Shown piece by piece: positions 1 to 64,000 of a stretch of 64,000 nucleotides of DNA (positions are counted from its first letter, which is position 1; the number at the start of each line of letters is the position of its first letter). The stretch is taken from contig NZ_CP074380.1 of the NCBI RefSeq assembly GCF_022695595.1, positions 4,686,501 to 4,750,500 on the forward strand, in the 5' to 3' direction. Position numbers and translations under genes: made by a program. This stretch comes from Streptomyces sp. MST-110588. Its GTDB lineage: Bacteria > Actinomycetota > Actinomycetes > Streptomycetales > Streptomycetaceae. The notes under the pieces are model-generated. The model saw only the letters and a program-made list of their open reading frames with translations, made no database searches and was not told where the DNA came from.

Positions 1-422
1 CCGTGCAGACCGTGCGGCTCGCGGGTCCGGTGTGTACGGAAGAGGTACAGCGAGGCGACGAACATCGCGGCTCCCAGAATCAGCCCCACGGCCACGGCCC
101 GCAGCACCGGCGGGCCGGTGAGGCTGTACAGGACGCCCATGGCGGTGCCGAAGAGCGCTCCGTACGCCAGCGCCCGGGTTTCGGTGATCATCGAGGACTG
201 GTGGCGCACCAGCAGCAGCCCCAGCGCGCCGGAGACCACCGCCGCCAGCAGGCCGAGCAGGACGGCGCGGATCCCGCTCGCGCCGTTGGACTGGAGGATG
301 AAGAGCGTGTAGATGCCGTACGCCAGGGCCGCGGCGACCGGCAGGGCCACAGCGGTGGACATGTGGTGATGGGCTCGGGCCGGGACGGCGGTAGCGCCGC
401 GCCGGTGGACGGGTACGTGCAT
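1..422 (-). CDS. Integral membrane protein, partial
   Basis: The gene runs off the left edge of the window. The visible 140 residues start at an ATG preceded by GGAAGGAG at a six-base spacing. After a short basic, His-containing N-terminus there are four hydrophobic stretches at about residues 22-42, 51-71, 84-101 and 107-127, so this is a small multi-spanning inner-membrane protein. The last visible residues are polar and basic, so the true end is probably close. It is divergent from hrdD with about 630 bases between them. I recognise no family motif and assign no function. It is a plausible core Streptomyces gene because its neighbour hrdD is. Confidence 0.7.
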   Translation of the reverse strand, partial: MHVPVHRRGATAVPARAHHHMSTAVALPVAAALAYGIYTLFILQSNGASGIRAVLLGLLAAVVSGALGLLLVRHQSSMITETRALAYGALFGTAMGVLYSLTGPPVLRAVAVGLILGAAMFVASLYLFRTHRTREPHGLH

Positions 423-605
423 GACGGGCTCCTTCCTGTTGCCCCTCGTGTCCAGGCGACACCCGGCCGCCCCCGCCGTCAACTGGATCAGCCCGCAGCC
501 GAAAAGATCTTTGACGTACTCGTGCCGGGCGGCGGCGTACTCGTACCGGGAGACGTCCTGCCGGCCCCCGAACCCACGGCCCACCCCACCGAACGCACCG
601 ACGTA

Positions 606-640
606 CCGGAACCCGGAACCCGGAACCCGGAACCCGGAAC
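606..640. repeat. Heptamer tandem repeat, 5 copies
   Basis: The unit CCGGAAC is repeated five times without a mismatch between the divergent membrane gene and hrdD. No function is evident. The GGAAC core resembles an ECF -35 element, but the spacing to any -10-like sequence is not conserved across copies. Confidence 0.9.
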
Positions 641-939
641 GGACGGTCCGGCCCCCGGCCGCCCTCTTGGGCAACTTGGGCAACCACAAGGCGATGAGGG
701 CCGTCTTTCAGAGGGAAAGAGCAGCCACGACGCCGCTGCGGCGGGTGAAGGGCTGTGCGCCGAATGTGACGGGCGTCTCATGTGCGCAGTGGTCGCACGT
801 GGTTGCCGAGGCCGATGAGACCTTGGAGGCCCGTTGTGACGCCCGGTCTGACCTGCGCTTCATCGCGCTCCGCCAACGCGCGGCCTCTCCCTGTGAGGGG
901 GCAGGGTACTGCATGATCAGAAAAAAGGCGTGCGGCGTG

Positions 940-965
940 GGAATTCTGTCCGGATTCCAGCCGTT
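940..965 (+). promoter_or_regulatory. SigR-type promoter of hrdD
   Basis: GGAAT at 940-944 and GTT at 963-965 are separated by exactly 18 bases, which is the published consensus for the Streptomyces thiol-oxidative-stress sigma factor SigR. It lies 85 bases upstream of the hrdD ATG. hrdD of S. coelicolor is a known SigR target, so site and gene agree. Confidence 0.85.
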
Positions 966-1050
966 GTTTCCTACGGATGGGGTACTCGGGTCGTACTGAT
1001 ACCTCACCGCCACCATCCCGCGACCGACTCATCGCAAAGGGAGCATACGC

Positions 1051-2052
1051 ATGGCAACCCGTGCCGTCGCCCGACGTCAGGCCACCACCAGCGGTGCCGA
1101 CGGGGCCAGCAGTGTTCGCGCCGCAGGCGGGGAGATCGCCGATCGCGACCTGGTCGGCATGTACCTCGACGAGATCGCGCGTACGCCCCTGCTCGACGCC
1201 GCCAAAGAAGTCGAGCTGTCCCAGACCATCGAAGCCGGCGTCTACGCCCGCCAGATCCTGGACGGCGAGATAACCGACGGCAACGCCGCCGGCGCCAGCC
1301 GCGAGGAACTGGAAGCGCTGGCCGCCGAAGGTGACCGCGCCAAGGACGTCTTCATCCGCTCCAACCTCCGCCTGGTGGTCGCGGTCGCCCGCCGCTACCC
1401 GCGCAGCGGCCTTCCCCTCCTGGACCTGATCCAGGAAGGCAACGCGGGCCTGGTGCGCGCCGTCGAGAAGTTCGACTACGCCAAGGGCTTCAAGTTCTCC
1501 ACGTACGCCACGTGGTGGATCCGCCAGGCCATCACCCGCTCCATCGCCGACCAGTCCCGTACGATCCGGCTCCCCGTCCACCTCGTCGAGGAACTGGGCC
1601 GCATCCGCCGCGTCCAGCGCGAGTTCAACCGCGAGAACGGCCGCGACCCGGAGCCCGCCGAGATCGCCAAGGAGCTGAACTCCACGCCGGAGCGCGTCAC
1701 GGACGTACTGGACTGGGCCCGCGACCCGGTCAGTCTGAACATGTCCGTGGACGACGAGGGCGACACCCAGTTCGGCGACCTCCTGGAGGACACCTCCGCC
1801 GCCTCCCCCGAACAGTCCGTCCTCACCCTCCTGCGCAGCGAGGAACTGGAAGACCTCATCGACCGCCTCGACCACCGCACCGCCTCGATCATCAAGGCCC
1901 GCTACGGCATCGAGGACGGCCGCGAGCGCACCCTGACCGAGGTCGGCAAACAGCACGGCCTCACCCGCGAACGAATCCGCCAGATCGAGAAGCACGCCCT
2001 CCTCGAACTGAAGCGGATGGCGCACGACACGGGCTTCGACGCGGTCGCCTAG
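1051..2052 (+). CDS. hrdD: RNA polymerase group 2 sigma factor HrdD
   Basis: A 333-residue sigma-70 factor of the HrdA/HrdC/HrdD group, which directs RNA polymerase to promoters but is dispensable, unlike HrdB. Region 1.2 ([16 protein letters not shown], residues 33-48) is followed by region 2, with [18 protein letters not shown] at 104-121 and the -10-contacting [12 protein letters not shown] at 152-163. Region 3 and region 4.2 ([18 protein letters not shown], near residue 310) complete it. It lacks the long N-terminal extension of HrdB. The wording matches S. coelicolor HrdD throughout the core, as remembered. The start has a GGGAG ribosome site eight bases upstream. The SigR-type promoter at 940-965 implies induction by thiol oxidation. 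Confidence 0.95.
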
Positions 2053-2081
2053 TACTCCGGGCCCAGCCGTAGATGTGACCT

Positions 2082-3083
2082 TCAGGACTGAAGGGCGGCC
2101 TGGCGGAAGACGACAGCGGTGCCGAGTGCGGCATCGGCCGGTACGAAGATGTCGCCGGAGGGTGTCTCGCGCGTCGGTAGACCGTTGCGGTGCAGCAGGT
2201 CACGGGTGAGAGAGAGGTCGCGGACGGCGACGGTGTAGCCGGCGAGCGCCGGGAGCGTGGCGGGCTGCTCACCCGGCAGGAGGGCTGCGAGGCCGGAGGC
2301 GGGTACGAGTGTGAGGGCGGCACCGTCGAGGTCGAGGACCTGGGCCGGTCCCTGCGGCCGTGCCGAGTGCCCGAGGTAGCGGGTGTACCGGTCCCGGACC
2401 GTGGTCAGTTCCTCGTCGGCGACGCACAGTACGGCCTCGACGAGGTCGACGGCGCCGTTGGGGTGGTCGAGGTGCCGGGCCCCTTGGATGTCCGGGTCCA
2501 GGTCGGCAACCACGCCGACCCGGCCCTCGGCCACCGAGCCCCGCCTCCCACCGGGCTCATCGCCGTCGATCTCCAGGTAGCGGACGGTCTCCACCGGGGT
2601 TCCCGCGCCCGGCGGCGCGGCGCGGCGCACCGTGTTCACCCCGCCGTGGCGCACACCGGTGGCGGTCAGTCGTGCGGCGGCGGCGTCGATGTCGGGGGAC
2701 GAGAACATGAGGATGTGCAGCCCCTCGAAGCGCTGCAGGAAGGCCGCCACGTTGGCGCTGGTCTCGTTGATCCGTTCCACCAGATGGGGCAGAAGGCCGG
2801 GTGGCGCCTGTAGGGGTACCAGGTGTGCGTCGGCGGGCAGGCCGTCGGTGTCACTGTCCTTGACGCAGGTCACGAGTTCGAGGAAAGAGCGCGGGAAGTC
2901 GGCGTGCGTGTTCGCAGCGCCGAAGGGCCTGGGCGCGGTGCCTTCGTGGAGGGGCATCGCGGGACAACTGGGCGGTGGCACGACGAAGCCCAGCCGCTCG
3001 TAGAGGGTGATCGCCTGTGCCATGTCGCTGACAACGTGGCCTATGTGGTGCAGACGTGCGAAGTCCTGTCCCATGGCCGTCAC
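2082..3083 (-). CDS. VOC-superfamily (glyoxalase-like) protein
   Basis: A 333-residue protein with an N-terminal LHHIGHVVSDMAQAITLYERLGF motif, in which the first beta strand carries a His that normally binds metal in vicinal-oxygen-chelate enzymes. A second related half follows from about residue 180 (LDHPNGAVDLVEAVLCV). Two paired VOC modules of this length suit a glyoxalase_3-like or dioxygenase-like protein. The substrate cannot be read from the sequence. The first start is GTG at 3083, with an in-frame ATG at 3074. Neither has a clear ribosome site, and TAGGTAT lies eight bases before the GTG, so a leaderless transcript is possible. It converges with hrdD, with only 29 bases between the genes. 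Confidence 0.75.
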   Translation of the reverse strand: MTAMGQDFARLHHIGHVVSDMAQAITLYERLGFVVPPPSCPAMPLHEGTAPRPFGAANTHADFPRSFLELVTCVKDSDTDGLPADAHLVPLQAPPGLLPHLVERINETSANVAAFLQRFEGLHILMFSSPDIDAAAARLTATGVRHGGVNTVRRAAPPGAGTPVETVRYLEIDGDEPGGRRGSVAEGRVGVVADLDPDIQGARHLDHPNGAVDLVEAVLCVADEELTTVRDRYTRYLGHSARPQGPAQVLDLDGAALTLVPASGLAALLPGEQPATLPALAGYTVAVRDLSLTRDLLHRNGLPTRETPSGDIFVPADAALGTAVVFRQAALQS

Positions 3084-3120
3084 AGTAAGGGATACCTAAC
3101 TCGCTCCCAAATGTATTCAC

Positions 3121-3186
3121 ACCCCGGGGTGTTGGGCGGCCCCTGGGGTGTCGGGCGGCCCCCGGGGTGTTGGGTGGCTGCCGGGG
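3121..3186. repeat. Imperfect 19-20 bp direct repeat, 3 copies
   Basis: Three adjacent copies of a CCCCGGGGTGTTGGGCGG-like unit sit just upstream of the VOC gene. The copies differ at a few positions. No known element matches. Confidence 0.75.
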
Positions 3187-3265
3187 GGCACATCCGGGGC
3201 ACGCGGGTTCGGCACCGTACCGACGGCCGCGACGGCCGCGACGGCCCGTCAGGCGGCTGAGGCCG

Positions 3266-4045
3266 CTAAAGGCGGAAACGCGCCGCCACGCCGTCCAACA
3301 CGCAGTCCAGGCCCGTCTCGAAGCGCCACTGCGGATCGTCCTTGTGGACGCCTTCCCGGATGTAGCGGTGGTACGTCGGGTAACGCCCGGTGGACATCAG
3401 GTAGCTCATCTGCGGTGCCAACGCCTGCCGCAACTCGTTGTTGTCGGACCAGCCTTCCTGCTTCATCAGCAGCCGCTGCGCGCACTCCGCCGACGCCGCC
3501 CCGTGCACATAGGCGCCCACGGTGCCCAGCACCGCCATCATCGTGTCGATGTCCAGCCCCAAGCGGTCCAGCGGGGCCAGCATCCGCTCGGCCGCGGCCA
3601 TCCGGTTGGGGGTCAGCGCGCGCAGCGACTGCGGTGAGGAAATCTGGACCAGCCACGGATGGGCCAGCATGACGGCGCGCGTCTGGAGCGCGTTGGCGCG
3701 CATCACCTCGCGCCAATCGGTGACCGCCTCCGGGATGTCCAGCTCCGCGTACACCGTGTCGATCATCAGCTCCAGGATGTCGTCCTTGCCGGAGACATAG
3801 CGGTACGCCGCCATCGGCGCGACACCCAGTTCCGAGGCCAGACGCCGCATGGTGACCGCGTCGATGCCCTCGACGTCGGCGATCGCCACCGCCGCCTCGG
3901 CGATCCGCTGCGGGGTCAGGGCCGTACGGGGTGCCGGCCCGGGCCGCTCCAGCCGTTCCCACAGGCTGGCCTGCGGCTCCGGTTTCGGCTCCGGCTTCGG
4001 CTCCGCCGCCGCGTCCGCTTCGTCGTTGCGCCTGGCCATCGCCAT
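3266..4045 (-). CDS. TetR-family transcriptional regulator
   Basis: A 259-residue regulator. The helix-turn-helix lies at about residues 45-90 (TPQRIAEAAVAIADVEG, then TMRRLASELGVAPMAAYRYV). A larger C-terminal ligand and dimer domain follows, of the type seen in TetR/AcrR proteins with the TetR_C_1 fold. A Pro/Glu/Lys-rich linker of EPKP repeats (about residues 15-25) precedes the DNA-binding domain. The start has GAAGGAG eight bases upstream. It is divergent from a flavin reductase and a drug-efflux gene, and the 160-base gap contains a perfect 28-bp inverted repeat. It most likely represses both itself and the divergent pair until a drug-like ligand binds. Confidence 0.9.
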   Translation of the reverse strand: MAMARRNDEADAAAEPKPEPKPEPQASLWERLERPGPAPRTALTPQRIAEAAVAIADVEGIDAVTMRRLASELGVAPMAAYRYVSGKDDILELMIDTVYAELDIPEAVTDWREVMRANALQTRAVMLAHPWLVQISSPQSLRALTPNRMAAAERMLAPLDRLGLDIDTMMAVLGTVGAYVHGAASAECAQRLLMKQEGWSDNNELRQALAPQMSYLMSTGRYPTYHRYIREGVHKDDPQWRFETGLDCVLDGVAARFRL

Positions 4046-4115
4046 GGGAAGGGCTCCTTCGTCTGCGTGTGCGCGTACAACGTATCAACCGCATACGGCG
4101 TACACATCGCCGTAG

Positions 4116-4143
4116 ACAACGTACACACGGCTGTGTACGTTGT
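4116..4143. promoter_or_regulatory. TetR operator, perfect inverted repeat
   Basis: Arms ACAACGTACACA and TGTGTACGTTGT are exact reverse complements separated by CGGC. The site lies midway between the divergent TetR and flavin-reductase genes. Further GTACAC-containing half-sites occur nearby (about 4100-4106 and 4159-4165), which may be secondary sites. Confidence 0.85.
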
Positions 4144-4207
4144 ACTCACTTCGATACGACGTACACGGCCGACCGTCTCGGGCTCGGCCGTGGTGAGGAG
4201 AGCGGTC

Positions 4208-4795
4208 ATGAGCGAGAACCTGCGGGTGGCGGTCATCATCGGCAGCACCCGGGACGGCCGGTTCGGTCCGACCGTGGCGAACTGGCTGGCCGGCCACATC
4301 ACCCAGCGCGGCGACATGGACGTCGACCTGGTCGACCTCGTGGCGACACCGCTGCCCAGGGTCTTCCCGGCATTCGACCGTCCGCCCGCCCCCGGTACGG
4401 GCGAGCTGCTCGCCGAGGTGTCACCACGGCTGGCGGCGGCCGACGCGTTCGTGATCGTCACGCCGGAGTACAACCACAGCTTCCCGGCGCCGCTGAAGGA
4501 CGCCATCGACTGGCACAACAAGGAGTGGCACGCCAAGCCGGTCGGCTTCGTTTCCTACGGCGGCGTCTCGGGCGGGCTGCGGGCGGTGGAGCACCTGCGC
4601 ACGGTGCTGGCGGAGCTGCACGCCGTCACCGTCCGCGACACGGTCAGCTTCCACCAGTACGGCGAGAAGTTCGACCAGAACGGCAACTCGAAGGACCCGG
4701 CGAGCGACGCGGCGGCCAAGGGCATGCTCGACCAGCTCGCCTGGTGGGCGCGGGCACTGCGGGACGCCAAGGCCATCCGCCCGTACGTGGCCTGA
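4208..4795 (+). CDS. NAD(P)H-dependent FMN reductase
   Basis: A 195-residue flavodoxin-like flavoprotein. The FMN phosphate loop is GSTRDGRFGP near residue 11. The family signature PEYNHSFPAPLKDAIDW occurs near residue 85, followed by KPVGFVSYGGVSGGLRA. Such enzymes reduce FMN, quinones or azo compounds using NAD(P)H in the cytoplasm. GAGGAG ten to fifteen bases before the ATG supports the start. The gene is followed after 58 bases by a DHA2 efflux carrier and is divergent from a TetR regulator with a shared operator. This suggests an inducible response to a redox-active or quinone-like toxic compound, with reduction followed by export. Confidence 0.88.
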   Translation: MSENLRVAVIIGSTRDGRFGPTVANWLAGHITQRGDMDVDLVDLVATPLPRVFPAFDRPPAPGTGELLAEVSPRLAAADAFVIVTPEYNHSFPAPLKDAIDWHNKEWHAKPVGFVSYGGVSGGLRAVEHLRTVLAELHAVTVRDTVSFHQYGEKFDQNGNSKDPASDAAAKGMLDQLAWWARALRDAKAIRPYVA

Positions 4796-4853
4796 GAACA
4801 GCCGGTCATCGATGCGAACGAACGGCATGAACAGGTCAGGCAGAGGAACGGGC

Positions 4854-6524
4854 ATGCGCCACAAGCAGACGACGACAGCCGAGCCGGCCGGCACGGAGCC
4901 GGCCGGCACGGAGCCGGCCGGCACGGAGCCGGCCGGCACGGAGCCGGCCGGCACGGAGCCAGTCGGCACGGAACCGTCCAGCACGGAATCGTCCGGCGCC
5001 GCCCCAGGAGTGAGCGCCTCCGAGCCGACCGCACCCCAACCGCCCCAACCACTGCGGTCGCTGTACTTCGGCGTGTTCGGCCTGATGCTGGGCATGCTCC
5101 TGGCCATGCTCGACGGCCTGATCGTCGGCACCGCGCTGCCCACGATCGTCGGTGATCTGGGCGGCCTGGACCACTTGTCGTGGGTGGTCACGGCGTACCT
5201 GCTGACCACGGCCGCGACCACCCCCATCTGGGGAAAGCTCGGCGACCTCTACGGCCGCAAGGGCATGTTCACGGCCGCGATCGTGATCTTCCTGGCCGGT
5301 TCGATGCTCTCCGGGGTGTCCCAGGACATGGGGCAACTGATCACCTTCCGGGCTCTCCAGGGGCTGGGCGCCGGCGGGCTGATGGTCGGTGCGCTGTCGA
5401 TCATCGGTGTCCTGGTGCCGCCGCGGGAGAGCGGCCGGCTCCAGGCGATGATCGGCGCGATGATGCCCGTGGCGTTCGTCGGCGGGCCGCTGATCGGCGG
5501 GTTTCTGACCGACGCTCTGAGCTGGCGCTGGGCGTTCTACGTCAATGTGCCGGTCGGCCTGGTCGCCCTGCTCGTCGTCGGCATGGGCATCCGGCTGCGC
5601 AGCGAGCGCAGGAAGGCGCGCGTGGACTACGCGGGCGCCGCGCTGCTGTCCGTCGGCATCCTGGCGCTGACCCTGCTCGCGAGCTGGGGCGGGGTGCGGT
5701 ACGGGTGGGTGTCACCGCAGATCCTGGGGCTGGCCGTGGTGGGCGCGGGGGCGCTGGCCTGGTTCGTACGGGTCGAGCGACGGGCCGCCGAGCCGGTCCT
5801 GCCGCCGCGGCTCTTCCGCGACCGCAACTTCACCCTCGCGCAGCTCCTCAGCTTCCTGGTCGGCGCGGTCATGGTCGCCGCGGCCAACTACCTGCCGCAG
5901 TACATGCAGTTCGTGCAAGGGGCTTCACCGACGGCCGGCGGGATGCTGATGCTGCCGTTGATGTTCGGGATGCTCGCCGTACAACTGGTGACGGGCCGGC
6001 TCATCAGCCGTACCGGCCGGTACCGGATCTACCCGATCGTCGGCGGTGCGGTCACTGCGGCCGGCATGCTCGTCCTGACGCTGCTGGGCACGGACACCGG
6101 TACGGCGGTGGCCTCCGCGCTCACCCTGGTCGCCGGCCTGGGCATCGGCTTCGTCATGCAGAGCACCACCCTGATCACGATGAACAGCGCCGACCGCAAG
6201 GACATGGGTGCGGCCAGCGGCTCGGTCACCTTGATGCGTACCGTCGGCGGCTCGCTGGGGGTCGCCCTCCTGGGCGCCGTCTACAGCGGACGGGTCGAAA
6301 GCTCCCTGGTCGGCGACCTGGGCGAGGAGGCCGGGCGCCGGCTGGCCGCGGGCGGTGAACGGCTCTCGCCTCAGGTACTGGAGGCGGCACCCGCCGTGGT
6401 GCGGGACGCCTATCAGGCGGCGGTCACCGGCGGTCTGCATGGCGTCGCCGTCGGGGGCGCGGTGCTTTCGGCGCTCGCGCTGGGCGCGGCTTGGTTCCTT
6501 CGCGAGGTGCCGTTGCGCGACTAG
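4854..6524 (+). CDS. MFS drug transporter, DHA2 family (14 TM)
   Basis: A 556-residue major-facilitator efflux protein. The first helix starts near residue 65, and the family motifs GKLGDLYGRKGMF and the proline-rich motif C (PVAFVGGPLIGGFLTD) are present. The hydrophobic profile fits the 14-helix drug/proton antiporter (DHA2) family. I place the start at 4854, where AGAGGA stands at a good spacing, rather than at the ATGs at 4812 and 4827, which have no ribosome site. The N-terminal tail is unusual: a 15-base repeat (4881-4955 and degenerate copies beyond) encodes five to six AGTEP pentapeptides. It probably forms one unit with the flavin reductase and is controlled by the divergent TetR. 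Confidence 0.9.
   Translation: MRHKQTTTAEPAGTEPAGTEPAGTEPAGTEPAGTEPVGTEPSSTESSGAAPGVSASEPTAPQPPQPLRSLYFGVFGLMLGMLLAMLDGLIVGTALPTIVGDLGGLDHLSWVVTAYLLTTAATTPIWGKLGDLYGRKGMFTAAIVIFLAGSMLSGVSQDMGQLITFRALQGLGAGGLMVGALSIIGVLVPPRESGRLQAMIGAMMPVAFVGGPLIGGFLTDALSWRWAFYVNVPVGLVALLVVGMGIRLRSERRKARVDYAGAALLSVGILALTLLASWGGVRYGWVSPQILGLAVVGAGALAWFVRVERRAAEPVLPPRLFRDRNFTLAQLLSFLVGAVMVAAANYLPQYMQFVQGASPTAGGMLMLPLMFGMLAVQLVTGRLISRTGRYRIYPIVGGAVTAAGMLVLTLLGTDTGTAVASALTLVAGLGIGFVMQSTTLITMNSADRKDMGAASGSVTLMRTVGGSLGVALLGAVYSGRVESSLVGDLGEEAGRRLAAGGERLSPQVLEAAPAVVRDAYQAAVTGGLHGVAVGGAVLSALALGAAWFLREVPLRD
4881..4985 (+). repeat. 15-bp in-frame tandem repeat (AGTEP)
   Basis: Five identical copies of GAGCCGGCCGGCACG are followed by two to three degenerate copies, all within the N-terminal tail of the DHA2 transporter. 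They keep the reading frame and encode Glu-Pro-Ala-Gly-Thr. Confidence 0.95.
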
Positions 6525-7046
6525 TTTCCGCCCGTGGCGGCGTGGCGGTTTTCGCCTGTGGCGGTGGTGGCGCTTGTGGGTGGCGGTTCGTTGGTGGGTG
6601 GTTGTTGTGTGTGGCGCGATGCCTGCGGCGCTGTGTTGTTTGTTTCCCTGCGGGTTGTTTGGTCTTGGGCCCGGTGCGGTCGGTGGGTGGGGTGGGGCGC
6701 GGTCGCACCGGGGCCACTCCTCGGGCCGTGTGCGTGGCTGGTACGCCGTGAAAGGAAGCGTGCGTCTTGCACACGGCCCTGCGGGGAGTCCCCGATACGC
6801 CCACGCCCGGCCGTCCCCGAGCCGCCGGTCACTTCTTTCCAACCGGTCCCAAGACCCGGCCGGTACGGCCGCCCCGCCGGGTACGACCTCCCCATACGGC
6901 AAGCCTGTGGCGTACGACCTCCCCGTACGCCCGCCCGGTGCTTTTTGCCACCAGGAGGCGCTCCCGGGTACCGACCCGCACGGCGGGTCACCTACTAATC
7001 CTCCCCAAGGGGTGGGCGCGCTACGGACGGGAGGGGGCGGGCCGGA
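6525..7046. other. Non-coding stretch after the MFS gene
   Basis: About 520 bases hold no convincing gene on either strand. The first 150 bases are rich in GTGG runs. Two copies of TACGACCTCCCC followed by (A/G)TACG lie near 6889-6930. Several open frames cross the region but have no family resemblance and poor codon use. Confidence 0.55.
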
Positions 7047-7095
7047 GGGGGCGTGTATCAAAGCGTAAAGCGAAGCAGCTTTGATACACGCCCCC
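7047..7095. terminator. Bidirectional terminator hairpin, 18-bp perfect stem
   Basis: An 18-base arm (7047-7064) and its exact reverse complement (7078-7095) flank a 13-base loop. The hairpin lies between the end of the DHA2 gene and the end of the convergent lipoprotein gene, the expected place for a shared terminator. There is no U tract, as is usual in Streptomyces. Confidence 0.85.
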
Positions 7096-7265
7096 GCAGG
7101 TCCGACCCCGCACCCACCACCCAGCAAGCGCAAAGCGCCCACCCCACCAAACCCTCCCGCCGAAGGCGAAACCCGCACCCCGCACGGGGGGAAGGGGGAA
7201 GACCGCCGCCGGGGTAACCCCACGGCGCACGGTCACCCCGAATCGGCGCGCCGTCACGGACGGAA

Positions 7266-8522
7266 CTACGCTACCCACTCGCTCCACGGCATGTTCCAGC
7301 CGTTCAGGCCGTTCTCCGGCTTGACGGTGCGGTCGGGGGAGTTCTTGACGATCACGACGTCGCCGATCAGGGAGTTCTCGAAGAACCACTTGCCCTGGGT
7401 GTCGCCGCCACCGCCCCGGTTGTCCTGGAGGCCGACGCAGCCGTGGCTGGTGCCGGCGCGGCCGAAGACGGACGGGCTGCCCCAGTAGTTGCCGTGGATG
7501 AACGTGCCGGAGGTGGACAGCCGCATGGCGTGCGGGACGTCCTTGATGTCGTACTCGCCGCCGAAGCCGACCGTCGAGCCGTTCATGCGGGTCTGGACGA
7601 ACTTCTCCGAGATCACCATCTGGCCGTTGTAGGTCGGGTTCTTCGGGCTGCCGCCCGAGATCGGCACGGTACGGATGGTCTTGCCGTCGCGCTTGACCGT
7701 CATGGTCTGGGTGCTCATGTCGACCGTGGAGACCTGGGAGCGGCCGATGGTGAAGTTCACCGTCTTGGACTGCACGCCGGTGATGCCGTCGCCGCCCTTG
7801 ACCCCGTCCAGCGCGATCTTCATCGTGATCTTCGAGCCGGCCTTCCAGTACTCCTGGGGACGGAAGTCCAGGCGCTGGGTGCCGAACCAGTGGCCGACGA
7901 CCTTCTGGCCGCTGCTGGAGGTCACCGTGATGTGGGACTGGACGTCCTTCTTGTTGGTGATCGGCTTGTTGAAGTTGAAGGAGACCGGCATGCCGACGCC
8001 GACGGTCTTGCCGTCGTCCGGGGTGTAGGCGCCGATGAAGCTGTTGGCCGGGGAGACGGTGGTGAAGGTGGCGTTCTCGGTGGCCGGCCGGTTCTTGTCG
8101 TCCTTGGCGTTGGCGACCAGCTTGTACTTGGTGCCGCGCTCAAGCTGGACCGAGGGCTTCCAGGAGGAGCCGTCGCCGGCTATCGCGCCCTTGACCTCGG
8201 CGCCGTTGTCCACCTGGGTCAGCTTCACGTCGGTCAGCTTGCCGCCGGTGACCTTGACGCCGGTGTCGTTGATGCTGGCGTCGGTGGCGCCGTCCTTCGT
8301 GGAGAGGGAGATCTTCGCGGTGGAGGCGTCCTTGGCCGCGGCGGCGTCCGCGCCGGCCTGGCCCTTCGCGTTGCCCTTGTCCTGACCGCCCGCCGAGGCG
8401 TCGCCGCCGCAGGCCGACAGGGCCAGTGCGCCGGCGGCCAGCAGTGAGGCCGCCGCAAGACCACGGCGCAGCCGGCGCTTGGTGCGGTACTGAGCGGGCG
8501 CGGTGTTGTCCGGCGTTGTCAC
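7266..8522 (-). CDS. L,D-transpeptidase lipoprotein with Ig-like domains
   Basis: A 418-residue exported lipoprotein. After the basic N-terminus comes a hydrophobic run and the lipobox LSAC near residue 39, so it is anchored outside the membrane. An Ala/Gly/Lys-rich spacer leads to Ig-like domains (about residues 75-265), then the YkuD catalytic domain. The last carries HGNYWGSPSVFGRAGTSHGC, which is the His-18-residue-Ser-His-Gly-Cys catalytic motif. Such enzymes form 3-3 cross-links in peptidoglycan. I prefer the GTG at 8522 because GGAG stands six bases upstream; ATG 8534 and GTG 8570 lack such a site. From memory it matches the conserved Streptomyces lipoprotein near hrdD. Confidence 0.92.
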   Translation of the reverse strand: MTTPDNTAPAQYRTKRRLRRGLAAASLLAAGALALSACGGDASAGGQDKGNAKGQAGADAAAAKDASTAKISLSTKDGATDASINDTGVKVTGGKLTDVKLTQVDNGAEVKGAIAGDGSSWKPSVQLERGTKYKLVANAKDDKNRPATENATFTTVSPANSFIGAYTPDDGKTVGVGMPVSFNFNKPITNKKDVQSHITVTSSSGQKVVGHWFGTQRLDFRPQEYWKAGSKITMKIALDGVKGGDGITGVQSKTVNFTIGRSQVSTVDMSTQTMTVKRDGKTIRTVPISGGSPKNPTYNGQMVISEKFVQTRMNGSTVGFGGEYDIKDVPHAMRLSTSGTFIHGNYWGSPSVFGRAGTSHGCVGLQDNRGGGGDTQGKWFFENSLIGDVVIVKNSPDRTVKPENGLNGWNMPWSEWVA

Positions 8523-9051
8523 GAGCTGCTCCATACAAGGGTGTTGTGGGTCAGTGCTGGTAAACAGCACCTACGGGCGGGTTTGGTTGCAGCACCGACC
8601 CTCGTGTGGCGAACGTCACACAAGAGGGGTCCGGGGCTGCTCTGCCGGGCCGGGCGGCCGGGCACGCGGGGTGCGCTGGAGTCGTCCGGGCGGGGCCGGG
8701 CGGCTGTGGCCGAGGGGGCGGGCAGCCGCGCCGGGTGGGGCGCCACGGGGTACGCGGTCCACGTCGACCCGTACCGCCGGCTCTGTCCGGCCGAGCCGAG
8801 CCGCGCCGCCAACTGTACGTCCTGCGCGGTGGCGTGGACCGGTCGCCTGGGTATGAAGCGGGGGAGCTGGGTAGGAGATCCGTCACTTCGGGACGTAAGC
8901 CCTATAGGTCCCCTGTCGAAACTCCTGGCGACTGGTGTCTACTTGGCCACGTCCTGCCCTGTCGTGACATGCTCCGTCGCATGGTGTTACGCACCGTCAT
9001 GCCCTGTCGCGGTCGGTTCTCACGCCGCCGCGCCCTGAACTGGAGGCCCGT
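8523..9051. other. Intergenic region upstream of the lipoprotein gene
   Basis: About 530 bases separate the divergent lipoprotein and small membrane protein genes. I see no supportable gene and no riboswitch consensus. It should hold two divergent promoters, but none is clear enough to place. Confidence 0.45.
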
Positions 9052-9324
9052 ATGCTCCCCTCCGCATCGACGCTTCAGCAGATCGGTCTGGTCATCCTGC
9101 TCGTGGCGACCGTCGCCTGGTTCGTGAGCCTGGTCAGGGCGCTGCGCCGGGACGCCTTCCAGCTCGCGGTGTGGCACGGGTCGCGGGCGCTGCTGCGCTC
9201 GGTGCCGCGGCAGACGACCGGTCCGGCGGGTCCGGCCGGTCCGCCGCCGGAGCGGGTGGAGCTGAGCGCGGCCGAGCGGGAGGCGTTCGCCACGCTCGTA
9301 CGGCAGCTCACGGGGCGGCGCTGA
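9052..9324 (+). CDS. Small membrane protein
   Basis: A 90-residue protein with a strong ribosome site (GGAGG, six bases before ATG). One membrane helix (about residues 10-29, IGLVILLVATVAWFVSLVRA) is followed by a basic segment and a Pro/Gly linker, then a short amphipathic C-terminal helix (SAAEREAFATLVRQL). The topology suggests a single-pass anchor with a cytoplasmic tail. I recognise no family. It stands alone, with a convergent Yip1-like gene 14 bases away. Confidence 0.7.
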   Translation: MLPSASTLQQIGLVILLVATVAWFVSLVRALRRDAFQLAVWHGSRALLRSVPRQTTGPAGPAGPPPERVELSAAEREAFATLVRQLTGRR

Positions 9325-9338
9325 GGTACGGGCTTTAT

Positions 9339-9950
9339 TTATCGCACCGGTCCGAGTTTCAGCAGGGCCAGCGCGGCCAGCATCTGGATCGTCACGGCGG
9401 CTGCCGCCTTGCCCGTCGGCAGATGGTGCTGGCCCCGTACGAGCAGCACGGCAAGGACGTAGCCGAAGCCCCAGGTCGTCCAGGCCAGGGCCTGCACGAA
9501 GGTGGAGGAGGCGGGGAGCCAGGCCGCCACCGCCAGCCGCGGCAGGTCCGTGGTCCAGAACAGCACGATGAACAGGCTGGCGGTCGGCGAGAACCTGCCG
9601 TTGCCGCCGATGATCCGGGCGATGGCGTGGGTCACCACGCCCAGGACGATGCTGGCTATCAGGACGCCCCCCACCGCGACGCCCGCGAGTTGCACGGCCG
9701 CTTGCTGGTCGGTCGTCCACTGCTCGCGGAAGGGCCGTACGGACAGCACCCCGAGCGCCCCGCTGACCAGGCAGAGCAGCGCCGCCGCGCCCCATGCGCC
9801 GCGGTCCCGCGCCTCGTCCAGCACCTCCACGGGCCGGTACCACAGGCCGAGGATCAGGCGGTGCCACCACAGCCGACGCCGTCTGGGTGTCCCGTCGGGC
9901 CTCCCGGGCTGCGGCTGGATGAGGGTGGGGGGCGGCGGCGGTACGGACAT
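9339..9950 (-). CDS. Yip1-family integral membrane protein
   Basis: A 203-residue protein with a proline-rich cytoplasmic N-terminus (about 1-22) and five hydrophobic segments from residue 55 to the end. The pattern WYRPVEVLDEARDRGAW followed by a run of helices with GVVTHAIARIIGGNGRF resembles the Yip1/YIPF domain of bacterial membrane proteins. Their function in bacteria is not settled. The final segment (ALALLKLGPVR) ends directly after the last helix. The gene converges with the small membrane protein and diverges from a VIT-family gene. Confidence 0.75.
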   Translation of the reverse strand: MSVPPPPPTLIQPQPGRPDGTPRRRRLWWHRLILGLWYRPVEVLDEARDRGAWGAAALLCLVSGALGVLSVRPFREQWTTDQQAAVQLAGVAVGGVLIASIVLGVVTHAIARIIGGNGRFSPTASLFIVLFWTTDLPRLAVAAWLPASSTFVQALAWTTWGFGYVLAVLLVRGQHHLPTGKAAAAVTIQMLAALALLKLGPVR

Positions 9951-9962
9951 GCAGCCGTTCTA

Positions 9963-9992
9963 CCACCGGTGTTCGTACGTCCGTACCGGTGG
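9963..9992. promoter_or_regulatory. Inverted repeat between divergent genes
   Basis: CCACCGGT (9963-9970) and ACCGGTGG (9985-9992) are exact reverse complements, 14 bases apart, just upstream of the Yip1-like gene. It may be an operator for the divergent pair, but no local regulator is present. Confidence 0.35.
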
Positions 9993-10090
9993 CCGTACGG
10001 GTTCGTACGCATCCGTGCCGTTCCGTACCGGTTCGTCCGCGGTGCGCGTGCCGAGCGGCCGGTGGCGGGCGCGGATGAGACTCTCGCCGG

Positions 10091-10909
10091 GTGAGCGACG
10101 ACCTTCCCTCGCAGGACGACCTCCGCGGGCCGGGTGACGCCCGCGGGCCGGATGAGGTCCGTGCGCCGGACGGTGTGCGGCCGGGAGGCGGGTCCCTCGC
10201 GGCCGTCCCCGCGCACGGCGAGGCGCACGACCCCGGACTCGGTGCCCGGCTCAACCGGCTGCGGGCCGCCGTCCTCGGCGCGAACGACGGCGTGGTCTCC
10301 ACCGCGGGCCTGGTCGTCGGCGTGGCCGGGGCGACCGACGCGCGCGGCACGCTGGTGACGGCCGGTCTCGCCGGGCTGCTGGCCGGTTCGATGTCGATGG
10401 CGGCGGGCGAGTACGTGTCGGTGAGCACCCAGCGGGACTCGGAGAAGGCCGCCCTGGCGCAGGAGAAACGCGAGCTGGCCACCGAGCCGCAGGCCGAACT
10501 CGTCGAACTGACCGAACTGCTGCGGGGCAAGGGGCTGAGCCGGGAGCTGGCGCACGAGGTGGCCGGGCAGCTCACCGAGCACGACGCGCTGCGCGCCCAC
10601 GCGGAGGTGGAGCTGGGCATCGACCCGGACGACCTGACCAGCCCCTGGCAGGCGGCGGCTGCGAGCTTCCTGGCTTTCACGGCCGGGGCGCTGCTGCCGC
10701 TGCTCGCCGTCGTCCTGCCGCCGCCCTCGCTGCGCCTGCCGGTCACCGTCGGCTCGGTCCTGGCCGCGCTGGTGCTGTGCGGCTGGGCCGCCGCCCGCTC
10801 CGGGGGCGCGCCCGTACGCCCGGCGGTGCTGCGCAACGTGAGCGGCGGGGCGCTGGCCATGGCCGTCACGTACGCGGCCGGGTCCCTGCTGGGCGCGGCC
10901 GGAGTGTGA
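10091..10909 (+). CDS. VIT1/CCC1-family metal transporter
   Basis: A 272-residue membrane protein of the vacuolar iron transporter family, which moves Fe(II) or Mn(II) across membranes. The first membrane helix carries the signature LGANDGVVSTAGLVVGVAGA (about residues 63-82). The second includes GSMSMAAGEYVSVSTQRD, where Met, Glu and Ser line the metal path. A cytoplasmic helical domain rich in Glu (about 118-175) follows, the metal-binding region of the family, and then three more helices. An 55-residue Gly/Pro-rich N-terminal tail is non-conserved. The start is a GTG without a clear ribosome site, so the exact N-terminus is uncertain. Confidence 0.9.
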   Translation: MSDDLPSQDDLRGPGDARGPDEVRAPDGVRPGGGSLAAVPAHGEAHDPGLGARLNRLRAAVLGANDGVVSTAGLVVGVAGATDARGTLVTAGLAGLLAGSMSMAAGEYVSVSTQRDSEKAALAQEKRELATEPQAELVELTELLRGKGLSRELAHEVAGQLTEHDALRAHAEVELGIDPDDLTSPWQAAAASFLAFTAGALLPLLAVVLPPPSLRLPVTVGSVLAALVLCGWAAARSGGAPVRPAVLRNVSGGALAMAVTYAAGSLLGAAGV

Positions 10910-10948
10910 GCGTACGGCCGGAGCTCCGGTGACCGCTGCGGCAGGGCG

Positions 10949-12115
10949 TCAGCGCCCGTACAGCTCGCGGTAGGAGGGGAAGACGCCACCCGGTGTGCGG
11001 ACGGTCTCGGCGGCGCGTACGGCGCGTACGACGGCGCGGGTCAGCGCGTCGGCGCCCGCCGCCAGTACGTCGTTGAGGGCGCCCGCCTCCGCGTGGGCGC
11101 CGAATGCCGGGTCGCTCACCGCTTCCTGGGACGCCAGCGGGCGGGTACCGGTGGCGAGGGTGAAGACCGTGTCGCCGTCGGTGAGGAGATGGACCGGGCG
11201 CACGGCGCGGGCCAGCCCGTCGTGCGCGGTGCCCGCCAGCTTCTGGGCCTGGGCACGGGACAGCGTGGCGTCGGTGGCGACGACGGCGAGGGTGGTGTTC
11301 AGGGGCGTACGGACCGAGGCCGCCGAGCGCTGCTCCGATTCGGCCCGCGCCTGGGCGAGCCGCTGCCGCGCCCGGTCCAGGACCGCCGCGTCCACGGGGC
11401 CGCGGTCGCGGTCCGGGCGGCCGTCCCCGTCCGTCTGGTCCGCGTATGCCCCGTCCCCGTACTCCCCGTACAGCAGTCCCGTACGCGGATCGACCACCGA
11501 ACCTGCCGCGTTGACGGCCGCCAGCGCGGCGACCGTGATGCCCGACGGCAGCAGCAGGCTCGCCGTACCGATGCCGCCTTTGAGGCCGCCGGCCACCGCC
11601 CCGGTCCCGGCGCCGACGTTGCCCTGCGGGACGGGGGAGCCCACGGCGGTACGCGCCGCGGCCTCCACCGCCGCGCGGCCCAGGGCGGCGTCCGGCCGGG
11701 CCCGCCAGGCGCCACCGCGCCCCAGGTCGAACAGGGCCGCCGCCGGGACCACCGGCACGACCTGTGCCGGGTCCGGGCCGACACGGAAGCCGCGCCCCTG
11801 CTCCTCCAGCCACGCCACGACGCCCGAGGCGGCGTCCAGGCCGAAGGCGCTGCCGCCGGTCAGCACGACCGCCTCCACGCGCTGGACCAGGTTGCGCGGA
11901 TCCAGGGCGTCGGTCTCGCGGGTGCCAGGGCCGCCGCCGCGTACGTCGACGGCGGCGAGCGCGCCGCCCTCGGGGGCCAGGACGACGGTGGTACCGGTCA
12001 GATGCCCGTCACCGACGCGCTGGGCGTGGCCGACCCGCAGACCCGCCACATCGGTCAGGGCGTCGAGGGGGCCGGAGGGCAGGGGACGGTCGGGCGAGGA
12101 GGGCGCATCAGCCAT
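10949..12115 (-). CDS. P1-family peptidase (DmpA-like, S58)
   Basis: A 388-residue N-terminal-nucleophile hydrolase. It starts with LTDVAGLRVGHAQ, typical of the family, then GTTVVLAPEGG and RGGGPGTRETDAL. The self-cleavage site and nucleophile are in PLNTTLAVVATDA (near residue 275). Here the catalytic position is Thr in an Asn-Thr-Thr context, whereas DmpA uses Ser; many P1-like proteins carry this variant. Members cleave N-terminal D- or L-amino acids or beta-peptides. The gene lies 46 bases after an L,D-transpeptidase on the same strand, so the two may be co-transcribed and act on cell-wall peptides, but that is inference. Confidence 0.88.
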   Translation of the reverse strand: MADAPSSPDRPLPSGPLDALTDVAGLRVGHAQRVGDGHLTGTTVVLAPEGGALAAVDVRGGGPGTRETDALDPRNLVQRVEAVVLTGGSAFGLDAASGVVAWLEEQGRGFRVGPDPAQVVPVVPAAALFDLGRGGAWRARPDAALGRAAVEAAARTAVGSPVPQGNVGAGTGAVAGGLKGGIGTASLLLPSGITVAALAAVNAAGSVVDPRTGLLYGEYGDGAYADQTDGDGRPDRDRGPVDAAVLDRARQRLAQARAESEQRSAASVRTPLNTTLAVVATDATLSRAQAQKLAGTAHDGLARAVRPVHLLTDGDTVFTLATGTRPLASQEAVSDPAFGAHAEAGALNDVLAAGADALTRAVVRAVRAAETVRTPGGVFPSYRELYGR

Positions 12116-12161
12116 GGAGTACGCCTACCACCCCTGCCTGCGATCGCGCACCCGCGTCCAC

Positions 12162-13016
12162 TCAGTGTCCGGCCGGGCCCATGACGATCACCGGGTGCTG
12201 TGCCGGGTCCAGCGTCCGCAGCAGCTCCCGCATCACCTCGGGCCGCAGGCTCACACAGCCCTGCGTGGGACCGCCGTGGTCGACGTGCAGCCAGACGCCG
12301 CCGCCCTTCTTCGCGCCCAGCGGCCGGGTGCCGTCCAGGGGCGAAGTGCCCGGCACCCGGTTGTAATTGATGGCGATGACGTAGTCGAAGGCGCCTTCCA
12401 GCGGCTCGCCCTCGACGCCGGTGCCGTGTGCCACGAAGTGGTCGTTGCGGTCGTACGGGAGCTTGGTGCCCTTGGGCGGGGCCAGCTTGCCGCCCGCGTC
12501 GGTGAGGGTGAACACGCCTTGGGGCGAGCGCAGATCACCGTACCGGTGGTCCTTGGTCCAGCCTCGCGAGGCGTTGTGCGCGGGCCAGGCCGCGCCGGGC
12601 CGCCAGTCGTCGGAGCCCTCGGCGCGGGTGTAGAGGACGACTTCGGCGTCGTGGGCGTCGGGGCCCTTGCCGGTGACGACCAGAACCTGCCGGGACGCGG
12701 CCGGAATCCGCTGACGGGTGGCGTCGCTGAGGCCGGGTATCCGCCGGTGGCCCGTAGGGGCGTTACGGTCACCGGAGGCGCGGACGTCCAGGCCGTGCCC
12801 GCCTTTCCCGCCGGGGCTGCCGGGCGCCGCGGCGCGCGGCCGGTCGTCCTGGCCTGCGGAGAGCTTGTCGTGGTCGTCGCCGGAGGCCGGCCAGGCCCAC
12901 AGGGCGGTGCCCACCAGCGTCGTCACGGCCAGGCCGCTCACGGCCTTGCCGCGCCAGGTCAGTCGGGTACGCGTGGATGCGGTACGGGTGCCGGGGCGGC
13001 TGTGGCGGGCAGCCAT
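12162..13016 (-). CDS. L,D-transpeptidase-family (YkuD-like) exported protein
   Basis: A 284-residue protein with a twin-Arg-poor basic N-terminus and one hydrophobic segment (about residues 26-44), which acts as signal or anchor. The C-terminal domain carries GVWLHVDHGGPTQGCVSLRP. This aligns with the catalytic His and the S/T-H-G-C motif of YkuD enzymes, but the usual His before Gly-Cys is Gln (TQGC). Cys and the upstream His remain. This Gln form is seen in a branch of ErfK/YkuD-like proteins, as I recall. It would be expected to remodel peptidoglycan cross-links outside the membrane. A Gly/Asp-rich linker (about 45-95) precedes the catalytic part. Confidence 0.82.
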   Translation of the reverse strand: MAARHSRPGTRTASTRTRLTWRGKAVSGLAVTTLVGTALWAWPASGDDHDKLSAGQDDRPRAAAPGSPGGKGGHGLDVRASGDRNAPTGHRRIPGLSDATRQRIPAASRQVLVVTGKGPDAHDAEVVLYTRAEGSDDWRPGAAWPAHNASRGWTKDHRYGDLRSPQGVFTLTDAGGKLAPPKGTKLPYDRNDHFVAHGTGVEGEPLEGAFDYVIAINYNRVPGTSPLDGTRPLGAKKGGGVWLHVDHGGPTQGCVSLRPEVMRELLRTLDPAQHPVIVMGPAGH

Positions 13017-13301
13017 GTTCGTGGCGTCTCCCTCGTCCGTCGGTGAAGGGCGGCTGCCGCCGGGGCGTCACGGGCGGGGCGGGCGGCAGAGTATGAGGTC
13101 GCTGAGCATAAAACGGGCAATATGCACCCTACAGGGTTCGGGTTCCCGTTCGACAAGCGGCTTCATAATGTACGGCGGACGAGTGCCGACGGTCAGTCAA
13201 AAGCGGCGCACGGCGAGACGATCGGCGAGGTGACCGTACGTCAGCCGGCGGCCCGCTTGCGGGGCGAGCGGGTTCGGCAAGGCGACTGGTATTACTGGTG
13301 C

Positions 13302-13697
13302 ATGCAGGAAGAGACCGCGCGATCCGCGATCGACACATTCCTCTCCGCGTTCAACGCCTCGGACGACAGCTATGTGACCGCGCTGCTCTCCCAGGCCCTG
13401 ACCTCGGACGTGGTCTTCTGGGGACCGCTGGGCCGCAGCGAGGGGATCGAGGCCGTCGAGCGGTTCGTGCTGGAGATCCGGCGCCACCCGGCGGGGACCG
13501 GCACGATGGTGCGCTGCTCGGCGGTGGACATGCCCGGCGAGTGGGCCCGGTACCAGTGGGTCTTCACCACGCCCGGTGGCGGCCCCCGCCTGGCGGGAAC
13601 GGACGTCGTCCACCTGCGGCGGAGCCTCATCGACCAGATCATCGTCTTCGCGGGCGAGATCGAGCCGACCGTAACCCGAGCGGGTACTCGCCGATAG
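13302..13697 (+). CDS. NTF2/SnoaL-like protein
   Basis: A 131-residue single-domain protein. The opening helix (ARSAIDTFLSAFNASDDS), the segment DVVFWGPLGRSEGIEAVERFV and the sheet-rich second half (YQWVFTTPGGGPRLAGTDVVHL) match the cone-shaped NTF2-like fold shared by SnoaL-type proteins, ketosteroid isomerases and limonene-epoxide hydrolases. No catalytic residue set can be assigned. The ATG at 13302 lacks a clear ribosome site. It sits 285 bases from the divergent L,D-transpeptidase gene and about 100 bases before an M20 hydrolase. Confidence 0.75.
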   Translation: MQEETARSAIDTFLSAFNASDDSYVTALLSQALTSDVVFWGPLGRSEGIEAVERFVLEIRRHPAGTGTMVRCSAVDMPGEWARYQWVFTTPGGGPRLAGTDVVHLRRSLIDQIIVFAGEIEPTVTRAGTRR

Positions 13698-13798
13698 GGC
13701 AAGCGCGTACGTGCCGGCAGGGAAAGGGCGTACGTGCCGGCAAGAAGGGTGCGGGCCGAGCCCTGCGCGCACCAGAGGTACATGGTGGAATGCGGCGT

Positions 13799-15049
13799 AT
13801 GAGCGATAGCGCGCGTGACACCGTACTGGCCCCGCTCGACGCCCGCACGGCGGACCTCGAAGCCCTCTACGAAGACCTGCACCGCCACCCCGAACTGGGC
13901 TTCCAAGAGACCCGTACGGCCGCAGAGGCGGCCCGCCGTCTCACCTCGTACGGCTACGAAGTCCACACCGGGATCGGGGGCACCGGCGTGGTCGGTGTGC
14001 TGCGCAACGGTGCCGGGCCGGTGGTTCTGCTGCGCGCCGACATGGACGCCCTGCCGGTGACCGAGCGCACCGGCCTGCCGTACGCCTCGGCCGTCCCCGG
14101 CACCATGCACGCCTGCGGCCACGACGTGCACGTCACCTGCCTCGTGGGCGCCGCGGACCTGCTCGCGGCCGGGCGCGCGCACTGGTCCGGAACGCTGGTG
14201 GTGCTCTTCCAGCCCGCCGAGGAGGTCGGTGACGGCGCCCGCCGCATGGTCGAGGACGGTCTCTTCTCGCGCGGCGACATCCCCGTTCCGGACGTCGTCC
14301 TGGCCCAGCACGTCGCCCCGCTGGGCGCCGGACTGATCGCGTACTGCCCCGGCGCCTGCATGGCGGCGTCCGACAGCCTGAAAATCGTCTTCCACGGTTC
14401 CGGCGGGCACGGTTCGCGGCCCGAGACGGTGATCGACCCGATCCTGATGGCGTCCGCCTTCGTCCAGCGCGTCCAGTCCGTCGTCGCGCGCGAGGTCGCC
14501 CCCAAGGACCAGGTGGTGATCACCGTCGGCTCCTTCCACGCCGGTGACGCCGCCAACGTCGTGCCCGACCACGCCACGGTCCAGCTCAGCGTCCGTACGT
14601 TCGACGAGGCCATCCGTACTCAGGTGCTCGCCGCCATCGACCGCATCGCCAAGGCCGAGGCCACCGCGTCCAACGCACCCCGCGCCCCGGAGACCGAGGT
14701 GCTGAACACCTTCCCCGTCACCCTCAACGACCTGTCCACGCTGCGCGAGGTCAACGAGTCCTTCACCGACCTCTTCGGCGAACACCGGGTGTTCGCCTAC
14801 GACCCGGCGGCCGGCAGCGAGGACGCCGGACTGCTGGCCGCGGCGGCCGACGCGCCGCTGTACTACTGGTGGCTCGGCGGCTGGGACCCCACCGACTTCC
14901 ACACCGCCGTACAGGCCGGACGACTCACCCAGGACATCCCCTCCAACCACTCGCCGCGCTTCGCCCCCGTCAAGCAGCCGACGCTGACAATGGGCGTCCA
15001 GGCCCTGACGGCGGCGGCCCTCAACCGGCTGGCCGAGGCTGAGGGCTGA
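13799..15049 (+). CDS. M20-family amidohydrolase
   Basis: A 416-residue zinc-dependent N-acyl-amino-acid hydrolase of the M20D group (hippurate hydrolase/HipO or IAA-amino-acid hydrolase type). It has LHRHPELGFQETRTA at the N-terminus, the metal-binding ACGHDVHV (about residue 105), the catalytic Glu pair in FQPAEEVGDGA, and the lid dimerisation domain with GSGGHGSRPE. The C-terminal NHSPRFAP carries the last metal His. It acts in the cytoplasm and has no signal peptide. I start at the ATG at 13799; an in-frame ATG at 13790 overlaps the GGTGG that probably serves as ribosome site. Confidence 0.92.
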   Translation: MSDSARDTVLAPLDARTADLEALYEDLHRHPELGFQETRTAAEAARRLTSYGYEVHTGIGGTGVVGVLRNGAGPVVLLRADMDALPVTERTGLPYASAVPGTMHACGHDVHVTCLVGAADLLAAGRAHWSGTLVVLFQPAEEVGDGARRMVEDGLFSRGDIPVPDVVLAQHVAPLGAGLIAYCPGACMAASDSLKIVFHGSGGHGSRPETVIDPILMASAFVQRVQSVVAREVAPKDQVVITVGSFHAGDAANVVPDHATVQLSVRTFDEAIRTQVLAAIDRIAKAEATASNAPRAPETEVLNTFPVTLNDLSTLREVNESFTDLFGEHRVFAYDPAAGSEDAGLLAAAADAPLYYWWLGGWDPTDFHTAVQAGRLTQDIPSNHSPRFAPVKQPTLTMGVQALTAAALNRLAEAEG

Positions 15050-15134
15050 GGGCCGGGGCGACCCGATCGGGCCGTGCTGCATGAGTCTCGGAGGAGATGG
15101 AGGGGCTGCCCATCCATCACCTGATCACCGCTTG

Positions 15135-15377
15135 TCATGTTGTCGCGTTCGCTTTGCGGGACAGGCGGGTGTAGGTGATCAACGCCTGGACGCACAGGGC
15201 CAGGAGGACGGAGAGAGGCACGCTCCATGGGAGCGTGCCTGCCGTGGCGAGGAGTGCGCACAGGGGGACGGTCAGGAGGGTGGGGAGGGTGGAAAGGGCG
15301 GCGATACGGGTTCGGGTGCGGCGCGGGGTGGTGTGAGGGGAGGCGGGAGTGTCGGGGTGGTCGGGTGTGCTGGTCAT
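15135..15377 (-). CDS. Small two-helix membrane protein
   Basis: An 80-residue protein with a Pro/Thr/Arg-rich start and two membrane helices (about residues 28-46 and 50-70) joined by a short turn, ending in a basic tail. Its ATG overlaps the stop of the upstream MerR gene as ATGA, so the two are translationally coupled. A perfect 10-bp hairpin (arms AGGCACGCTC and GAGCGTGCCT at 15216-15240) lies inside the coding sequence. The function is unknown; it is the apparent effector partner of the TipA-like regulator. Confidence 0.7.
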   Translation of the reverse strand: MTSTPDHPDTPASPHTTPRRTRTRIAALSTLPTLLTVPLCALLATAGTLPWSVPLSVLLALCVQALITYTRLSRKANATT

Positions 15378-16189
15378 GACGGGGTCTTCTCGGTCTTCTC
15401 GGTCTTGTCGGGGGTGCGTGCGCGGTGCAGGTAGTCGGCGAGCGATTGCCACTCGGTCCGATCGTCGGTTGTGTGGTCGGTCGGCGGCGTAGGCGAGCCC
15501 GCCATCGCGGCCGGGTGGTCGCGCCAGGCCGCTCGTACACCGTTGGAGATCTCCGTGTCACCGCCGGTGAACAGCGCGGCCAGCTCGTCCATGCGGGACA
15601 CCAGCCGGCGCACCCGCGCGTCGGTGGGAGGCACCTTCTCCGTACGGAGCCGGTCCGCCCGGCGGTACAGCTCGGGCCATTCGACTTCGAGCAGGTAGTG
15701 GGCCGCTGATCCCAGCGCGGCGGACCGGGTCGCCAGCACCTGGATCTGGTCCGCGTCCAGGTGCCGGCGCAGGGCCCGCTCGCTCTCCGGGCCGGTGCCG
15801 CCGATCGCCTTCAGCGCCGTCAGCAGGTCCTCGGTCGCGGGGGCCCGGCCCTGGGACAGGGACTCGTCGAGCCGCCGGAGCCGTCCACGCAGGGTCTCCA
15901 AGGCGGTCAGTGACTCCTCGACGGCGGCGAGGTGGTCCCGTACCAGGCGTGCGGGATCGATGCCGGAGTCCAGGCATGCGCCGATGGTTTCCAGACCCAG
16001 CCCCAGGCCGCGCAGGGCGAGGATCTGGTAGAGGCGGGCCGCGTCGTCCTCGGTGTACTCACGGTGGCCGCCGGGGGTGCGGCGGGACGGGCTGAGCAGG
16101 CCGATGGTGTCCCAGTGGTGCAGTGTCCTGACGGTCAGGCCGCTCGCCTCGGCGAGTCGGCCGACCTTCCAGGTGAGGGGGGAGGTCAT
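15374..16189 (-). CDS. MerR-family regulator, TipA-like
   Basis: A 271-residue activator-type regulator. The winged helix-turn-helix is at the N-terminus (WKVGRLAEASGLTVRTLHHW, then HREYTEDDAARLYQILALRG), followed by the long dimerisation helix. The C-terminal part (about residues 150-250) has the RMDELAALFTGGD segment typical of the TipAS drug-binding domain, as in TipAL, which binds thiopeptides. The start is probably ATG 16189, where a MerR-type promoter suggests a leaderless mRNA; a GTG at 16210 is an alternative. The gene is coupled to the small membrane protein downstream. Ligand identity is not readable. Confidence 0.85.
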   Translation of the reverse strand: MTSPLTWKVGRLAEASGLTVRTLHHWDTIGLLSPSRRTPGGHREYTEDDAARLYQILALRGLGLGLETIGACLDSGIDPARLVRDHLAAVEESLTALETLRGRLRRLDESLSQGRAPATEDLLTALKAIGGTGPESERALRRHLDADQIQVLATRSAALGSAAHYLLEVEWPELYRRADRLRTEKVPPTDARVRRLVSRMDELAALFTGGDTEISNGVRAAWRDHPAAMAGSPTPPTDHTTDDRTEWQSLADYLHRARTPDKTEKTEKTPS

Positions 16190-16195
16190 GTCTTT

Positions 16196-16226
16196 ACGAT
16201 GCAACCTCACGCCACGTCGGGTTCAA
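16196..16226 (-). promoter_or_regulatory. MerR-type promoter with 19-bp spacer
   Basis: On the minus strand TTGAAC (-35) and CATCGT (-10) are separated by 19 bases, the long spacing that MerR proteins correct by DNA distortion. The spacer holds an imperfect inverted repeat (AACCCGACG and CGTGAGGTT, seven of nine paired). The -10 lies six bases before ATG 16189, consistent with a leaderless, autoregulated message. Confidence 0.7.
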
Positions 16227-16288
16227 GTCGGGGAGTGGGGGAATGTCGGTGAGTGAGGGAATGAGGGAATGAGGAGTACGCAGGCAGC

Positions 16289-17035
16289 TCAGGGGCGGGT
16301 GGGGGTCAGGAGGGTGTGGCGCAGGGTCGTGACGAGGGTGTCGTCGGCGTGCAGCAGGTTCGCCGCGTAGTGGTGTACGGATCCGTGGGCGTCGGCCAGG
16401 GCCGCGAGGAACAGCCGCATGATGTCGGCGGGCGCGCGCCCGTATCCGGGCCAGGACGGTTCCTGGCCGGGGTGGTCGGCCCGCCAGTCCGCGAGGAGGC
16501 CCTCGGTGGCGCGCTCGGTGAGGGCGAAGTCATCGATGATGTGCTGTTCGGGGACTCCTAGAAGCGCCAGGACGAGCGCGGCCAGCAGGCCGGTGCGGTC
16601 CTTGCCGGACGCGCAGTGGAAGGCCACCGGCCCGTCATGGGCGGCGATCGTCTCCAGCGCCTGACGCAGTTCCTTGACGCCGTCGTGGGCGACTTCCATG
16701 TACCGCTCGGCGAGGTACGGGCCCACCTCGACGTCCGGGCCGAGGGCCGACTGGTCGTACGGGCGGTGCTCGATGCTGAAATTGTGGTACGTGAACGAAT
16801 CGTGCTCGGGGATCCGGCCCTTGGCGTCGATCTCCCATGGGTAGCGGAGGTCGATGACCGCCGTGACGCCCAGCTCCAAGAAGCGGGACCAGTCCTCGCC
16901 GTCCGTGCTCCGCAGCTTGCTCAGCGAGTCGGAGCGGAACAGGCGGCCCCAGCGCACCGTACGGCCGTCCTCGGTCGGATAACCGCCCAGATCGCGGAAG
17001 TTGTGCAGCCGGGCGAAGGATATGTGTCTGTTCAC
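16289..17035 (-). CDS. Tyrosine/serine protein phosphatase (DSP-like)
   Basis: A 248-residue cysteine-based phosphatase. The active-site loop is FHCASGKDRTG, which fits H-C-X5-R. Family landmarks HNFRDLGGY near the N-terminus and GRLFRSDSLSKL follow the pattern of bacterial Tyr/Ser phosphatases similar to MptpB, which can also act on phosphoinositides. I place the start at GTG 17035 (VNRHISFARLHNFRDLGG), because the segment before it has no family resemblance. A TAAGAT sequence lies about nine bases before it, so the mRNA may be leaderless. The cytoplasmic substrate is unknown. A MerR-PP2C gene starts divergently 150 bases away. Confidence 0.88.
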   Translation of the reverse strand: MNRHISFARLHNFRDLGGYPTEDGRTVRWGRLFRSDSLSKLRSTDGEDWSRFLELGVTAVIDLRYPWEIDAKGRIPEHDSFTYHNFSIEHRPYDQSALGPDVEVGPYLAERYMEVAHDGVKELRQALETIAAHDGPVAFHCASGKDRTGLLAALVLALLGVPEQHIIDDFALTERATEGLLADWRADHPGQEPSWPGYGRAPADIMRLFLAALADAHGSVHHYAANLLHADDTLVTTLRHTLLTPTRP

Positions 17036-17187
17036 GGTGCGGAATCTTATGCGCGCCTGTGGCCTTGGGGTTGGTGTCGGCCGAAGCGCACCATCGCGCG
17101 GAAACCAGGGCGTTGACCTTTCCCTTGGGGCAGGGGCCAGCATCGGTGGCGCCGGGCGGAGGAGTCCGGCGCGAGGAGGATGGCCGG

Positions 17188-18599
17188 GTGGATCGGGAGA
17201 CGGAGCCAGGGGCGGGGCGCAGGGCGGGGCGAGACCCGGAGCGGGGCGCGGGAGCGGCTCCGTACGGGGAGTCGGGCGGGCTGCTGACGATCGGCGCCTT
17301 CTCCCGCGCCTCGCGGCTGACGCCGAAGGCCCTGCGCCTTTACGACGAGCTGCGGCTGCTGCCGCCCGCCCGTGTCGACCCGGTGACCGGCTACCGGCTC
17401 TACACCCCCGCCCAACTGGAGCGGGCCCGGCTGGTGGCCTGGCTGCGCCGGCTCGGGATGCCGTTGGCGCGTATCCGTGAGGTGTGCGCGTACGGGCCCA
17501 GGGGTGCCGCCGAGGAGATCGCCGCCTACTGGGCGCAGGTCGAAGCCGACACCGCGGCCCGCCGTGACCTGGCCGCCTTCCTCGTCGACCAGTTGAACAG
17601 GAAGGACACCATCACGATGCCCACACCACCCGTACCGTTCCCGGTGCCGTCGTCCGGCCAGCAGGCAGATGGGTCGCAGGGCGCCGGGCCGCAGGATCCG
17701 CGGCGGACTGTGGCGCGGATCCCGCTGCGCATCCGGTACGCCGCCCGGTCGGACATCGGTCTGCTGCGGGAGAGCAACCAGGACACGGCGTACGCGGGGG
17801 AGCGGCTGCTCGCCGTGGCCGACGGGTACGGCGCTGCCGGTGACTCGGCGGGCGCCGCGGCTGTTGAGGCGCTGCGGGCCTTGGAGGACGCGGCGGGAAC
17901 CGGTGATCCGGGCGGGCCGCGGAACGCGGATCTCCGAGCCGCGGACCGCCAGGCCGCCGATTTCCAAGCTGCCAGTCTCCAAGCCGCTGATCTTCAAGCC
18001 GCTGACCTGCTGAACGCGCTTCAGGACGCGGTCGAGCAGGCGCACCGCTCCGTACGGGAGTTGGCGGTGCCCGGGGCCGGGGCCGGGGCGGGAGTCGGCA
18101 CCGGGGCCGGGGCCAGGGGTGAGTCCGAGGTCGGGGCCGGGCCTGGGGTCGCCGCTTCGGGGACCACCCTCACCGCCATGTTCTGGACCGGCTCACAACT
18201 CGCCCTCGTCCACGTCGGTGACTCGCGCGCCTACCTGCTCCGCGGCGGCCGGCTCTTCCGGATCACCCACGACCACACCCACGTCCAGTCGCTGGTCGAC
18301 GAGGGCCGGCTCACCCCCGACGAGGCCCTGACCCACCCCAACGTGCCCTGTTGCTGCGCGCGTTGGGATCCGACGATCCAAGCGCCGACCTGCGGCTGCA
18401 CCGGGCCGCCGCCGGCGACCGCTATCTGCTGTGCTCCGACGGCCTGTCCGCCGTGGCGCCGGCCGACGGCATCCGGCGCGCCCTGATCGGTGCGGACGGC
18501 CCCGAGCAGGCCGTACGTGACCTGATCGCCCTGGCTCACGCGTCCGGCGCACCGGACAACGTGAGCTGTGTGGTCGCGGATGTGGAGGCGGCTGCGTAG
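17188..18599 (+). pseudogene. MerR-PP2C phosphatase fusion, one-base frameshift
   Basis: If one base is restored near 18342 this encodes about 470 residues. A MerR winged helix (about residues 32-100) is joined by a linker to a PP2C-type Ser/Thr phosphatase domain. PP2C landmarks are RSDIGLLRESNQDT (188-200), LLAVADGYGAAGDS (metal Asp), GTTLTAMFWTGSQLALVHVGDSRAYL, then, after the shift, LCSDGLSAV and APDNVSCVVADVE. The usual DGMGGH is altered to DGYGAAG. An insertion of six pentapeptides of the form AADLQ lies at residues 247-276. GAGGAGG eight bases before GTG 17188 fixes the start. The frame breaks where CCAACGTGCC should read one C longer. Without repair the protein stops near 18486 and loses the last metal-binding Asp. 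Confidence 0.8.
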
Positions 18600-18721
18600 C
18601 GGGCGGCGGCGGGAGGACGGGGGCCAGGCCGGTTCCGGGCCGGTCCGGGGCCGGTCCCGGGTCGGCCTTGGTTCCGGCCCGGACCGGTGTCGCCCCGTCC
18701 CCGGCTGCGGCCGGTCCCGGC

Positions 18722-19975
<1,254 letters not shown>

Positions 19976-19987
19976 GCGGGGGTCCTC

Positions 19988-21208
19988 CTACAGAAGGTGC
20001 GGGATGCTGCTCGCCGCCATGGCGACGGCGAGGGCGGTGACGAGGGAGGCGAAAGCGGTGGACAGGGAGCGGGGGCGCAGCCGGGCGGTGAGCCGGTTGC
20101 CGAGGTAGCTGCCGAGCGCGGCGCAGGACGAGAAGACGGCCAGCAGCGGCCAGTCCAGGCCGCCGGCGCCGGCCCGGGTGGCGAACGCCGTCGCGGAGTT
20201 GACGAGGATGACCAGAAGGGAGGTGCCTATGGCGACGGGCATCTCCAGCCCAAGGACCAGGGTCAGGGCCGGTACGACGACGAAGCCACCGCCGACTCCG
20301 AAGAATCCGGTGAGCAGGCCGACCACGGTGGCGGTGCCGGCCACCCGGGCACCGGCGGTGGCGCGGCGGCCGATATCGCCGTGTGCGTCGGCCTCGCTGT
20401 GCGCCCCGGCTGCGGGGTGGGCGGTGGCGGCGGCGTGTGCGGTGGCGTGCGCAGCGGGGTGGGCGGGGACGGGGGCGTCATGGCCATGGGCGGAGGGAGG
20501 AGGCGAAGGACGCGAGGAGGACGGGGACGGGGACGACGGGGACGGGGACGAGCGGCGGGCGGGGGGAATCGCCGCGTCCGGCCTTGTTACGGGTGTGGGT
20601 GCGGGTGCGGGGGCCGGTTCAGGCGGCAGTGCCGGTGCCGACGGCGGTTCCGACGGCGGCGTGGAGTCTGTCGATCCCTCGCCGCTGACGGCCTCCTGTC
20701 GGGCCGTCAGGCCGTGGTCCTTCCCCTCGGCGCCCATTCCGTTCCGCTGCCCGTTTCCTCGGCGGTCACGCCAGGTCCGTACGAGCATCGTCGCGGCCAC
20801 CACGAGCATCAGGCCCGCGAAGGCCGTCATCAGAACGGCCGGGTCCAGGGACGCGCTCCAGCGGGAGCCGATCCAGGTGCCGGCGGTGCCCAGCGCTCCG
20901 AAGGCCAGCCCCGCCGCCCAGCGGACCCGGCCGGCCCGGGCATGGCAGGCTAGGCCGGTGGCCGCGCCGATGGCGACGACGACGAGCGCTCCGGCGGTCG
21001 CCGCGTGCGGGGACTGGTGCAGCAGGTAGACCAGCGCGGGTACGGCCAGGATCGAGCCGCCCCCGCCCAGCGCGCCCAGCAACAGCCCTATGGCGAGCCC
21101 GCACGGGAGCGACAGAACGGCTATGACGGACACGACGCCCCCGGACACGGCTGCCGACAGAGACGTAAGGGACGGGAACGGCGGAAACGGGAAGACGGCC
21201 GGGGACAC
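19988..21208 (-). CDS. TauE/SafE-family sulfite exporter
   Basis: A 406-residue membrane protein of the TauE/SafE family, which exports sulfite or other sulfur anions. Each half begins with the family hallmark glycine-rich helix: LLLGALGGGGSILAVPAL and LLTGFFGVGGGFVVVPAL. Between the two halves is an unusual linker of about 135 residues (about 145-280), rich in Pro/Ser, then in Ala and about ten His, which probably lies in the cytoplasm. The His-rich part could bind metal. GTG 21208 opens the frame, but a GTG at 21133, closer to the first helix, is an alternative. It sits between the GntR and SQR-like genes. Confidence 0.88.
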   Translation of the reverse strand: MSPAVFPFPPFPSLTSLSAAVSGGVVSVIAVLSLPCGLAIGLLLGALGGGGSILAVPALVYLLHQSPHAATAGALVVVAIGAATGLACHARAGRVRWAAGLAFGALGTAGTWIGSRWSASLDPAVLMTAFAGLMLVVAATMLVRTWRDRRGNGQRNGMGAEGKDHGLTARQEAVSGEGSTDSTPPSEPPSAPALPPEPAPAPAPTPVTRPDAAIPPARRSSPSPSSPSPSSSRPSPPPSAHGHDAPVPAHPAAHATAHAAATAHPAAGAHSEADAHGDIGRRATAGARVAGTATVVGLLTGFFGVGGGFVVVPALTLVLGLEMPVAIGTSLLVILVNSATAFATRAGAGGLDWPLLAVFSSCAALGSYLGNRLTARLRPRSLSTAFASLVTALAVAMAASSIPHLL

Positions 21209-21332
21209 AGACGCGGACGGCCGCCCGCGACCATGACGGCCACGACGCCTGCGATCATGACGGGCGAGGCGCCCGTGGTTATGACGGGCGCCGGGCCCGC
21301 CTTCACGCTGCCCCCCGTCACGCTGCCCGCCG

Positions 21333-22118
21333 TCACGACGGGCACGATGCCCGCGGTGCGAGTTCGACGGCCCGGCTGGCGTCGGACCACTCGGCGACGA
21401 AGCTGAACCGGTCGCCGCGTACGACCGTCTCGCGCCACTCCACCGGGCGCTCCCCGGCCCGCCCCAGACGTTCGATGGAGAAGGCTGCTTCGCGGTCGGC
21501 GAGGCCCAGCAGCCACGCCTGCCGGATGTCCGGAAGGAAAGGGTGGATGCGCTCCCGTCCCCCGGTGACCTTCACCCCGCACCGCTGGAGCAACTCCTCG
21601 TACAGCGCGGTGTGCCGGAAGTCGGCGTCGAGCAGGGGTTCGGCGATGTCGGCGGGGAGATAGGCGGTGTCATGGGCGAGCGGTTCACCGTCCGCCAGCC
21701 GCAGCCGCTCCAGGACGATCAGCGGCGCGTCCGGTACGAGTCCCAGGTGCCCGGCCGCCGTCGCGTCGGTCGTCCGCTCCAGCCGCATCACCTCACTGCG
21801 CTGCTCCACACCCTGGTTCTCCAGCTCCCGGAAGAGGCTGTAGAGCGAGCCGAGCGGCTGCTGTATGCGGCGGATGTCCAGCCGGCTGGCGCGCCCGCGT
21901 GCGGCGATGACCAGCCCGTCGGCGCGCAGCCTGCGCAGCGCCTCGCGCACGGTGTGCCGGCTGACCTCGTACTCGCCGGTCAGCCGGTGTTCCGCGGGGA
22001 ACTCCTCGGTGAACGCGCCGGCTTCCATCCGGCGCCGCAGATCGTCGCGGAGCTGCGCCCACAGGGGCAGCGGCGAGTGCCGGTCGAGCGGGCGTGGCCC
22101 GAGGTCTGCTGCCGTCAT
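21333..22118 (-). CDS. GntR-family (HutC-type) regulator
   Basis: A 261-residue repressor. The winged helix (PLWAQLRDDLRRRMEAGAF, then SRHTVREALRRLRADGLV) is at residues 15-80, and the UTRA ligand-binding domain of the HutC subfamily follows (VLERLRLADGEPLAHDTAYL is typical). The start at ATG 22118 has GGAGG eight bases upstream; the frame stays open further upstream but reads through a low-complexity Asp/Pro/Thr tract that is unlikely to be translated. It heads the run GntR-TauE-SQR and diverges from the metallo-beta-lactamase-rhodanese gene, so it probably controls both sides. Confidence 0.88.
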   Translation of the reverse strand: MTAADLGPRPLDRHSPLPLWAQLRDDLRRRMEAGAFTEEFPAEHRLTGEYEVSRHTVREALRRLRADGLVIAARGRASRLDIRRIQQPLGSLYSLFRELENQGVEQRSEVMRLERTTDATAAGHLGLVPDAPLIVLERLRLADGEPLAHDTAYLPADIAEPLLDADFRHTALYEELLQRCGVKVTGGRERIHPFLPDIRQAWLLGLADREAAFSIERLGRAGERPVEWRETVVRGDRFSFVAEWSDASRAVELAPRASCPS

Positions 22119-22139
22119 CGAGGATGCCTCCGCGGGGTT

Positions 22140-22290
22140 CGGGCCGGTATCGGAGCCGGTCTCAGGACCGGTATCAAGGAGCAAAGGAGCGGTATCCGGG
22201 TCGTTTTCAGGGCTGGTATCAGCGTCGGTTCGGGGGTCGGATTCGGGATCGGTTCCGGGATCGGATCCGAGGCCGGATGCGGGCTGGTTC
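22140..22290. repeat. Low-complexity GGNATCxGGNTC tract upstream of GntR
   Basis: About 150 bases of short degenerate repeats containing GGTATC, GGATTC and GGTTCCGG lie between the divergent genes. On the minus strand it reads as Asp-Pro-x-Thr repeats, but no start with a ribosome site precedes it. Confidence 0.6.
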
Positions 22291-22387
22291 CGGGGCCGTG
22301 ACCAGGGGCTCGGGGCAGAGCCCCGGGGCGGGCGGCCGGGGACGGGTGGCCAGGGGCCGGGTTGTCGCCGTCTGGCGAGATTGCTTA

Positions 22388-22399
22388 ATGTACGTACAT
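22388..22399. promoter_or_regulatory. Candidate GntR operator (ATGTACGTACAT)
   Basis: A perfect 12-bp palindrome stands in a locally AT-rich stretch 73 bases before the metallo-beta-lactamase gene and 270 bases before the divergent GntR. It is a plausible operator for the adjacent HutC-type regulator. Confidence 0.5.
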
Positions 22400-22471
22400 C
22401 CGTGCATCCGCACAACAACCCTGCCGGCCCATGTGAGTTCTCGCGGGACCGGCGAGCCCCGGAGGTCGACC

Positions 22472-23884
22472 GTGCACTTCGCGCAGTACTACCTCGACTG
22501 CCTCTCCCAGGCGTCGTACCTGATCGGTGACCGGAGCACCGGACGCGCCGTCCTCGTGGACCCGCGCCGCGACATCGACGACTATCTGCACGACGCGCAG
22601 GCGGCGGGGCTGCGGATCGAGCTGATCATCGAGACCCACTTCCACGCCGACTTCCTCTCCGGCCACCTGGAGCTGGCGCGGGCGACCGGGGCCGACATCT
22701 GCTTCGGCGAGGCCGCCGAGACCGGCTACCCGATCCGCCGTCTGCGGGACGGCGAACGGATCACACTGGGCGAGCTGACGCTGACCGTGCTGGCCACCCC
22801 CGGCCACACCCCCGAATCCATCTGCGTCGTCGTCCACGAGCACCCCGACGACGCCGTTCCGTACGGAGTGCTGACCGGCGACACGCTCTTCGTCGGCGAC
22901 GTCGGGCGGCCCGATCTGCTCACCGCGGCCGGACTGAGCGCCGAGGAGATGGCCGGGCACCTGTACCGGTCGCTGCACGGCAAGCTCCTCACCCTGCCCG
23001 ACGCCACCCGGGTCTTCCCCGCCCACGGCGCGGGCTCGGCCTGCGGACGCAACCTCTCGACCGAGATCACCTCGACCATCGGCGACCAACGCCGGCTGAA
23101 CTACGCGCTCCAGCCCATGCCCGAGGCCGACTTCATCCGCCTGGTCACCGCCGGACAGCCCGCCACCCCCGGCTACTTCGCACACGACGCGGCACTCAAC
23201 CGTGACGGTCACCCCCTCCTGGACGCCTCACCTCCCCCTGCCCTCACTCTCGACGCGGCACTGGCCGCCCGTACGGACCAGGGCGCCGTCTTCCTGGACA
23301 CCCGCCCCCTCGCCGCCTACACCGAGGCCCACTTCGCCGGGTCCCTGCACGCCGGACTGAGCACCCGCTTCGCCGAGTACGCGGGCAGCGTGGTGGCTCC
23401 CGGCACCCCGATCGTCCTGGTCAGCGATCCGGGCACGGAACGCGAGGCACGTGTCCGCCTGGGCCGCATCGGCTACGACCATGTACTGGGCCACCTGCCC
23501 GACCCGGCCGCGACCCTCGCCGCTCACCCCGGTCTGGCGGCCACTACGCGCCGTATCCGCCCGGACGAACTGACCACCGTGACCGACGAGGCGCGCCGCG
23601 GCCGTTCGAAGGCACGACCGGTCGTCCAGTTGATCGATGTGCGCAACCCCGCCGAATACGCCGCGGGCGCCTTACCGAACGCCGTCAACCTCCCTCTGGC
23701 CACCCTCGCGGCCCAGGCCGATCACCACCTCGTTCCCGGCGACCCGGTCGTCCTCTACTGCCGCAGCGGCAACCGCTCCGTGATCGCCGCCTCCCTCCTG
23801 GAAGCCCGTGGGTTCCAGGACGTCTGCGACATCGTCGGCGGATATGAGGCCATCATCACCACCGATCAGGGCTCCGCGGCCTGA
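22472..23884 (+). CDS. MBL-fold persulfide dioxygenase-like protein with two rhodanese domains
   Basis: A 470-residue fusion. The N-terminal metallo-beta-lactamase domain has the metal ligands THFHADFLSGH, then HTPESICVVV, GDTLFVGDVGRPDL and FPAHG, as in ETHE1-type persulfide dioxygenases, which oxidise glutathione or other low-molecular persulfides to sulfite. Two rhodanese domains follow. The first lacks a catalytic Cys; the second has LYCRSGNRS with the active Cys, so it can move sulfane sulfur. GGAGG six bases before GTG 22472 fixes the start. It is divergent from GntR-TauE-SQR, giving a complete sulfide to persulfide to sulfite to export scheme. Confidence 0.9.
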   Translation: MHFAQYYLDCLSQASYLIGDRSTGRAVLVDPRRDIDDYLHDAQAAGLRIELIIETHFHADFLSGHLELARATGADICFGEAAETGYPIRRLRDGERITLGELTLTVLATPGHTPESICVVVHEHPDDAVPYGVLTGDTLFVGDVGRPDLLTAAGLSAEEMAGHLYRSLHGKLLTLPDATRVFPAHGAGSACGRNLSTEITSTIGDQRRLNYALQPMPEADFIRLVTAGQPATPGYFAHDAALNRDGHPLLDASPPPALTLDAALAARTDQGAVFLDTRPLAAYTEAHFAGSLHAGLSTRFAEYAGSVVAPGTPIVLVSDPGTEREARVRLGRIGYDHVLGHLPDPAATLAAHPGLAATTRRIRPDELTTVTDEARRGRSKARPVVQLIDVRNPAEYAAGALPNAVNLPLATLAAQADHHLVPGDPVVLYCRSGNRSVIAASLLEARGFQDVCDIVGGYEAIITTDQGSAA

Positions 23885-24121
23885 CCCCCCGCCTGCCGCG
23901 CCCTGACGCAGCGAGCCGGCGCGGCGGCGGCACATCCAGCGCCGCTGGGACATGGCGCGGCGCGGGGACGTCGCGCGGCGCGGGCTCCGGTCCCACCGGG
24001 CCCGCCAAAGGCGCCCGCAGCGGTGCGGCGATACGGGTACGGCCGCGGCGGACAGGGGGCCCGGCGGCCCGTACAGCGGTCGTTCAGCGGTCGTTGATCC
24101 TTGATCTACAGGCTCGTCGGT

Positions 24122-24634
24122 ATGTTGCGTCGTGTTACCCCTCAGCAAGCCGGTACCCAGCGGGAAGCGGAAGGTCTGCCGCTCGCGCTCACTTGGACCG
24201 GCGAACCCGGACGTGTGGAGCGGCTCACCCACGGCATGCTCCTGGACCAGGCCGCCCGCGCCACCACCGCACTCAGGCGCCTGGGCGTCCGCGACGGGGA
24301 CCGGGTGGCGGTCCATCTGCCGCTGGTGCCCGAGTCCGTGATCGCCACGATGGCCTGTGGCCGCCTGGGCGCCGTACGCACCTCGCTGCCCGTCTCGGCG
24401 ACCGCCGCCGAACTCGCGGACCTCACGAAGCAGTGCGGGGCCCGGGTAGTGATCACCGCGAACGCCGGGTTCTGGGACGGCGCGGTACGGCCCGTCAAGC
24501 CCGTGCTGGACCGGGCGCTGCGCCGGGACTGCCCTGACGTACGGTCCGTCCTGGTCGTCAACCGCTCCGCCCGCCCGGTGGCCTGGACCCCGGGCCGTGA
24601 CCACTGGTGGCACGAGGCACTGGCCACCCGCTGA
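24122..24634 (+). CDS. AMP-binding (acyl-CoA synthetase) N-terminal stub
   Basis: A 170-residue protein resembling only the first part of acetyl/acyl-CoA synthetases: LTHGMLLDQAARATTALRRL, DGDRVAVHLPLVPESVIAT and GAVRTSLPVSATAAELADL. It stops before the P-loop-like TSGTTG motif, so it lacks the ATP-binding and catalytic lid regions and cannot adenylate on its own. Family members are usually 500-650 residues. The downstream 190 bases hold no continuation in any frame. It may be a shortened remnant or a small conserved protein with a new role; the intact frame and good codon use favour the latter. An in-frame TTG at 24101 is an alternative start. Confidence 0.65.
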   Translation: MLRRVTPQQAGTQREAEGLPLALTWTGEPGRVERLTHGMLLDQAARATTALRRLGVRDGDRVAVHLPLVPESVIATMACGRLGAVRTSLPVSATAAELADLTKQCGARVVITANAGFWDGAVRPVKPVLDRALRRDCPDVRSVLVVNRSARPVAWTPGRDHWWHEALATR

Positions 24635-24821
24635 CCCGCCCGGCACAGGGACAGACAGCGGCACAGGGACCGACGTCGGTTCGGTGGCGGGCGTCTGCAC
24701 GTGACCGGACACCGGTACGGGATCGGTCATCGGTACGGGACCAGGGAGCGCTACGGGAGCGAGCGGCGGTACGGGGATGCGGCCCGCCGTCGGCCGGTCC
24801 GGACGGCCGTACCCTGGAGGG

Positions 24822-25016
24822 GTGAGCAACGCCCCTGAACCTGCCCCCGGCACCCGCCCCGACCCGGCCGCCGCCCTGGTCTTCGACGACCCGCTGAGCC
24901 GGCCGTCCCGCGATGACACCGACCACGGCTGGGGCGAGCGGCCGGCCACGGGCAGTGGCGACAGCGCCGCCGACCTGGCCCGCTTCCTGGACGAGAAGCC
25001 GCCGCACCACATCTGA
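24822..25016 (+). CDS. Small conserved acidic protein
   Basis: A 64-residue protein ending ADLARFLDEKPPHHI, with the acidic middle segment VFDDPLSRPSRDDTDHGWG. It has no membrane segment and no motif I can name. I recall similar short proteins in other streptomycetes next to mscL, which supports it being real. GTG 24822 directly follows GGAGG with hardly any spacing; together with a TACCCT sequence just upstream this may mean a leaderless message. An ATG at 24777 opens the frame earlier, but that part has no family likeness. Confidence 0.6.
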   Translation: MSNAPEPAPGTRPDPAAALVFDDPLSRPSRDDTDHGWGERPATGSGDSAADLARFLDEKPPHHI

Positions 25017-25194
25017 CCCCGGTCACCGACCGCCTGCCCGGCTGCCGGGGCTACGGTTTCGGCGTCGGGTGCCGGGGTGGCCCGCGCCCGGGCCACCGCT
25101 CCTGGGACATCGCAACGGCCTCGTACCATCGCTGCCGCCGAGGCCACCGCTGCCGCTGTGGCTTCTGCCGGTGGTGTCGGTGTTGTCGGTGCAG

Positions 25195-25746
25195 TCAGTT
25201 CTGTTGGTGCGGTGTCTTCCGGGTCGCCGCGGCGCCTGCGCCGGTTCCATCGGAAAGGGCACCGGAAGCGGCGGAAGCCGGGCCCCGAACGGCGGCGGAA
25301 CCATCGCGGCCCGCCAGGAGCGCGTCGCGGATCTCGATCAGCAGCTCGACCTCGGTCGGGTCCGCCGGGGCCGCGGGCACCACCGGCTTCCTCGCCTCCT
25401 GAAGCGCCTTCCATTTGTTCATCGGCAGGATCATCAGGAAGTACACGACCGCCGCGGTGATCAGGAAGGTCAGCGCGGCGCTGAGCACCGAGCCCCACAG
25501 GATGTAGATGCCGTCGGTGAACTCGCCGGTTTTGGGGTCCTTCGGGCAGGTCGTCAGGCACGCCTTGTAGTGGTCGAGGTTCTGCGAGCCGAGCGCGCCG
25601 ACCACCGGGCTGATCACGCCTTTGACCACGGCGTTGACGATGTTGGTGAACGCCGCACCGACGACCACGGCGACCGCGAGCTCGATCACGTTGCCGCGCA
25701 TCAGGAATTCCCTGAAGCCCGTGAGTACGCCCTTCTTCCCGCTCAC
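25195..25746 (-). CDS. mscL: Large-conductance mechanosensitive channel MscL
   Basis: A 183-residue channel that opens under membrane tension to release solutes in hypo-osmotic shock. The N-terminal helix GFREFLMRGNVIELAVAVVV and the pore-lining first membrane helix (VVVGAAFTNIVNAVVKGVI) match MscL. The periplasmic loop (about residues 55-85) is longer than in E. coli and has two Cys (ACLTTCP). The second helix is SAALTFLITAAVVYFLMILP, followed by a cytoplasmic helix. The C-terminal tail of about 45 residues, Ala/Gly-rich, is longer than usual. GTG 25746 is the likely start. A truncated SAF-type gene lies just upstream. Confidence 0.95.
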   Translation of the reverse strand: MSGKKGVLTGFREFLMRGNVIELAVAVVVGAAFTNIVNAVVKGVISPVVGALGSQNLDHYKACLTTCPKDPKTGEFTDGIYILWGSVLSAALTFLITAAVVYFLMILPMNKWKALQEARKPVVPAAPADPTEVELLIEIRDALLAGRDGSAAVRGPASAASGALSDGTGAGAAATRKTPHQQN

Positions 25747-25857
25747 CTGAAACCCCGCCTTCCCACGTATCGCGCACACAGCGGGCGGTGCATCGCTGGA
25801 TGGCACCGCCGCCTACGTCAGCCTGGGGTGTGGCCGGCGCGGCTGTCCAATCGTGGG

Positions 25858-26127
25858 TCATGGCTGCCCCCGCTCCGGCTCGGCCGCCGCCGGGCAGCCC
25901 GCCGCGGCTTCCGTGCGCAGCTCCCCGCGCGGTGTCGCGGCGGCCAGTGCGGCTGCCGTCACCGCCAGCCCGGTGACCACCGCCCGCCGTCGCCGCCGTA
26001 CGGCCCGGCGCAGCCGGTGCCGCCCGCCGCCCGTCCGCAGCGGCGCGAACCCCGGCACGTCGTACGGCGGAGGTGCGGGTGGCGGTTGTTCATAGGCCAG
26101 GGAAGACAGGTCGGCCAGGGAGGACAA
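25858..26127 (-). pseudogene. Truncated SAF/CpaB-like membrane protein gene
   Basis: The 89 visible residues have the organisation of the Streptomyces SAF-domain (CpaB-like) protein usually found next to mscL: a Pro-rich start ending DVPGFAPLR, a strongly basic patch (RHRLRRAVRRRRRAVV) and one membrane helix (TGLAVTAAALAAA). The frame then ends after about 20 Ala/Glu-rich residues, without the roughly 100-residue SAF domain expected outside the membrane. Only 110 bases separate it from mscL, so the missing part has been deleted rather than frame-shifted. It starts at a TTG, with no clear ribosome site. The link to the SAF family rests on memory of that N-terminus. Confidence 0.45.
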
Positions 26128-26144
26128 GGAATCCGAAGAAGCCG

Positions 26145-26209
26145 GGATCCCGAAGAACCTGAGGATCCCAAGGATCCCGAAGAACCCGGGGATCCCGAGG
26201 ATCCCAAGG
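26145..26209. repeat. GATCCC(G/A)AAG-type repeats
   Basis: Five or six spaced GATCCC motifs, each followed by GAAGAAC, GAGG or AAGG, form a degenerate array of about 10-15 bp units. Confidence 0.7.
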
Positions 26210-26520
26210 AGGGAGGAGGCAGGACGGTGGGGTCGGGGAGGACGGGCGCGCCCGGGAGGGCGGACGGCCCGGGAAGGGCGGGGAAGCCGGGGAGCGCGGA
26301 GGTGGGGGCGGGCGTGGGGGTGGACGTACGGATCAAGGGAATCACCGCCTGCGTGGGGAACGTGCCTCGAACGGTCCCCACCGTGCCCGACTTCGCGAAA
26401 TCCCGCTCCGGCCTGTGCGTTACCAGCCGGTTGTGGACAACTTCGTCACCCTCCCGAGCCCATCGCACCGCAAGCCCAGCGCCGAGGTGGGGCGACGAAG
26501 CCGCCTGCTGACCATTCCAC

Positions 26521-26586
26521 AGGCCGCCCGCAGGCCACCCGCAGGCCGCCCGCAGGCCGCCCGCGGACTTCCCGCAGACCGCCCGC
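26521..26586. repeat. 11-bp tandem repeat, 6 copies
   Basis: The unit AGGCCGCCCGC is present six times (three exact, three with one to four changes), ending 17 bases before the stop of MTA phosphorylase. Confidence 0.85.
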
Positions 26587-26602
26587 AGTGCGCCGGCCTG
26601 TG

Positions 26603-27436
26603 TCAGGGCAGCGTGATCCCCAGCTCCCACCCGTCGTGCGCGCGCACGCACAGGCAGTCCCGCGCCGTCGTCCGCGGCAGCGCGCCCACCGCGTCGAAAA
26701 GCACCTCACGCAGCCGTCCGACGTTCTGCCCGAACACCTTCAGCACCTCGTCGTGCGAGACGCCCTCGCCCGTTTCCGTGCCCGCGTCCAGGTCGGTGAC
26801 CAGTGCGATCGAGGTGTAGCAGAGCCCCAGCTCACGGGCGAGCACGGCCTCGGGATGGCCGGTCATGCCGACCACCGACCACCCCTGCGCCGCATGCCAC
26901 CGCGATTCCGCGCGGGTGGAGAAGCGCGGTCCCTCGATGACGACGAGCGTTCCGCCGTCCACCGGCTCCCACCCGCGCCCGCGCGCCGCCGCCACCGCCA
27001 CCTGCCGCCCCTGCGGGCAGTACGGGTCGGCGAAGGTCAGGTGCACCACGTTGGGGATCTCGCCGCCGGGCAGCGGCTGCCCGTCGAAGTACGTCTGCGC
27101 CCGCGCCTTCGTACGGTCCACCAACTGGTCCGGTACGAGGAGCGTCCCGGGCCCGTACTCCTCGCGCAGCCCGCCCACCGCGCACGGCCCGAGCACCTGC
27201 CGCACGCCCACGGAGCGCAGGGCCCACAGGTTGGCCCGGTAGTTGATCCGGTGCGGCGGCAGGTGGTGTCCGCGCCCGTGCCGGGGCAGGAAGGCCACCC
27301 GGCGTCCCGCCACCTCACCGAGGAAGAGTGAGTCGCTGGGGCTTCCATAGGGAGTGTCCACCATGATCTCGGTCACGTCGTCCAGGAAGGAGTAGAACCC
27401 GGACCCGCCTATAACGCCAATCTCCGCGTCAGCCAT
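26603..27436 (-). CDS. mtnP: S-methyl-5'-thioadenosine phosphorylase
   Basis: A 277-residue enzyme that splits methylthioadenosine with phosphate into adenine and 5-methylthioribose-1-phosphate in methionine salvage. Landmarks are IGVIGGSGFY at the N-terminus, DTPYGSPSD, LPRHGRGHHLPPHRINYRAN, GPCAVGGL and the substrate-binding VVIEGPRFSTRAES followed by VVGMTGHPEAVLARE, where Met and Asn/His positions contact the base. The 277-residue length is normal. The ATG at 27436 is chosen because IGVIGG must lie near the N-terminus; a GTG nine bases earlier (27445) is possible. No clear ribosome site is visible. Confidence 0.92.
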   Translation of the reverse strand: MADAEIGVIGGSGFYSFLDDVTEIMVDTPYGSPSDSLFLGEVAGRRVAFLPRHGRGHHLPPHRINYRANLWALRSVGVRQVLGPCAVGGLREEYGPGTLLVPDQLVDRTKARAQTYFDGQPLPGGEIPNVVHLTFADPYCPQGRQVAVAAARGRGWEPVDGGTLVVIEGPRFSTRAESRWHAAQGWSVVGMTGHPEAVLARELGLCYTSIALVTDLDAGTETGEGVSHDEVLKVFGQNVGRLREVLFDAVGALPRTTARDCLCVRAHDGWELGITLP

Positions 27437-27470
27437 GCGGATCACAGTAACGGGCCCCGCGTACGCCGAA

Positions 27471-27497
27471 GACCCCGCCGTCGGCGACGGCGGGGTC
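27471..27497. terminator. Terminator hairpin, 12-bp stem
   Basis: GACCCCGCCGTC and GACGGCGGGGTC are exact complements around a 3-base loop. The hairpin follows the fmdB-like gene on the minus strand and precedes MTA phosphorylase, so it probably ends the upstream transcript. Confidence 0.8.
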
Positions 27498-27620
27498 CGT
27501 AAGGCTGGAGCCTGTAAGGCGAGAACCCTTAGCAGGACGGGAACGCGTGGCAGGACGAGAACCCGTAGCAGGGCAGGACCCGTACGAGCCGGAGCCCGTA
27601 CAGGCTGGGCGAATCGGCGG

Positions 27621-27983
27621 TCAGGCGGCCGAGCCGGCGCCCGCGGGGCTCTTCGCGCCGCTGCTCGCCGGGGAGGCGGAGGAAGACTTCGCGTCCGAGC
27701 CGCCACCGGAACCGGAGGACGACGAGGCGCCCGACCCGTTCGAGGACGAGGCCGACGAAGAAGACGCCGAAGACGACGAGGACGCGGGGCTGCTGCTGGA
27801 CGACGAGCCACGGCTGTCGTTCCGGTAGAACCCGGAGCCCTTGAAGACGATGCCGACCGCGGAGAACACCTTCTTCAGGCGTCCGTGGCAGCTCGGGCAC
27901 TCGGTGAGTGCGTCGTCGGTGAACTTCTGCACCGCCTCAAGGCCTTCGCCACACTCGGTGCACTGGTACTGGTAGGTCGGCAC
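27621..27983 (-). CDS. FmdB-family zinc ribbon protein
   Basis: A 120-residue protein. The N-terminal zinc ribbon is MPTYQYQCTECGEGLEAVQ with Cys pairs CTEC and CPSCHG, characteristic of the FmdB/CxxC_CXXC_SSSS putative regulatory family. After VGIVFKGSGFYRNDSR comes a tail of about 60 residues, more than half Ser, typical of this family but long here. The role of these proteins is uncertain; a regulatory function was proposed from the link with formamidase operons. Its neighbours are MTA phosphorylase downstream and an MFS carrier upstream, both on the same strand. Confidence 0.9.
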   Translation of the reverse strand: MPTYQYQCTECGEGLEAVQKFTDDALTECPSCHGRLKKVFSAVGIVFKGSGFYRNDSRGSSSSSSPASSSSSASSSSASSSNGSGASSSSGSGGGSDAKSSSASPASSGAKSPAGAGSAA

Positions 27984-28050
27984 TGTCTTCCTCCTGGCAC
28001 TCTCACTCGATGAGTGCTAACGACGCTCCATAGTGCAGTATTCCGCCGCG

Positions 28051-29361
28051 TCAGTCCACCGGGAGCGGCTCACGGTGACCGACTCCACGCTCGCCGTCCG
28101 GGCCGTGCGCCGCCGTGCCGTCCTGGGTGCCGGAGCCCACCACCAGGCTCTCGGAGTGCGGCACCAGGCGTCCCCGCAGTGCCAGCAGCACCACCAGCGC
28201 CAGCGCCGTACCGCCCAGCGGCACCAGGAATCCGGAGCTCGGGCCGAAGTGGTCCGCCAGCCGGCCGGCCACCGCCACCGCCGTGGCCTGGCCCAGCGCG
28301 ACCGCGCCGGTCAGCCACGTGAACGCCTCCGTACGGGCCGAGGCCGGCACCAGGGACTCCACCAGCGTGTAACCGGTGATCAGGGCCGGGGCGATGCACA
28401 GACCCACCAGCAGGCCGACCGCGCCCAGCAGCGGCACCACGGTCACGGCCCACAGAGGGGTGGTGGCCAGGGCCAGCAGCCCGTACGCGGTCAGCAGCCG
28501 CCGCCGCGGCCCGATCTTCCAGGCGATCGCGCCGCAGGCGATGCCCGCCAGCATGTTGCCCGCCGCGAAGATCCCGTACAGGACGCCGTTGATGCCGGGC
28601 TGCCCGATGTCCTGGGTGAAGGCCGTCAGGGAGACCTGCATGCCGCCGAAGACCGAGCCGATGCCCAGGAAGCCCACGACCAGAGCGCGTACGCCCGGGA
28701 CCGACAGCGCCGAGGCGTGCGGCTGACCGGTGGACCTCGTCCGCTCCACGGCCGGCTGGCTGCGGTGCTGGGAGGCGAAGAGCAGGCCGCCCGCCAGCGT
28801 CAGCGCGCCCTCGGCGATCAGGCCGGCGGCCGGGTGGATGCTCGTGCACAGCGCCGTCGCCAGCACCGGGCCGATGACGAAGGTGAACTCGTCGGTCACC
28901 GACTCGAACGCGGCGGCCGTCGGCATCAGCGGCGTACCGCCCAGCCGTGCCGCCCACCGGGCCCGCACCATCGGCCCGACCTGCGGCGTGGACGCGCCGG
29001 TGGGCACGGCGACCGCCAGCAGCGCCCACAGGGGCGCGTGCGAGAGGGCCAGGGCGATCAGGGCGGAGACGGCCAGGGCGTGCAGCAGCACGCCCGGGAC
29101 CAGTACGGCACGCTGGCCGAAACGGTCCGCCAGCTTGCCGCCCTGAGGGGCGAACAGGGCCATCGAGACACCGGTCGCCGCCGACACCGCGCCCGCGGTG
29201 CCGTACGACCCGGTGGTGTTCTCCACGAGCAGCACGATGCTGATCGTGAGCATCGCGAAGGGCTGCCGGGCCAGGAAGCCGGGCAGCAGGAACGTCCATG
29301 CACCGGGGGTGCGCAGCAGTTGTCCGTAACCGGGACGGGAATCCTTGACCGCGGATGCCAC
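28051..29361 (-). CDS. MFS transporter (12 TM)
   Basis: A 436-residue membrane carrier with about twelve helices. LLPGFLARQPFAMLTISIVLLVE forms the first helix and the motif GGKLADRFGQRAVLVPG is the conserved loop between helices 2 and 3. A second-half counterpart is GRLADHFGPSSGFLVPLG. It resembles the sugar/drug exporter group often labelled YfiS-like in Streptomyces. The substrate is unknown. I start at GTG 29361, where GAAAGG stands seven bases upstream and the first helix follows after about 20 residues; the longer open frame to 29574 has no support. Confidence 0.85.
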   Translation of the reverse strand: MASAVKDSRPGYGQLLRTPGAWTFLLPGFLARQPFAMLTISIVLLVENTTGSYGTAGAVSAATGVSMALFAPQGGKLADRFGQRAVLVPGVLLHALAVSALIALALSHAPLWALLAVAVPTGASTPQVGPMVRARWAARLGGTPLMPTAAAFESVTDEFTFVIGPVLATALCTSIHPAAGLIAEGALTLAGGLLFASQHRSQPAVERTRSTGQPHASALSVPGVRALVVGFLGIGSVFGGMQVSLTAFTQDIGQPGINGVLYGIFAAGNMLAGIACGAIAWKIGPRRRLLTAYGLLALATTPLWAVTVVPLLGAVGLLVGLCIAPALITGYTLVESLVPASARTEAFTWLTGAVALGQATAVAVAGRLADHFGPSSGFLVPLGGTALALVVLLALRGRLVPHSESLVVGSGTQDGTAAHGPDGERGVGHREPLPVD

Positions 29362-29802
29362 GGCCGGGCCTTTCTGCTGCCTGGTAGCGCGCTCCGCGAA
29401 GTCTTCACGGTATGCGCGCCGAGAGCTGTCCTCTCGCGCAAGACCGAGTGATACCGCGAGGTCCGCACCTGGGAGGTGGCGCTGCGCGTGGCAGGGGACC
29501 GCGGCCGCCGAGCGGTCGCGCCAGCTCTGCGTCAGGCAGAGTTGGTCGTGTGGTTCATTGACTTGCGCCTTCATACTACAGGCCGACGGGTTTGAGGCCC
29601 TGGATGTGACCAGGGCCTCATCACGGGCTCCTTGGAATCAGTGGGTGGCGCTGGCCACCGGCCGGGGTGGCGGCGGCCACCGGCGGGGTGGCATCGCCCA
29701 TCGGCGGGGGTGGCGGCGGACCTCGGTGGAGAGCGGCAGCCCTCAGTGGGCAGCGGCAGACCGCTGAGGGCGGCGGCAGACCGCTGAGGGCGGCGACCGT
29801 CC
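29362..29802. other. Intergenic region with hairpins and repeats
   Basis: About 440 bases hold no gene. They contain a terminator-like hairpin (29594-29619), an imperfect inverted repeat CCAGCTCTGC/GCAGAGTTGG at 29522-29546, and two tandem copies of a GGCAGACCGCTGAGGGCG unit near 29755-29790. Confidence 0.6.
29594..29619. terminator. Terminator-like hairpin, 10-bp stem
   Basis: GAGGCCCTGG and CCAGGGCCTC pair exactly around the loop ATGTGA. It lies 180 bases after the antiporter gene on the minus strand and before the MFS gene, so it probably separates the two transcripts. Confidence 0.7.
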
Positions 29803-31392
29803 TCAGTGGCGGGGACGCTGATCCGTACGCCGCTCCGAAAGGCGCCCTGATGCCCGCCGCCGCTGCCCGGCGAACCGCTGCGGGGCCGGCCGCTGCGCGG
29901 ACAGTCGCTCCGGCGCCAGCCACCCGGCCAGCTTGCCGCCCTCGGAGACCGCCTGGAGCCGCCGCTCCGCCGCGTCCCGCACCGGGTCCGTGGCCACGAC
30001 CAGCAGCTCGTCGCCGCGCCGCAGGACGGTCGTCGGCGACGGTACGAAGCTCTTTCCGTCCCGTACGACCAGAGTGACCGCCGCCCCCGCGGGCATCCGC
30101 AGCTCGCTGATCTCCACGCCGTGCATCCGGGAGGCCGGCCCGATCGAGGTGGACAGCAGATGGCCGCGCAGCCGTTCCAGGGGCGCCGACTCGATGCCCA
30201 GGTCGGCCGCCTCCTCGTTGTCGCCCAGCCGCAGCCGTTTGGCCAGCCAGGGCAGCGTCGGTCCCTGGATCAGCGTGTAGACGACCACCAGCACGAAGAC
30301 GATGTTGAAGACCCGCTCACTGTCGGGGACCCGGGCCACCATTGGGATGGTGGCCAGCACGATCGGTACGGCACCGCGCAGCCCCGCCCAGGAGAGCAGC
30401 GCCTTCTCGCGCCACGGCACCCGGAAGGGGAGCAGCCCCAGAAAGACGGAGGCCGGGCGGGCGAAGAGTGTCAGCACCATGCCGATGACCAGTGCGGGCC
30501 AGGTGTCGTCCAGCAGCTTGTGCGGGGTGACCAGCAGGCCGAGCAGGACGAACATGCCGATCTGGCCGATCCAGCCCACGCCCTCGGCGAAGCCGCGGGT
30601 GGCCGCGGAGTGCGGCAGTTTGGAGTTCCCCAGGACCATCGCGGCCAGGTAGACCGCCAGGAAGCCGGAACCGTGGGCCAGGGCGCCCGCCGCGTACGCG
30701 GAGACGGCGATGGCCATGACCGCGATCGGGTAGAGGCCGGAGGCGGGCAGCGCCACGTGCCGCATCCCGAACGCGCCGAGCCAGCCGATCGCCAGTCCTA
30801 TGGCCGCGCCGATCGCCAGCTCCAGCGCGATCTCGCCGATCAGGACGTACCAGTGATCGACCGGTCCGGCGGTGGAGAACGCCACGACCAGGATCACCAC
30901 AGGCGCGTCGTTGAAGCCGGACTCGGCTTCCAGGACGCCCGTCAGCCGGGCCGGCAGGGGCACGCTGCGCAGTACGGAGAAGACCGCCGCCGCGTCCGTG
31001 GAGGAGACCACCGCGCCGATGAGCAGCGCCTGGCGCCACTCCAGCCCGACCAGGTAGTGGGCGCCGGCCGCGGTGACGCCGACGCTCACCGCGACGCCGA
31101 GCGTGGACAGCATCGCCGCTTGGGGGAGCGCCGGTCTGATCTCTTTCCACTTCGTGCCCAGGCCGCCCTCGGCGAGGATCACGACCAGTGCGGCGTAGCC
31201 GAGGATCTGGGTGAGTCCGGCGTTGTCGAAGACGACCCCGCCGAAGCCGTCCTGCCCTATGGCGATGCCTATCCCCAGATAGATGAGCAGGCTGGGCAGG
31301 CCGGTGCGGGAGGAGAGCCGTACGGCCGCCACGGCGACGAGCAGGACGAGCGAGCAGATCAGCAGGAGTGTGTTGAGGCGGTCGACAGTCAG
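29803..31392 (-). CDS. Potassium(sodium)/proton antiporter, CPA1 family with TrkA-C domain
   Basis: A 529-residue protein with about twelve helices of the NhaP/CvrA (CPA1) group and a C-terminal cytoplasmic TrkA-C domain (about residues 425-495, with VVRDGKSFVPSPTTVLRRGDELL). The ion-site motif is SGFNDAPVV, with the conserved Asn-Asp, and the Arg in AGLRGAVPIVLA is typical. The open frame with usual start codons begins at GTG 31332, which would cut off the first helix. CTG at 31392, with GAGGAAAGG eight bases upstream, restores the full first helix (LNTLLLICSLVLLVAVAAVR), so I take CTG as the start. A basic tail of about 30 residues is extra. Confidence 0.85.
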   Translation of the reverse strand: MTVDRLNTLLLICSLVLLVAVAAVRLSSRTGLPSLLIYLGIGIAIGQDGFGGVVFDNAGLTQILGYAALVVILAEGGLGTKWKEIRPALPQAAMLSTLGVAVSVGVTAAGAHYLVGLEWRQALLIGAVVSSTDAAAVFSVLRSVPLPARLTGVLEAESGFNDAPVVILVVAFSTAGPVDHWYVLIGEIALELAIGAAIGLAIGWLGAFGMRHVALPASGLYPIAVMAIAVSAYAAGALAHGSGFLAVYLAAMVLGNSKLPHSAATRGFAEGVGWIGQIGMFVLLGLLVTPHKLLDDTWPALVIGMVLTLFARPASVFLGLLPFRVPWREKALLSWAGLRGAVPIVLATIPMVARVPDSERVFNIVFVLVVVYTLIQGPTLPWLAKRLRLGDNEEAADLGIESAPLERLRGHLLSTSIGPASRMHGVEISELRMPAGAAVTLVVRDGKSFVPSPTTVLRRGDELLVVATDPVRDAAERRLQAVSEGGKLAGWLAPERLSAQRPAPQRFAGQRRRASGRLSERRTDQRPRH

Positions 31393-31722
31393 GAGCTGGT
31401 CCTTTCCTCGGGTGTGTGCGGGGCGTGTCCTGGGGGCTTCTAAAGACTTCTGGGGCTTTTCGCGGGCTTTGGGGAGCCGGGGGCTTCTGGAGCCTTGGAA
31501 GCCCCTGGAGTTCCTGAGTGAGTGGTTCGAAGATGGGCAGGTCAGAGATGGATCAGGGAGGGATCGGGGAGTGATTATTCCTTACTGTATCTAGTTACTG
31601 AGGCTAACAATTTACCATTGCTTGACGGTCGGACGGCCCGTCAGTGACGCCGCGTAGGGGTCGGCCAACCGGTGCGCCTATGGTTGCTCCAGCACTCCCA
31701 CCCTGCCCCTCGAAGGACAGAG
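31393..31722. other. Divergent promoter region, AT-rich segment
   Basis: About 330 bases lie between the divergent antiporter and penicillin acylase genes. An AT-rich block (31570-31625) is the probable promoter area. A hairpin with arms GGGGCTTC and GAAGCCCC (31480-31505) lies near the antiporter side. No gene is seen. Confidence 0.55.
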
Positions 31723-34557
31723 ATGCCCGCCAACAAGACCGGCCCCGCCCCGAAGAAGAGAGGGCGGCGTGCCCGCCTCGTAGTGATCACGGTCGTGCTT
31801 CTGCTGGTGGCGGGCATCGGCTACGGCACCTACTGGGGCGTCAGTACCGTCCGTGCCTCCTACCCGCAGACCACCGGCTCCCTGAAGCTCCCCGGGCTCA
31901 CCGACCCGGTCAACGTCAGCCGCGACGCCGACGGCATCCCGCAGATCTACGCCGACACCGACGAGGACCTCTTCCGCGCCCAGGGCTTCGTACAGGCCCA
32001 GGACCGCTTCTGGGAGATGGACGTACGCCGTCACATGACGGCCGGCCGGCTCTCCGAGATGTTCGGTAAGAGCCAGGTCGACACCGACGCCTTCCTGCGT
32101 ACGCTCGGCTGGCACGACGTGGCGCGCAAGGAGTACGAGACCAAGCTCTCGCCGCAGACGAAGAAGTACCTCCAGGCGTACGCCGACGGCGTCAACGCCT
32201 ACCTGAAGGACCACCAGGGCGCGGCGCTGTCCCTGGAGTACGCGGCGCTGGACTTCCAGAACGACTACAAGCCCGAGAAGTGGACGCCGGTCGACTCCGT
32301 GGCCTGGCTCAAGGCGATGGCCTGGGACCTGCGCGGCAACATGCAGGACGAGATCGACCGCTCCTTGATGGCCGGCCGCTTCACCCCGGCACAGATCGAC
32401 CAGCTCTACCCGAAGTACCCGGCGAAGCGGCACGCGCCGATCGTCGAGGGCGGCACGGTCGACCCCGTCACCAAGGAGTTCAAGCCCAAGAACGCCTCCT
32501 CCGGCACCCGGTCGGGCACCTCGGGGGCCTCCGGGGCCTCGGGGAGCACCGTCCCGGGCGTCACCAACGGCGCCACCAACGGCGCCACCGGCAGCGTCTC
32601 CGGCCGTGGCACCGGCGGCACCGGCACCGGCGGCACCGGCACCGGCGGCCTCAAGTCGCAGCTCTCCTCGCTGTCCAAGACGCTCGAAAAGGTCCCGGCG
32701 CTGCTCGGCCCGAACGGCAACGGCATCGGCTCCAACTCCTGGGTCGTCTCCGGCGCCCACACCACCACCGGCAAGCCGCTGCTGGCCAACGACCCGCACC
32801 TGGCCCCCCAGATGCCCTCGCTGTGGTACCAGATGGGCCTGCACTGCCGCAGCGTCGGCCCCAAGTGCGGCTACGACGTCTCCGGCTTCACCTTCTCCGG
32901 GATGCCGGGCGTCGTCATCGGCCACAACCAGGACATCTCCTGGGGCATGACCAACCTCGGCGCGGACGTCACCGACCTGTACCTGGAGAAGGTCACCGCG
33001 GACGGGTACCTGTACAACAACAAGCAGCGCCCGTTCAAGACCCGCAAGGAGACCATCAAGGTCGCCGGCGGCGAGAGCCGGGAGATCACCGTACGGTCCA
33101 CCGAGAACGGCCCGCTGGTCTCCGACCGCCGCGACGAGCTGTCCAAGGTGGGCAGGAAGGCGCCGGTTGGCAACGCCGCGCCCGACCGCGGCGACGGCTA
33201 CGCGGTCTCCCTGCGGTGGACCGCCCTGGACCCCGGCACCTCCATGGACGCCGTCTTCGAGCTCAACCGCGCCAAGAACTTCACCGAGTTCCGCAAGGCC
33301 GCCGGACACTTCGACGTCCCCTCGCAGAACCTGATCTACGCCGACACCAAGGGCAACATCGGCTACCAGGCACCGGGGCGGATCCCGGTCCGCGGCAAGG
33401 GTGACGGCTCCGTCGACGGCCGTTACCCCGCGCCCGGCTGGGACCCGAAGTACCAGTGGACCGGCTACCTCCCGCAGAAGTCCCTGCCGTACGAGTACAA
33501 CCCGGCGCGCGGCTACATCGTCACCGCCAACCAGGCCGTCGTCGACCAGGACAAGTACCCGTACCTGCTCACCAAGGACTTCGGCTACGGCACCCGCAGC
33601 CAGCGGATCAACGACCTGATCCAGTCCAAGATCAAGGGCGGCGGCAAGGTCTCGACGGACGACATGCAGACCATGCAGATGGACAACAGCAGCGAGATCG
33701 CCAAGCTGCTGACGCCCTACCTGCTCAAGATCGACATCAAGGACCGGTACGTCCGCGACGCCCAGCAGCTCCTGGAGGGCTGGGACTACACCCAGGAGCC
33801 GGACTCCGCCGCCGCGGCCTACTTCAACGCGGTCTGGCGCAACACCCTCAAGCTGGCCTTCGGCGACAAGATGCCCAAGGAGCTGCGGGTGGCGGGCCAG
33901 TGCCTCAACGTCCACCCGGCCAACGACAGCGGACCGGTCGACGACCGGAACAAGCTCGTACGGGAATGCGGACAGCGCGACCGCGACTCGGCCCAGCCCG
34001 ACGGCGGCGACCGCTGGTACGAGGTCGTGCGGTCCATCCTGGACAAGCCGGACAACGAGTGGTGGAAGACCGAGGACCGGGCCGGCCAGCCCGGCGACAA
34101 GAACCGTGACCAGCTCCTGGCGCACGCCATGAAGGACGCGCGTTATGAGCTGACCTCCAAGCTCGGCAAGAACATCGACAACTGGAGCTGGGGCCGCCTG
34201 CACCAGATGCTCCTGAAGAACCAGACCCTGGGCACCGAAGGGCCGGGCCTCCTCCAGGGCCTGTTCAACCGCGGCCCGTGGAACCTGGGCGGCGGCGAGG
34301 CGGCGGTCAACGCCACCGGCTGGAACGCGGCCGGCGGCTACCAGGTCACCTGGGTTCCGTCGATGCGGATGGTCGTCAACCTGGCAGACTTGGACAAGTC
34401 CCGCTGGATCAACCTGACGGGCGCCTCCGGGCACGCGTACAACGCGCACTACTACGACCAGACCGACAAGTGGGCCAAGGGCGAGCTGCTGCCGTGGGCC
34501 TACAGCGAGAAGGCCGTCAAGAGCGCCGCGAAGGAGACGCTGACGCTCTCGCCGTGA
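31723..34557 (+). CDS. Penicillin acylase-family Ntn-hydrolase
   Basis: A 944-residue exported or membrane-anchored amidase. One N-terminal helix (about residues 17-38) follows a Lys/Arg-rich start. The alpha chain has DADGIPQIYADTDEDLFRAQGFVQAQDRFWEMD, family landmarks of penicillin G acylase and acyl-homoserine-lactone acylases. A Gly/Thr-rich spacer leads to the self-cleavage point GIGSNSWVV, with Ser337 as nucleophile at the start of the beta chain. Further landmarks are GKPLLANDPHL, SWGMTN and GHAYNAHYYDQTDKW near the end. It hydrolyses amide bonds of acylated compounds outside the membrane; quorum-signal quenching is possible. AAGGA six bases before ATG supports the start. Confidence 0.92.
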   Translation: MPANKTGPAPKKRGRRARLVVITVVLLLVAGIGYGTYWGVSTVRASYPQTTGSLKLPGLTDPVNVSRDADGIPQIYADTDEDLFRAQGFVQAQDRFWEMDVRRHMTAGRLSEMFGKSQVDTDAFLRTLGWHDVARKEYETKLSPQTKKYLQAYADGVNAYLKDHQGAALSLEYAALDFQNDYKPEKWTPVDSVAWLKAMAWDLRGNMQDEIDRSLMAGRFTPAQIDQLYPKYPAKRHAPIVEGGTVDPVTKEFKPKNASSGTRSGTSGASGASGSTVPGVTNGATNGATGSVSGRGTGGTGTGGTGTGGLKSQLSSLSKTLEKVPALLGPNGNGIGSNSWVVSGAHTTTGKPLLANDPHLAPQMPSLWYQMGLHCRSVGPKCGYDVSGFTFSGMPGVVIGHNQDISWGMTNLGADVTDLYLEKVTADGYLYNNKQRPFKTRKETIKVAGGESREITVRSTENGPLVSDRRDELSKVGRKAPVGNAAPDRGDGYAVSLRWTALDPGTSMDAVFELNRAKNFTEFRKAAGHFDVPSQNLIYADTKGNIGYQAPGRIPVRGKGDGSVDGRYPAPGWDPKYQWTGYLPQKSLPYEYNPARGYIVTANQAVVDQDKYPYLLTKDFGYGTRSQRINDLIQSKIKGGGKVSTDDMQTMQMDNSSEIAKLLTPYLLKIDIKDRYVRDAQQLLEGWDYTQEPDSAAAAYFNAVWRNTLKLAFGDKMPKELRVAGQCLNVHPANDSGPVDDRNKLVRECGQRDRDSAQPDGGDRWYEVVRSILDKPDNEWWKTEDRAGQPGDKNRDQLLAHAMKDARYELTSKLGKNIDNWSWGRLHQMLLKNQTLGTEGPGLLQGLFNRGPWNLGGGEAAVNATGWNAAGGYQVTWVPSMRMVVNLADLDKSRWINLTGASGHAYNAHYYDQTDKWAKGELLPWAYSEKAVKSAAKETLTLSP

Positions 34558-34878
34558 CCCTCTCGCCGTGGCGGTGCCGCTGTGATGGTGTCGCCGTGAT
34601 GGTGTCTTCGTGACGTCGTCACCGTGACGCTGTCATCGGGGGCGCACTGCCGGACGTGGTGAGCGGGGCGCACGACGCCCCCTCCGCGCCCCTTCCCGCT
34701 CCCGCACCACCCCGACCGCCGGCCGGCCCCGGATCTTCCGGAGCCGGCCGGCGGTCGCGTTCGCGGGACGCTCAGCCCGGGTCCTTATGCGGCGTACGGT
34801 GCCCCGGGCCGTACGAGGTGCCCGTGCGAGCGTCCGCGCGGGTGCCTGTACGAGTGCACGTACGAGGCCCCCGCCGCC
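34558..34878. other. Convergent intergenic region
   Basis: About 320 bases between the convergent acylase and cyclo-ligase genes hold a strong hairpin (34714-34756) and degenerate GTGACG/GTCATCG repeats just after the acylase (34560-34640). No gene is seen. Confidence 0.6.
34714..34756. terminator. Bidirectional terminator, extended hairpin
   Basis: A 14-bp perfect outer stem (GACCGCCGGCCGGC with its complement), one mismatch, and a 5-bp inner stem (CCGGA/TCCGG) close on a TCT loop. It lies between the ends of two convergent genes. Confidence 0.88.
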
Positions 34879-35520
34879 TCACCCCGGGAACCGGTGGACC
34901 AGCGTCGGCGTCACCGCCGCCCGCACCCGCCGGTCGTGCGCCTCGGCCGGCACCTCCTCCAGCACCTCCGCGTCGTACAGCAGCACCACCAGCGCCGGAC
35001 GCACACCGGCCCGCTCCAGCCGCTCCAGCACCCGGTCGTAGGAGCCCCCGCCACGCCCCAGCCGCAGCCCCCGCCGGTCCACGGCCAGCCCCGGCAGCAG
35101 TACGGCACCGGCCTCGGTGACCGCCTCCGTGCCGAGCCGTTCCCCGGCGGGCTCCAGCAGGCCGCGCCCGGCCCGTACGAGCCGTTCGGGGCCCTCGTAC
35201 GCGGCCCAGTCCAGGTCGTTGTCTGGGAGCAGGACCGGGAGCAGCACCCGTACGCCCCGCGTGCGCAGCTCTTCCAGCAGCGCGCGTGTCGACGGCTCGC
35301 GCCCCACCGACACATAGGCCGCGACCGTACGCGCACCCGTCAGCTCCGTGAGTTCCAGCGCCCGCCCGGCGAGCTGGGGGCCCGCCGTGGTCACATCGGC
35401 CGGCGCCAGCGCTGCCCGGGCCGCCAGCAGCTCCCGCCGCAGCTCGCCCTTGCGCGCGGCGCCGCCGGGCCGGTCGGCGCTGCCGGCGTGAGGGGCGGGG
35501 CCGGTGTGGTCATCCGTCAT
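34879..35520 (-). CDS. 5-formyltetrahydrofolate cyclo-ligase
   Basis: A 213-residue enzyme that converts 5-formyl-THF and ATP to 5,10-methenyl-THF, recycling a dead-end folate. The ATP/Mg loop is LGRGGGSYDRVLERL; the N-terminal RKGELRRELLAARAAL and AAYVSVGREPSTRALLEEL are typical, as is LLPGLAVDRRGLRLG. The usual length is 190-210. The start at ATG 35520 has a weak AAGAG upstream. It diverges from galU with about 78 bases between, so the two share a promoter region. Confidence 0.92.
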   Translation of the reverse strand: MTDDHTGPAPHAGSADRPGGAARKGELRRELLAARAALAPADVTTAGPQLAGRALELTELTGARTVAAYVSVGREPSTRALLEELRTRGVRVLLPVLLPDNDLDWAAYEGPERLVRAGRGLLEPAGERLGTEAVTEAGAVLLPGLAVDRRGLRLGRGGGSYDRVLERLERAGVRPALVVLLYDAEVLEEVPAEAHDRRVRAAVTPTLVHRFPG

Positions 35521-35598
35521 GATCAGCTCTTTTCCGCTCCGGGACCGGTTCGCAGGACCGTCACGGTCCGCCGCGAAGGGCCGGTTATCGTTCTCCGC

Positions 35599-36501
35599 AT
35601 GACTCAATCGCGTACTCGGATCAGCAAGGCTGTCATCCCGGCCGCCGGCCTCGGCACCCGCTTTCTGCCCGCCACGAAAGCCACGCCCAAGGAGATGCTG
35701 CCGGTCGTCGACAAGCCCGCCATCCAGTACGTGGTGGAGGAGGCCGCCGACGCCGGGCTTTCCGACGTCCTGATGATCACCGGCCGCAACAAGCGCCCCC
35801 TTGAGGACCACTTCGACCGCAATTACGAGCTGGAGGAGGCCCTGCACCGCAAGGGTGACGAGTCCCGGCTCGCCCGCGTACAGGAATCCAGCGACCTGGC
35901 GACCATGCACTACGTGCGCCAGGGTGACCCCAAGGGCCTGGGCCACGCCGTCCTGTGCGCCGCCCCGCACGTCGGCGACCAGCCCTTCGCCGTCCTGCTC
36001 GGCGACGACCTGATCGACCCCCGCGACCCGCTGCTCCAGCGCATGATCGAGGTGCAGGAGCAGCACGGCGGCTCCGTCATCGCCCTCATGGAGGTCGACC
36101 CCAAGCAGATCCACCTCTACGGCTGCGCCGCCGCCGCGCCCACCGGCGACGAGGACGTGGTCCGGGTCTCCGACCTGGTGGAGAAGCCGGATCCGGCCGA
36201 CGCCCCCAGCAATCTGGCCATCATCGGCCGGTACGTGCTCGACCCGGCCGTCTTCGAGGTGCTGCGCAAGACCGAGCCCGGCCGCGGCGGCGAGATCCAG
36301 CTCACCGACGCCCTGCAGACCCTGGCCGCCGACCCCACCGTGGGCGGCCCGGTGCACGGCGTGGTCTTCAAGGGCCGCCGCTATGACACCGGAGACCGTG
36401 GCGACTACCTCCGTGCCATTGTCAGACTGGCATGCGAACGTGAGGACCTGGGCCCGGACTTCCGGACCTGGCTGCGCAGTTACGTCAGCGAGGAGATGTA
36501 G
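35599..36501 (+). CDS. galU: UTP-glucose-1-phosphate uridylyltransferase
   Basis: A 300-residue cytoplasmic nucleotidyltransferase making UDP-glucose for trehalose, exopolysaccharide and cell-envelope glycans. The nucleotide-binding motif VIPAAGLGTRFLPATKATPKE is at residues 12-32. PVVDKPAIQYVVEEA, QGDPKGLGHAVL, VLLGDDLI and LVEKP follow the family pattern, and GEIQLTDALQ lies near the end. No ribosome site precedes ATG 35599, so the message may be leaderless. It begins a run of genes on the plus strand that continues with glp/moeA five bases later. Confidence 0.95.
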   Translation: MTQSRTRISKAVIPAAGLGTRFLPATKATPKEMLPVVDKPAIQYVVEEAADAGLSDVLMITGRNKRPLEDHFDRNYELEEALHRKGDESRLARVQESSDLATMHYVRQGDPKGLGHAVLCAAPHVGDQPFAVLLGDDLIDPRDPLLQRMIEVQEQHGGSVIALMEVDPKQIHLYGCAAAAPTGDEDVVRVSDLVEKPDPADAPSNLAIIGRYVLDPAVFEVLRKTEPGRGGEIQLTDALQTLAADPTVGGPVHGVVFKGRRYDTGDRGDYLRAIVRLACEREDLGPDFRTWLRSYVSEEM

Positions 36502-36505
36502 GGCT

Positions 36506-37822
36506 GTGAGCGGCACCACCGACCAGATCACCCACCAGGACCGCATCTGGTCGGTGGCCGAGCACCTCGAAGACGTCCTCTCCAAGGTCCGCCCACTGGA
36601 GCCGATCGAGCTGCGGCTGCTCGACGCCCAGGGCTGCGTCCTGGTCGAGGACGTCACGGTCCCCGCCGCCCTGCCGCCCTTCGACAACAGCTCCATGGAC
36701 GGCTACGCGGTCCGCGTCTGCGACGTGGCGGGCGCCACCGAGGAGTACCCCGCCGCGCTGACCGTCGTCGGTGACATCGCGGCCGGCAGCGGCGACCTCC
36801 CCGCCGTCGGGCCCGGCGAGGCCGCCCGCATCATGACCGGCGCCCCCCTGCCGCCCGGTGCCGAGGCCGTCGTACCGGTCGAGTGGACCGACGGCGGTAC
36901 GGGACAGGGGCCGGCCGCCGGAATGCGCTTCCACAGCGCCGACCCCGGGGCCGCGGGCGGCGAGGTCCGCGTCCACCGCCCGGTGACCGAGCGGGCCCAT
37001 GTGCGCGCCCGGGGCAGCGACGTGGCGGCCGGGGAACTGGCGCTGCGGGCGGGCACGGTCCTGGGGCCGCCGCAGATCGGCCTGCTCGCCGCGATCGGCC
37101 GCGGCACGGTCCGGGTCCGGCCGCGCCCCCGCGTCGTCGTCCTGTCCACCGGCAGCGAACTGGTCCAGCCCGGCGAGCCGTTGGACGCCGGACGGATCCA
37201 CGACTCCAACAGCTTCCAGCTCACCGCCGCCGCCCGTGACGCCGGGGCCCTCGCCTACCGGGCGGGCACGGTGGCCGACGACGCCCCGACGCTGCGCGCG
37301 GCCCTGGAGGACCAGCTCGTACGTGCCGACCTCGTCGTCACCAGCGGCGGGGTCAGCGTCGGCGCGTACGACGTCGTCAAGGAAACCCTCGCCGGCCTTT
37401 CGGCGGAGGAGGGCACGGTGCACTTCCGCAAGCTGGCCATGCAGCCGGGCAAGCCGCAGGGCTTCGGTCTGATCGGCCCGGACCGTACGCCGCTGCTGGC
37501 GCTGCCCGGCAACCCCGTCAGCTCGTACGTCTCCTTCGAACTGTTCGTACGGCCCGTGATCCGCACCCTGATGGGTCTGCCCGACGTCCACCGGCACACC
37601 CTGCGCGCGGTGTGCGCCGAGGCCGTCACCTCCTCGCCCAAGGGCCGCCGGCAGTTCCTGCGCGGCTCCTACGACCCCGACAGCGGCCGGGTCACACCGG
37701 TGGGCGGCGCCGGCTCCCACCTGATCAAGGCCCTGGCGCACGCCAACGCCCTGATCGTGGTCCCCGAAAACGACACCCGGGTCGAGGCGGGCGCCGAGGT
37801 GGACATCGTCCGGCTCCACTGA
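36506..37822 (+). CDS. glp: MoeA-like molybdotransferase / divisome protein Glp
   Basis: A 438-residue protein of the MoeA/gephyrin family, which inserts molybdate into molybdopterin. Landmarks are FDNSSMDGYAVR near residue 60, the MPT-binding STGSELVQPGEPL, and TSGGVSVGAYDVVKETL. In Actinobacteria one MoeA paralogue, Glp, acts in cell division with a membrane receptor GlpR (SepX in Streptomyces). The presence of sepX four genes downstream supports that identity, while the adjacent moaC and mog support a cofactor role. GTG 36506 uses the AGGAG in the end of galU. Whether it is catalytic or structural cannot be decided here. Confidence 0.88.
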   Translation: MSGTTDQITHQDRIWSVAEHLEDVLSKVRPLEPIELRLLDAQGCVLVEDVTVPAALPPFDNSSMDGYAVRVCDVAGATEEYPAALTVVGDIAAGSGDLPAVGPGEAARIMTGAPLPPGAEAVVPVEWTDGGTGQGPAAGMRFHSADPGAAGGEVRVHRPVTERAHVRARGSDVAAGELALRAGTVLGPPQIGLLAAIGRGTVRVRPRPRVVVLSTGSELVQPGEPLDAGRIHDSNSFQLTAAARDAGALAYRAGTVADDAPTLRAALEDQLVRADLVVTSGGVSVGAYDVVKETLAGLSAEEGTVHFRKLAMQPGKPQGFGLIGPDRTPLLALPGNPVSSYVSFELFVRPVIRTLMGLPDVHRHTLRAVCAEAVTSSPKGRRQFLRGSYDPDSGRVTPVGGAGSHLIKALAHANALIVVPENDTRVEAGAEVDIVRLH

Positions 37823-37955
37823 GCCCAGCCCCCGGCCGTCGTGCGCAGCTCCCTCATAGGGGCGTTGTACGGGCGTTGCCGTCCTGCCCGGGTGGCTGTC
37901 GGCGGGTACGGGTACCGTGTCGTCGCACAGGCGGCACGGTCGGACCGGGAGCACG

Positions 37956-38539
<584 letters not shown>

Positions 38540-38543
<4 letters not shown>

Positions 38544-39049
38544 CCGAGCCCCGCCCCCCGCGGGCCCTGGTGGTCACCGCCTCCAACCGCGCAGCCGCCG
38601 GCGTCTACGCCGACAAGGGCGGCCCGCTGCTCGTCGAGGGCCTGAGCGCCCTGGGGTTCGCCGTGGACGGCCCGGTGGTGGTGCCGGACGGCGAGCCCGT
38701 CGAGGCGGCGCTGCGCGAGGCCGCGGCAGCCGCGTACGACGTCGTACTGACCACCGGCGGCACGGGCGTCTCGCCGACCGACCGCACCCCCGAGGCCACC
38801 CGCCGCGTGATCGACTACGAGGTCCCCGGCATCCCCGAGGCCATCCGTGCCGCGGGGCGCGCGAAGGTACCCACCGCCGCCCTGTCCCGGGGCCTGGCCG
38901 GAGTCGCCGGACGCACCTTGATCGTCAACCTGCCCGGCTCCACGGGCGGCGTCCGTGACGGCCTGGCCGTCCTGGCCGAACTGCTCCCGCACGCCGTCGA
39001 CCAGCTCCGCGGCGGCGATCACCCGCGGCCTTCCGGGAGCGCCCACTGA
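38540..39049 (+). CDS. mog: Molybdenum cofactor biosynthesis protein MogA/MoaB
   Basis: A 169-residue MoCF_biosynth-domain protein that adenylates molybdopterin. It has [21 protein letters not shown] at the start, [20 protein letters not shown], with the conserved Gly-Gly-Thr-Gly and Asp, and [20 protein letters not shown]. It is coupled to moaC by a four-base overlap and is followed by the acetyltransferase with another overlap. The length and all motifs are normal. Confidence 0.93.
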
Positions 39050-39669
39050 ACGCGCCCTGGCCGGTCGTGCTGGCGGACGGCGACACCGCCCTCCGCCCCA
39101 TAAAGCTGCGTGACCAAAAGGCGTGGCGCGAGGTCAACCGCCGCAACCGTGACTGGCTGCGCCCGTGGGAGGCGACGATTCCGCCGCCCCCGCCCGGCGC
39201 GCTGGCCCCCAGCCGCCCCACCTACCGCCAGATGGTCCGCCATCTGCGGGCCGAGGCCCACGCCGGCCGGATGCTGCCCTTCGTCGTGGAGCACCGCGGC
39301 CGGCTGGCCGGGCAACTGACGGTCGCCGGGATCACCTGGGGCTCGATGTGTTCGGGCCACATCGGCTACTGGGTCGACCAGGCGGTGGCCGGACGCGGCG
39401 TCATACCCACCGCCGTCGCGCTGGCGGTGGACCACTGCTTCCGTACGGTGGGCCTGCACCGCATCGAGGTCTGCATCCGCCCGGAGAACGGGCCGAGCCG
39501 GCGGGTCGTGGAGAAACTCGGCTTCCGCGAGGAGGGGCTGCGGCCCCGCTACCTGCACATCGACGGCGCCTGGCGGGACCACCTGGTATTCGCGCTGACG
39601 GCGGAGGAGGTGCCCGAGGGGCTGCTCAACCGCTGGCGCAGGGAGAAGCCCGGCGCCCCCTATAAATAA
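39046..39669 (+). CDS. GNAT N-acetyltransferase (RimJ/RimL type)
   Basis: A 207-residue acetyl-CoA-dependent transferase. LRPIKLRDQKAWREVNRRN opens the domain; the pantetheine-binding region is YWVDQAVAGRGVIPTAVALA, and the end motif RIEVCIRPENGPSRRVVEKLGF is typical of RimJ/RimL enzymes, which acetylate protein N-termini. I take a CTG at 39046 as start, because GGGAG stands seven bases upstream and it overlaps the mog stop by four bases; GTG at 39067 is the conservative alternative. The target protein is unknown. Confidence 0.88.
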   Translation: MNAPWPVVLADGDTALRPIKLRDQKAWREVNRRNRDWLRPWEATIPPPPPGALAPSRPTYRQMVRHLRAEAHAGRMLPFVVEHRGRLAGQLTVAGITWGSMCSGHIGYWVDQAVAGRGVIPTAVALAVDHCFRTVGLHRIEVCIRPENGPSRRVVEKLGFREEGLRPRYLHIDGAWRDHLVFALTAEEVPEGLLNRWRREKPGAPYK

Positions 39670-39820
39670 AATAAGTGTTCGAATTTGTTCACAGCTCGAC
39701 CACATTCGCAGGCTACTGATCTCAACAATCACAAAAAAAGTTCGAGATATCAGCCAGATCGTGCGACACACCGGCTCAATTGGCGGATGGCCCCGTGCAA
39801 ACCCCTCTACCGTGTGAGAC
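39670..39820. promoter_or_regulatory. AT-rich promoter region of sepX
   Basis: This 150-base segment is far richer in A and T than its surroundings (for example an A-run at 39734-39740). TACCGT lies about seven bases before the sepX GTG, which would suit a leaderless message. Confidence 0.5.
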
Positions 39821-41063
39821 GTGAGCAGCAGCGGCCTCATCTACGCAGTCATCGTCGGGGCCTGGGCCGCCTACTTGGTGCCGATGTGGCTCCGTAGGCA
39901 GGACGAGCTGAACGAAGCCCGGCCGACGGAGCGTTTCAGCACCGCCATCCGGCTCCTGTCCGGACGGGCGGCGATGGAACGCCGTTACGCCAAGGGGCAG
40001 GAGGGGCGACAGGGCCGCTCCGCCACCGACGATGCGGGCGATACGCGAGACCCGGACAGCCCGGCCGAGCCGGCCGACGTCCGGTCCTTCGGCGTGCCCG
40101 CGGAGTACGTACCCCCACACCCGGCCCGGAGGCCCCGCCCGCACCGGCGTCCGCCCACGCTCATGCGGGCCCGCCCCAGCCCGCCACCGAAGCCCCGTCC
40201 GACACCCCCACACCCAACAACCTCCCTCCATCACGCCCCCCGCAACCTCACCACCCCCCACACCCTCCACATCCGCCCCTCCCTCCCCACGCCGCTCGGC
40301 CGCCGAGCGCACCAAGCGGGCCAAGGTCCTGGCCCGCCGCCGGCGCACCACCACGGTCCTCTTCCTCGCCTTCACCCTCGGCGCGATCGTCGCCGCCGTC
40401 GGCGGTATCGCCTTCCTGTGGGCCCCGGGCGTCCCCGCCCTCCTCCTCAGCGCGTACATCGTCTACCTGCGCCGTCAGGAGCGCCGCCGCTTCATCTTCA
40501 CGATGGACCAGCGCCAGGCCGAGGCGGCGGCACGCCGCCTGCGCGAGAGCCGGACCCGCCCGCAGCCGGCGGCCCAGCAGCCGTCGCCCGAGGAGTTCCC
40601 CGCCGAAGCCGCCATCGAGCCCGGCCCGGAGCCCGTACGGCCCCCGCGCGCGGCCCGGCCGCCCCGCCAGGAGCCCCCGCCGACCCCGCAGACCGCCGGC
40701 CGCCGGGCCCTGGTCGAGGAGACCGACCACGCCGAGTGGGTCGACCAGCAGCGCGAACGCGAGCGCGGCAGCGCCGAGCCCGCGGGCTGGGACCCGGTCC
40801 CCGTCCCGCTGCCCACGTACGTCACCGCCCCGGTCGCCCCGCGCGCCACCAGCCACGTCGACCTGGGCGCCGACGACGCCTGGAGCTCGGCCCGCTCCAG
40901 CGCCGCCCCCGACGGCACCAAGCCCCGCCCCGACCGCGACCGCCCCCGCGAACGCGCCGACGACCCCGCCCGCCGCCCCACCCCCGGCCGCCGCACCCGC
41001 GGCCACACTCCTCTGTTCGACCAGTACGCCGACGAAGACCGCCCCCGCGCCGCGAACGAGTGA
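39821..41063 (+). pseudogene. sepX: Divisome membrane protein SepX/GlpR, frame disrupted
   Basis: The N-terminal part (MSSSGLIYAVIVGAWAAYLV, then PMWLRRQDELNEARPTERFS) and the C-terminal part (RRRRTTTVLFLAFTLGAIVA, then a second helix) both match the Streptomyces SepX/GlpR protein, a membrane component of division septa and receptor for Glp. The two lie in different frames. The frame runs from 39821 to about 40110, then a Pro/Ala-rich linker with good codon use lies in a second frame (about 40112-40225), then the C-terminal frame runs to the stop at 41063. Two single-base losses in C runs would explain this. An insertion error is the alternative. SepX is important for sporulation, so a sequencing error is likely. 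Confidence 0.8.
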
Positions 41064-41097
41064 ACCACCCGCCCCTGACCAGCACCGACAACGATTT

Positions 41098-41125
41098 TTG
41101 AGCACCGCCGCAGGGATGCTAGAGT
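41098..41125 (+). promoter_or_regulatory. Sigma-70-type promoter of tRNA-Ala
   Basis: TTGAGC (41098-41103) and TAGAGT (41120-41125) are 16 bases apart, 15 bases before the tRNA. This is close to the HrdB consensus. Confidence 0.75.
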
Positions 41126-41139
41126 TTCACTCGTCGCAA

Positions 41140-41212
41140 GGGCCTGTGGCGCAGCTGGTAGCGCACCTCGTTCGCAACGAGGGGGTCAGGGGTTCGAATC
41201 CCCTCAGGTCCA
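41140..41212 (+). tRNA. tRNA-Ala (CGC)
   Basis: All four arms fold. The acceptor stem pairs GGGCCTG with CAGGTCC and contains the G3-U70 pair that marks alanine tRNAs. The anticodon stem is CCTCG/CGAGG with loop TTCGCAA, so the anticodon is CGC, reading GCG codons. The T arm is CAGGGG-TTCGAAT-CCCCT. CCA is not encoded. Confidence 0.97.
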
Positions 41213-41224
41213 CCGCAGACTGTT

Positions 41225-41240
41225 CTTGAGTTCGCTCAAG
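41225..41240. terminator. Hairpin after tRNA-Ala
   Basis: CTTGAG and CTCAAG pair around TTCG, an exceptionally stable tetraloop, 12 bases after the tRNA. It probably marks the 3' processing or termination end. Confidence 0.65.
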
Positions 41241-41988
41241 ATCGGTTGACAAGATCCCGACGATCATGACGATCGCTCGGGATCTTCGTCGTTTCCGGGG
41301 CTTGTTCCGGGATGTTCGGGGTGATGGACGTCGGTGCTCCACGGCTTTGGCGGTGCCGCTGTCCGGTCAGGCCCTGTGGTGTGGCGGTGGCCGTCCGGTC
41401 CGTGCCGTCGGGCCGGCCGCTGGCCGACACCGAGCCGGTGGCTGAGGACCGATGTGTTTGAAATTGACGCTCCGGCACGGCGCGGGCACCTTCACCGACA
41501 TCGTCCTGCTGGCCCGCGCCGACGATAGCTGGAGCTGGCGCATCGCCAACAAGGCGTACCGCCGCTACTCCTGAGAACAGGGGCCGATCCGTGTCCTCGG
41601 GGAACGATCGCTGCCCGGCTGCTCCGGCTCGGCGTCGGTCTGTGGCCCTCGGGTGCCCCGTACCTGCGAAGGTGATCCAGCATGTCTCCCGGATGGTGTC
41701 GAGGAGATACCAGATGCGGCCGCCGCCGGTGACCTCGATCTGCCACTGCTCGCAGGTCTGCCCGCGGTGGGTGCCATGCGCCAGACAGCCCTTGAGGCGG
41801 TGGTGCCGGGGAGTTTCGGTGGGCGGTCCGGGGGCGGTGCGCATGGTGATCCAGGCGCGGTAGGTGTTCTCGCGGGCCTGCTGGGCGAGGCTCTCCCAGC
41901 CCTTGGCCGAGGCCGCGTCGGCGAAGCGAACCTCCCAGTGGCCGCCCGGTGCCGGGGGCGCGGCGCGGTTGCCGCGACCCGCGGTCAT
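41236..41988 (-). CDS. RelE/HigB-like toxin, probably stop-lost
   Basis: A 250-residue frame whose first 105 residues form a small toxin-like domain: HWEVRFADAASAKGWESLAQ, NTYRAWITMRT, RHHRLKG and the strand pair EQWQIEVTGGGRIWYLLD. This is the pattern of Streptomyces RelE/HigB-type mRNA-interferase-like proteins, which end soon after HPRATD. Here Asp is followed by CGA, where TGA would be expected, and 140 residues of low similarity follow. They run antisense to a gene fragment and into the tRNA terminator, so a lost stop codon is likely. Its ATG overlaps the upstream antitoxin stop (ATGA). Confidence 0.65.
   Translation of the reverse strand: MTAGRGNRAAPPAPGGHWEVRFADAASAKGWESLAQQARENTYRAWITMRTAPGPPTETPRHHRLKGCLAHGTHRGQTCEQWQIEVTGGGRIWYLLDTIRETCWITFAGTGHPRATDRRRAGAAGQRSFPEDTDRPLFSGVAAVRLVGDAPAPAIVGAGQQDDVGEGARAVPERQFQTHRSSATGSVSASGRPDGTDRTATATPQGLTGQRHRQSRGAPTSITPNIPEQAPETTKIPSDRHDRRDLVNRS
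41251..41286. terminator. Second hairpin after tRNA-Ala
   Basis: AAGATCCCGA and TCGGGATCTT are exact complements with 16 bases between, followed by CGTCGTTT. It is a likely terminator. Confidence 0.7.
41452..41574 (+). pseudogene. C-terminal remnant of an NTF2/lumazine-binding-like gene
   Basis: The 40 residues include GAGTFTDIVLLARADDSWSW followed by RIANKAYRRYS, which is the C-terminal strand pair of the NTF2-like (Lumazine_bd_2) proteins that end in WKIxNKxYxxx. A stop lies two codons before the ATG, so the rest of the gene is gone. It runs antisense to the C-terminal extension of the toxin gene. A fragment next to a tRNA fits past insertion or deletion events. Confidence 0.5.
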
Positions 41989-42464
41989 GCGACGCCCCGC
42001 GGATCCGGTACCGGGCCGTAGTCCTCGCCGTGGTCCTGGGTCAGCGCGGCCAGCAGTTCGGGGTCGGAGTAGGCCTCGGCGGTGTGCTGCCAGGCGGTGA
42101 GCAACTGGGCGACGGACGCGCTGTTGCCGAGCGAGTCGGCGGCCCGCATGGTGTCGACCAGTTCGACGGCGAAGGCATGGACGTCGGTCTCGGGAAGGAA
42201 GCGGACCCAGGGAAACGCATCCGGCAGTATGTCGAGGAGCAGCTCCATGCTGCCGGGCTCCCGGCGGGCGAGCGCGGCCAGCATCCGGGTGGCGGCGGAC
42301 ACCACCGTCTGGTCCTGCTCGGCCCGCGCCGCGGTGGTCAGGACCAGATCCTCGCCGTCTCTGCGGTGCAGGAGCAGTCTCGGCGATTCCTGGAGCCGGG
42401 CGAGGGTCTGCTTGTTCTTGTTCACCAGCTCGGAGAAGTTCACGGCTGCACTCTCGGCACTCAT
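41985..42464 (-). CDS. Antitoxin-like protein (Phd/YefM type N-terminus)
   Basis: A 159-residue protein. The first 50 residues (VNFSELVNKNKQTLARLQES, then LLLHRRDGEDLVLTTAAR) resemble the Phd/YefM DNA-binding antitoxin fold. The rest is helical and acidic, ending in HGEDYGPVPDPRGVA, the part expected to bind the toxin. It is coupled to the toxin by a four-base overlap, and an inverted repeat sits at its own start, as expected for autoregulation. It is larger than usual antitoxins (70-90 residues), so the second half may be a separate domain. Confidence 0.7.
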   Translation of the reverse strand: MSAESAAVNFSELVNKNKQTLARLQESPRLLLHRRDGEDLVLTTAARAEQDQTVVSAATRMLAALARREPGSMELLLDILPDAFPWVRFLPETDVHAFAVELVDTMRAADSLGNSASVAQLLTAWQHTAEAYSDPELLAALTQDHGEDYGPVPDPRGVA

Positions 42465-42465
42465 G

Positions 42466-42487
42466 ACTTTGAATTTACTTCGAAAGT
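42466..42487. promoter_or_regulatory. Candidate antitoxin operator
   Basis: ACTTTGAA and TTCGAAAGT form an imperfect inverted repeat (one extra C) two bases from the antitoxin start codon, in a notably AT-rich patch. Confidence 0.55.
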
Positions 42488-42686
42488 TCCCCTGGCGCCA
42501 TCACCCGGAAGAGGGGCGTAGGGCAACAGGCCGTACGCACTGGCTGCGTACGCCGAGCGGATCACGGGAGTCCATCGCTGGGACTTCTGGTGGGACCGAC
42601 CCCACGTACTCGGAACGTATTCGGATGTGGGAGGTCGGGTGGAGGACGTCAGCGAATCCGGACGGTGGCACAGGTGCAGCGGTTGG

Positions 42687-43499
42687 TCAGTCGATTTCGA
42701 GGTCCTTGACGAATTGCGTCGCACGGTCGCCGAGCTTGTTGATGATCTGGTCGCGGACCTTGGCGTAGATGGTGGTGTCGAGGGTCATCGACTGCGTGCC
42801 CCGGTAGAAGGTCAGGCTGCTCTGGGTGAACTCGGCCCACAGGATGTGGGTGACATCCTGTGTGGTGGTGAAGTAGAACGCGCCCATCTTCACCGCCACC
42901 GCGGTATCGGTTTCGTTGGCCACCGCGATCTGGAAGTTTCCCATCCTCATTTCGTGGCTTTCGCGTTCGAACAGCACCACGCGGTTGTCGTGCTCGGGCA
43001 GGTTCTTCAGCGCCTCGATGGTGAGCTTGGCCACGTCGTACTCGCCCGTGCCTGTCAGCAGGGCCACCAGGATCTTCAGGACGGCCTTGTCCATCGTGAA
43101 CCTGGCTTCGTCGTGCTTGTACTGGGTGAATTCAAACGCCTGGAGCGCCCAGCCCACGTGTTCGAGGACGTTTCTGTAGAAGGCGTACCAGTTGACGGTG
43201 TCCCGCTCGCGGTTGTACTTCTTGTTTGCCGCGAGCTGGGCCAGCAGTACCGAATTGAGGATGTCGTCCTTGGCCTGGGCGGATACGCCGGCCACGAAGG
43301 ACACCAGGCTGCCCGCGTTGACCGCCGCCCTTTTCTTGGTCGTGTCGTGCAGGGCGCGGGGTTTGAAGTGATACGGTTCGCGCGGCTGGTCCAGGTCCAG
43401 TTGGTCGACGAACCACAGCCGGCCTTGCGTGTCCAGGTTTGCCGCGAACTCGGCCTTGTGCTTTCTTTCCGTGGCCGCTGCCTCGGATTCCTCTGGCAT
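42687..43499 (-). CDS. Unknown conserved-looking protein
   Basis: A 270-residue protein with no signal peptide. A charged start leads to QGRLWFVDQLDLDQPREPYH, then a helical middle (DILNSVLLAQLAANKKYNRE; VNWYAFYRNVLEHVGWALQA), and a second half rich in strands (GNFQIAVANETDTAVAVKMG; FYRGTQSMTL) ending AKVRDQIINKLGDRATQF. The pattern has the feel of a real, structured family; I recall uncharacterised proteins of fungi and bacteria with a similar middle, but I cannot name it. Codons use more A and T at third positions than neighbouring genes, a sign of transfer. It follows two genes for exported proteins on the same strand. Confidence 0.6.
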   Translation of the reverse strand: MPEESEAAATERKHKAEFAANLDTQGRLWFVDQLDLDQPREPYHFKPRALHDTTKKRAAVNAGSLVSFVAGVSAQAKDDILNSVLLAQLAANKKYNRERDTVNWYAFYRNVLEHVGWALQAFEFTQYKHDEARFTMDKAVLKILVALLTGTGEYDVAKLTIEALKNLPEHDNRVVLFERESHEMRMGNFQIAVANETDTAVAVKMGAFYFTTTQDVTHILWAEFTQSSLTFYRGTQSMTLDTTIYAKVRDQIINKLGDRATQFVKDLEID

Positions 43500-43563
43500 G
43501 TGGATTCCTGCTTTCGGGCGTCTGTTTCTTTCCTGCGCTGGAGGTGCTCGCTCGTGCCGTCGC

Positions 43564-44097
43564 CTATCCCACGACGACGGGCGCCTTCCGGTCTACGATC
43601 AGGTCCTCCGAGTCCTTGGTCCACCGGGGCCCCTTCTGAGTGAAGGAGAAACGGACTTCATAGGTCCCGTCGCCCCGGTTCGATTCCTTTTTCTCCGCAG
43701 GAAGACGGAATTTGGGGCCGGGGTGGCTACCCGGGGTGCCGCGCCCGGAGAACTGGACCTGGCCGTTCAGATAGACCGTGTAATCCCACTTGACGATGTG
43801 ACACGGATAGTCCTTGTTGGCCGGCACCCAGAACCAGTAGTCCCAGAAGCCACACGCGCTGATCCCCAGCTCGACCCAGATCTTGTCATCCTGGCGCGCA
43901 ATGCACGGCTGGTTCGTCGAGCGGGTCCACCCGGACTTGCCGAGCTTCCTTTCTTCCTTCCCGCAGTACACCTCGGGCTCCTTGTGTACGCTGCCGGCGG
44001 CGGCCTGCCGGGTATCCGTGTTCGCGTGCGCGGTGGCCGGTGCGGCCAGGCAGCAGACGCTCAGCGCCATGGCGATCGGGGCGGCGATGTGTCGCAT
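43564..44097 (-). CDS. Small exported protein of unknown function
   Basis: A 177-residue protein with a clear signal peptide (hydrophobic run to about residue 20, probable cleavage after ATAHA near residue 25). The mature part has four Cys (VYCGKE, NQPCIAR, SACGFWDYW, DYPCHIV), which suggests two disulfides, and many aromatic residues (WDYWFW). The end carries GDGTYEVRFSFTQKGPRW, which looks like a beta-sandwich strand pair. No family is recognised. It lies between an unknown protein and an SGNH hydrolase, all on one strand. Confidence 0.65.
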   Translation of the reverse strand: MRHIAAPIAMALSVCCLAAPATAHANTDTRQAAAGSVHKEPEVYCGKEERKLGKSGWTRSTNQPCIARQDDKIWVELGISACGFWDYWFWVPANKDYPCHIVKWDYTVYLNGQVQFSGRGTPGSHPGPKFRLPAEKKESNRGDGTYEVRFSFTQKGPRWTKDSEDLIVDRKAPVVVG

Positions 44098-44139
44098 GAT
44101 GTGCTGTGTCCTTCGTGTAGGTGAGCGGCGGATTTTTTT

Positions 44140-45351
44140 TTATCGCTTCTTTTCGACGCGGATGGCGCTCAGCCCCTGTCGAGGGACGGCCGTGCACCGG
44201 GCGTCTGAGTTGAGGCTGTAGGCCCGGCCCAGACACACGCCGAGCGCCATCTGGCCGTAGGCATTCGGGTGCATCGACTCGTCTGTTTCACCCTGCTTTT
44301 CCTGGTAGTCCACCGAGCGGACCCAATCGCTCTCGGCCGGTGCGATCCGGTGGAACCGGTTGTTCGCCGACGACGCCTCGCGGCTCAGCAGGTTGCATGC
44401 CTCGTGCCCGTTCAGGGCGTCCCGGAGGTCAAGGAACCGCACCTTTGTGCGGTCGGTGTCCTTGTTCACGGCGTCGACGATTTTCGCGTAGCGCTCGGAC
44501 AGGTCTTTCGTCAGCTCGTTGCGCGCCCACTCGGCATCGCGGCTGTGGAAAGGGCAGCCGTGCTGTATGCGATCGTAGCGCCCGGTGTAGCCGCGGAAGT
44601 TGTTCTTGCCTGGTAGTGGCGAGGGATAGGACTGCAGGATGAATCGGTAGGAGTCTTTCTTGTATTTCGCGTCCTCCATCACCTTCCGCACGTCATTGAT
44701 CGTCTTCTTGACGTTTTGCTCCACCTCCCCGATGGCCTTCTTCACTTTTTCTTGGGCGGAGGTGTGGCATTCGCCACGCCAGAACTTCACATAATGCTCG
44801 GCACATTCCTTGATGATCTTGGAAAACTTCAGATCATTTCCTCCGACGGACAGTACGATCAGTTTGACGTTGTGCAGCTGTGCTGTCTGCTCCAGCCGTG
44901 CATTCTGTGTTTCCTCCGGCGGATACTGCTTTGTTCCGTCCCGCCAGATGTTCTTCGAGATGGCGCCCGAGCACGCCAGATTGACGCGTCTCTTGATGTC
45001 GGGAAGGTTGGCCGTGACGATTTCGGCGACTTGCAGGGAGCGGTGGCATTTCAGCGTCGAGGAGTTGTCGTACACCAAGGTCCGGTCCTTGACACAGTTC
45101 GTGCCGGTGCTGTCGCACGACTTGACGGCGCCGTCCGTACCCCACAGATCGGTCTTGCTGTCCGGGCCGGTCGCGTTGCCGTACCAGCGCCCTGCCTCAC
45201 CGGAGATGAAACTGTCCCCGAGAGAGACCGCGGCGGTGTCTTTCGCCGCAGCTCCCGTCGAGCCTGCGGCTGCCGGCCGTGGTGTCAGCGCCAGTGCCCC
45301 GGCTGCTGCCGCCATGGAGAAACACACGGCGGTGATGACGGACGTTCTCAT
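44140..45351 (-). CDS. Secreted SGNH/GDSL hydrolase
   Basis: A 403-residue exported esterase or lipase. After the signal peptide (about residues 1-28, ending AAAGS) come the SGNH blocks: VSLGDSFISGEAGRW with the catalytic Ser, the oxyanion Gly in NLACSGA, LSVGGNDLKFSKI with the Asn, and DESMHPNAYGQ with the Asp and His. Six to eight Cys suggest disulfides. The middle segment (about 180-215) is Lys-rich and helical. Codon use is less GC-biased than in neighbouring core genes. AGAAGGA precedes the ATG. It leads a three-gene run of exported or unknown proteins. Confidence 0.85.
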   Translation of the reverse strand: MRTSVITAVCFSMAAAAGALALTPRPAAAGSTGAAAKDTAAVSLGDSFISGEAGRWYGNATGPDSKTDLWGTDGAVKSCDSTGTNCVKDRTLVYDNSSTLKCHRSLQVAEIVTANLPDIKRRVNLACSGAISKNIWRDGTKQYPPEETQNARLEQTAQLHNVKLIVLSVGGNDLKFSKIIKECAEHYVKFWRGECHTSAQEKVKKAIGEVEQNVKKTINDVRKVMEDAKYKKDSYRFILQSYPSPLPGKNNFRGYTGRYDRIQHGCPFHSRDAEWARNELTKDLSERYAKIVDAVNKDTDRTKVRFLDLRDALNGHEACNLLSREASSANNRFHRIAPAESDWVRSVDYQEKQGETDESMHPNAYGQMALGVCLGRAYSLNSDARCTAVPRQGLSAIRVEKKR

Positions 45352-45984
45352 GCGGACCGGTCCTTCTGTCGGTTTCCGTTGGGGAATGGGATGTGCGGGC
45401 CGTGTGCCCGTGTGCGTGACAGCGGGAGGAATTGACGTGACCGGTGAGGCCGAAGTGAAGTGCTCCCGGGTAAGGGGGCGGCTTTCCGCCGCCGAGGCGG
45501 TGGCCGGGCGGCGGCTAGGCGGTGACACGGTGGGCGATCGCCTCGCGCCATGGGACGTCGAAGGGTCCGAGCTGGTGACGGGTGAGCCGGCCACCGGCAG
45601 CATCGGCACACCGGGCGCCGGGGGCCACCTCCGAAGAGGCCGCGACGCGTCGTACGTATATGGCGCGCGCGTACGTATATGACGCGTACGTATATGGCGG
45701 CGTGAGAGGAGATGCGAGCGCCGGGGCTGGGGTCGCCAGCGGCACGGTGGCGCACAGGGCTTGCTGTCAGCCCCAGCAGACCAACTGCGGGCCTTCCGGT
45801 CGCCCGGGGCGGGCCGACCGCAGCAATGCGTTCACTCCCTGGAGGGAGCGAGGGAGCGAGGCGGCGCCGAGGAGCCGGCCGGCACCACCGCGGCCGGCCG
45901 GCCGGACATCCCTTCAGCACAAAGGCGCGTGCGGGCTGATGTCGTGGCGGTCATTCTTGTGGAATCTGTCGAGGGGAGCATGGA
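45352..45984. other. Long divergent intergenic region
   Basis: About 630 bases between the SGNH hydrolase and BtrH-like genes hold three copies of a CGTACGTATATG repeat (45651-45696). Open frames across it have poor codon use, so I call no gene. Confidence 0.55.
45651..45696. repeat. Three direct repeats of CGTACGTATATG
   Basis: Copies begin at 45651, 45670 and 45685. The sequence includes the palindrome TACGTA and is unusually AT-rich for the genome. The array could be operators or iteron-like binding sites in the divergent promoter region. Confidence 0.8.
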
Positions 45985-46989
45985 ATGACCATGGTGAAGC
46001 ACGTCGATGCCCGTGGTGCGCAGCACTGTGAGACCGCGACGCTAGGGGTGCTGTTGCGGCATGAGGGGCTCGATCTGTCCGAACCGATGCTTTTCGGTCT
46101 TGGCTCCGGGCTGTCGTTCATCTACTGGGACAGCAAGAACTTGGACTTCCCCTTTCTCGGTGGACGGGTGAAGCCTTTCGAGCTCACCAGGAATCTGGCC
46201 GCCCGGCTCGGGTTGGAGCTGTCGGTCCAGGAGACCGGCTCGGCCCGCAGGGCGTGGGAGAACGTGACGGGGCCTCTCGGCGCGGGGCGTCCCGTCGGAT
46301 TGCAGCTCGACAGTTACTACTTGGATTACTTCGGGTCGAGGATGCACTTCGGCGGTCATGTTGTCGCCATGTACGGGTACGACGAAAGCGATGCCTATCT
46401 GGTGGACACGGAACAGCAGGGCGGAGCCGTGTCCACCAGCTTGACGAGCCTCGCCCGGGCCAGGTCCGCCCGTGGGCCGATGGCCGCCAAACACCGGTCC
46501 TTCACTCTCAGCGCTCCTGGGGGCCTGCCCTCCCCGCAGGAGCGGATCGTTTCCGCCATCACGGTCTGTGCCGACGCCTTTCTGCATCCGCCCATCGCCA
46601 ATTCGGGTCACCGGGGCATCGAAAAGGCCGGCAAGCTGGTGCCCACGTGGTTCCGGCGTACGGAGGATCCGCAGCGGGATCTGCCGCAGGCCGCTGTCCT
46701 GATGGAGAGGGGCGGCACCGGCGGCGCCCTGTTCCGCAATCTCTACCGCGACTTCCTCGCCGAATGCGCCGAGCTGGTGGTCGACGGCAGCGGAGTACGT
46801 AGCGCATTGCGCAGCGGGCATCGGCTGTACGGCGAGGCGGCCGTGCTGTGGACGGAAGTGGCGGCATTGATCGACGAAGCGGGGCGGTCGGGTGATGCGC
46901 GGTGCCTCGTACGAGCGGGTACGGTCCTCGGTGATGTGTCACGGGTCGAGCGGGAGGCCATGCAGGTGCTCAGTCGCCTACAGGGGTGA
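45985..46989 (+). CDS. BtrH_N-domain protein with DUF4872-like part
   Basis: A 334-residue protein. The N-terminal part (HVDARGAQHCETATLGVLLR, LFGLGSGLSFIYW, then MHFGGHVVAMYGYDESDAYL) matches the butirosin BtrH N-terminal domain, a cysteine-protease-like fold. The Cys in QHCETAT, the His in FGGHVV and an Asp in YLVDTE could form a catalytic triad. BtrH transfers an aminoacyl side chain from a carrier protein in butirosin synthesis. The C-terminal helical part looks like DUF4872. No aminoglycoside genes lie nearby, so its partner may be peptidyl, or this is a lone acyl-transfer or processing enzyme. GGAG is six bases before ATG. Confidence 0.75.
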   Translation: MTMVKHVDARGAQHCETATLGVLLRHEGLDLSEPMLFGLGSGLSFIYWDSKNLDFPFLGGRVKPFELTRNLAARLGLELSVQETGSARRAWENVTGPLGAGRPVGLQLDSYYLDYFGSRMHFGGHVVAMYGYDESDAYLVDTEQQGGAVSTSLTSLARARSARGPMAAKHRSFTLSAPGGLPSPQERIVSAITVCADAFLHPPIANSGHRGIEKAGKLVPTWFRRTEDPQRDLPQAAVLMERGGTGGALFRNLYRDFLAECAELVVDGSGVRSALRSGHRLYGEAAVLWTEVAALIDEAGRSGDARCLVRAGTVLGDVSRVEREAMQVLSRLQG

Positions 46990-46998
46990 GGCGCGAGG

Positions 46999-47472
46999 TC
47001 AGCGCAGGGGGCCGCGTTCGTCCACGTGGTGTGTCGGTGTGCTGGTCAGGAAGACCTCGGGTGGGGCGGAGCCGTAGACGATGTTGAAGGTGTCCAGGCG
47101 GTAGGACCAGGACATGTCGTAGCTGCCGGTCAGGCGGTAGTTGATCTGCCATCGCAGCCACTGGCCGGGTGCCAGGTGAACGGCGGGTGGGCGGCGGTTG
47201 CGCCGCGGCATGCCGAACATCGTCACCTCCGGCGGGCCCACGCGCAGCAGCCCGTCCACCTCGCGCAGGACCACGCCGTGAGCTGACAGGTCCCGCACCT
47301 GCATACGGGGCTCGAAGGAATCGGATTCGCGCATGGTGACCTCGTGGAGGACGGAGCGCAGTCCTGGGGGCAGGGGGAAGGCCGTCGGGGCGGCGTTTCT
47401 CCGGGCGGCTTCGGAGCCGCCGCGGGATTTCTTGGTCCACGACGTACGCACGCGCTGAACGACGACATTCAT
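46999..47472 (-). CDS. Hypothetical protein
   Basis: A 157-residue protein with a basic N-terminus and a C-terminal half made of short strands with many aromatics (LRWQINYRLTGSYDMSWSYR). No signal peptide, membrane helix or known motif is visible. Codon use is normal for the genome. It converges with the BtrH-like gene, nine bases between ends. The start ATG lacks a ribosome site. I do not recognise it. Confidence 0.55.
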   Translation of the reverse strand: MNVVVQRVRTSWTKKSRGGSEAARRNAAPTAFPLPPGLRSVLHEVTMRESDSFEPRMQVRDLSAHGVVLREVDGLLRVGPPEVTMFGMPRRNRRPPAVHLAPGQWLRWQINYRLTGSYDMSWSYRLDTFNIVYGSAPPEVFLTSTPTHHVDERGPLR

Positions 47473-47548
47473 GGGTTCGATTATCGGGCATGGTGGTGCG
47501 TTCGGGTTCTGGAGTTCTGGAGCTTTGGAGTGGTGGCAGGCGGACTGT

Positions 47549-48466
47549 TCAGTGGGGTGGGCGACTGGCTGCCGCTTCCGTGGGCAGGCCGTTTTTGAGG
47601 TGGGTGATCAGGGCGCGGGCGGCGGGGTTCAGGGGTTTGCCCTCGCGCCAGGCCAGGGCCAGTTGAGCGCGGATTTCGGGGCGGCGGATGGGGAGGAGGT
47701 GGAGCCGCCCGGGGTGGTGGGCGGCCAGCGCGTACGGCAGGATCGCGACGCCGAGGCCCTCGGCGGCCAGTTCGGCCAGGGCCCAGGGGTTGCCCGTCTC
47801 GAACGCGATCCTGGGAGTGATGTTGACTTCGGCGCACGCCTGGTCGAGACGGGCGCGCAGGCCGGTGCCGCGCGGCAGGCTCATCAAGGAGCGGTCGCGC
47901 AGCTCCGCCAGGGCCACGGAGTCCGCGGACGCCAGCTCGTCGTCCAGGGCGACGGCGGCCACCAGTGGCTGATCGGCCACGACATGGGTGGTGATGCCGG
48001 GCGGTGTGGCGGACCGGGGGAGTACGGCAATGATGGCGGCGTCGACCCGGCCCTGGTGCAGCGCCTCCAGAAGGTGGTCCGAGGTGGCCTCGCTGAGGGT
48101 GATCTCCACGCCCGGGTGGGCGCGGTGGAACGCCGCGAGCAGCGGCGGCAGGCCGAGCGGGTGCCAGGTGGACACCATGCCCATCACCACCCGGCCGCGC
48201 AGCAGCCCGGTCAGCTCGTCCACCGAGAATCTGGCACCGGCCACCGCGTCGAGCGCCGCGATCGCGTACGGGAGGACCGCCTCGCCCGCCCTGGTGGGCC
48301 GTACGGTACGGCCCGAGCGGTCCAGCAGCCGCTGGCCGAACTCGCGCTCCAACTGACGTACCTGTGCGCTGACGCCGGACTGCGCCACATGCAGCTTCGC
48401 CGCCGCCTTGGTGAAGCTGGCCTCTTCCACCACGGCCACCAGGTATTCCAACTGCCTGAGTTCCAT
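47549..48466 (-). CDS. LysR-family transcriptional regulator
   Basis: A 305-residue regulator with the typical winged helix at the N-terminus (MELRQLEYLVAVVEEASFTK, then VAQSGVSAQVRQLEREFG) and a periplasmic-binding-like effector domain from about residue 90 (RGRVVMGMVSTWHPLGLPPL). ATG 48466 fits the universal LysR start; an ATG at 48472 is possible. It diverges from an FAD-dependent monooxygenase gene, and a palindrome with LysR-box features lies between them, so it most likely activates the monooxygenase in response to its substrate. Confidence 0.92.
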   Translation of the reverse strand: MELRQLEYLVAVVEEASFTKAAAKLHVAQSGVSAQVRQLEREFGQRLLDRSGRTVRPTRAGEAVLPYAIAALDAVAGARFSVDELTGLLRGRVVMGMVSTWHPLGLPPLLAAFHRAHPGVEITLSEATSDHLLEALHQGRVDAAIIAVLPRSATPPGITTHVVADQPLVAAVALDDELASADSVALAELRDRSLMSLPRGTGLRARLDQACAEVNITPRIAFETGNPWALAELAAEGLGVAILPYALAAHHPGRLHLLPIRRPEIRAQLALAWREGKPLNPAARALITHLKNGLPTEAAASRPPH

Positions 48467-48476
48467 AAGCATTCAT

Positions 48477-48498
48477 GCTAGATGGCAGCAGAACTAGC
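48477..48498. promoter_or_regulatory. Candidate LysR operator
   Basis: GCTAG and CTAGC are exact complements separated by 12 bases, giving a T-N-A dyad of about 22 bp next to the LysR start and 125 bases before the monooxygenase. Confidence 0.6.
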
Positions 48499-48622
48499 TG
48501 TTGGACTGCTGGCGTTGTGTGCATGACGGTGGGTGAGGTGAGCGCGATCAGCGTTCACAGACGTCGACCGTCATGTATGGCCGTCATGTATGGCACGCAT
48601 GGCAGGTATGGAGGTAATGCCG

Positions 48623-49972
48623 GTGAGTACCGACGTGTTGATCGCGGGAGCGGGGATCGGCGGCCTGACCGCCGCCCTCAGTCTGCATGCCGCGGGCATC
48701 GGGGCCACCGTCGTCGAGCGCGTCCGCGAGATCCGCCCCCTGGGCGTCGGCATCAATCTGCAGCCGCACGCCGTACGGGAACTCATCGAACTGGGCCTGG
48801 GTGACGAACTCGCCGCCATCGCCGTCCCCACCGCGGAACATCGATATGTCGACCAGTACGGCACCACCCTCTTCACCGAGCCACGCGGCAAGGCGTGCGG
48901 CTATCGCTGGCCGCAGTACTCCATCCACCGGGGCGAGTTGCAGACGCTGCTGCTGGAGGCCGTATGCGACCGGCTCGGCCCGCAGGCGGTGCGTACCGGC
49001 GTCCAGGTCGAAGGAGTCGAAGGAGCTGAGAAGGGGGAGGGCGGCGAGTGCGGGGAGGGCGGTGAGCGCGGTGGTCGGGTACGGGTGCGCGTCACCGACC
49101 GGTCCACCGGGGCGGTCTCGCACCTGACCGCCGGACTGCTGATCGGCGCCGATGGGCTGCACTCGGCGGTACGTACCGCACTCCACCCCGGCGAGGGACC
49201 GCTGCTGTGGTCGGGGGTGCGGATGTGGCGCGGGGTCATCGAGACCGACCGCTTTTTGAACGGCCGTACGGCGGTGATCGCCACCGGGGAGTCCGGAGCT
49301 GCCGGCGTCTCCGGGACCGCCGCGTCCCATGCAACTGCCGCATCCCACGCAACCGCCGCACCCCACGCAACCGCCGGAGTGCCCGGTGCCCAGTTCCTCG
49401 CCTACCCGATCTCCCGCACCGCCGATGACCGCGGCCGGTCCCTGGTCAACTGGGTCGCCATGATCGCCGTGACGGCGCCGCAGCCGCTCGACGCCACGGC
49501 GGTGGACTGGAACGCCCCCGCCCGCCCCGAGGACGTACTGCCCCACTTCGACGGCTGGCGGGTCGGCGACCGCCGGGTCCGCGACCTGATCACCGGCAGC
49601 CGGACGCTCCTGCGCTACCCCATGGTCGACCGCGATCCGCTGCCGCGCTGGGGCGAGGGCCGGGTGACGTTGCTGGGGGATGCCGCGCACCCGATGTACC
49701 CGGTCGGCGCCAACGGTGCCAGCCAAGCCGTCCTGGACGCCCGTGTCCTCGCCCACCGCCTGGCCACCGCGCCCGACATCGCCACGGCCCTGGCCGCGTA
49801 CGAGTCGGAACGCCGTACGGCCACCGCCCGCATCGTCCACGCCAACCGCCGGATGCACCGCTCCGAGCACACCGTCCGCGACGGCATAGCCGCCACCACC
49901 GCCGCCTACCGGCAGGCGACCGGCAGCGACGTCGCCGACCTCAACAACCGCCCCTCCCTCTCCGTCGCCTGA
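48623..49972 (+). CDS. FAD-dependent monooxygenase (PHBH-type)
   Basis: A 449-residue flavoprotein hydroxylase. The FAD Rossmann motif is VLIAGAGIGGLTAALSLHAAG, the second FAD/NADH motif is LLIGADGLHSAVR (about 180), and the third is VTLLGDAAHPMYPVGANGAS. This is the group A aromatic hydroxylase set. The substrate is probably a small aromatic or an indole-like compound. GGAGG eight bases before GTG 48623 fixes the start and makes the upstream ATG unlikely. Two insertions are low in complexity: Glu/Gly near residue 130 and three ATASH-like repeats near residue 235. LysR control is likely. Confidence 0.88.
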   Translation: MSTDVLIAGAGIGGLTAALSLHAAGIGATVVERVREIRPLGVGINLQPHAVRELIELGLGDELAAIAVPTAEHRYVDQYGTTLFTEPRGKACGYRWPQYSIHRGELQTLLLEAVCDRLGPQAVRTGVQVEGVEGAEKGEGGECGEGGERGGRVRVRVTDRSTGAVSHLTAGLLIGADGLHSAVRTALHPGEGPLLWSGVRMWRGVIETDRFLNGRTAVIATGESGAAGVSGTAASHATAASHATAAPHATAGVPGAQFLAYPISRTADDRGRSLVNWVAMIAVTAPQPLDATAVDWNAPARPEDVLPHFDGWRVGDRRVRDLITGSRTLLRYPMVDRDPLPRWGEGRVTLLGDAAHPMYPVGANGASQAVLDARVLAHRLATAPDIATALAAYESERRTATARIVHANRRMHRSEHTVRDGIAATTAAYRQATGSDVADLNNRPSLSVA

Positions 49973-49975
49973 CGG

Positions 49976-50010
49976 GGTCAGGTCAGGCCCGGTCAGGTCA
50001 GGTCAGGTCA
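49976..50010. repeat. GGTCA pentamer repeat
   Basis: GGTCA occurs six times, four in a row, between convergent genes and reaching into the stop codon of the HxlR gene. Confidence 0.85.
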
Positions 50011-50466
50011 GCGCCGGTTCCGCGGCGGGTGGGTGTCGTCGTAACGGCGCCGGTTGGTGTTGATCTCACGCCGGTGTGTGGTGGCCCATTCCCCGAGGGC
50101 GATGGCGGAGTCCAGCAACGTCGTGCCGAGTGCGGTCAGGGTGTACTCCACGCGTGGCGGAACCTCGGCATGGACGGTACGGGTCAGCAGTCCGTCACGT
50201 TCGAGCTGTCGCAGCGTCAGGGTGAGCATGCGCTGTGAGATGCCGGTGACGGCACGGTGCAGTTCACCGAAGCGCAGGGTTCGGTCCCGGAGTTGCCCGA
50301 TGACCAGAATGCTCCACTTGTCGCCGATGAGGGCGAGGATGTCCAGCACCTGCCGGCACACGTCCTCCTGCGACTCGGTGGGCTCCGTCGCGTCCATGCC
50401 GTCATTCGCAAAAGCGTCAATGCCACCCATGTGTGCGGTGGATGACGCGTCGCTGTGTGGGGTCAA
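50008..50466 (-). CDS. HxlR-family transcriptional regulator
   Basis: A 152-residue winged-helix repressor. The HxlR signature is LALIGDKWSILVIGQLRDRT, followed by RFGELHRAVTGISQRMLTLT and the wing LTRTVHAEVPPRVEYTLTALG. The family often senses aldehydes or quinones through a conserved Cys; here Cys lies in EDVCRQVLDI. The start is unusual: TTG at 50466 has GGAGG six bases upstream, while the in-frame ATGs at 50430 and 50397 have none. It diverges from an SDR gene, which it probably controls, with about 200 bases between. Confidence 0.9.
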   Translation of the reverse strand: MTPHSDASSTAHMGGIDAFANDGMDATEPTESQEDVCRQVLDILALIGDKWSILVIGQLRDRTLRFGELHRAVTGISQRMLTLTLRQLERDGLLTRTVHAEVPPRVEYTLTALGTTLLDSAIALGEWATTHRREINTNRRRYDDTHPPRNRR

Positions 50467-50665
50467 CGGTTACCTCCGTGTGCGTCACCGACAGAAATGT
50501 GCCGTCTTGTCGTGCTCCTCATCGTGACGAAGCATGTGGCTACGCACAAAGAGTAAGTGCCGGGGTGCGAGCCGGGGTGATGTTTGCGGACGGTGACGTG
50601 CGCGGACTGTGACGTCTGACCTTGCTCCGCCCGGGCGCGGTGATCGAGGGGCAGGAAGAACCGCT

Positions 50666-51369
50666 GTGGTGAAGACGCTTGTTGTGGTGGGTGCGGGGCC
50701 GGGGCTGGGAATGGGGGTGGCCCGCGCGTTCGGCCGTCGGGGCTTCAGGGTCGGGCTGATCGCTCGTACGAAGGAGAAGCTGCAAGCCCTGGTTGACGAG
50801 CTGACCGGGCTGGGCGTGACCGCGTCCGCCTTTCCCGCCGACATCCGGGACCGGCAATCCCTGACCGCCGCTCTCGACGCGGTGCGCAACGCCCTGGGGC
50901 CGGTCGACGTGCTCGCGTTCGGCCCGGGCCCGACCGCGCCGGTCGGCGGGGCCGCGCGGACGACGGTGGCCGCGGTCACCGCGCAGTTCGAGTTGCAGGT
51001 GCTGGGGCGGTGACCGCCGTGACGCACGTACTGCCGGACATGCGCGCCCGGGGCACCGGCACGCTGCTGCTCGCCACGGGCGTGTCCTCGATGGTCCCGG
51101 CCCCCTTCCTGGCCGACGTCGGCATCGCCATGGCCGGCCTGCGCAACTGGGCGCACGCGCTGCACACCGAGCTCCGGCCGGAGGGCATCCATGTGGGCAC
51201 CGTGACCATCGCCGCCGCCATCACGCCCGACGGCGGCGAGAGCGACCCCGACGCGATCGGTGACCGCTGCTACGGCATGTACGAGCGGCGGGACCGGGCC
51301 GAGGAAGTCATCGGTGACCCGAGTGCCTTCCGGGCCCTGGTCGAGAAGGCCGGCCGGCGGGGTCCGTAG
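50666..51369 (+). pseudogene. SDR-family oxidoreductase, one-base frameshift
   Basis: If one G is restored in the run at 51004-51007 this encodes about 234 residues. The NAD(P) motif is VVVGAGPGLGMGVARAFGRR, and the remainder (after the break) is AVTHVLPDMRARGTGTLLLA, then GIAMAGLRNWAHALHTEL. The first frame stops at TGA 51011-51013 after QVLGR, and the second frame continues without a gap, which shows a single-base loss. The usual Tyr-x-x-x-Lys is not seen, as in a Streptomyces SDR branch lacking it, so catalysis may differ. GGAAGAA precedes GTG 50666. HxlR lies divergently. Confidence 0.8.
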
Positions 51370-51495
51370 GGCGTGGGCGTGGCACTCTTGCGCGCCGCCA
51401 GGGGCGAGTCACTCGCGGACCCGGGCTCCGGGTGTGGGGATGGTGCGGGGGTGGTGCGGGGATGCTGCCGGTCGTGGGGAGGGGATGTGTTGTTG

Positions 51496-54400
51496 TCAGG
51501 TGGAGTGGGCAGGGGTATCGGCGGGGTGCGGGGCGGAAGTGCCGGCGGGGCGGGGGAGGTAGCCGGAGTCGAAGAAGTAGTTCAGGTAGCGGTCCAGGAG
51601 GGCCGCGTCCACCGGGGGGCAGTGCAGGCCGCTGCCGGCCAGGGCTTGTTCGATGTTGTGGCGGCTCAGACGGGGGAAGGTGTCGCGCAGGTACATCTCC
51701 TTGACCGAGATGTCGGCCTTGTTGCCGCGGTCCACACACAGTGAGACGAACGGCATGGTTGCGCTGGTGGGGTTGCGTGCCACATGGCGTACGAGTTCGC
51801 CGACCCAGGCGCCGTACGGGAGGGTGCGCAGCCGGTAGCCGGCGGCCTGCATGCGGGCGAGCATGTCGTGCAGCATCGCTGGGCGCGGGTTGGTGTGGTG
51901 GTGGGTGCGGCCGTCGGCCGGGTGACGGGTGGCGATGTGGACGATCGCCTCGGCGACATGGTCGACGGGGACGAAGTCCATGGGCAGCATGATGTCGGGC
52001 GCCAGCCCCGTCTCGGCGATGGTCTTGAACAGTGAGCAGATCGCCGTCTCGGTGTTGCAGGCGCCGCTGCGGCGGTCGCCGGTGATCTCGTACGGGCGGT
52101 GTACGGCGACCGGCAGCCCTTCGCGGGCGGCGTTGCGCAGCAACTGCTCGGCGACCCACTTGCTCTCCGCGTAGCCCATGGTCAGGCGGTCGGCGTGGTC
52201 CAGCGGATCGTCCTCACGGACCTCGTGGGTGCCGGCGGTGCCGAAGCCGGCCAGTACCGCGACCGTGGACAGGAAGTGGACGGGCACCCGGCGCGGGGCG
52301 GCCAGGCGGATGAGTTCGCGGGTGCCCTCGACGTTGGCGGCGCGCAGTGCGGCGTACGGGTAGAGGAAGTTGACCTGGGCGGCGCTGTGCACCACCAGGT
52401 CCAGGCGGCGGCCGAGTTCGTCGGCGTGCGTCGGCTCCAGGCCCAGCCGGGGCGCGGTCAGGTCGAAGGGGAAGCAGACCACGCGGGCCTCGGACAGCAC
52501 ACCGGTGTCCAGGCCGTAGCGTTCGAAGGCGGCGTGCACCCTGCGGCGGGCGTGGTCGGCGGAGTGGGCGCGTACGGGACAGTGCACCCGGGCGCCGGTG
52601 GCACGCAGCAGCCGGTCCAGCAGGAACGCCCCGACGAAGCCGCTGGCGCCGGTCAGCAGCACCTCACTCGGCCGGTCGGGGCGCGGCGGCGGTCCGGTGA
52701 CCGGCGGCAGCGCGAAGCCCAGTTCGGCGTCGCGGGCGAAGTCGGCGGCGGTGGTGGCGGGGCCGGACGGGGAGGCGCCGGACGGGGAGCCGGCGCCGTC
52801 GCGGGCCGCCTGGACGGCGCGGGTGTAGGCGGCCAGCGTGGCGTCGTTGAGCAGGGCCCGTACGAGCGTGCTGCCGTGGGCGGCGTCCAGGCCCAGCACC
52901 GTGACGGTACGGGTGACCACTTCGGCCGCCAGCAGGGAGTCGCCGCCGATGAGAAAGAAGTCGTCGCCGGGGGCGGGCCGTACGCGCAGCACGGTGTGCC
53001 AGACCTCGGCGAGCACGTCGGTCAGGCCGTGCACGGTGTCGCAGTCGGGTTCGGTGGCGGTGAAGGGTTCGGTGGAGGGGCGTGCGGACTGGCCGGTCGT
53101 CGCCTCCGAGACGATGGCTTCCGCCTTGGTCACCACGGCTTCGAAGGCGTCCACCGCGTCCGCGAGCGGCTCACCGCTGGCATGCGCCGCCGTACGGGGG
53201 TCATCAGGTCTGCCAGCGGGCCTGCCAGCGGGCCTCTCAGCGGACCTGACGCCGGGTCTGTCGTCGGGGCTCGGGTCCGTGACTGCGCCCGGGTTCGTGA
53301 CGGTACGTGCGCCGGCTTCCGTACGTGCGCCGGCTTCCGTACGCGGTCCGGTGTACGGCGGGGTGCCGGCCACCAGCCGGCGCCGGTCGACCTTGCCGGC
53401 GCTGGTCACCGGCAGACTCTCCATGGCGATCAGTTGCGGTACGGCCGCGGCGGGCAGCCACTGGGCGCAGTGCTGCCGCAGCTCGTCCAGCGGCAGCGCA
53501 GCGCCGGGCGTGGCCGGGGTGACGTAGGCCAGCAGGGTCCGGGCCTCGGCGTCGGGTTCCACCACGGCCTCGCCGACGTGCGGGTGGCTGCGCAGCCGCG
53601 CCTCCACCTCGTCCGGCTCCACGCGGTGGCCGCGCAGTTTGAGCTGCCGGTCCAGGCGTCCCAGGTGCTCCAGTACGCCGTCGGGGCCGCGCAGGACGCG
53701 GTCGCCGGTGCGGTACAGGCGCTCGCCCGACCCGAAGGGGGACGGCACGAAGCGTTCGGCGGTCAGCGCCCGGTCGCCGAAGTAGCCCAGCGCCAGCCCG
53801 TCCCCGCCGACCGCCAGCTCGCCTTCCTCGCCAGGGCCCGCCTGGCTGCCGTCCGGGCGCAGTACGTAGCAGGTCGAGGCACCGAAGGGGCGGCCGATCG
53901 GGACGCTGACGGCGTCCGGGGCCAGCCCCCGTACGAAGTGGAAGGTGGAGACGACCGAGTTCTCCGTGGGGCCGTAGAAGTTCACGACGGTGGTGTGCGG
54001 GCAGGCGCGCAGCACGGCGCGCGCCAGGTCGGCGTCCATCGCCTCCCCGCCCGCCGAGACGAACCGCAGGCTGCCCAGTCCCTGTGGCCGGGACCGGGCC
54101 ATGTGGTGGAAGACGCTGGTGGTCAGCAGGGCGATGCTGACGCCGCCCTCGCGCAGACAGCGTTCCAGGGCGGGTGGTGAGAGCAGGTCCTCGCGGTCCA
54201 CCAGTTCCAGTCGGGCGCCGCTGAGCAGCGCGGCCCAGATCTCGATGGTGGAGGCGTCCGAGGACAGTCCGTAGGCGTGCAGGACCACGTCGTCCGGGCC
54301 GGGCGGGGGCAGCCGCGGCTCGGACAGGACCAGGCGCACCACGCCGCGGTGCGGGATCGCCACGGGTTTGGGGCGGCCGGTCGATCCTGAGGTGAACATG

Positions 54401-54933
54401 ACGTACGCGCAGTCCAGGGCGTCGCCGGCCGCCTCGGGGGGTGCCGTGCCGGCGGCCCGGGCCGGCACCGGGGTGCCGCCGGGCGTCAGCTCGACCCGGG
54501 CCCGCAGCCCGCGCACCCGGCAGGCACTGCCCGGCAGCAGCACGACGACCCGCACCTCGGCGTCCTCGGCCATCGCCCGCAGCCGGGCCGGCGGCAGGTC
54601 GTCGTCCAGGGGTACGTAGGCGGCGCCCGCCTTCAGGACACCCAGGAAGGCGACCAGGGCCTCCAGCGAACGCCTGCCGCAGACGCCGACCTTCGTGCCG
54701 GGCCGTACGCCGCTGTCGTGCAGGCGGGCGGCCAGCGCGTCCGAGCGGACGCGGAGCTCCTCATAGGTCAGCAGGCGGTCGTGGTGGCGCGCGGCCACCG
54801 CTCCGGGGTCGCGGGCCGCCTGCTCGTCGAAGAGCTCGTGCAGACGCCGGTCGCGGGCCTGTTCGTACGGGGGTGCGGTCATCACGGGCAGGGGTTCGAG
54901 GCGGGATTCGGTGGTGGACACCTGGACAGTCAC
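51496..54933 (-). CDS. NRPS-like enzyme, A-T-reductase (1145 aa)
   Basis: A stand-alone module. The adenylation domain (about residues 25-520) has TSGSTGRPKP, NFYGPTE, YRTGDRV, LGRLDRQLKLRGHRVEPDE and the catalytic Lys514 in SAGKVD. By eye its specificity residues read D-A-I-L-V-A-F-V-V-K, suggesting a hydrophobic amino acid. A carrier domain with FFLIGGDSLLA (Ser666) follows a repeat-rich linker (525-600). The C-terminal thioester reductase (from about 757) has LLTGASGFVGAFLLDRLL and the catalytic YAESKW. It would load an amino acid and release it as an aldehyde or alcohol. The start is GTG 54933 or GTG 54921. No other NRPS gene is adjacent. Confidence 0.9.
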   Translation of the reverse strand: MTVQVSTTESRLEPLPVMTAPPYEQARDRRLHELFDEQAARDPGAVAARHHDRLLTYEELRVRSDALAARLHDSGVRPGTKVGVCGRRSLEALVAFLGVLKAGAAYVPLDDDLPPARLRAMAEDAEVRVVVLLPGSACRVRGLRARVELTPGGTPVPARAAGTAPPEAAGDALDCAYVMFTSGSTGRPKPVAIPHRGVVRLVLSEPRLPPPGPDDVVLHAYGLSSDASTIEIWAALLSGARLELVDREDLLSPPALERCLREGGVSIALLTTSVFHHMARSRPQGLGSLRFVSAGGEAMDADLARAVLRACPHTTVVNFYGPTENSVVSTFHFVRGLAPDAVSVPIGRPFGASTCYVLRPDGSQAGPGEEGELAVGGDGLALGYFGDRALTAERFVPSPFGSGERLYRTGDRVLRGPDGVLEHLGRLDRQLKLRGHRVEPDEVEARLRSHPHVGEAVVEPDAEARTLLAYVTPATPGAALPLDELRQHCAQWLPAAAVPQLIAMESLPVTSAGKVDRRRLVAGTPPYTGPRTEAGARTEAGARTVTNPGAVTDPSPDDRPGVRSAERPAGRPAGRPDDPRTAAHASGEPLADAVDAFEAVVTKAEAIVSEATTGQSARPSTEPFTATEPDCDTVHGLTDVLAEVWHTVLRVRPAPGDDFFLIGGDSLLAAEVVTRTVTVLGLDAAHGSTLVRALLNDATLAAYTRAVQAARDGAGSPSGASPSGPATTAADFARDAELGFALPPVTGPPPRPDRPSEVLLTGASGFVGAFLLDRLLRATGARVHCPVRAHSADHARRRVHAAFERYGLDTGVLSEARVVCFPFDLTAPRLGLEPTHADELGRRLDLVVHSAAQVNFLYPYAALRAANVEGTRELIRLAAPRRVPVHFLSTVAVLAGFGTAGTHEVREDDPLDHADRLTMGYAESKWVAEQLLRNAAREGLPVAVHRPYEITGDRRSGACNTETAICSLFKTIAETGLAPDIMLPMDFVPVDHVAEAIVHIATRHPADGRTHHHTNPRPAMLHDMLARMQAAGYRLRTLPYGAWVGELVRHVARNPTSATMPFVSLCVDRGNKADISVKEMYLRDTFPRLSRHNIEQALAGSGLHCPPVDAALLDRYLNYFFDSGYLPRPAGTSAPHPADTPAHST

Positions 54934-54994
54934 CTTCCTGCGCGCGGGGACGCGGGCACGCGGGGCGCGTGCAGCACGCGGGTTATGCGCGGTA

Positions 54995-55030
54995 TGGAGA
55001 ACATATAGGGCATATAGAACATAGGGGGCA
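54995..55030. promoter_or_regulatory. AT-rich ATATAG repeat upstream of NRPS
   Basis: Two adjacent CATATAGxxC repeats, followed by ATAGGGG, form a small AT island about 75 bases before the NRPS-like gene on the minus strand. It probably includes the -10 region of its promoter. Confidence 0.5.
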
Positions 55031-55122
55031 CGAAAGGTGCGCGGGGCGCAAGGGGCGCGCGAGACGCGGAGCGCATTTGGCGTACGGGGGAGGCCGGCGG
55101 CAGTGGCGGGAGCCGGCCGCGC

Positions 55123-55638
55123 TCAGACCAGTGCCGCGGCGAAGGAGGCGAAGTCGGCGGACCGCCAGCGCTCCGGGCGCATCCGGAAGGTGACGTCCTG
55201 GACGAGCTGGTCGGCGGTGCCCTGGAGGTAGGCACGGGCCTCGTCCTCCGGGAGGTAGCGCAGGGCCAGCGCCGTGCGCTCCGCCGGGTCGGCCGGGTCG
55301 GTCTCCTGGACGACGGGTCCCTCGACGCTGACGTACCGGTAGGGCGCACGCTCGTCCTGTACGCAGAGGCTGAAGCGGCCCGCCTGCCGGATGAGCCGGG
55401 CCTTGATGCTCTCCCGCGCCGTCTGGACGACCACCTCGCCGCCCGGCTCGTAGCGGTACCAGATCGGGACCAGCAGCGGGGACCGGGGCGGGGAAGGGGG
55501 CGCGGACGCGGGGGTGGACTCGGGGGCGGACGCGGGCGCGGACGGAGAGGCGCCGCGGGTGTCCGGTACCCCGAGCACTCCTACATGGAGGCCGGCGAGG
55601 AACCGCTCGCGCTCGTCACTGGGCATGGTGGGCAGCAC
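55123..55638 (-). CDS. Pyridoxamine 5'-phosphate oxidase-fold protein
   Basis: A 171-residue split-barrel flavin-binding protein. ERFLAGLHVGVLGVPDTRG opens it, then LLVPIWYRYEPGGEVVVQTA and ARLIRQAGRFSLCVQDERAP, followed by YVSVEGPVVQETD. This is the general PNPOx/F420-dependent reductase pattern. A Pro/Ser/Ala-rich repeat (about 32-52) interrupts the first hairpin. AGGAGG five bases before GTG 55638 fixes the start. It lies 190 bases upstream of the NRPS-like gene on the same strand and may supply a redox step in the same pathway. Confidence 0.82.
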   Translation of the reverse strand: MLPTMPSDERERFLAGLHVGVLGVPDTRGASPSAPASAPESTPASAPPSPPRSPLLVPIWYRYEPGGEVVVQTARESIKARLIRQAGRFSLCVQDERAPYRYVSVEGPVVQETDPADPAERTALALRYLPEDEARAYLQGTADQLVQDVTFRMRPERWRSADFASFAAALV

Positions 55639-56016
55639 CCGTACCTCCTGGGCAGTTCCGGTCGTGGTCCGTGCGGACGCCGAGGGCGCAGGCGTCCGTG
55701 GCGCCGACGCTCCACCTCTTTGCCCTGCTCGTCGGCGGCACCAACCTGCTGTCGGGTGCCGTCACACGAGGGAAGTAACGGAGTAACGCTTCTTCCGTCT
55801 GATCGCCGTAACGCGCCGGGGCGCGCGCCGGTCCTCGCATGGGTCTGTACGCCGGTCCGCACGCCGATACGCACGCCGGTTCGTATGCCCTTTCGCGCGC
55901 CGGTTCTCGCGCCGATGGTGCGCACCGGCACGCGCGCCGGGGTGCAAGCCGGGGTGCGGGCTCTTGTGCGCCCCTCTGTACGGCCTTCGCGCGGGCCGCC
56001 GCGCCGGTCCGTGGAG
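55639..56016. other. Intergenic region with CGCCGGT repeats
   Basis: About 380 bases between two minus-strand genes contain many degenerate (A/G)CGCCGGT motifs (55845-55945). I see no gene with support. Confidence 0.5.
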
Positions 56017-56547
56017 TCACCGTCGGACGCCTCGGGCCACGGCTCGTACGCCGTGGCGGGCGAGGTAGGCCAGGGGGTCGGTGTCCGAGCCGTAGCCGCG
56101 CCGGGTACGTACCTCGAAGTGCAGGTGGGGGCCGGTGGCGCGGCCGGTGGAGCCGCTGTAGCCGACGCGGGTGCCGGCCCGTACCCGGCGTCCGACGCGT
56201 ACCGAGATACGGGAGAGGTGCCCGAAGAGCGTGTAGTGGCCGTCCGTCATATGGATGGTCACCGCCTTTCCGTACGCGCCGTGGCGCTTGGCGAGGACGA
56301 CCGTTCCCGGGCCCACGGAGGCGACCGCGGTGCCGGCGGGAACGGCGAAGTCGACGCCGGTGTGGTGCCCCGCCTTCCAGTGGCCGCGCACGCCGTACGG
56401 CTCGGAGATCCGCGGCCGGCCGGACAGCGGACGGACCCACGCCCCGGCCGCGGCGGCGTCGGTGGTGTGCGGCGCCGTCAGGGCGAGCAGGGTGCTGATG
56501 ACCGCCGGAGTTATGCCGTACAGGAGCAGACTGCGGTGGGTGGTCAT
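56017..56547 (-). CDS. M23-family metallopeptidase
   Basis: A 176-residue exported peptidase or peptidoglycan-binding LytM protein. A signal peptide (about residues 1-32) precedes the domain. Zinc-ligand motifs are HTGVDFAVPAGT (H-x3-D) and GPHLHFEVR (H-x-H), so the enzyme should be active on peptidoglycan cross-bridges. PYGVRGHWKAGHH is typical of the Streptomyces group. The last 25 residues are basic. I place the start at ATG 56547 so that the signal peptide is intact; an in-frame ATG at 56583 adds 12 residues. Confidence 0.88.
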   Translation of the reverse strand: MTTHRSLLLYGITPAVISTLLALTAPHTTDAAAAGAWVRPLSGRPRISEPYGVRGHWKAGHHTGVDFAVPAGTAVASVGPGTVVLAKRHGAYGKAVTIHMTDGHYTLFGHLSRISVRVGRRVRAGTRVGYSGSTGRATGPHLHFEVRTRRGYGSDTDPLAYLARHGVRAVARGVRR

Positions 56548-56646
56548 ATCTGCGAGGACACGCCTTACGGCGGACGGACGCATCCGGAGGCGGCGGTGCG
56601 GGCCGCCGAACGGGTGAGGAGAGCGGCGGACGGGCGGGTGACAGGG

Positions 56647-56745
56647 TCGCTGTGGAGGGTTCGCGGTGGGGGAGGATGAGCGGTTCGCTGTGGAGGGTTC
56701 GCGGTGGGGGAGGATGAGCGGTTCGCTGTGGAGGGTTCGCGGTGG
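56647..56745. repeat. 38-bp tandem repeat, 2.6 copies
   Basis: Copies begin at 56647, 56685 and 56723 with exact 38-base periodicity; the third copy is cut after 23 bases. It lies between the M23 and LacI genes. Confidence 0.95.
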
Positions 56746-56797
56746 AGGGGAAGGGGAGCGGCTCGCGGTCGACGGGCGGTACCGCTGCCGGCATCCG

Positions 56798-58075
56798 TCA
56801 GGCGTCGCGGCCGTCGGCGGCGAAGGAGGTGCTCTCCCGGATCTCCAGGCGGGGGAGTTCGGCCTGTACGTGGCGGACCGGTCCGCCGTCGAGCAGGGCC
56901 AGCAGCTCCCGCGCGGCCAGCCGGCCGAAGCCGGCGGTGTCCCGTACCAGGGAGGTCAGACGCGGATGGGTGACCCGGCACAGCGCTGAGTCGTCCCACG
57001 CCACGACGGACAGCGCGGCCGGGACGGGTACGCCGAGCCCGGCGGCGACGAAGGCGCCGGCCACCGCCATGACGTCGTTGTCGTAGACGATCGCGGTGGG
57101 GGGCCGGGGCGAGCCCAGGAGGCGGCGGGTGGCCTCGGCGCCCTCGGTGTCGGAGTAGTCGGTGGGAACGGAGAAGACCTGGCCGGGGTCCAGGCCGAGC
57201 CGCCGTGCCTCGGCCCGCAGGGCACCGACGCGACGCGCGGTGTGGGCCAGGCCGGGCAGCCCCGCGACGTGGGTGATGCGGCGGTGTCCCAGGCCGTACA
57301 GGTGGTCGACGACCGAGCGCATCGCGGCGGCGTCGTCGGCCCGGACGGTGGACAGGGGCGGGGGTAGCGGGGCGGGTGCGCCGGGCGCGCCGGACGGCGT
57401 ACGGAAACCACCGGAACCCCCGGGCCCGTCCTCCAGGCCGCCGATGAAGACGGCGGGCAGGCCCAGCGCGCCCAGCAGGCCGGGGCGCGGGTCGGCGACT
57501 CGGGGGTCGACGACCAGGACGCCGTCCACCCTGCGCTCGGCCCACCACCGCCGGTACGTCGCGCACTCGGCGTCCAGGTCCGCCACCACCTGGAAGAGCA
57601 GCGCCACCCGCCGGGCGCCGAGCGCCTCTTGGATGCCGGAGACCAACTGGAGGAAGAAGGACTCGACGCCCAGGGTGTGCGCGGGGCGCGCGAGGACCAG
57701 CCCCACGCAGCCGGTGGGTTCGCCGGACAGCGCGCGGGCGGCGCTGTTGGCCTGCCAGCCCAGTTCCTCGGCGACCCTGCGGACACGGGCGCGGGTGCCG
57801 GAGGAGACGCCGGCCCGGCCGTTGAGGGCGAAGGAGACGGCGGTGGGGGAGACCCCGGCGCGTACGGCGATGTCCTTCATCGTGGGGCGGCGGGCGGGTG
57901 CCGGACGGCGGACGGCGGCGGAGGCACCGCCGGAGACACCGCCGGAGACACCGCCGGGGCCGCCACCAGGGCCGTCACCAGTGCGTGCACCAGGACCGTC
58001 ACCGGTGCCGGCACCGGACCCGGCTTCGGAGGCGTCCGCGGCGGGCTTCCCCGGGGTTTCGCTGCCGTTTCCCAT
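56798..58075 (-). CDS. LacI-family repressor of the glycan operon
   Basis: A 425-residue regulator. The N-terminal helix-turn-helix (TMKDIAVRAGVSPTAVSFAL) is preceded by an unusual 65-residue Gly/Pro/Ala tail with GDGPGGGPGG-like repeats. The sugar-binding domain has GCVGLVLARPAHTL, DHLYGLGHRRITHVAG and the end motif VVAWDDSALCRVTHPRLTSL. GGGGAA six bases before ATG 58075 supports the start. It diverges from the ABC-transporter operon, with a 14-bp near-palindromic operator in between, so it most likely represses both until an oligosaccharide binds. Confidence 0.9.
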   Translation of the reverse strand: MGNGSETPGKPAADASEAGSGAGTGDGPGARTGDGPGGGPGGVSGGVSGGASAAVRRPAPARRPTMKDIAVRAGVSPTAVSFALNGRAGVSSGTRARVRRVAEELGWQANSAARALSGEPTGCVGLVLARPAHTLGVESFFLQLVSGIQEALGARRVALLFQVVADLDAECATYRRWWAERRVDGVLVVDPRVADPRPGLLGALGLPAVFIGGLEDGPGGSGGFRTPSGAPGAPAPLPPPLSTVRADDAAAMRSVVDHLYGLGHRRITHVAGLPGLAHTARRVGALRAEARRLGLDPGQVFSVPTDYSDTEGAEATRRLLGSPRPPTAIVYDNDVMAVAGAFVAAGLGVPVPAALSVVAWDDSALCRVTHPRLTSLVRDTAGFGRLAARELLALLDGGPVRHVQAELPRLEIRESTSFAADGRDA

Positions 58076-58589
58076 GCCGGTTCCCCTGTCTGGCCGTTCT
58101 TCCCGCCCGAGGCGCCGCCCGCGACCCCGCCGTACCAGGACCCCGTACCCGGACCCGTACTCATAGCCGCAGCCGCGCCGGGAAATGCCGGGACGGGCCG
58201 GAGTGAACCGCATCAGTGACGGTAAACCGCATTAGTGACCACGTCCTAAAGCGCTTCAGCGCCCCAACTCCCGGCAGCGGCCCGCCAAAAGTCCAACGTC
58301 GCACGGATCGCCGTCCGCGGGAACGGCCCGGCCGCCCGTTATGAAAACGACACCCTTCCGGGCGGACGCCGGGCTTTACCGCATCAGTCCAGCTCATGCG
58401 AGTGACACGGCGGTACGGACAGGCCGTCGGCGCCTTCCGCGGGCGGGGCGCGAACGCGCCGGAGCGCAATTCCTCCGTTACGGCGCATTGACGGGAGCGG
58501 ACCCGGCCGACAACGCTGTCATCGCTGTCCGGCGGCGCGTCCGGCCGGGCGTGCCGTGCCGGGCACGGATTCCTCAAGGAGGAGCGAGC
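58076..58589. other. Divergent promoter region of the glycan operon
   Basis: About 510 bases hold a LacI operator candidate (58246-58259) and two tandem copies of an ACCGCATYAGTGAC-like sequence (58206-58240), with a third partial copy near 58379. No gene is seen. Confidence 0.6.
58246..58259. promoter_or_regulatory. LacI-type operator
   Basis: CTAAAGCGCTTCAG has a central GC axis and pairs six of seven bases between its arms, close to the GAAAGCGCTTTC-type operators of actinobacterial sugar repressors. Confidence 0.7.
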
Positions 58590-59936
58590 ATGACGCGCAC
58601 GCACAGGTTCCGGCTCCGCCTCGCCACCGCGGTGGCGGGTCTGCTCCTACCGTCCGCCGCCGCGTGCGGCCTGAGCGGTGACGGCTCGTCCGCCGCCGAG
58701 GACGGACAGCCGGAGCGGACCGGAAAGATCTCCGGCGACATCACCTTCCGCACCCTCCAGCTCAAGCCGACGTTCTCCTCGTACGTGCAGGGCGTCATCG
58801 GTGCGTTCGAGCGGAAGTACCCGGACGTACGGGTGAAGTGGGAGGACGTGCCGGGCGAGGGCTACAACGAGAAGCTGGTCGCCGACGCCCAGGCGGGCGC
58901 GCTGCCCGACGTCGTCAACCTCAACACCGACTCCTTCCAACTCCTGGGCGACCGCGGCATGCTGGCCGACGTCGCGCGCCTGGACCCCGGGGTCTCCAAG
59001 GAGTACGTGCCCGGCGCCTGGGAGCAGTACAAGCTGCCCGGCAAGGGCGACGGCGTGTACGCCTACCCCTGGTACGTCACCCCCGAGATCCTCACGTACA
59101 ACAAGAAGCTCTTCGAGAAGGCCGGCCTGGACACCGGCCGGCCGCCGACGACCGTCGAGCAGTTCTTCGACCACGCCGAGCGGATCGCCGAGCGGTCCGG
59201 CGGCGCGTACTTCGCCTTCATGGCCGACCCCAAGGGCCGGCTCCCTGGCGACTGGCAGAAGATGGGCGTCCCCCTCCTCAACGGCAAGCGGGACGCGTTC
59301 ACCTTCGACACGCCCAAGGCCGTCGAGTGGGTCCAGCGGATGAAGAAGCTGTACGACAAGGGCGCGATGCCCAAGGAGTCGCTGACCAAGTCGGACGACC
59401 TCGCCCAGCTCTACGGCGCGGGCAAGCTGGTCTTCGGGCCCGGTTCCCCCGGCTTCATCAAGGACATCAAGCGCAACTCCCCGCAGGCGTACGCGCAGAC
59501 GCAGGTCGCCCGGGCCGTCACCGGTACGCTCAAGCACATCGGGATCTACACCCAGTCGCTGGGCGTCCGCAAGGACACCAAGCACCCGGACGCGGCGGCC
59601 GAGTTCGCCAAGTGGGTCACCAACGGCCCCAACCAGGTCGCGTTCTCCAAGCAGGTGACGATCTACCCGTCCAACGCCAAGGGACTGGCCGACCCGTACT
59701 TCTCCGGCCGGGGCGACGGCAAGGACCCCGAGACCGTGGCACGGGCCGTGGGCGCCGATCAGCTCAAGGAGGCCGATCTCGACGCCAACACGCCCGTGGA
59801 GTGGACCAACCAGGTCGGTGACGCGGTGGTCCGCGAGATGCAGAAGGCCATCAAGGGCGAGCAGGACGCCGCCACGGCGGTGCACAACGCCCAGGAAGCG
59901 GCCAACGGGATCCTCGCCCGGCAGAAGAAGCGCTGA
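58590..59936 (+). CDS. ABC transporter substrate-binding lipoprotein
   Basis: A 448-residue family 1 extracellular binding protein of the CUT1 (oligosaccharide) class. Its signal peptide ends in a lipobox at SAAAC (Cys about residue 27), so it is tethered outside the membrane. The domain starts FRTLQLKPTFSSYVQGVIGA and includes DAQAGALPDVVNLNTDSFQL, YNKKLFEKAGLDTGRPPTTVEQ and the C-terminal QKAIKGEQDAATAV typical of the class. AGGAGGAG precedes ATG 58590. It opens the operon; its stop overlaps the first permease start (TGATG). Confidence 0.93.
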   Translation: MTRTHRFRLRLATAVAGLLLPSAAACGLSGDGSSAAEDGQPERTGKISGDITFRTLQLKPTFSSYVQGVIGAFERKYPDVRVKWEDVPGEGYNEKLVADAQAGALPDVVNLNTDSFQLLGDRGMLADVARLDPGVSKEYVPGAWEQYKLPGKGDGVYAYPWYVTPEILTYNKKLFEKAGLDTGRPPTTVEQFFDHAERIAERSGGAYFAFMADPKGRLPGDWQKMGVPLLNGKRDAFTFDTPKAVEWVQRMKKLYDKGAMPKESLTKSDDLAQLYGAGKLVFGPGSPGFIKDIKRNSPQAYAQTQVARAVTGTLKHIGIYTQSLGVRKDTKHPDAAAEFAKWVTNGPNQVAFSKQVTIYPSNAKGLADPYFSGRGDGKDPETVARAVGADQLKEADLDANTPVEWTNQVGDAVVREMQKAIKGEQDAATAVHNAQEAANGILARQKKR

Positions 59937-61021
59937 TGGGGCCGGCGTCCGCGCCCGCGTCGGCGGCCGGTAGGGGCCCGGACCCGGGCCCGGGGTCCGG
60001 CGAACGGTCCGGCGGCCCCGTACGCACCAGGCCCGCACCCCGCCGTGACCGGCTCCGCGACCGCCGCCGGGACCGGCTCCGCGACCGCCGCCGTGACCGC
60101 CGCCACGAGCAGGCCCGCCGCGCGGCGATGGAGACGGAGACCGGCCTGGTGCACCGCCGCTGGTGGTCCCCGTACCTGTTCCTGCTGCCCGGCCTGGTCA
60201 TGGTGGCGCTCTTCAGCCTCTGGCCGTTCGTCAACACCGTCGTCCTCTCCCTGACCGACGCCCAGATCCTCAAGGGCGGCACCTTCGTCGGCCTGGACAA
60301 CTACGGCCGGGCGCTGGCCGACCCCGACTTCTGGACGGCGACGACCAACAGCGTCCTGTACCTGGTCGTGGTCGTGCCGTGCCTGGTCCTGCTGCCGCTG
60401 GCGCTGGCCGTCCTGGTACAGAAGAAGATCCCCGGCATCGGCTTCTTCCGCTCCGCCTTCTACACCCCCGTCATCGCCTCGGCGGTCGTCGTCGGCCTGA
60501 TGTGGCAGTGGGTGCTGCGCAGCGACGGGCTGGTCAACACCGTCTTCCAGAAGCTGGGAGTGATCGCCGGGCCGATTCCCTTCCTCACCGATTCCACCAT
60601 GCTCCTGGTGTCCGCGATGATCGTGACGATCTGGAAGGGCCTGGGCTACTACATGGTCTTCTACCTCGCGGCCCTGGGGAACGTACCGGTCTCCTTGTAC
60701 GAGGCCGCGGCGCTGGACGGCGCCGGGCCGCTGCGCCGCTTCCTCAGCGTCACCGTGCCGTGCGTGAAACCGATGATGCTGCTGGTCGGCACGCTCTCGG
60801 CGATCTCCGCGCTGCGGGTGTTCACCGAGGTCTACATCCTCGGCGGGGAGAGCGGCGGGCCCGGTGGCGGCGCCCGTACGCTGCCGTTCCTGGTCCGTCA
60901 GGTGGGCCTGGGCTTCGCCGGCGAGACCGGGTACGCGGCTGCCGTCTCCATCCTGCTGTTCCTCCTGACGCTGGGCTTCAGCCTGCTGGGGCGCAAGCTG
61001 TCCAAGGGGGACGAGGGATGA
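59936..61021 (+). CDS. ABC sugar permease 1
   Basis: A 361-residue membrane permease with six helices and the EAA loop EAAALDGAGPLRRFLSVTVP that contacts the ATPase. It resembles CUT1 permeases of the MalF/UgpA type. The cytoplasmic N-terminal tail of about 75 residues is unusual: a 24-base repeat (60043-60110) encodes (R)DRLRDRRR units giving a strongly basic and charged segment. Start overlaps the binding-protein stop. It forms one translational unit with the next permease (ATGA overlap). Confidence 0.92.
   Translation: MGPASAPASAAGRGPDPGPGSGERSGGPVRTRPAPRRDRLRDRRRDRLRDRRRDRRHEQARRAAMETETGLVHRRWWSPYLFLLPGLVMVALFSLWPFVNTVVLSLTDAQILKGGTFVGLDNYGRALADPDFWTATTNSVLYLVVVVPCLVLLPLALAVLVQKKIPGIGFFRSAFYTPVIASAVVVGLMWQWVLRSDGLVNTVFQKLGVIAGPIPFLTDSTMLLVSAMIVTIWKGLGYYMVFYLAALGNVPVSLYEAAALDGAGPLRRFLSVTVPCVKPMMLLVGTLSAISALRVFTEVYILGGESGGPGGGARTLPFLVRQVGLGFAGETGYAAAVSILLFLLTLGFSLLGRKLSKGDEG
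60043..60110 (+). repeat. 24-bp in-frame repeat (RRDRLRD)
   Basis: About two and a half copies of CGCCGxGACCGGCTCCGCGAC in the permease N-terminal tail encode Arg/Asp-rich octapeptides. Confidence 0.85.
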
Positions 61022-61920
61022 GCGCCCTGCTGTCCCCCGGCCGCTCGCGGCGGGCGCCGGCCGGTCCGCACGGTGGCCCTGCCGTCGCGGGACGGCGCCG
61101 GGGCCGCGCCCTCGCCGGGCTCACCGGCCGCTATCTGACGCTGTGCCTGATGCTGGTGGTGATGCTGGGACCGATCGTCTGGCAATTCCTGACCTCCCTC
61201 AAGGGCCGCGAGGAGAACGTGTACGGGGGCGTGCTGCCCGGCAGCCCGACCCTGGACAACTACGCGCGGGTCGCCGAGTCCTTCCCGCTCCTGCCGTACG
61301 TGGGCAACACACTGACCGTCGCCGCCCTGGCCGTCACCTCCAACTGCCTGTTCGCGGCGATGGGCGGCTACGCCCTGTCGCGGGCGGGCTGGCGGGGACG
61401 CAGGACGGTCTTCACCGTGCTCGTCGCCACGCTGATGTTCCCCTTCGAGTCCGTGATGATCTCGATGTTCCTCACGGTCCGCTCCATGGGCTTGGTGGAC
61501 ACCCTCATCGGCGTCTGGCTGCCCGGCGCGGTCTCCGTACTCAACCTCATGATCATGCGGGCGGCGTTCCTGGCCGTGCCCAAGGAGATCGAGGAGGCCG
61601 CCGTCCTGGACGGCGCGAACGAGTGGCAGCGCTTCACCAGGGTGTTCCTGCCCGCGGCCAAAGGCGCACTGGCGGTGGTGTGCATCACCAGCTTCATGGG
61701 CGCCTGGGACGACTTCCTGTGGCCGCTGATCGTCCTGACCGACCCCGAGCACTACACGCTTCAGCTCGGCCTCAAATCCCTGGCAGGCGCCACCACCGTC
61801 AACGACCAGCGCCTGATCGCCGCCGGGGCGATGGCCGCGCTGCTCCCGATGATGGCGCTCTTCTTCGCCCTCCAGCGGTACTTCTTCAAGGGCGTGGGGG
61901 AGGGGGCGGTCAAGATATGA
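61018..61920 (+). CDS. ABC sugar permease 2
   Basis: A 300-residue permease with six helices and the EAA loop EEAAVLDGANEWQRFTRVFLP. It is of the MalG/UgpE type and pairs with the upstream permease. No ATPase gene lies in the operon. Streptomyces CUT1 systems usually share the ATPase MsiK, so this one probably does too. The end overlaps the start of the hydrolase gene by four bases. Confidence 0.93.
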   Translation: MSALLSPGRSRRAPAGPHGGPAVAGRRRGRALAGLTGRYLTLCLMLVVMLGPIVWQFLTSLKGREENVYGGVLPGSPTLDNYARVAESFPLLPYVGNTLTVAALAVTSNCLFAAMGGYALSRAGWRGRRTVFTVLVATLMFPFESVMISMFLTVRSMGLVDTLIGVWLPGAVSVLNLMIMRAAFLAVPKEIEEAAVLDGANEWQRFTRVFLPAAKGALAVVCITSFMGAWDDFLWPLIVLTDPEHYTLQLGLKSLAGATTVNDQRLIAAGAMAALLPMMALFFALQRYFFKGVGEGAVKI

Positions 61921-63308
61921 CGGGCTCTGAAGACAGGGGCGGTGAGGTGACGGTTCCCGAGGGGCGGCCCGGCCGGCCGGCGCCCCCGGCCGGCCGGCCG
62001 TTCGTCCCTCCCCGCGTCCACCCGCCCGCGGCGCCGCGCATGGGCGCCAACTACACGCCCGGACGCGGCTGGTTCCACCACTGGCTCGACTTCGACCCCG
62101 ACGACGTACACCGGGACTTCGACGCGCTGGCCGGGCTCGGCCTGGACCACGTACGGGTCTTCGCGCTCTGGCCGGTCTTCCAGCCCAACCGCGCCCTGGT
62201 CCGCCCCCGCGCCCTCGACCAGCTCGGGCAGCTCGTGGACGCCGCCGCCGGACACGGCCTGGACGTCGCCGTGGACGCCCTCCAGGGCCATCTGTCCAGC
62301 TTCGACTTCATGCCGTCCTGGCTACGGAGCTGGCACCGCCGCAACATGTTCACCGACCCCGAAGCCATCGACGGCGAGGTCCGCTACCTGGAGGCGCTGG
62401 CCCGTACGCTCGCCGGACGGCCCAACTTCCTGGGCCTGAGCCTGGGCAACGAGGTCAACCAGTTCTCCGGCCCGCCGCACCCCGACCCCGACACCTGTAC
62501 GCGGGAGGAGGCCGGGGCCTGGCTGGAACGCCTGCTGGCGGTGTGCGAGCGGGCCGCGCCCGGCAAGCTGCACACCCACTGCGAGTACGACGCGGTGTGG
62601 TTCCAGGACGGCCACCCCTTCACCCCCGCCCACGCCGCCCGCCTCGGTGCCGTCACCGCCGTCCACTCCTGGGTCTTCAACGGCACCGCGCAGCACCACG
62701 GCCCCGGCGGCACCGCCACGGTCCGGCACGCCGAGTACCTCATCGAACTGTCCAAGGCGTGGGCGCGCGACCCGCGACGGCCGGTGTGGCTCCAGGAGGT
62801 CGGCGCGCCGGCCCCGCTCGTCCCCGCCAGGCAGGCCGCCGCTTTCACCGAGGCCACCCTGACCAATGCGCTGACCTGCGAGGACCTTTACGGCATCACC
62901 TGGTGGTGCTCGCACGACGTCTCACGGGAGCTGGCCGACTTCCCGGAACTGGAGTACGGGCTCGGGCTGCTGACCTGCGAAGGGGACGTCAAGCCGGCCG
63001 GGCGGGCGGTGGCCGGGACGGCCGCCCGGCTGCGCGCCGACCCGCCGCGCCCGGTGCTCCGCAGGACCGCGCTGGTGCTGGATGCGGGAGAGGCCGAGGG
63101 CGCGGGAGGGGGCGGGGAAGCGGGAGGGGGCGACGCGGCGCCGGGCCGCTCGGTGTGCGCGCCGGGCGGCACGTTCTTCGAGGCGTGGGCCCGGCTGGCG
63201 GACCAGGGGGTGCGGGCCGCGGTGGTGCTGGCGGGGCGGGCGCGGGACGCGGGGCACCTCGCCGCGCGGGGCATCACGGAAGTGGTGCGTCCGGAGGATG
63301 TCGGCTGA
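61917..63308 (+). CDS. Intracellular GH5-like glycoside hydrolase
   Basis: A 463-residue (beta/alpha)8 hydrolase without signal peptide, so cytoplasmic. The acid/base Glu179 is in LSLGNEVNQFSG and the nucleophile Glu294 in VWLQEVGAP, as in clan GH-A. DHVRVFALWPVFQPN and HTHCEYDAVWFQDGHPF flank the pocket. The operon and GH85 neighbour suggest the GH5_18 group, beta-mannosidases acting on the Man-beta-1,4-GlcNAc core of N-glycans; that subfamily is inference. The last 70 residues include a Gly/Ala/Glu-rich loop and a small C-terminal domain. It is coupled to permease 2 by ATGA. Confidence 0.85.
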   Translation: MTGSEDRGGEVTVPEGRPGRPAPPAGRPFVPPRVHPPAAPRMGANYTPGRGWFHHWLDFDPDDVHRDFDALAGLGLDHVRVFALWPVFQPNRALVRPRALDQLGQLVDAAAGHGLDVAVDALQGHLSSFDFMPSWLRSWHRRNMFTDPEAIDGEVRYLEALARTLAGRPNFLGLSLGNEVNQFSGPPHPDPDTCTREEAGAWLERLLAVCERAAPGKLHTHCEYDAVWFQDGHPFTPAHAARLGAVTAVHSWVFNGTAQHHGPGGTATVRHAEYLIELSKAWARDPRRPVWLQEVGAPAPLVPARQAAAFTEATLTNALTCEDLYGITWWCSHDVSRELADFPELEYGLGLLTCEGDVKPAGRAVAGTAARLRADPPRPVLRRTALVLDAGEAEGAGGGGEAGGGDAAPGRSVCAPGGTFFEAWARLADQGVRAAVVLAGRARDAGHLAARGITEVVRPEDVG

Positions 63309-63409
63309 GCACCGAGGCCGGCCGAGCACCGGGGGCGGCCGAGCACGCGAGTACGTACGACGGGCACGACACCGAGGACGAAAACCGAGGACGAAACCAG
63401 GAGCGAGCA

Positions 63410-64000
63410 GTGGCCGACAGACGGTTGCCCGACCCGGGCACCAGCACCCGCACGCCTTCACCCGCACCCCGTACGGTCCCCGCGGTCTCCCGCCGTGCCG
63501 TGATGGCGGGTGCCGTCGCCACGGCGACCGTACTGCCCCTCGCGGGACCAGCGGCCCCGGCTCCGGTCCCGGCACGGGGCCCGGCCCCCGCCGCCCCCGC
63601 CGCGTCCCTCCAGCCGTACGCCTCGTACTGGTTCCCCGACAGCTTCCCCGAGGGGCGGCAGCCCGACCCGGGAGCCGTCTGGCGCAGCCTGAAGACCTGG
63701 CGCCCGCAGGACGACCCCGACCTGCCGTACAACACCGCGACCGTGCCGCTCGCCGAACGCTTCACTCCGGTCCCCGCCACCCCCACCGCCCGCCGTGACC
63801 AGGCGCGCGTCACAGCGCTGGTCTCCTTCGCGGGTACCGCGGCCAACCCCTCCCAGGGCGTGCCCTCGGCCGACTACTACGCCCTGACCCACTGGGCTTT
63901 CCTGGAGGAGCTGGTCTTCTGGGGCGGCTCCTCGGGAGAGGGCGTCATCCTCGCCCCCAACGCCCCCGTCGTGGACGCCGCGCACCGCAACGGCGTCCGT
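63410..64000 (+). CDS. Endo-beta-N-acetylglucosaminidase (GH85), partial
   Basis: The gene runs off the right edge. The first 197 residues show a Tat-type signal (SRRAVMAGAVATATVLPLAG) and a Pro/Ala-rich spacer, then the GH85 start: SYWFPDSFPEGRQPDPGAVW, then YYALTHWAFLEELVFWGGSS followed by GEGVILAPNAPVVDAAHRNG. These match bacterial ENGases that cut the chitobiose core of N-glycans, releasing the glycan from glycoproteins outside the cell. GGAG six bases before GTG 63410 supports the start. The active-site Asn-x-Glu lies beyond the window. Confidence 0.92.
   Translation, partial: MADRRLPDPGTSTRTPSPAPRTVPAVSRRAVMAGAVATATVLPLAGPAAPAPVPARGPAPAAPAASLQPYASYWFPDSFPEGRQPDPGAVWRSLKTWRPQDDPDLPYNTATVPLAERFTPVPATPTARRDQARVTALVSFAGTAANPSQGVPSADYYALTHWAFLEELVFWGGSSGEGVILAPNAPVVDAAHRNGVR

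Follow-up and report, generated by a model that had tools for sequence, protein, structure and literature searches.

Organization of the locus

Does the gene cluster at the end of the window, a stretch of 64,000 nucleotides from Streptomyces sp. MST-110588, serve the catabolism of N-glycans, or does it feed the cell on some other mannose-containing material? Judging from gene order, protein families, catalytic motifs, box conservation and the co-occurrence of importer and GH5_18, all read from the sequence, the locus is very probably an N-glycan catabolic operon. The first-pass annotation had named a LacI regulator, an exported GH85, an oligosaccharide ABC importer and a GH5-like gene, and every one of these parts was found at the locus by Pfam and coordinates. 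Its reading of the set as N-glycan harvesting is also supported, by the GH5_18 identity, the domains, motif and signal of the GH85, a GH38 gene past the window, and the co-occurrence and palindrome of the importer. We defined an N-glycan operon as GH5_18 with GH38 plus an importer and a regulator, and this is the set present here.

The gene order is a divergent LacI, followed by SBP-permease-permease-GH5-GH85-GH38. On the plus strand lie the solute-binding lipoprotein of the ABC importer (58590..59936; Pfam SBP_bac_1/8), permease 1 (60128..61021) and permease 2 (61018..61920; both Pfam BPD_transp_1), the predicted GH5_18 exo-beta-1,4-mannosidase (61917..63308) and the predicted exported GH85 endo-beta-N-acetylglucosaminidase (63410..65575, or L003:7911-10076), which has a GTG start. 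Permease 2 and GH5 both start in ATGA overlaps with the preceding gene, which fits a single operon. The gene set is cut at 64000 because the window ends there and not because the operon does: the last gene, a GH38 alpha-mannosidase recognized by Pfam and solved relatives, lies wholly past the window at 65697-68795 (L003:10198-13296), after a gap of 121 bp. The first-pass annotation had suggested a check for alpha-mannosidases and hexosaminidases beyond 64 kb; GH38, an activity that the pathway calls for, supplies the former, whereas no hexosaminidase was found in the operon, and GH20 matches were found only at 2.94, 5.13 and 5.29 Mb of the genome.

Glycoside hydrolases of the operon

A Pfam search at 0.001 gave no match for the GH5 protein, so the label "GH5-like" was fair; comparison with solved structures identified it as GH5_18, with ScGH5_18 of S. 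cattleya as top match and best solved relative (E 1.4e-186), besides BlGH5_18 (E 3e-116), BlMan5B (E 2e-108) and CaMan5_18 (E 2.2e-105). The best nine solved sequences belong to these four enzymes and to 9y4v, named merely as a glycosyl hydrolase, and the tenth is a mannanase at E 5e-19. By motif position, the predicted catalytic glutamates are E179 and E294. Eight of the nine residues named for CaMan5_18 in PMC6160142 correspond when paired by motif and a constant offset, with no printed alignment: R80, S127, N178, E179, H250, W252, E294 and W330 answer to R41, S88, N139, E140, H215, W217, E259 and W295. The ninth, H151, has no counterpart and sits in an insert that is special to Cutibacterium, according to the same paper (PMC6160142). 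No signal peptide was seen on inspection by eye, and the protein is predicted to be a GH5_18 exo-beta-mannosidase acting on Man-beta-1,4-GlcNAc, a substrate on which both BlMan5B and BlGH5_18 are said in PMC12691653 to act.

The GH85 protein carries the catalytic domain PF03644 (253.7 bits) and the C-terminal domain PF21910 (41.4 bits). The N-x-E pair, the defining motif of GH85, is present as N249-x-E251, and the N-terminus contains SRRAVM, a twin-arginine-like signal by which the enzyme would be exported. Among solved structures it matches 3fha, which we take to be Endo-A, at E 1.9e-111 and Endo-D at 1.4e-68. A second GH85 is present in the same genome outside the operon. The Ams1-like GH38 shows 38N, middle and 38C domains, with five Pfam domains above the cut-off, and matches the solved alpha-mannosidase 7ufs at E 4.9e-252 as well as Ams1; no other GH38 match was found in the genome. 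Elsewhere, the genome encodes a GH92 that apparently carries a signal and could trim alpha-mannosides extracellularly.

Distribution of the operon in relatives

A GH5_18-like gene was detected in 109 of 199 congeners, in 97 of them at an identity of at least 61%. The full seven-gene order recurs in 21 of the 40 close loci, which we selected from long contigs, so the arrangement is not due to chance. GH85 occupies the same place in 21 of the 40, and GH38 is present in all of the fetched close loci that include an importer (27 of 27). GH85 is a remnant of 88 of 721 residues at L035, and it is missing beside GH5 at L054, L072, L112, L133, L230 and the S. cattleya locus L232, while 18 of 82 named or plasmid loci carry a T1-type operon (the commoner importer type, below) that lacks it; GH85 is thus not obligatory. 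Two loci, L055 and L073, lack an importer and lie in genomes without the T2 importer of the window.

This dispensability lends some weight to the view that the operon is for the use of beta-mannan oligosaccharides from plants or fungi, with GH5 as a general exo-beta-mannosidase and GH85 as a passenger. In PMC6160142, CaMan5_18 slowly frees mannose from beta-mannooligosaccharides in TLC and mannan-active subfamilies fall within the wider GH5 clade, yet the enzyme is inactive on mannan and glucomannan. The nearest solved enzymes of the GH5 are, moreover, those studied on the N-glycan core, and beta-mannan contains no alpha-mannose, whereas GH38 is kept in every fetched close locus that includes an importer; we therefore consider beta-mannan use highly unlikely. 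Several relatives that retain importer, GH5 and GH38 without an adjoining GH85 would also suit a core of these three functions, living mainly on free Man(n)-GlcNAc or on other oligosaccharides left by decaying eukaryotes, with GH85 secondary, and the GH92 could trim alpha-mannosides outside the cell for such a diet. The constant position of GH85 in about half of the close loci and the second GH85 of the genome itself speak against this, and we regard it as quite unlikely. N-glycan catabolism remains our preferred reading.

The importer and its tie to the pathway

The importer of the window belongs to a minority type (T2), found in 27 of 392 genomes. The best solved relative of its SBP stands at E 3.4e-43, and no close solved relative has a known ligand. 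GH5_18 is encoded in all 27 genomes with a T2 SBP (P 2e-5, with the reservation that the genomes are related and the trials not independent). In 16 of these genomes, read at 20 kb, the SBP-permease-permease-GH38 set lies apart from LacI and GH5, and a palindrome of the CTAAWGCGCWTTAG type was observed at 15 of the 16 remote loci. The co-occurrence and the common palindrome, both read from sequence alone, link the importer with the pathway, and the split and joined arrangements point to the T2 transporter as a probable N-glycan importer. Most of the loci read carry T1, a distantly related importer type that is the commoner one in the genus. T1 operons, such as L040 and L119, share with the window the seven-gene order, LacI and the box, but their SBPs are only 33-39% and their permeases 49-59% identical to those of the window (25 loci). 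The genome contains one OB_MalK match, within an MsiK-like ABC ATPase, which would be the partner of the operon importer.

The LacI regulator and a putative operator palindrome

The LacI-family regulator (56798..58213, minus strand; Pfam LacI and Peripla_BP_3), also found beside related operons, is transcribed divergently. In the longest frame the HTH begins only at residue 111 (~57883), which makes it probable that translation truly starts downstream of 58213. Between LacI and the SBP stands a twin palindrome of CTAAWGCGCWTTAG, with putative operator box 1 at 58222..58235 (GTAAACCGCATTAG, two mismatches), kept in relatives, and putative box 2 at 58246..58259 (CTAAAGCGCTTCAG, one mismatch), 24 bp from box 1. 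With at most one mismatch, the box was found at 35 of the 40 close loci against 0 of 17 group C loci, which carry a distant GH5 paralogue, and the reversed pattern was found at none. Genome-wide, with at most two mismatches, it occurs at 4 places against 12 for the reversed control, so placing and conservation are all that favour the box, the two copies in the window being imperfect. The search of the window's own genome at this threshold yielded two further places, with no glycan gene adjoining by eye; given the 12 places of the control they are read as chance, which leaves no ground for assigning the GH92, the second GH85 or the GH20 genes to the regulon.

A pathway can be proposed whose substrates rest on homology and context. 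The exported GH85 would cleave N-glycans of the high-mannose or paucimannose kind between the two GlcNAc residues of the core, and the freed Man(n)-GlcNAc would be taken up by the lipoprotein SBP and the two permeases with energy from the MsiK-like ATPase, whose gene lies outside the operon. Once in the cytoplasm, the sugar would lose its alpha-mannoses to GH38, and GH5_18 would then split the remaining Man-beta-1,4-GlcNAc. The divergent LacI may repress the operon at the twin boxes until an N-glycan product, its presumed inducer, binds it.

A possible two-module regulon and importer exchange

We are inclined to think that N-glycan catabolism in part of the genus forms a two-module regulon, in which one LacI and one operator bind together two modules, one with the enzymes (LacI, GH5_18, GH85) and one with the importer (SBP-permease-permease-GH38). 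The modules would be ~1 Mb apart and co-controlled in trans in some species and joined in the lineage of the window, and the importer, perhaps with GH38, may be swapped on a constant LacI-GH5_18 core. If so, the exchanged importer may determine which N-glycans are eaten.

The trees lend only partial support to an exchange of importers within the close clade. The AU test rejects a grouping of the window-type importer with T1 for the SBP (p 5.2e-5) and permease 1 (p 0.039), on quick trees with flagged long branches, the groups having been picked once the identities were known. For the GH5, a nesting of the window type among T1 loci lacks significance (p 0.48), the window-type rows of the GH38 tree fall outside the T1 rows with a support of 56, and the LacI of the window does not group with that of L036 (long branch), the LacI of L035 being dropped by the length filter. 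We rejected a recent swap of importers with group C, because long branches separate the window-type permease from group C, its sister in the tree.

Comparison with known systems

Higgins et al. (2021, ACS Chem Biol 16:701) reportedly described actinobacterial loci with a GH5_18/GH38 enzyme core, and the ScGH5_18 structures 7lr7 and 7lr8 presumably come from the same work. The solved ScGH5_18 is that of S. cattleya, as a 145-residue stretch is identical to the megaplasmid locus. This S. cattleya (Streptantibioticus) locus, L232, shares with the window LacI, GH5_18 of the same enzyme subfamily, GH38 and the twin box, but it lies on a megaplasmid and has no importer or GH85 match adjoining GH5, a permease match being found ~10 kb off, whereas the window holds importer and GH85 within one operon. 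BlMan5B and BlGH5_18 of Bifidobacterium longum (PDB 6mp2, 7lqx) are homologues of the GH5_18, and the solved GH38 entries 7ufr-7ufu, presumably also from B. longum, are homologues of the GH38, down to the E value given for 7ufs. The Cutibacterium acnes locus, as described in PMC6160142, has GH38, GH5_18, GH20 and GH18 with ABC importer genes; it resembles the window in the GH5_18-GH38 pair, the importer genes and a regulator, and differs in having GH18 and GH20 where the window has GH85.

A literature search of open-access papers on the combined topic gave no match. The enzyme core is already published for gut and soil actinobacteria and for C. acnes, and what is added here is the minority importer type, the conserved palindrome and the remote importer loci that carry it. 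Judged by the 109 of 199 congeners with a GH5_18-like gene, the pathway known from actinobacteria of gut and skin is widespread in the genus of the window. The locus yields a testable operator and regulon, and because two importer types share one enzyme core, the specificity of the importers can be tested directly.

Gene organization and family assignment

The window lies at G000:C1:4686501-4750500 in a genome that is one contig of 7.9 Mb, and the operon runs past the window end into stretch L003 (L003 position + 55499 = window position). A LacI gene (56798-58213, minus strand) is divergent from the remaining operon, which comprises, all on the plus strand, SBP (58590-59936), permease1 (60128-61021), permease2 (61018-61920), GH5 (61917-63308), GH85 (63410-65575) and GH38 (65697-68795), with ATGA overlaps at the starts of permease2 and GH5. 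The GH38 gene, located after GH85, bears out the first-pass annotation, which had read the window end as an N-glycan operon and pointed beyond 64 kb for an alpha-mannosidase. Pfam recognized LacI, the SBP, the two permeases, a catalytic and a C-terminal domain in GH85 and five GH38 domains; GH5 had no Pfam match at 0.001, and none of the eight proteins tested matched NCBIfam above a cut-off. At the SBP start, a purine-rich ribosome site is followed by a lipoprotein-like sequence ending in ACG, which we take to be a lipoprotein signal, and GH85 carries SRRAVMAG, presumably a twin-arginine-like signal. GH5 and GH38 are taken as cytoplasmic since no signal is visible in either sequence. Upstream of the operon, an NRPS-like protein (51496-54933, minus strand) contains AMP-binding and thioester-reductase-like NAD-binding domains, with a weak carrier domain just below the cut-off.

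Ten distinct sequences with solved structures matched GH5. The nine best include ScGH5_18, 9y4v (named only "glycosyl hydrolase"), BlGH5_18, BlMan5B and CaMan5_18, with E from 1.4e-186 to 2.2e-105, and the tenth is a mannanase (E 5e-19). Because a 145-residue stretch of solved ScGH5_18 is identical to the locus on pSCATT, we identify it by sequence as the S. cattleya enzyme. Activity on Man-beta-1,4-GlcNAc is given for BlGH5_18 and BlMan5B in PMC12691653, and a review assigns GH5 subfamily 18 to this bond (PMC10154615). Nine active-site residues of CaMan5_18 are listed in a C. acnes paper (PMC6160142). Eight have counterparts in the window GH5, assigned by motif rather than by alignment with that chain, at a residue offset of 39 before and 35 after the site of a four-residue Cutibacterium insert; the ninth, His151, sits inside this insert. 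The nearest solved relatives of GH38 were 7ufr-7ufu, followed by Ams1, and that of the SBP was 6wpm (E 3.4e-43). GH85 was closer to solved 3fha/2vtf, presumably Endo-A, than to Endo-D, which hints at high-mannose substrates.

Distribution of the operon in the genus

Of 199 genomes of the genus, 109 carry a GH5_18-like gene at E up to 1e-60, the best match being 51-57% identical in 12 of them and 61% or more in the other 97, including our own. A total of 60 loci on long contigs were picked, 40 of higher identity (close loci) and 20 of lower. An importer adjoins GH5 in 27 of the 40 close loci, and 21 of these repeat the window's seven-gene order in full with >400/721 GH85 residues covered. GH85 is absent from the locus in L054 and L072, which have an importer, and follows GH38 in L070; in L063 and L064 another GH85 stands on the far side of LacI. 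L035 keeps the window's gene order, but of GH85 only a piece of about 88 residues is left between GH5 and GH38 (L035:10672-11017), an apparent loss of the endoglycosidase in this relative.

Thirteen close loci have no importer beside GH5: ten with LacI, GH5 and GH85 (L037, L038, L041, L042, L044, L045, L050, L051, L056 and L057), and further L043 (GH5 alone), L055 (LacI, GH5, GH85) and L073 (GH5, GH38). A frame of 1422-1856 aa stands beside LacI in L041, L042, L044 and L056; the L044 frame encodes a divergent GH38 that also carries an NPCBM-associated domain and that the window's GH38 does not match at 1e-10.

Seventeen of the 20 lower-identity loci form one clade (group C), with L089, L091 and L094 in another; in two of these three, genes resembling LacI, GH38 and importer components occur in an order different from the window's. 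The GH5_18-like genes of group C (L075-L088, L090, L092 and L093) are paralogues, 51-58% identical, and in 14 of 17 loci a different SBP/permease set lies within 10 kb; in L077 the paralogue is flanked by two GH3 genes and a gene for a BadF/BcrAD-type ATPase/kinase.

We also sampled 80 named loci, the best 80 of at least 582, and two plasmid loci, several being cut by contig ends. The commonest pattern was the full order with the T1 importer, the commoner type in the genus (24/82), followed by the same order without GH85 (18/82). The locus of solved ScGH5_18 (L232, pSCATT) and a full T1 operon in Streptomyces sp. BHT-5-2 (L233, plasmid p1) both stand on megaplasmids; the operon can be carried by large plasmids.

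The T2 importer and the putative operator

The T2 SBP, the window's minority type (E up to 1e-120), was present in 27 of 392 genomes. Among the first 199, all 17 T2 genomes have GH5_18, vs 109/199 overall (hypergeometric 2e-5, genomes treated as unrelated though relatives), and ten further T2 genomes then tested all have it as well (66-79%). The 40 close loci come from 39 genomes, 13 with T2 (G036 and G089 with a joined operon, ten with LacI-GH5-GH85 loci, and G012 with L043) and 26 without, among them the L055 genome, which additionally holds a T1 operon (L054), and the L073 genome. In five of the 27 genomes T2 appears to be part of a joined operon: the arrangement was seen in our genome, G036, G089 and G337 (L035, L036, L230), while G048, with broken contigs, is placed by likeness only.

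Sixteen of the 22 non-joined T2 loci were read at 20 kb: each shows SBP-permease-permease-GH38, and neither LacI nor GH5 gave a match within these 20 kb. In ten genomes the two modules share a contig; the distance between them is 0.8-1.2 Mb in nine and 3.4 Mb in the tenth, G012. The GH38 of the 16 loci shares about 75-78% identity with that of the window operon, vs 65-69% for T1 operons; L215 has it split into two pieces (71 and 83%).

Between LacI and the next gene stands a twin palindrome, with window copies GTAAACCGCATTAG at 58222 and CTAAAGCGCTTCAG at 58246. At up to one mismatch, CTAAWGCGCWTTAG was found in 35 of the 40 close loci (not in L043, L045, L063, L064 and L073) and in none of the 17 group C loci, and the reversed pattern gave no matches in either set. 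The first ten loci gave 11 matches, against 0.025 on average and at most 2 for shuffled palindromes. Of the 82 loci that are named or on plasmids, 66 carry this box, the misses including contig-edge L108, but also long L110, L113, L155 and L180. The box also lies upstream of the SBP in 15 of the 16 non-joined T2 loci (up to one mismatch; exception L231), and in about 4.3 kb of all 22 it was found in 21 (up to two mismatches) or 19 (up to one). Genome-wide, up to two mismatches gave four places in our genome, two being the window pair, vs 12 for the reversed control, so by itself the pattern shows no enrichment.

Since the box is common to importer and enzyme loci, the T2 importer is predicted to be part of the N-glycan pathway. 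Importer trees separate T2 from T1 (AU p 5.2e-5 for SBP, 0.039 for permease1; groups picked after identities were seen). The window-type GH5 falls among T1 loci, a placement that is not significant (p 0.48); importers may have been exchanged between T1 and T2 on the enzyme core. The window-type GH38 is not nested among T1, so GH38 may travel with the importer.

Probable N-glycan use and other pathway genes

The constant core of LacI, GH5_18, GH38 and often GH85 makes N-glycan use the best explanation of the operon, and a very probable one, with confidence lowered slightly by the GH85-less operons (18/82) and the genome-wide box control. According to its title, Higgins et al. 2021 reports N-glycan degradation genes as common to gut and soil actinobacteria; the operon joins this known kind of loci. 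Among the titles and abstract openings listed from an open-access collection, none names a streptomycete N-glycan importer or operator; we do not claim either as unpublished.

The operon gene is the only GH38 match in the whole genome, which also has one GH92 at 1.71 Mb with an apparent signal, GH20 matches at three places, and one OB_MalK match, within an ABC ATPase that we take to resemble MsiK. Because one GlcNAc stays attached to the protein after GH85 cleavage, GH20 is unnecessary for Man(n)-GlcNAc. A second, full-length GH85 lies at 0.36 Mb (G000:C1:362059-364086; L004:12060-14087); with no signal peptide visible and surroundings that by eye are not a glycan operon, it is possibly a cytoplasmic endoglycosidase.
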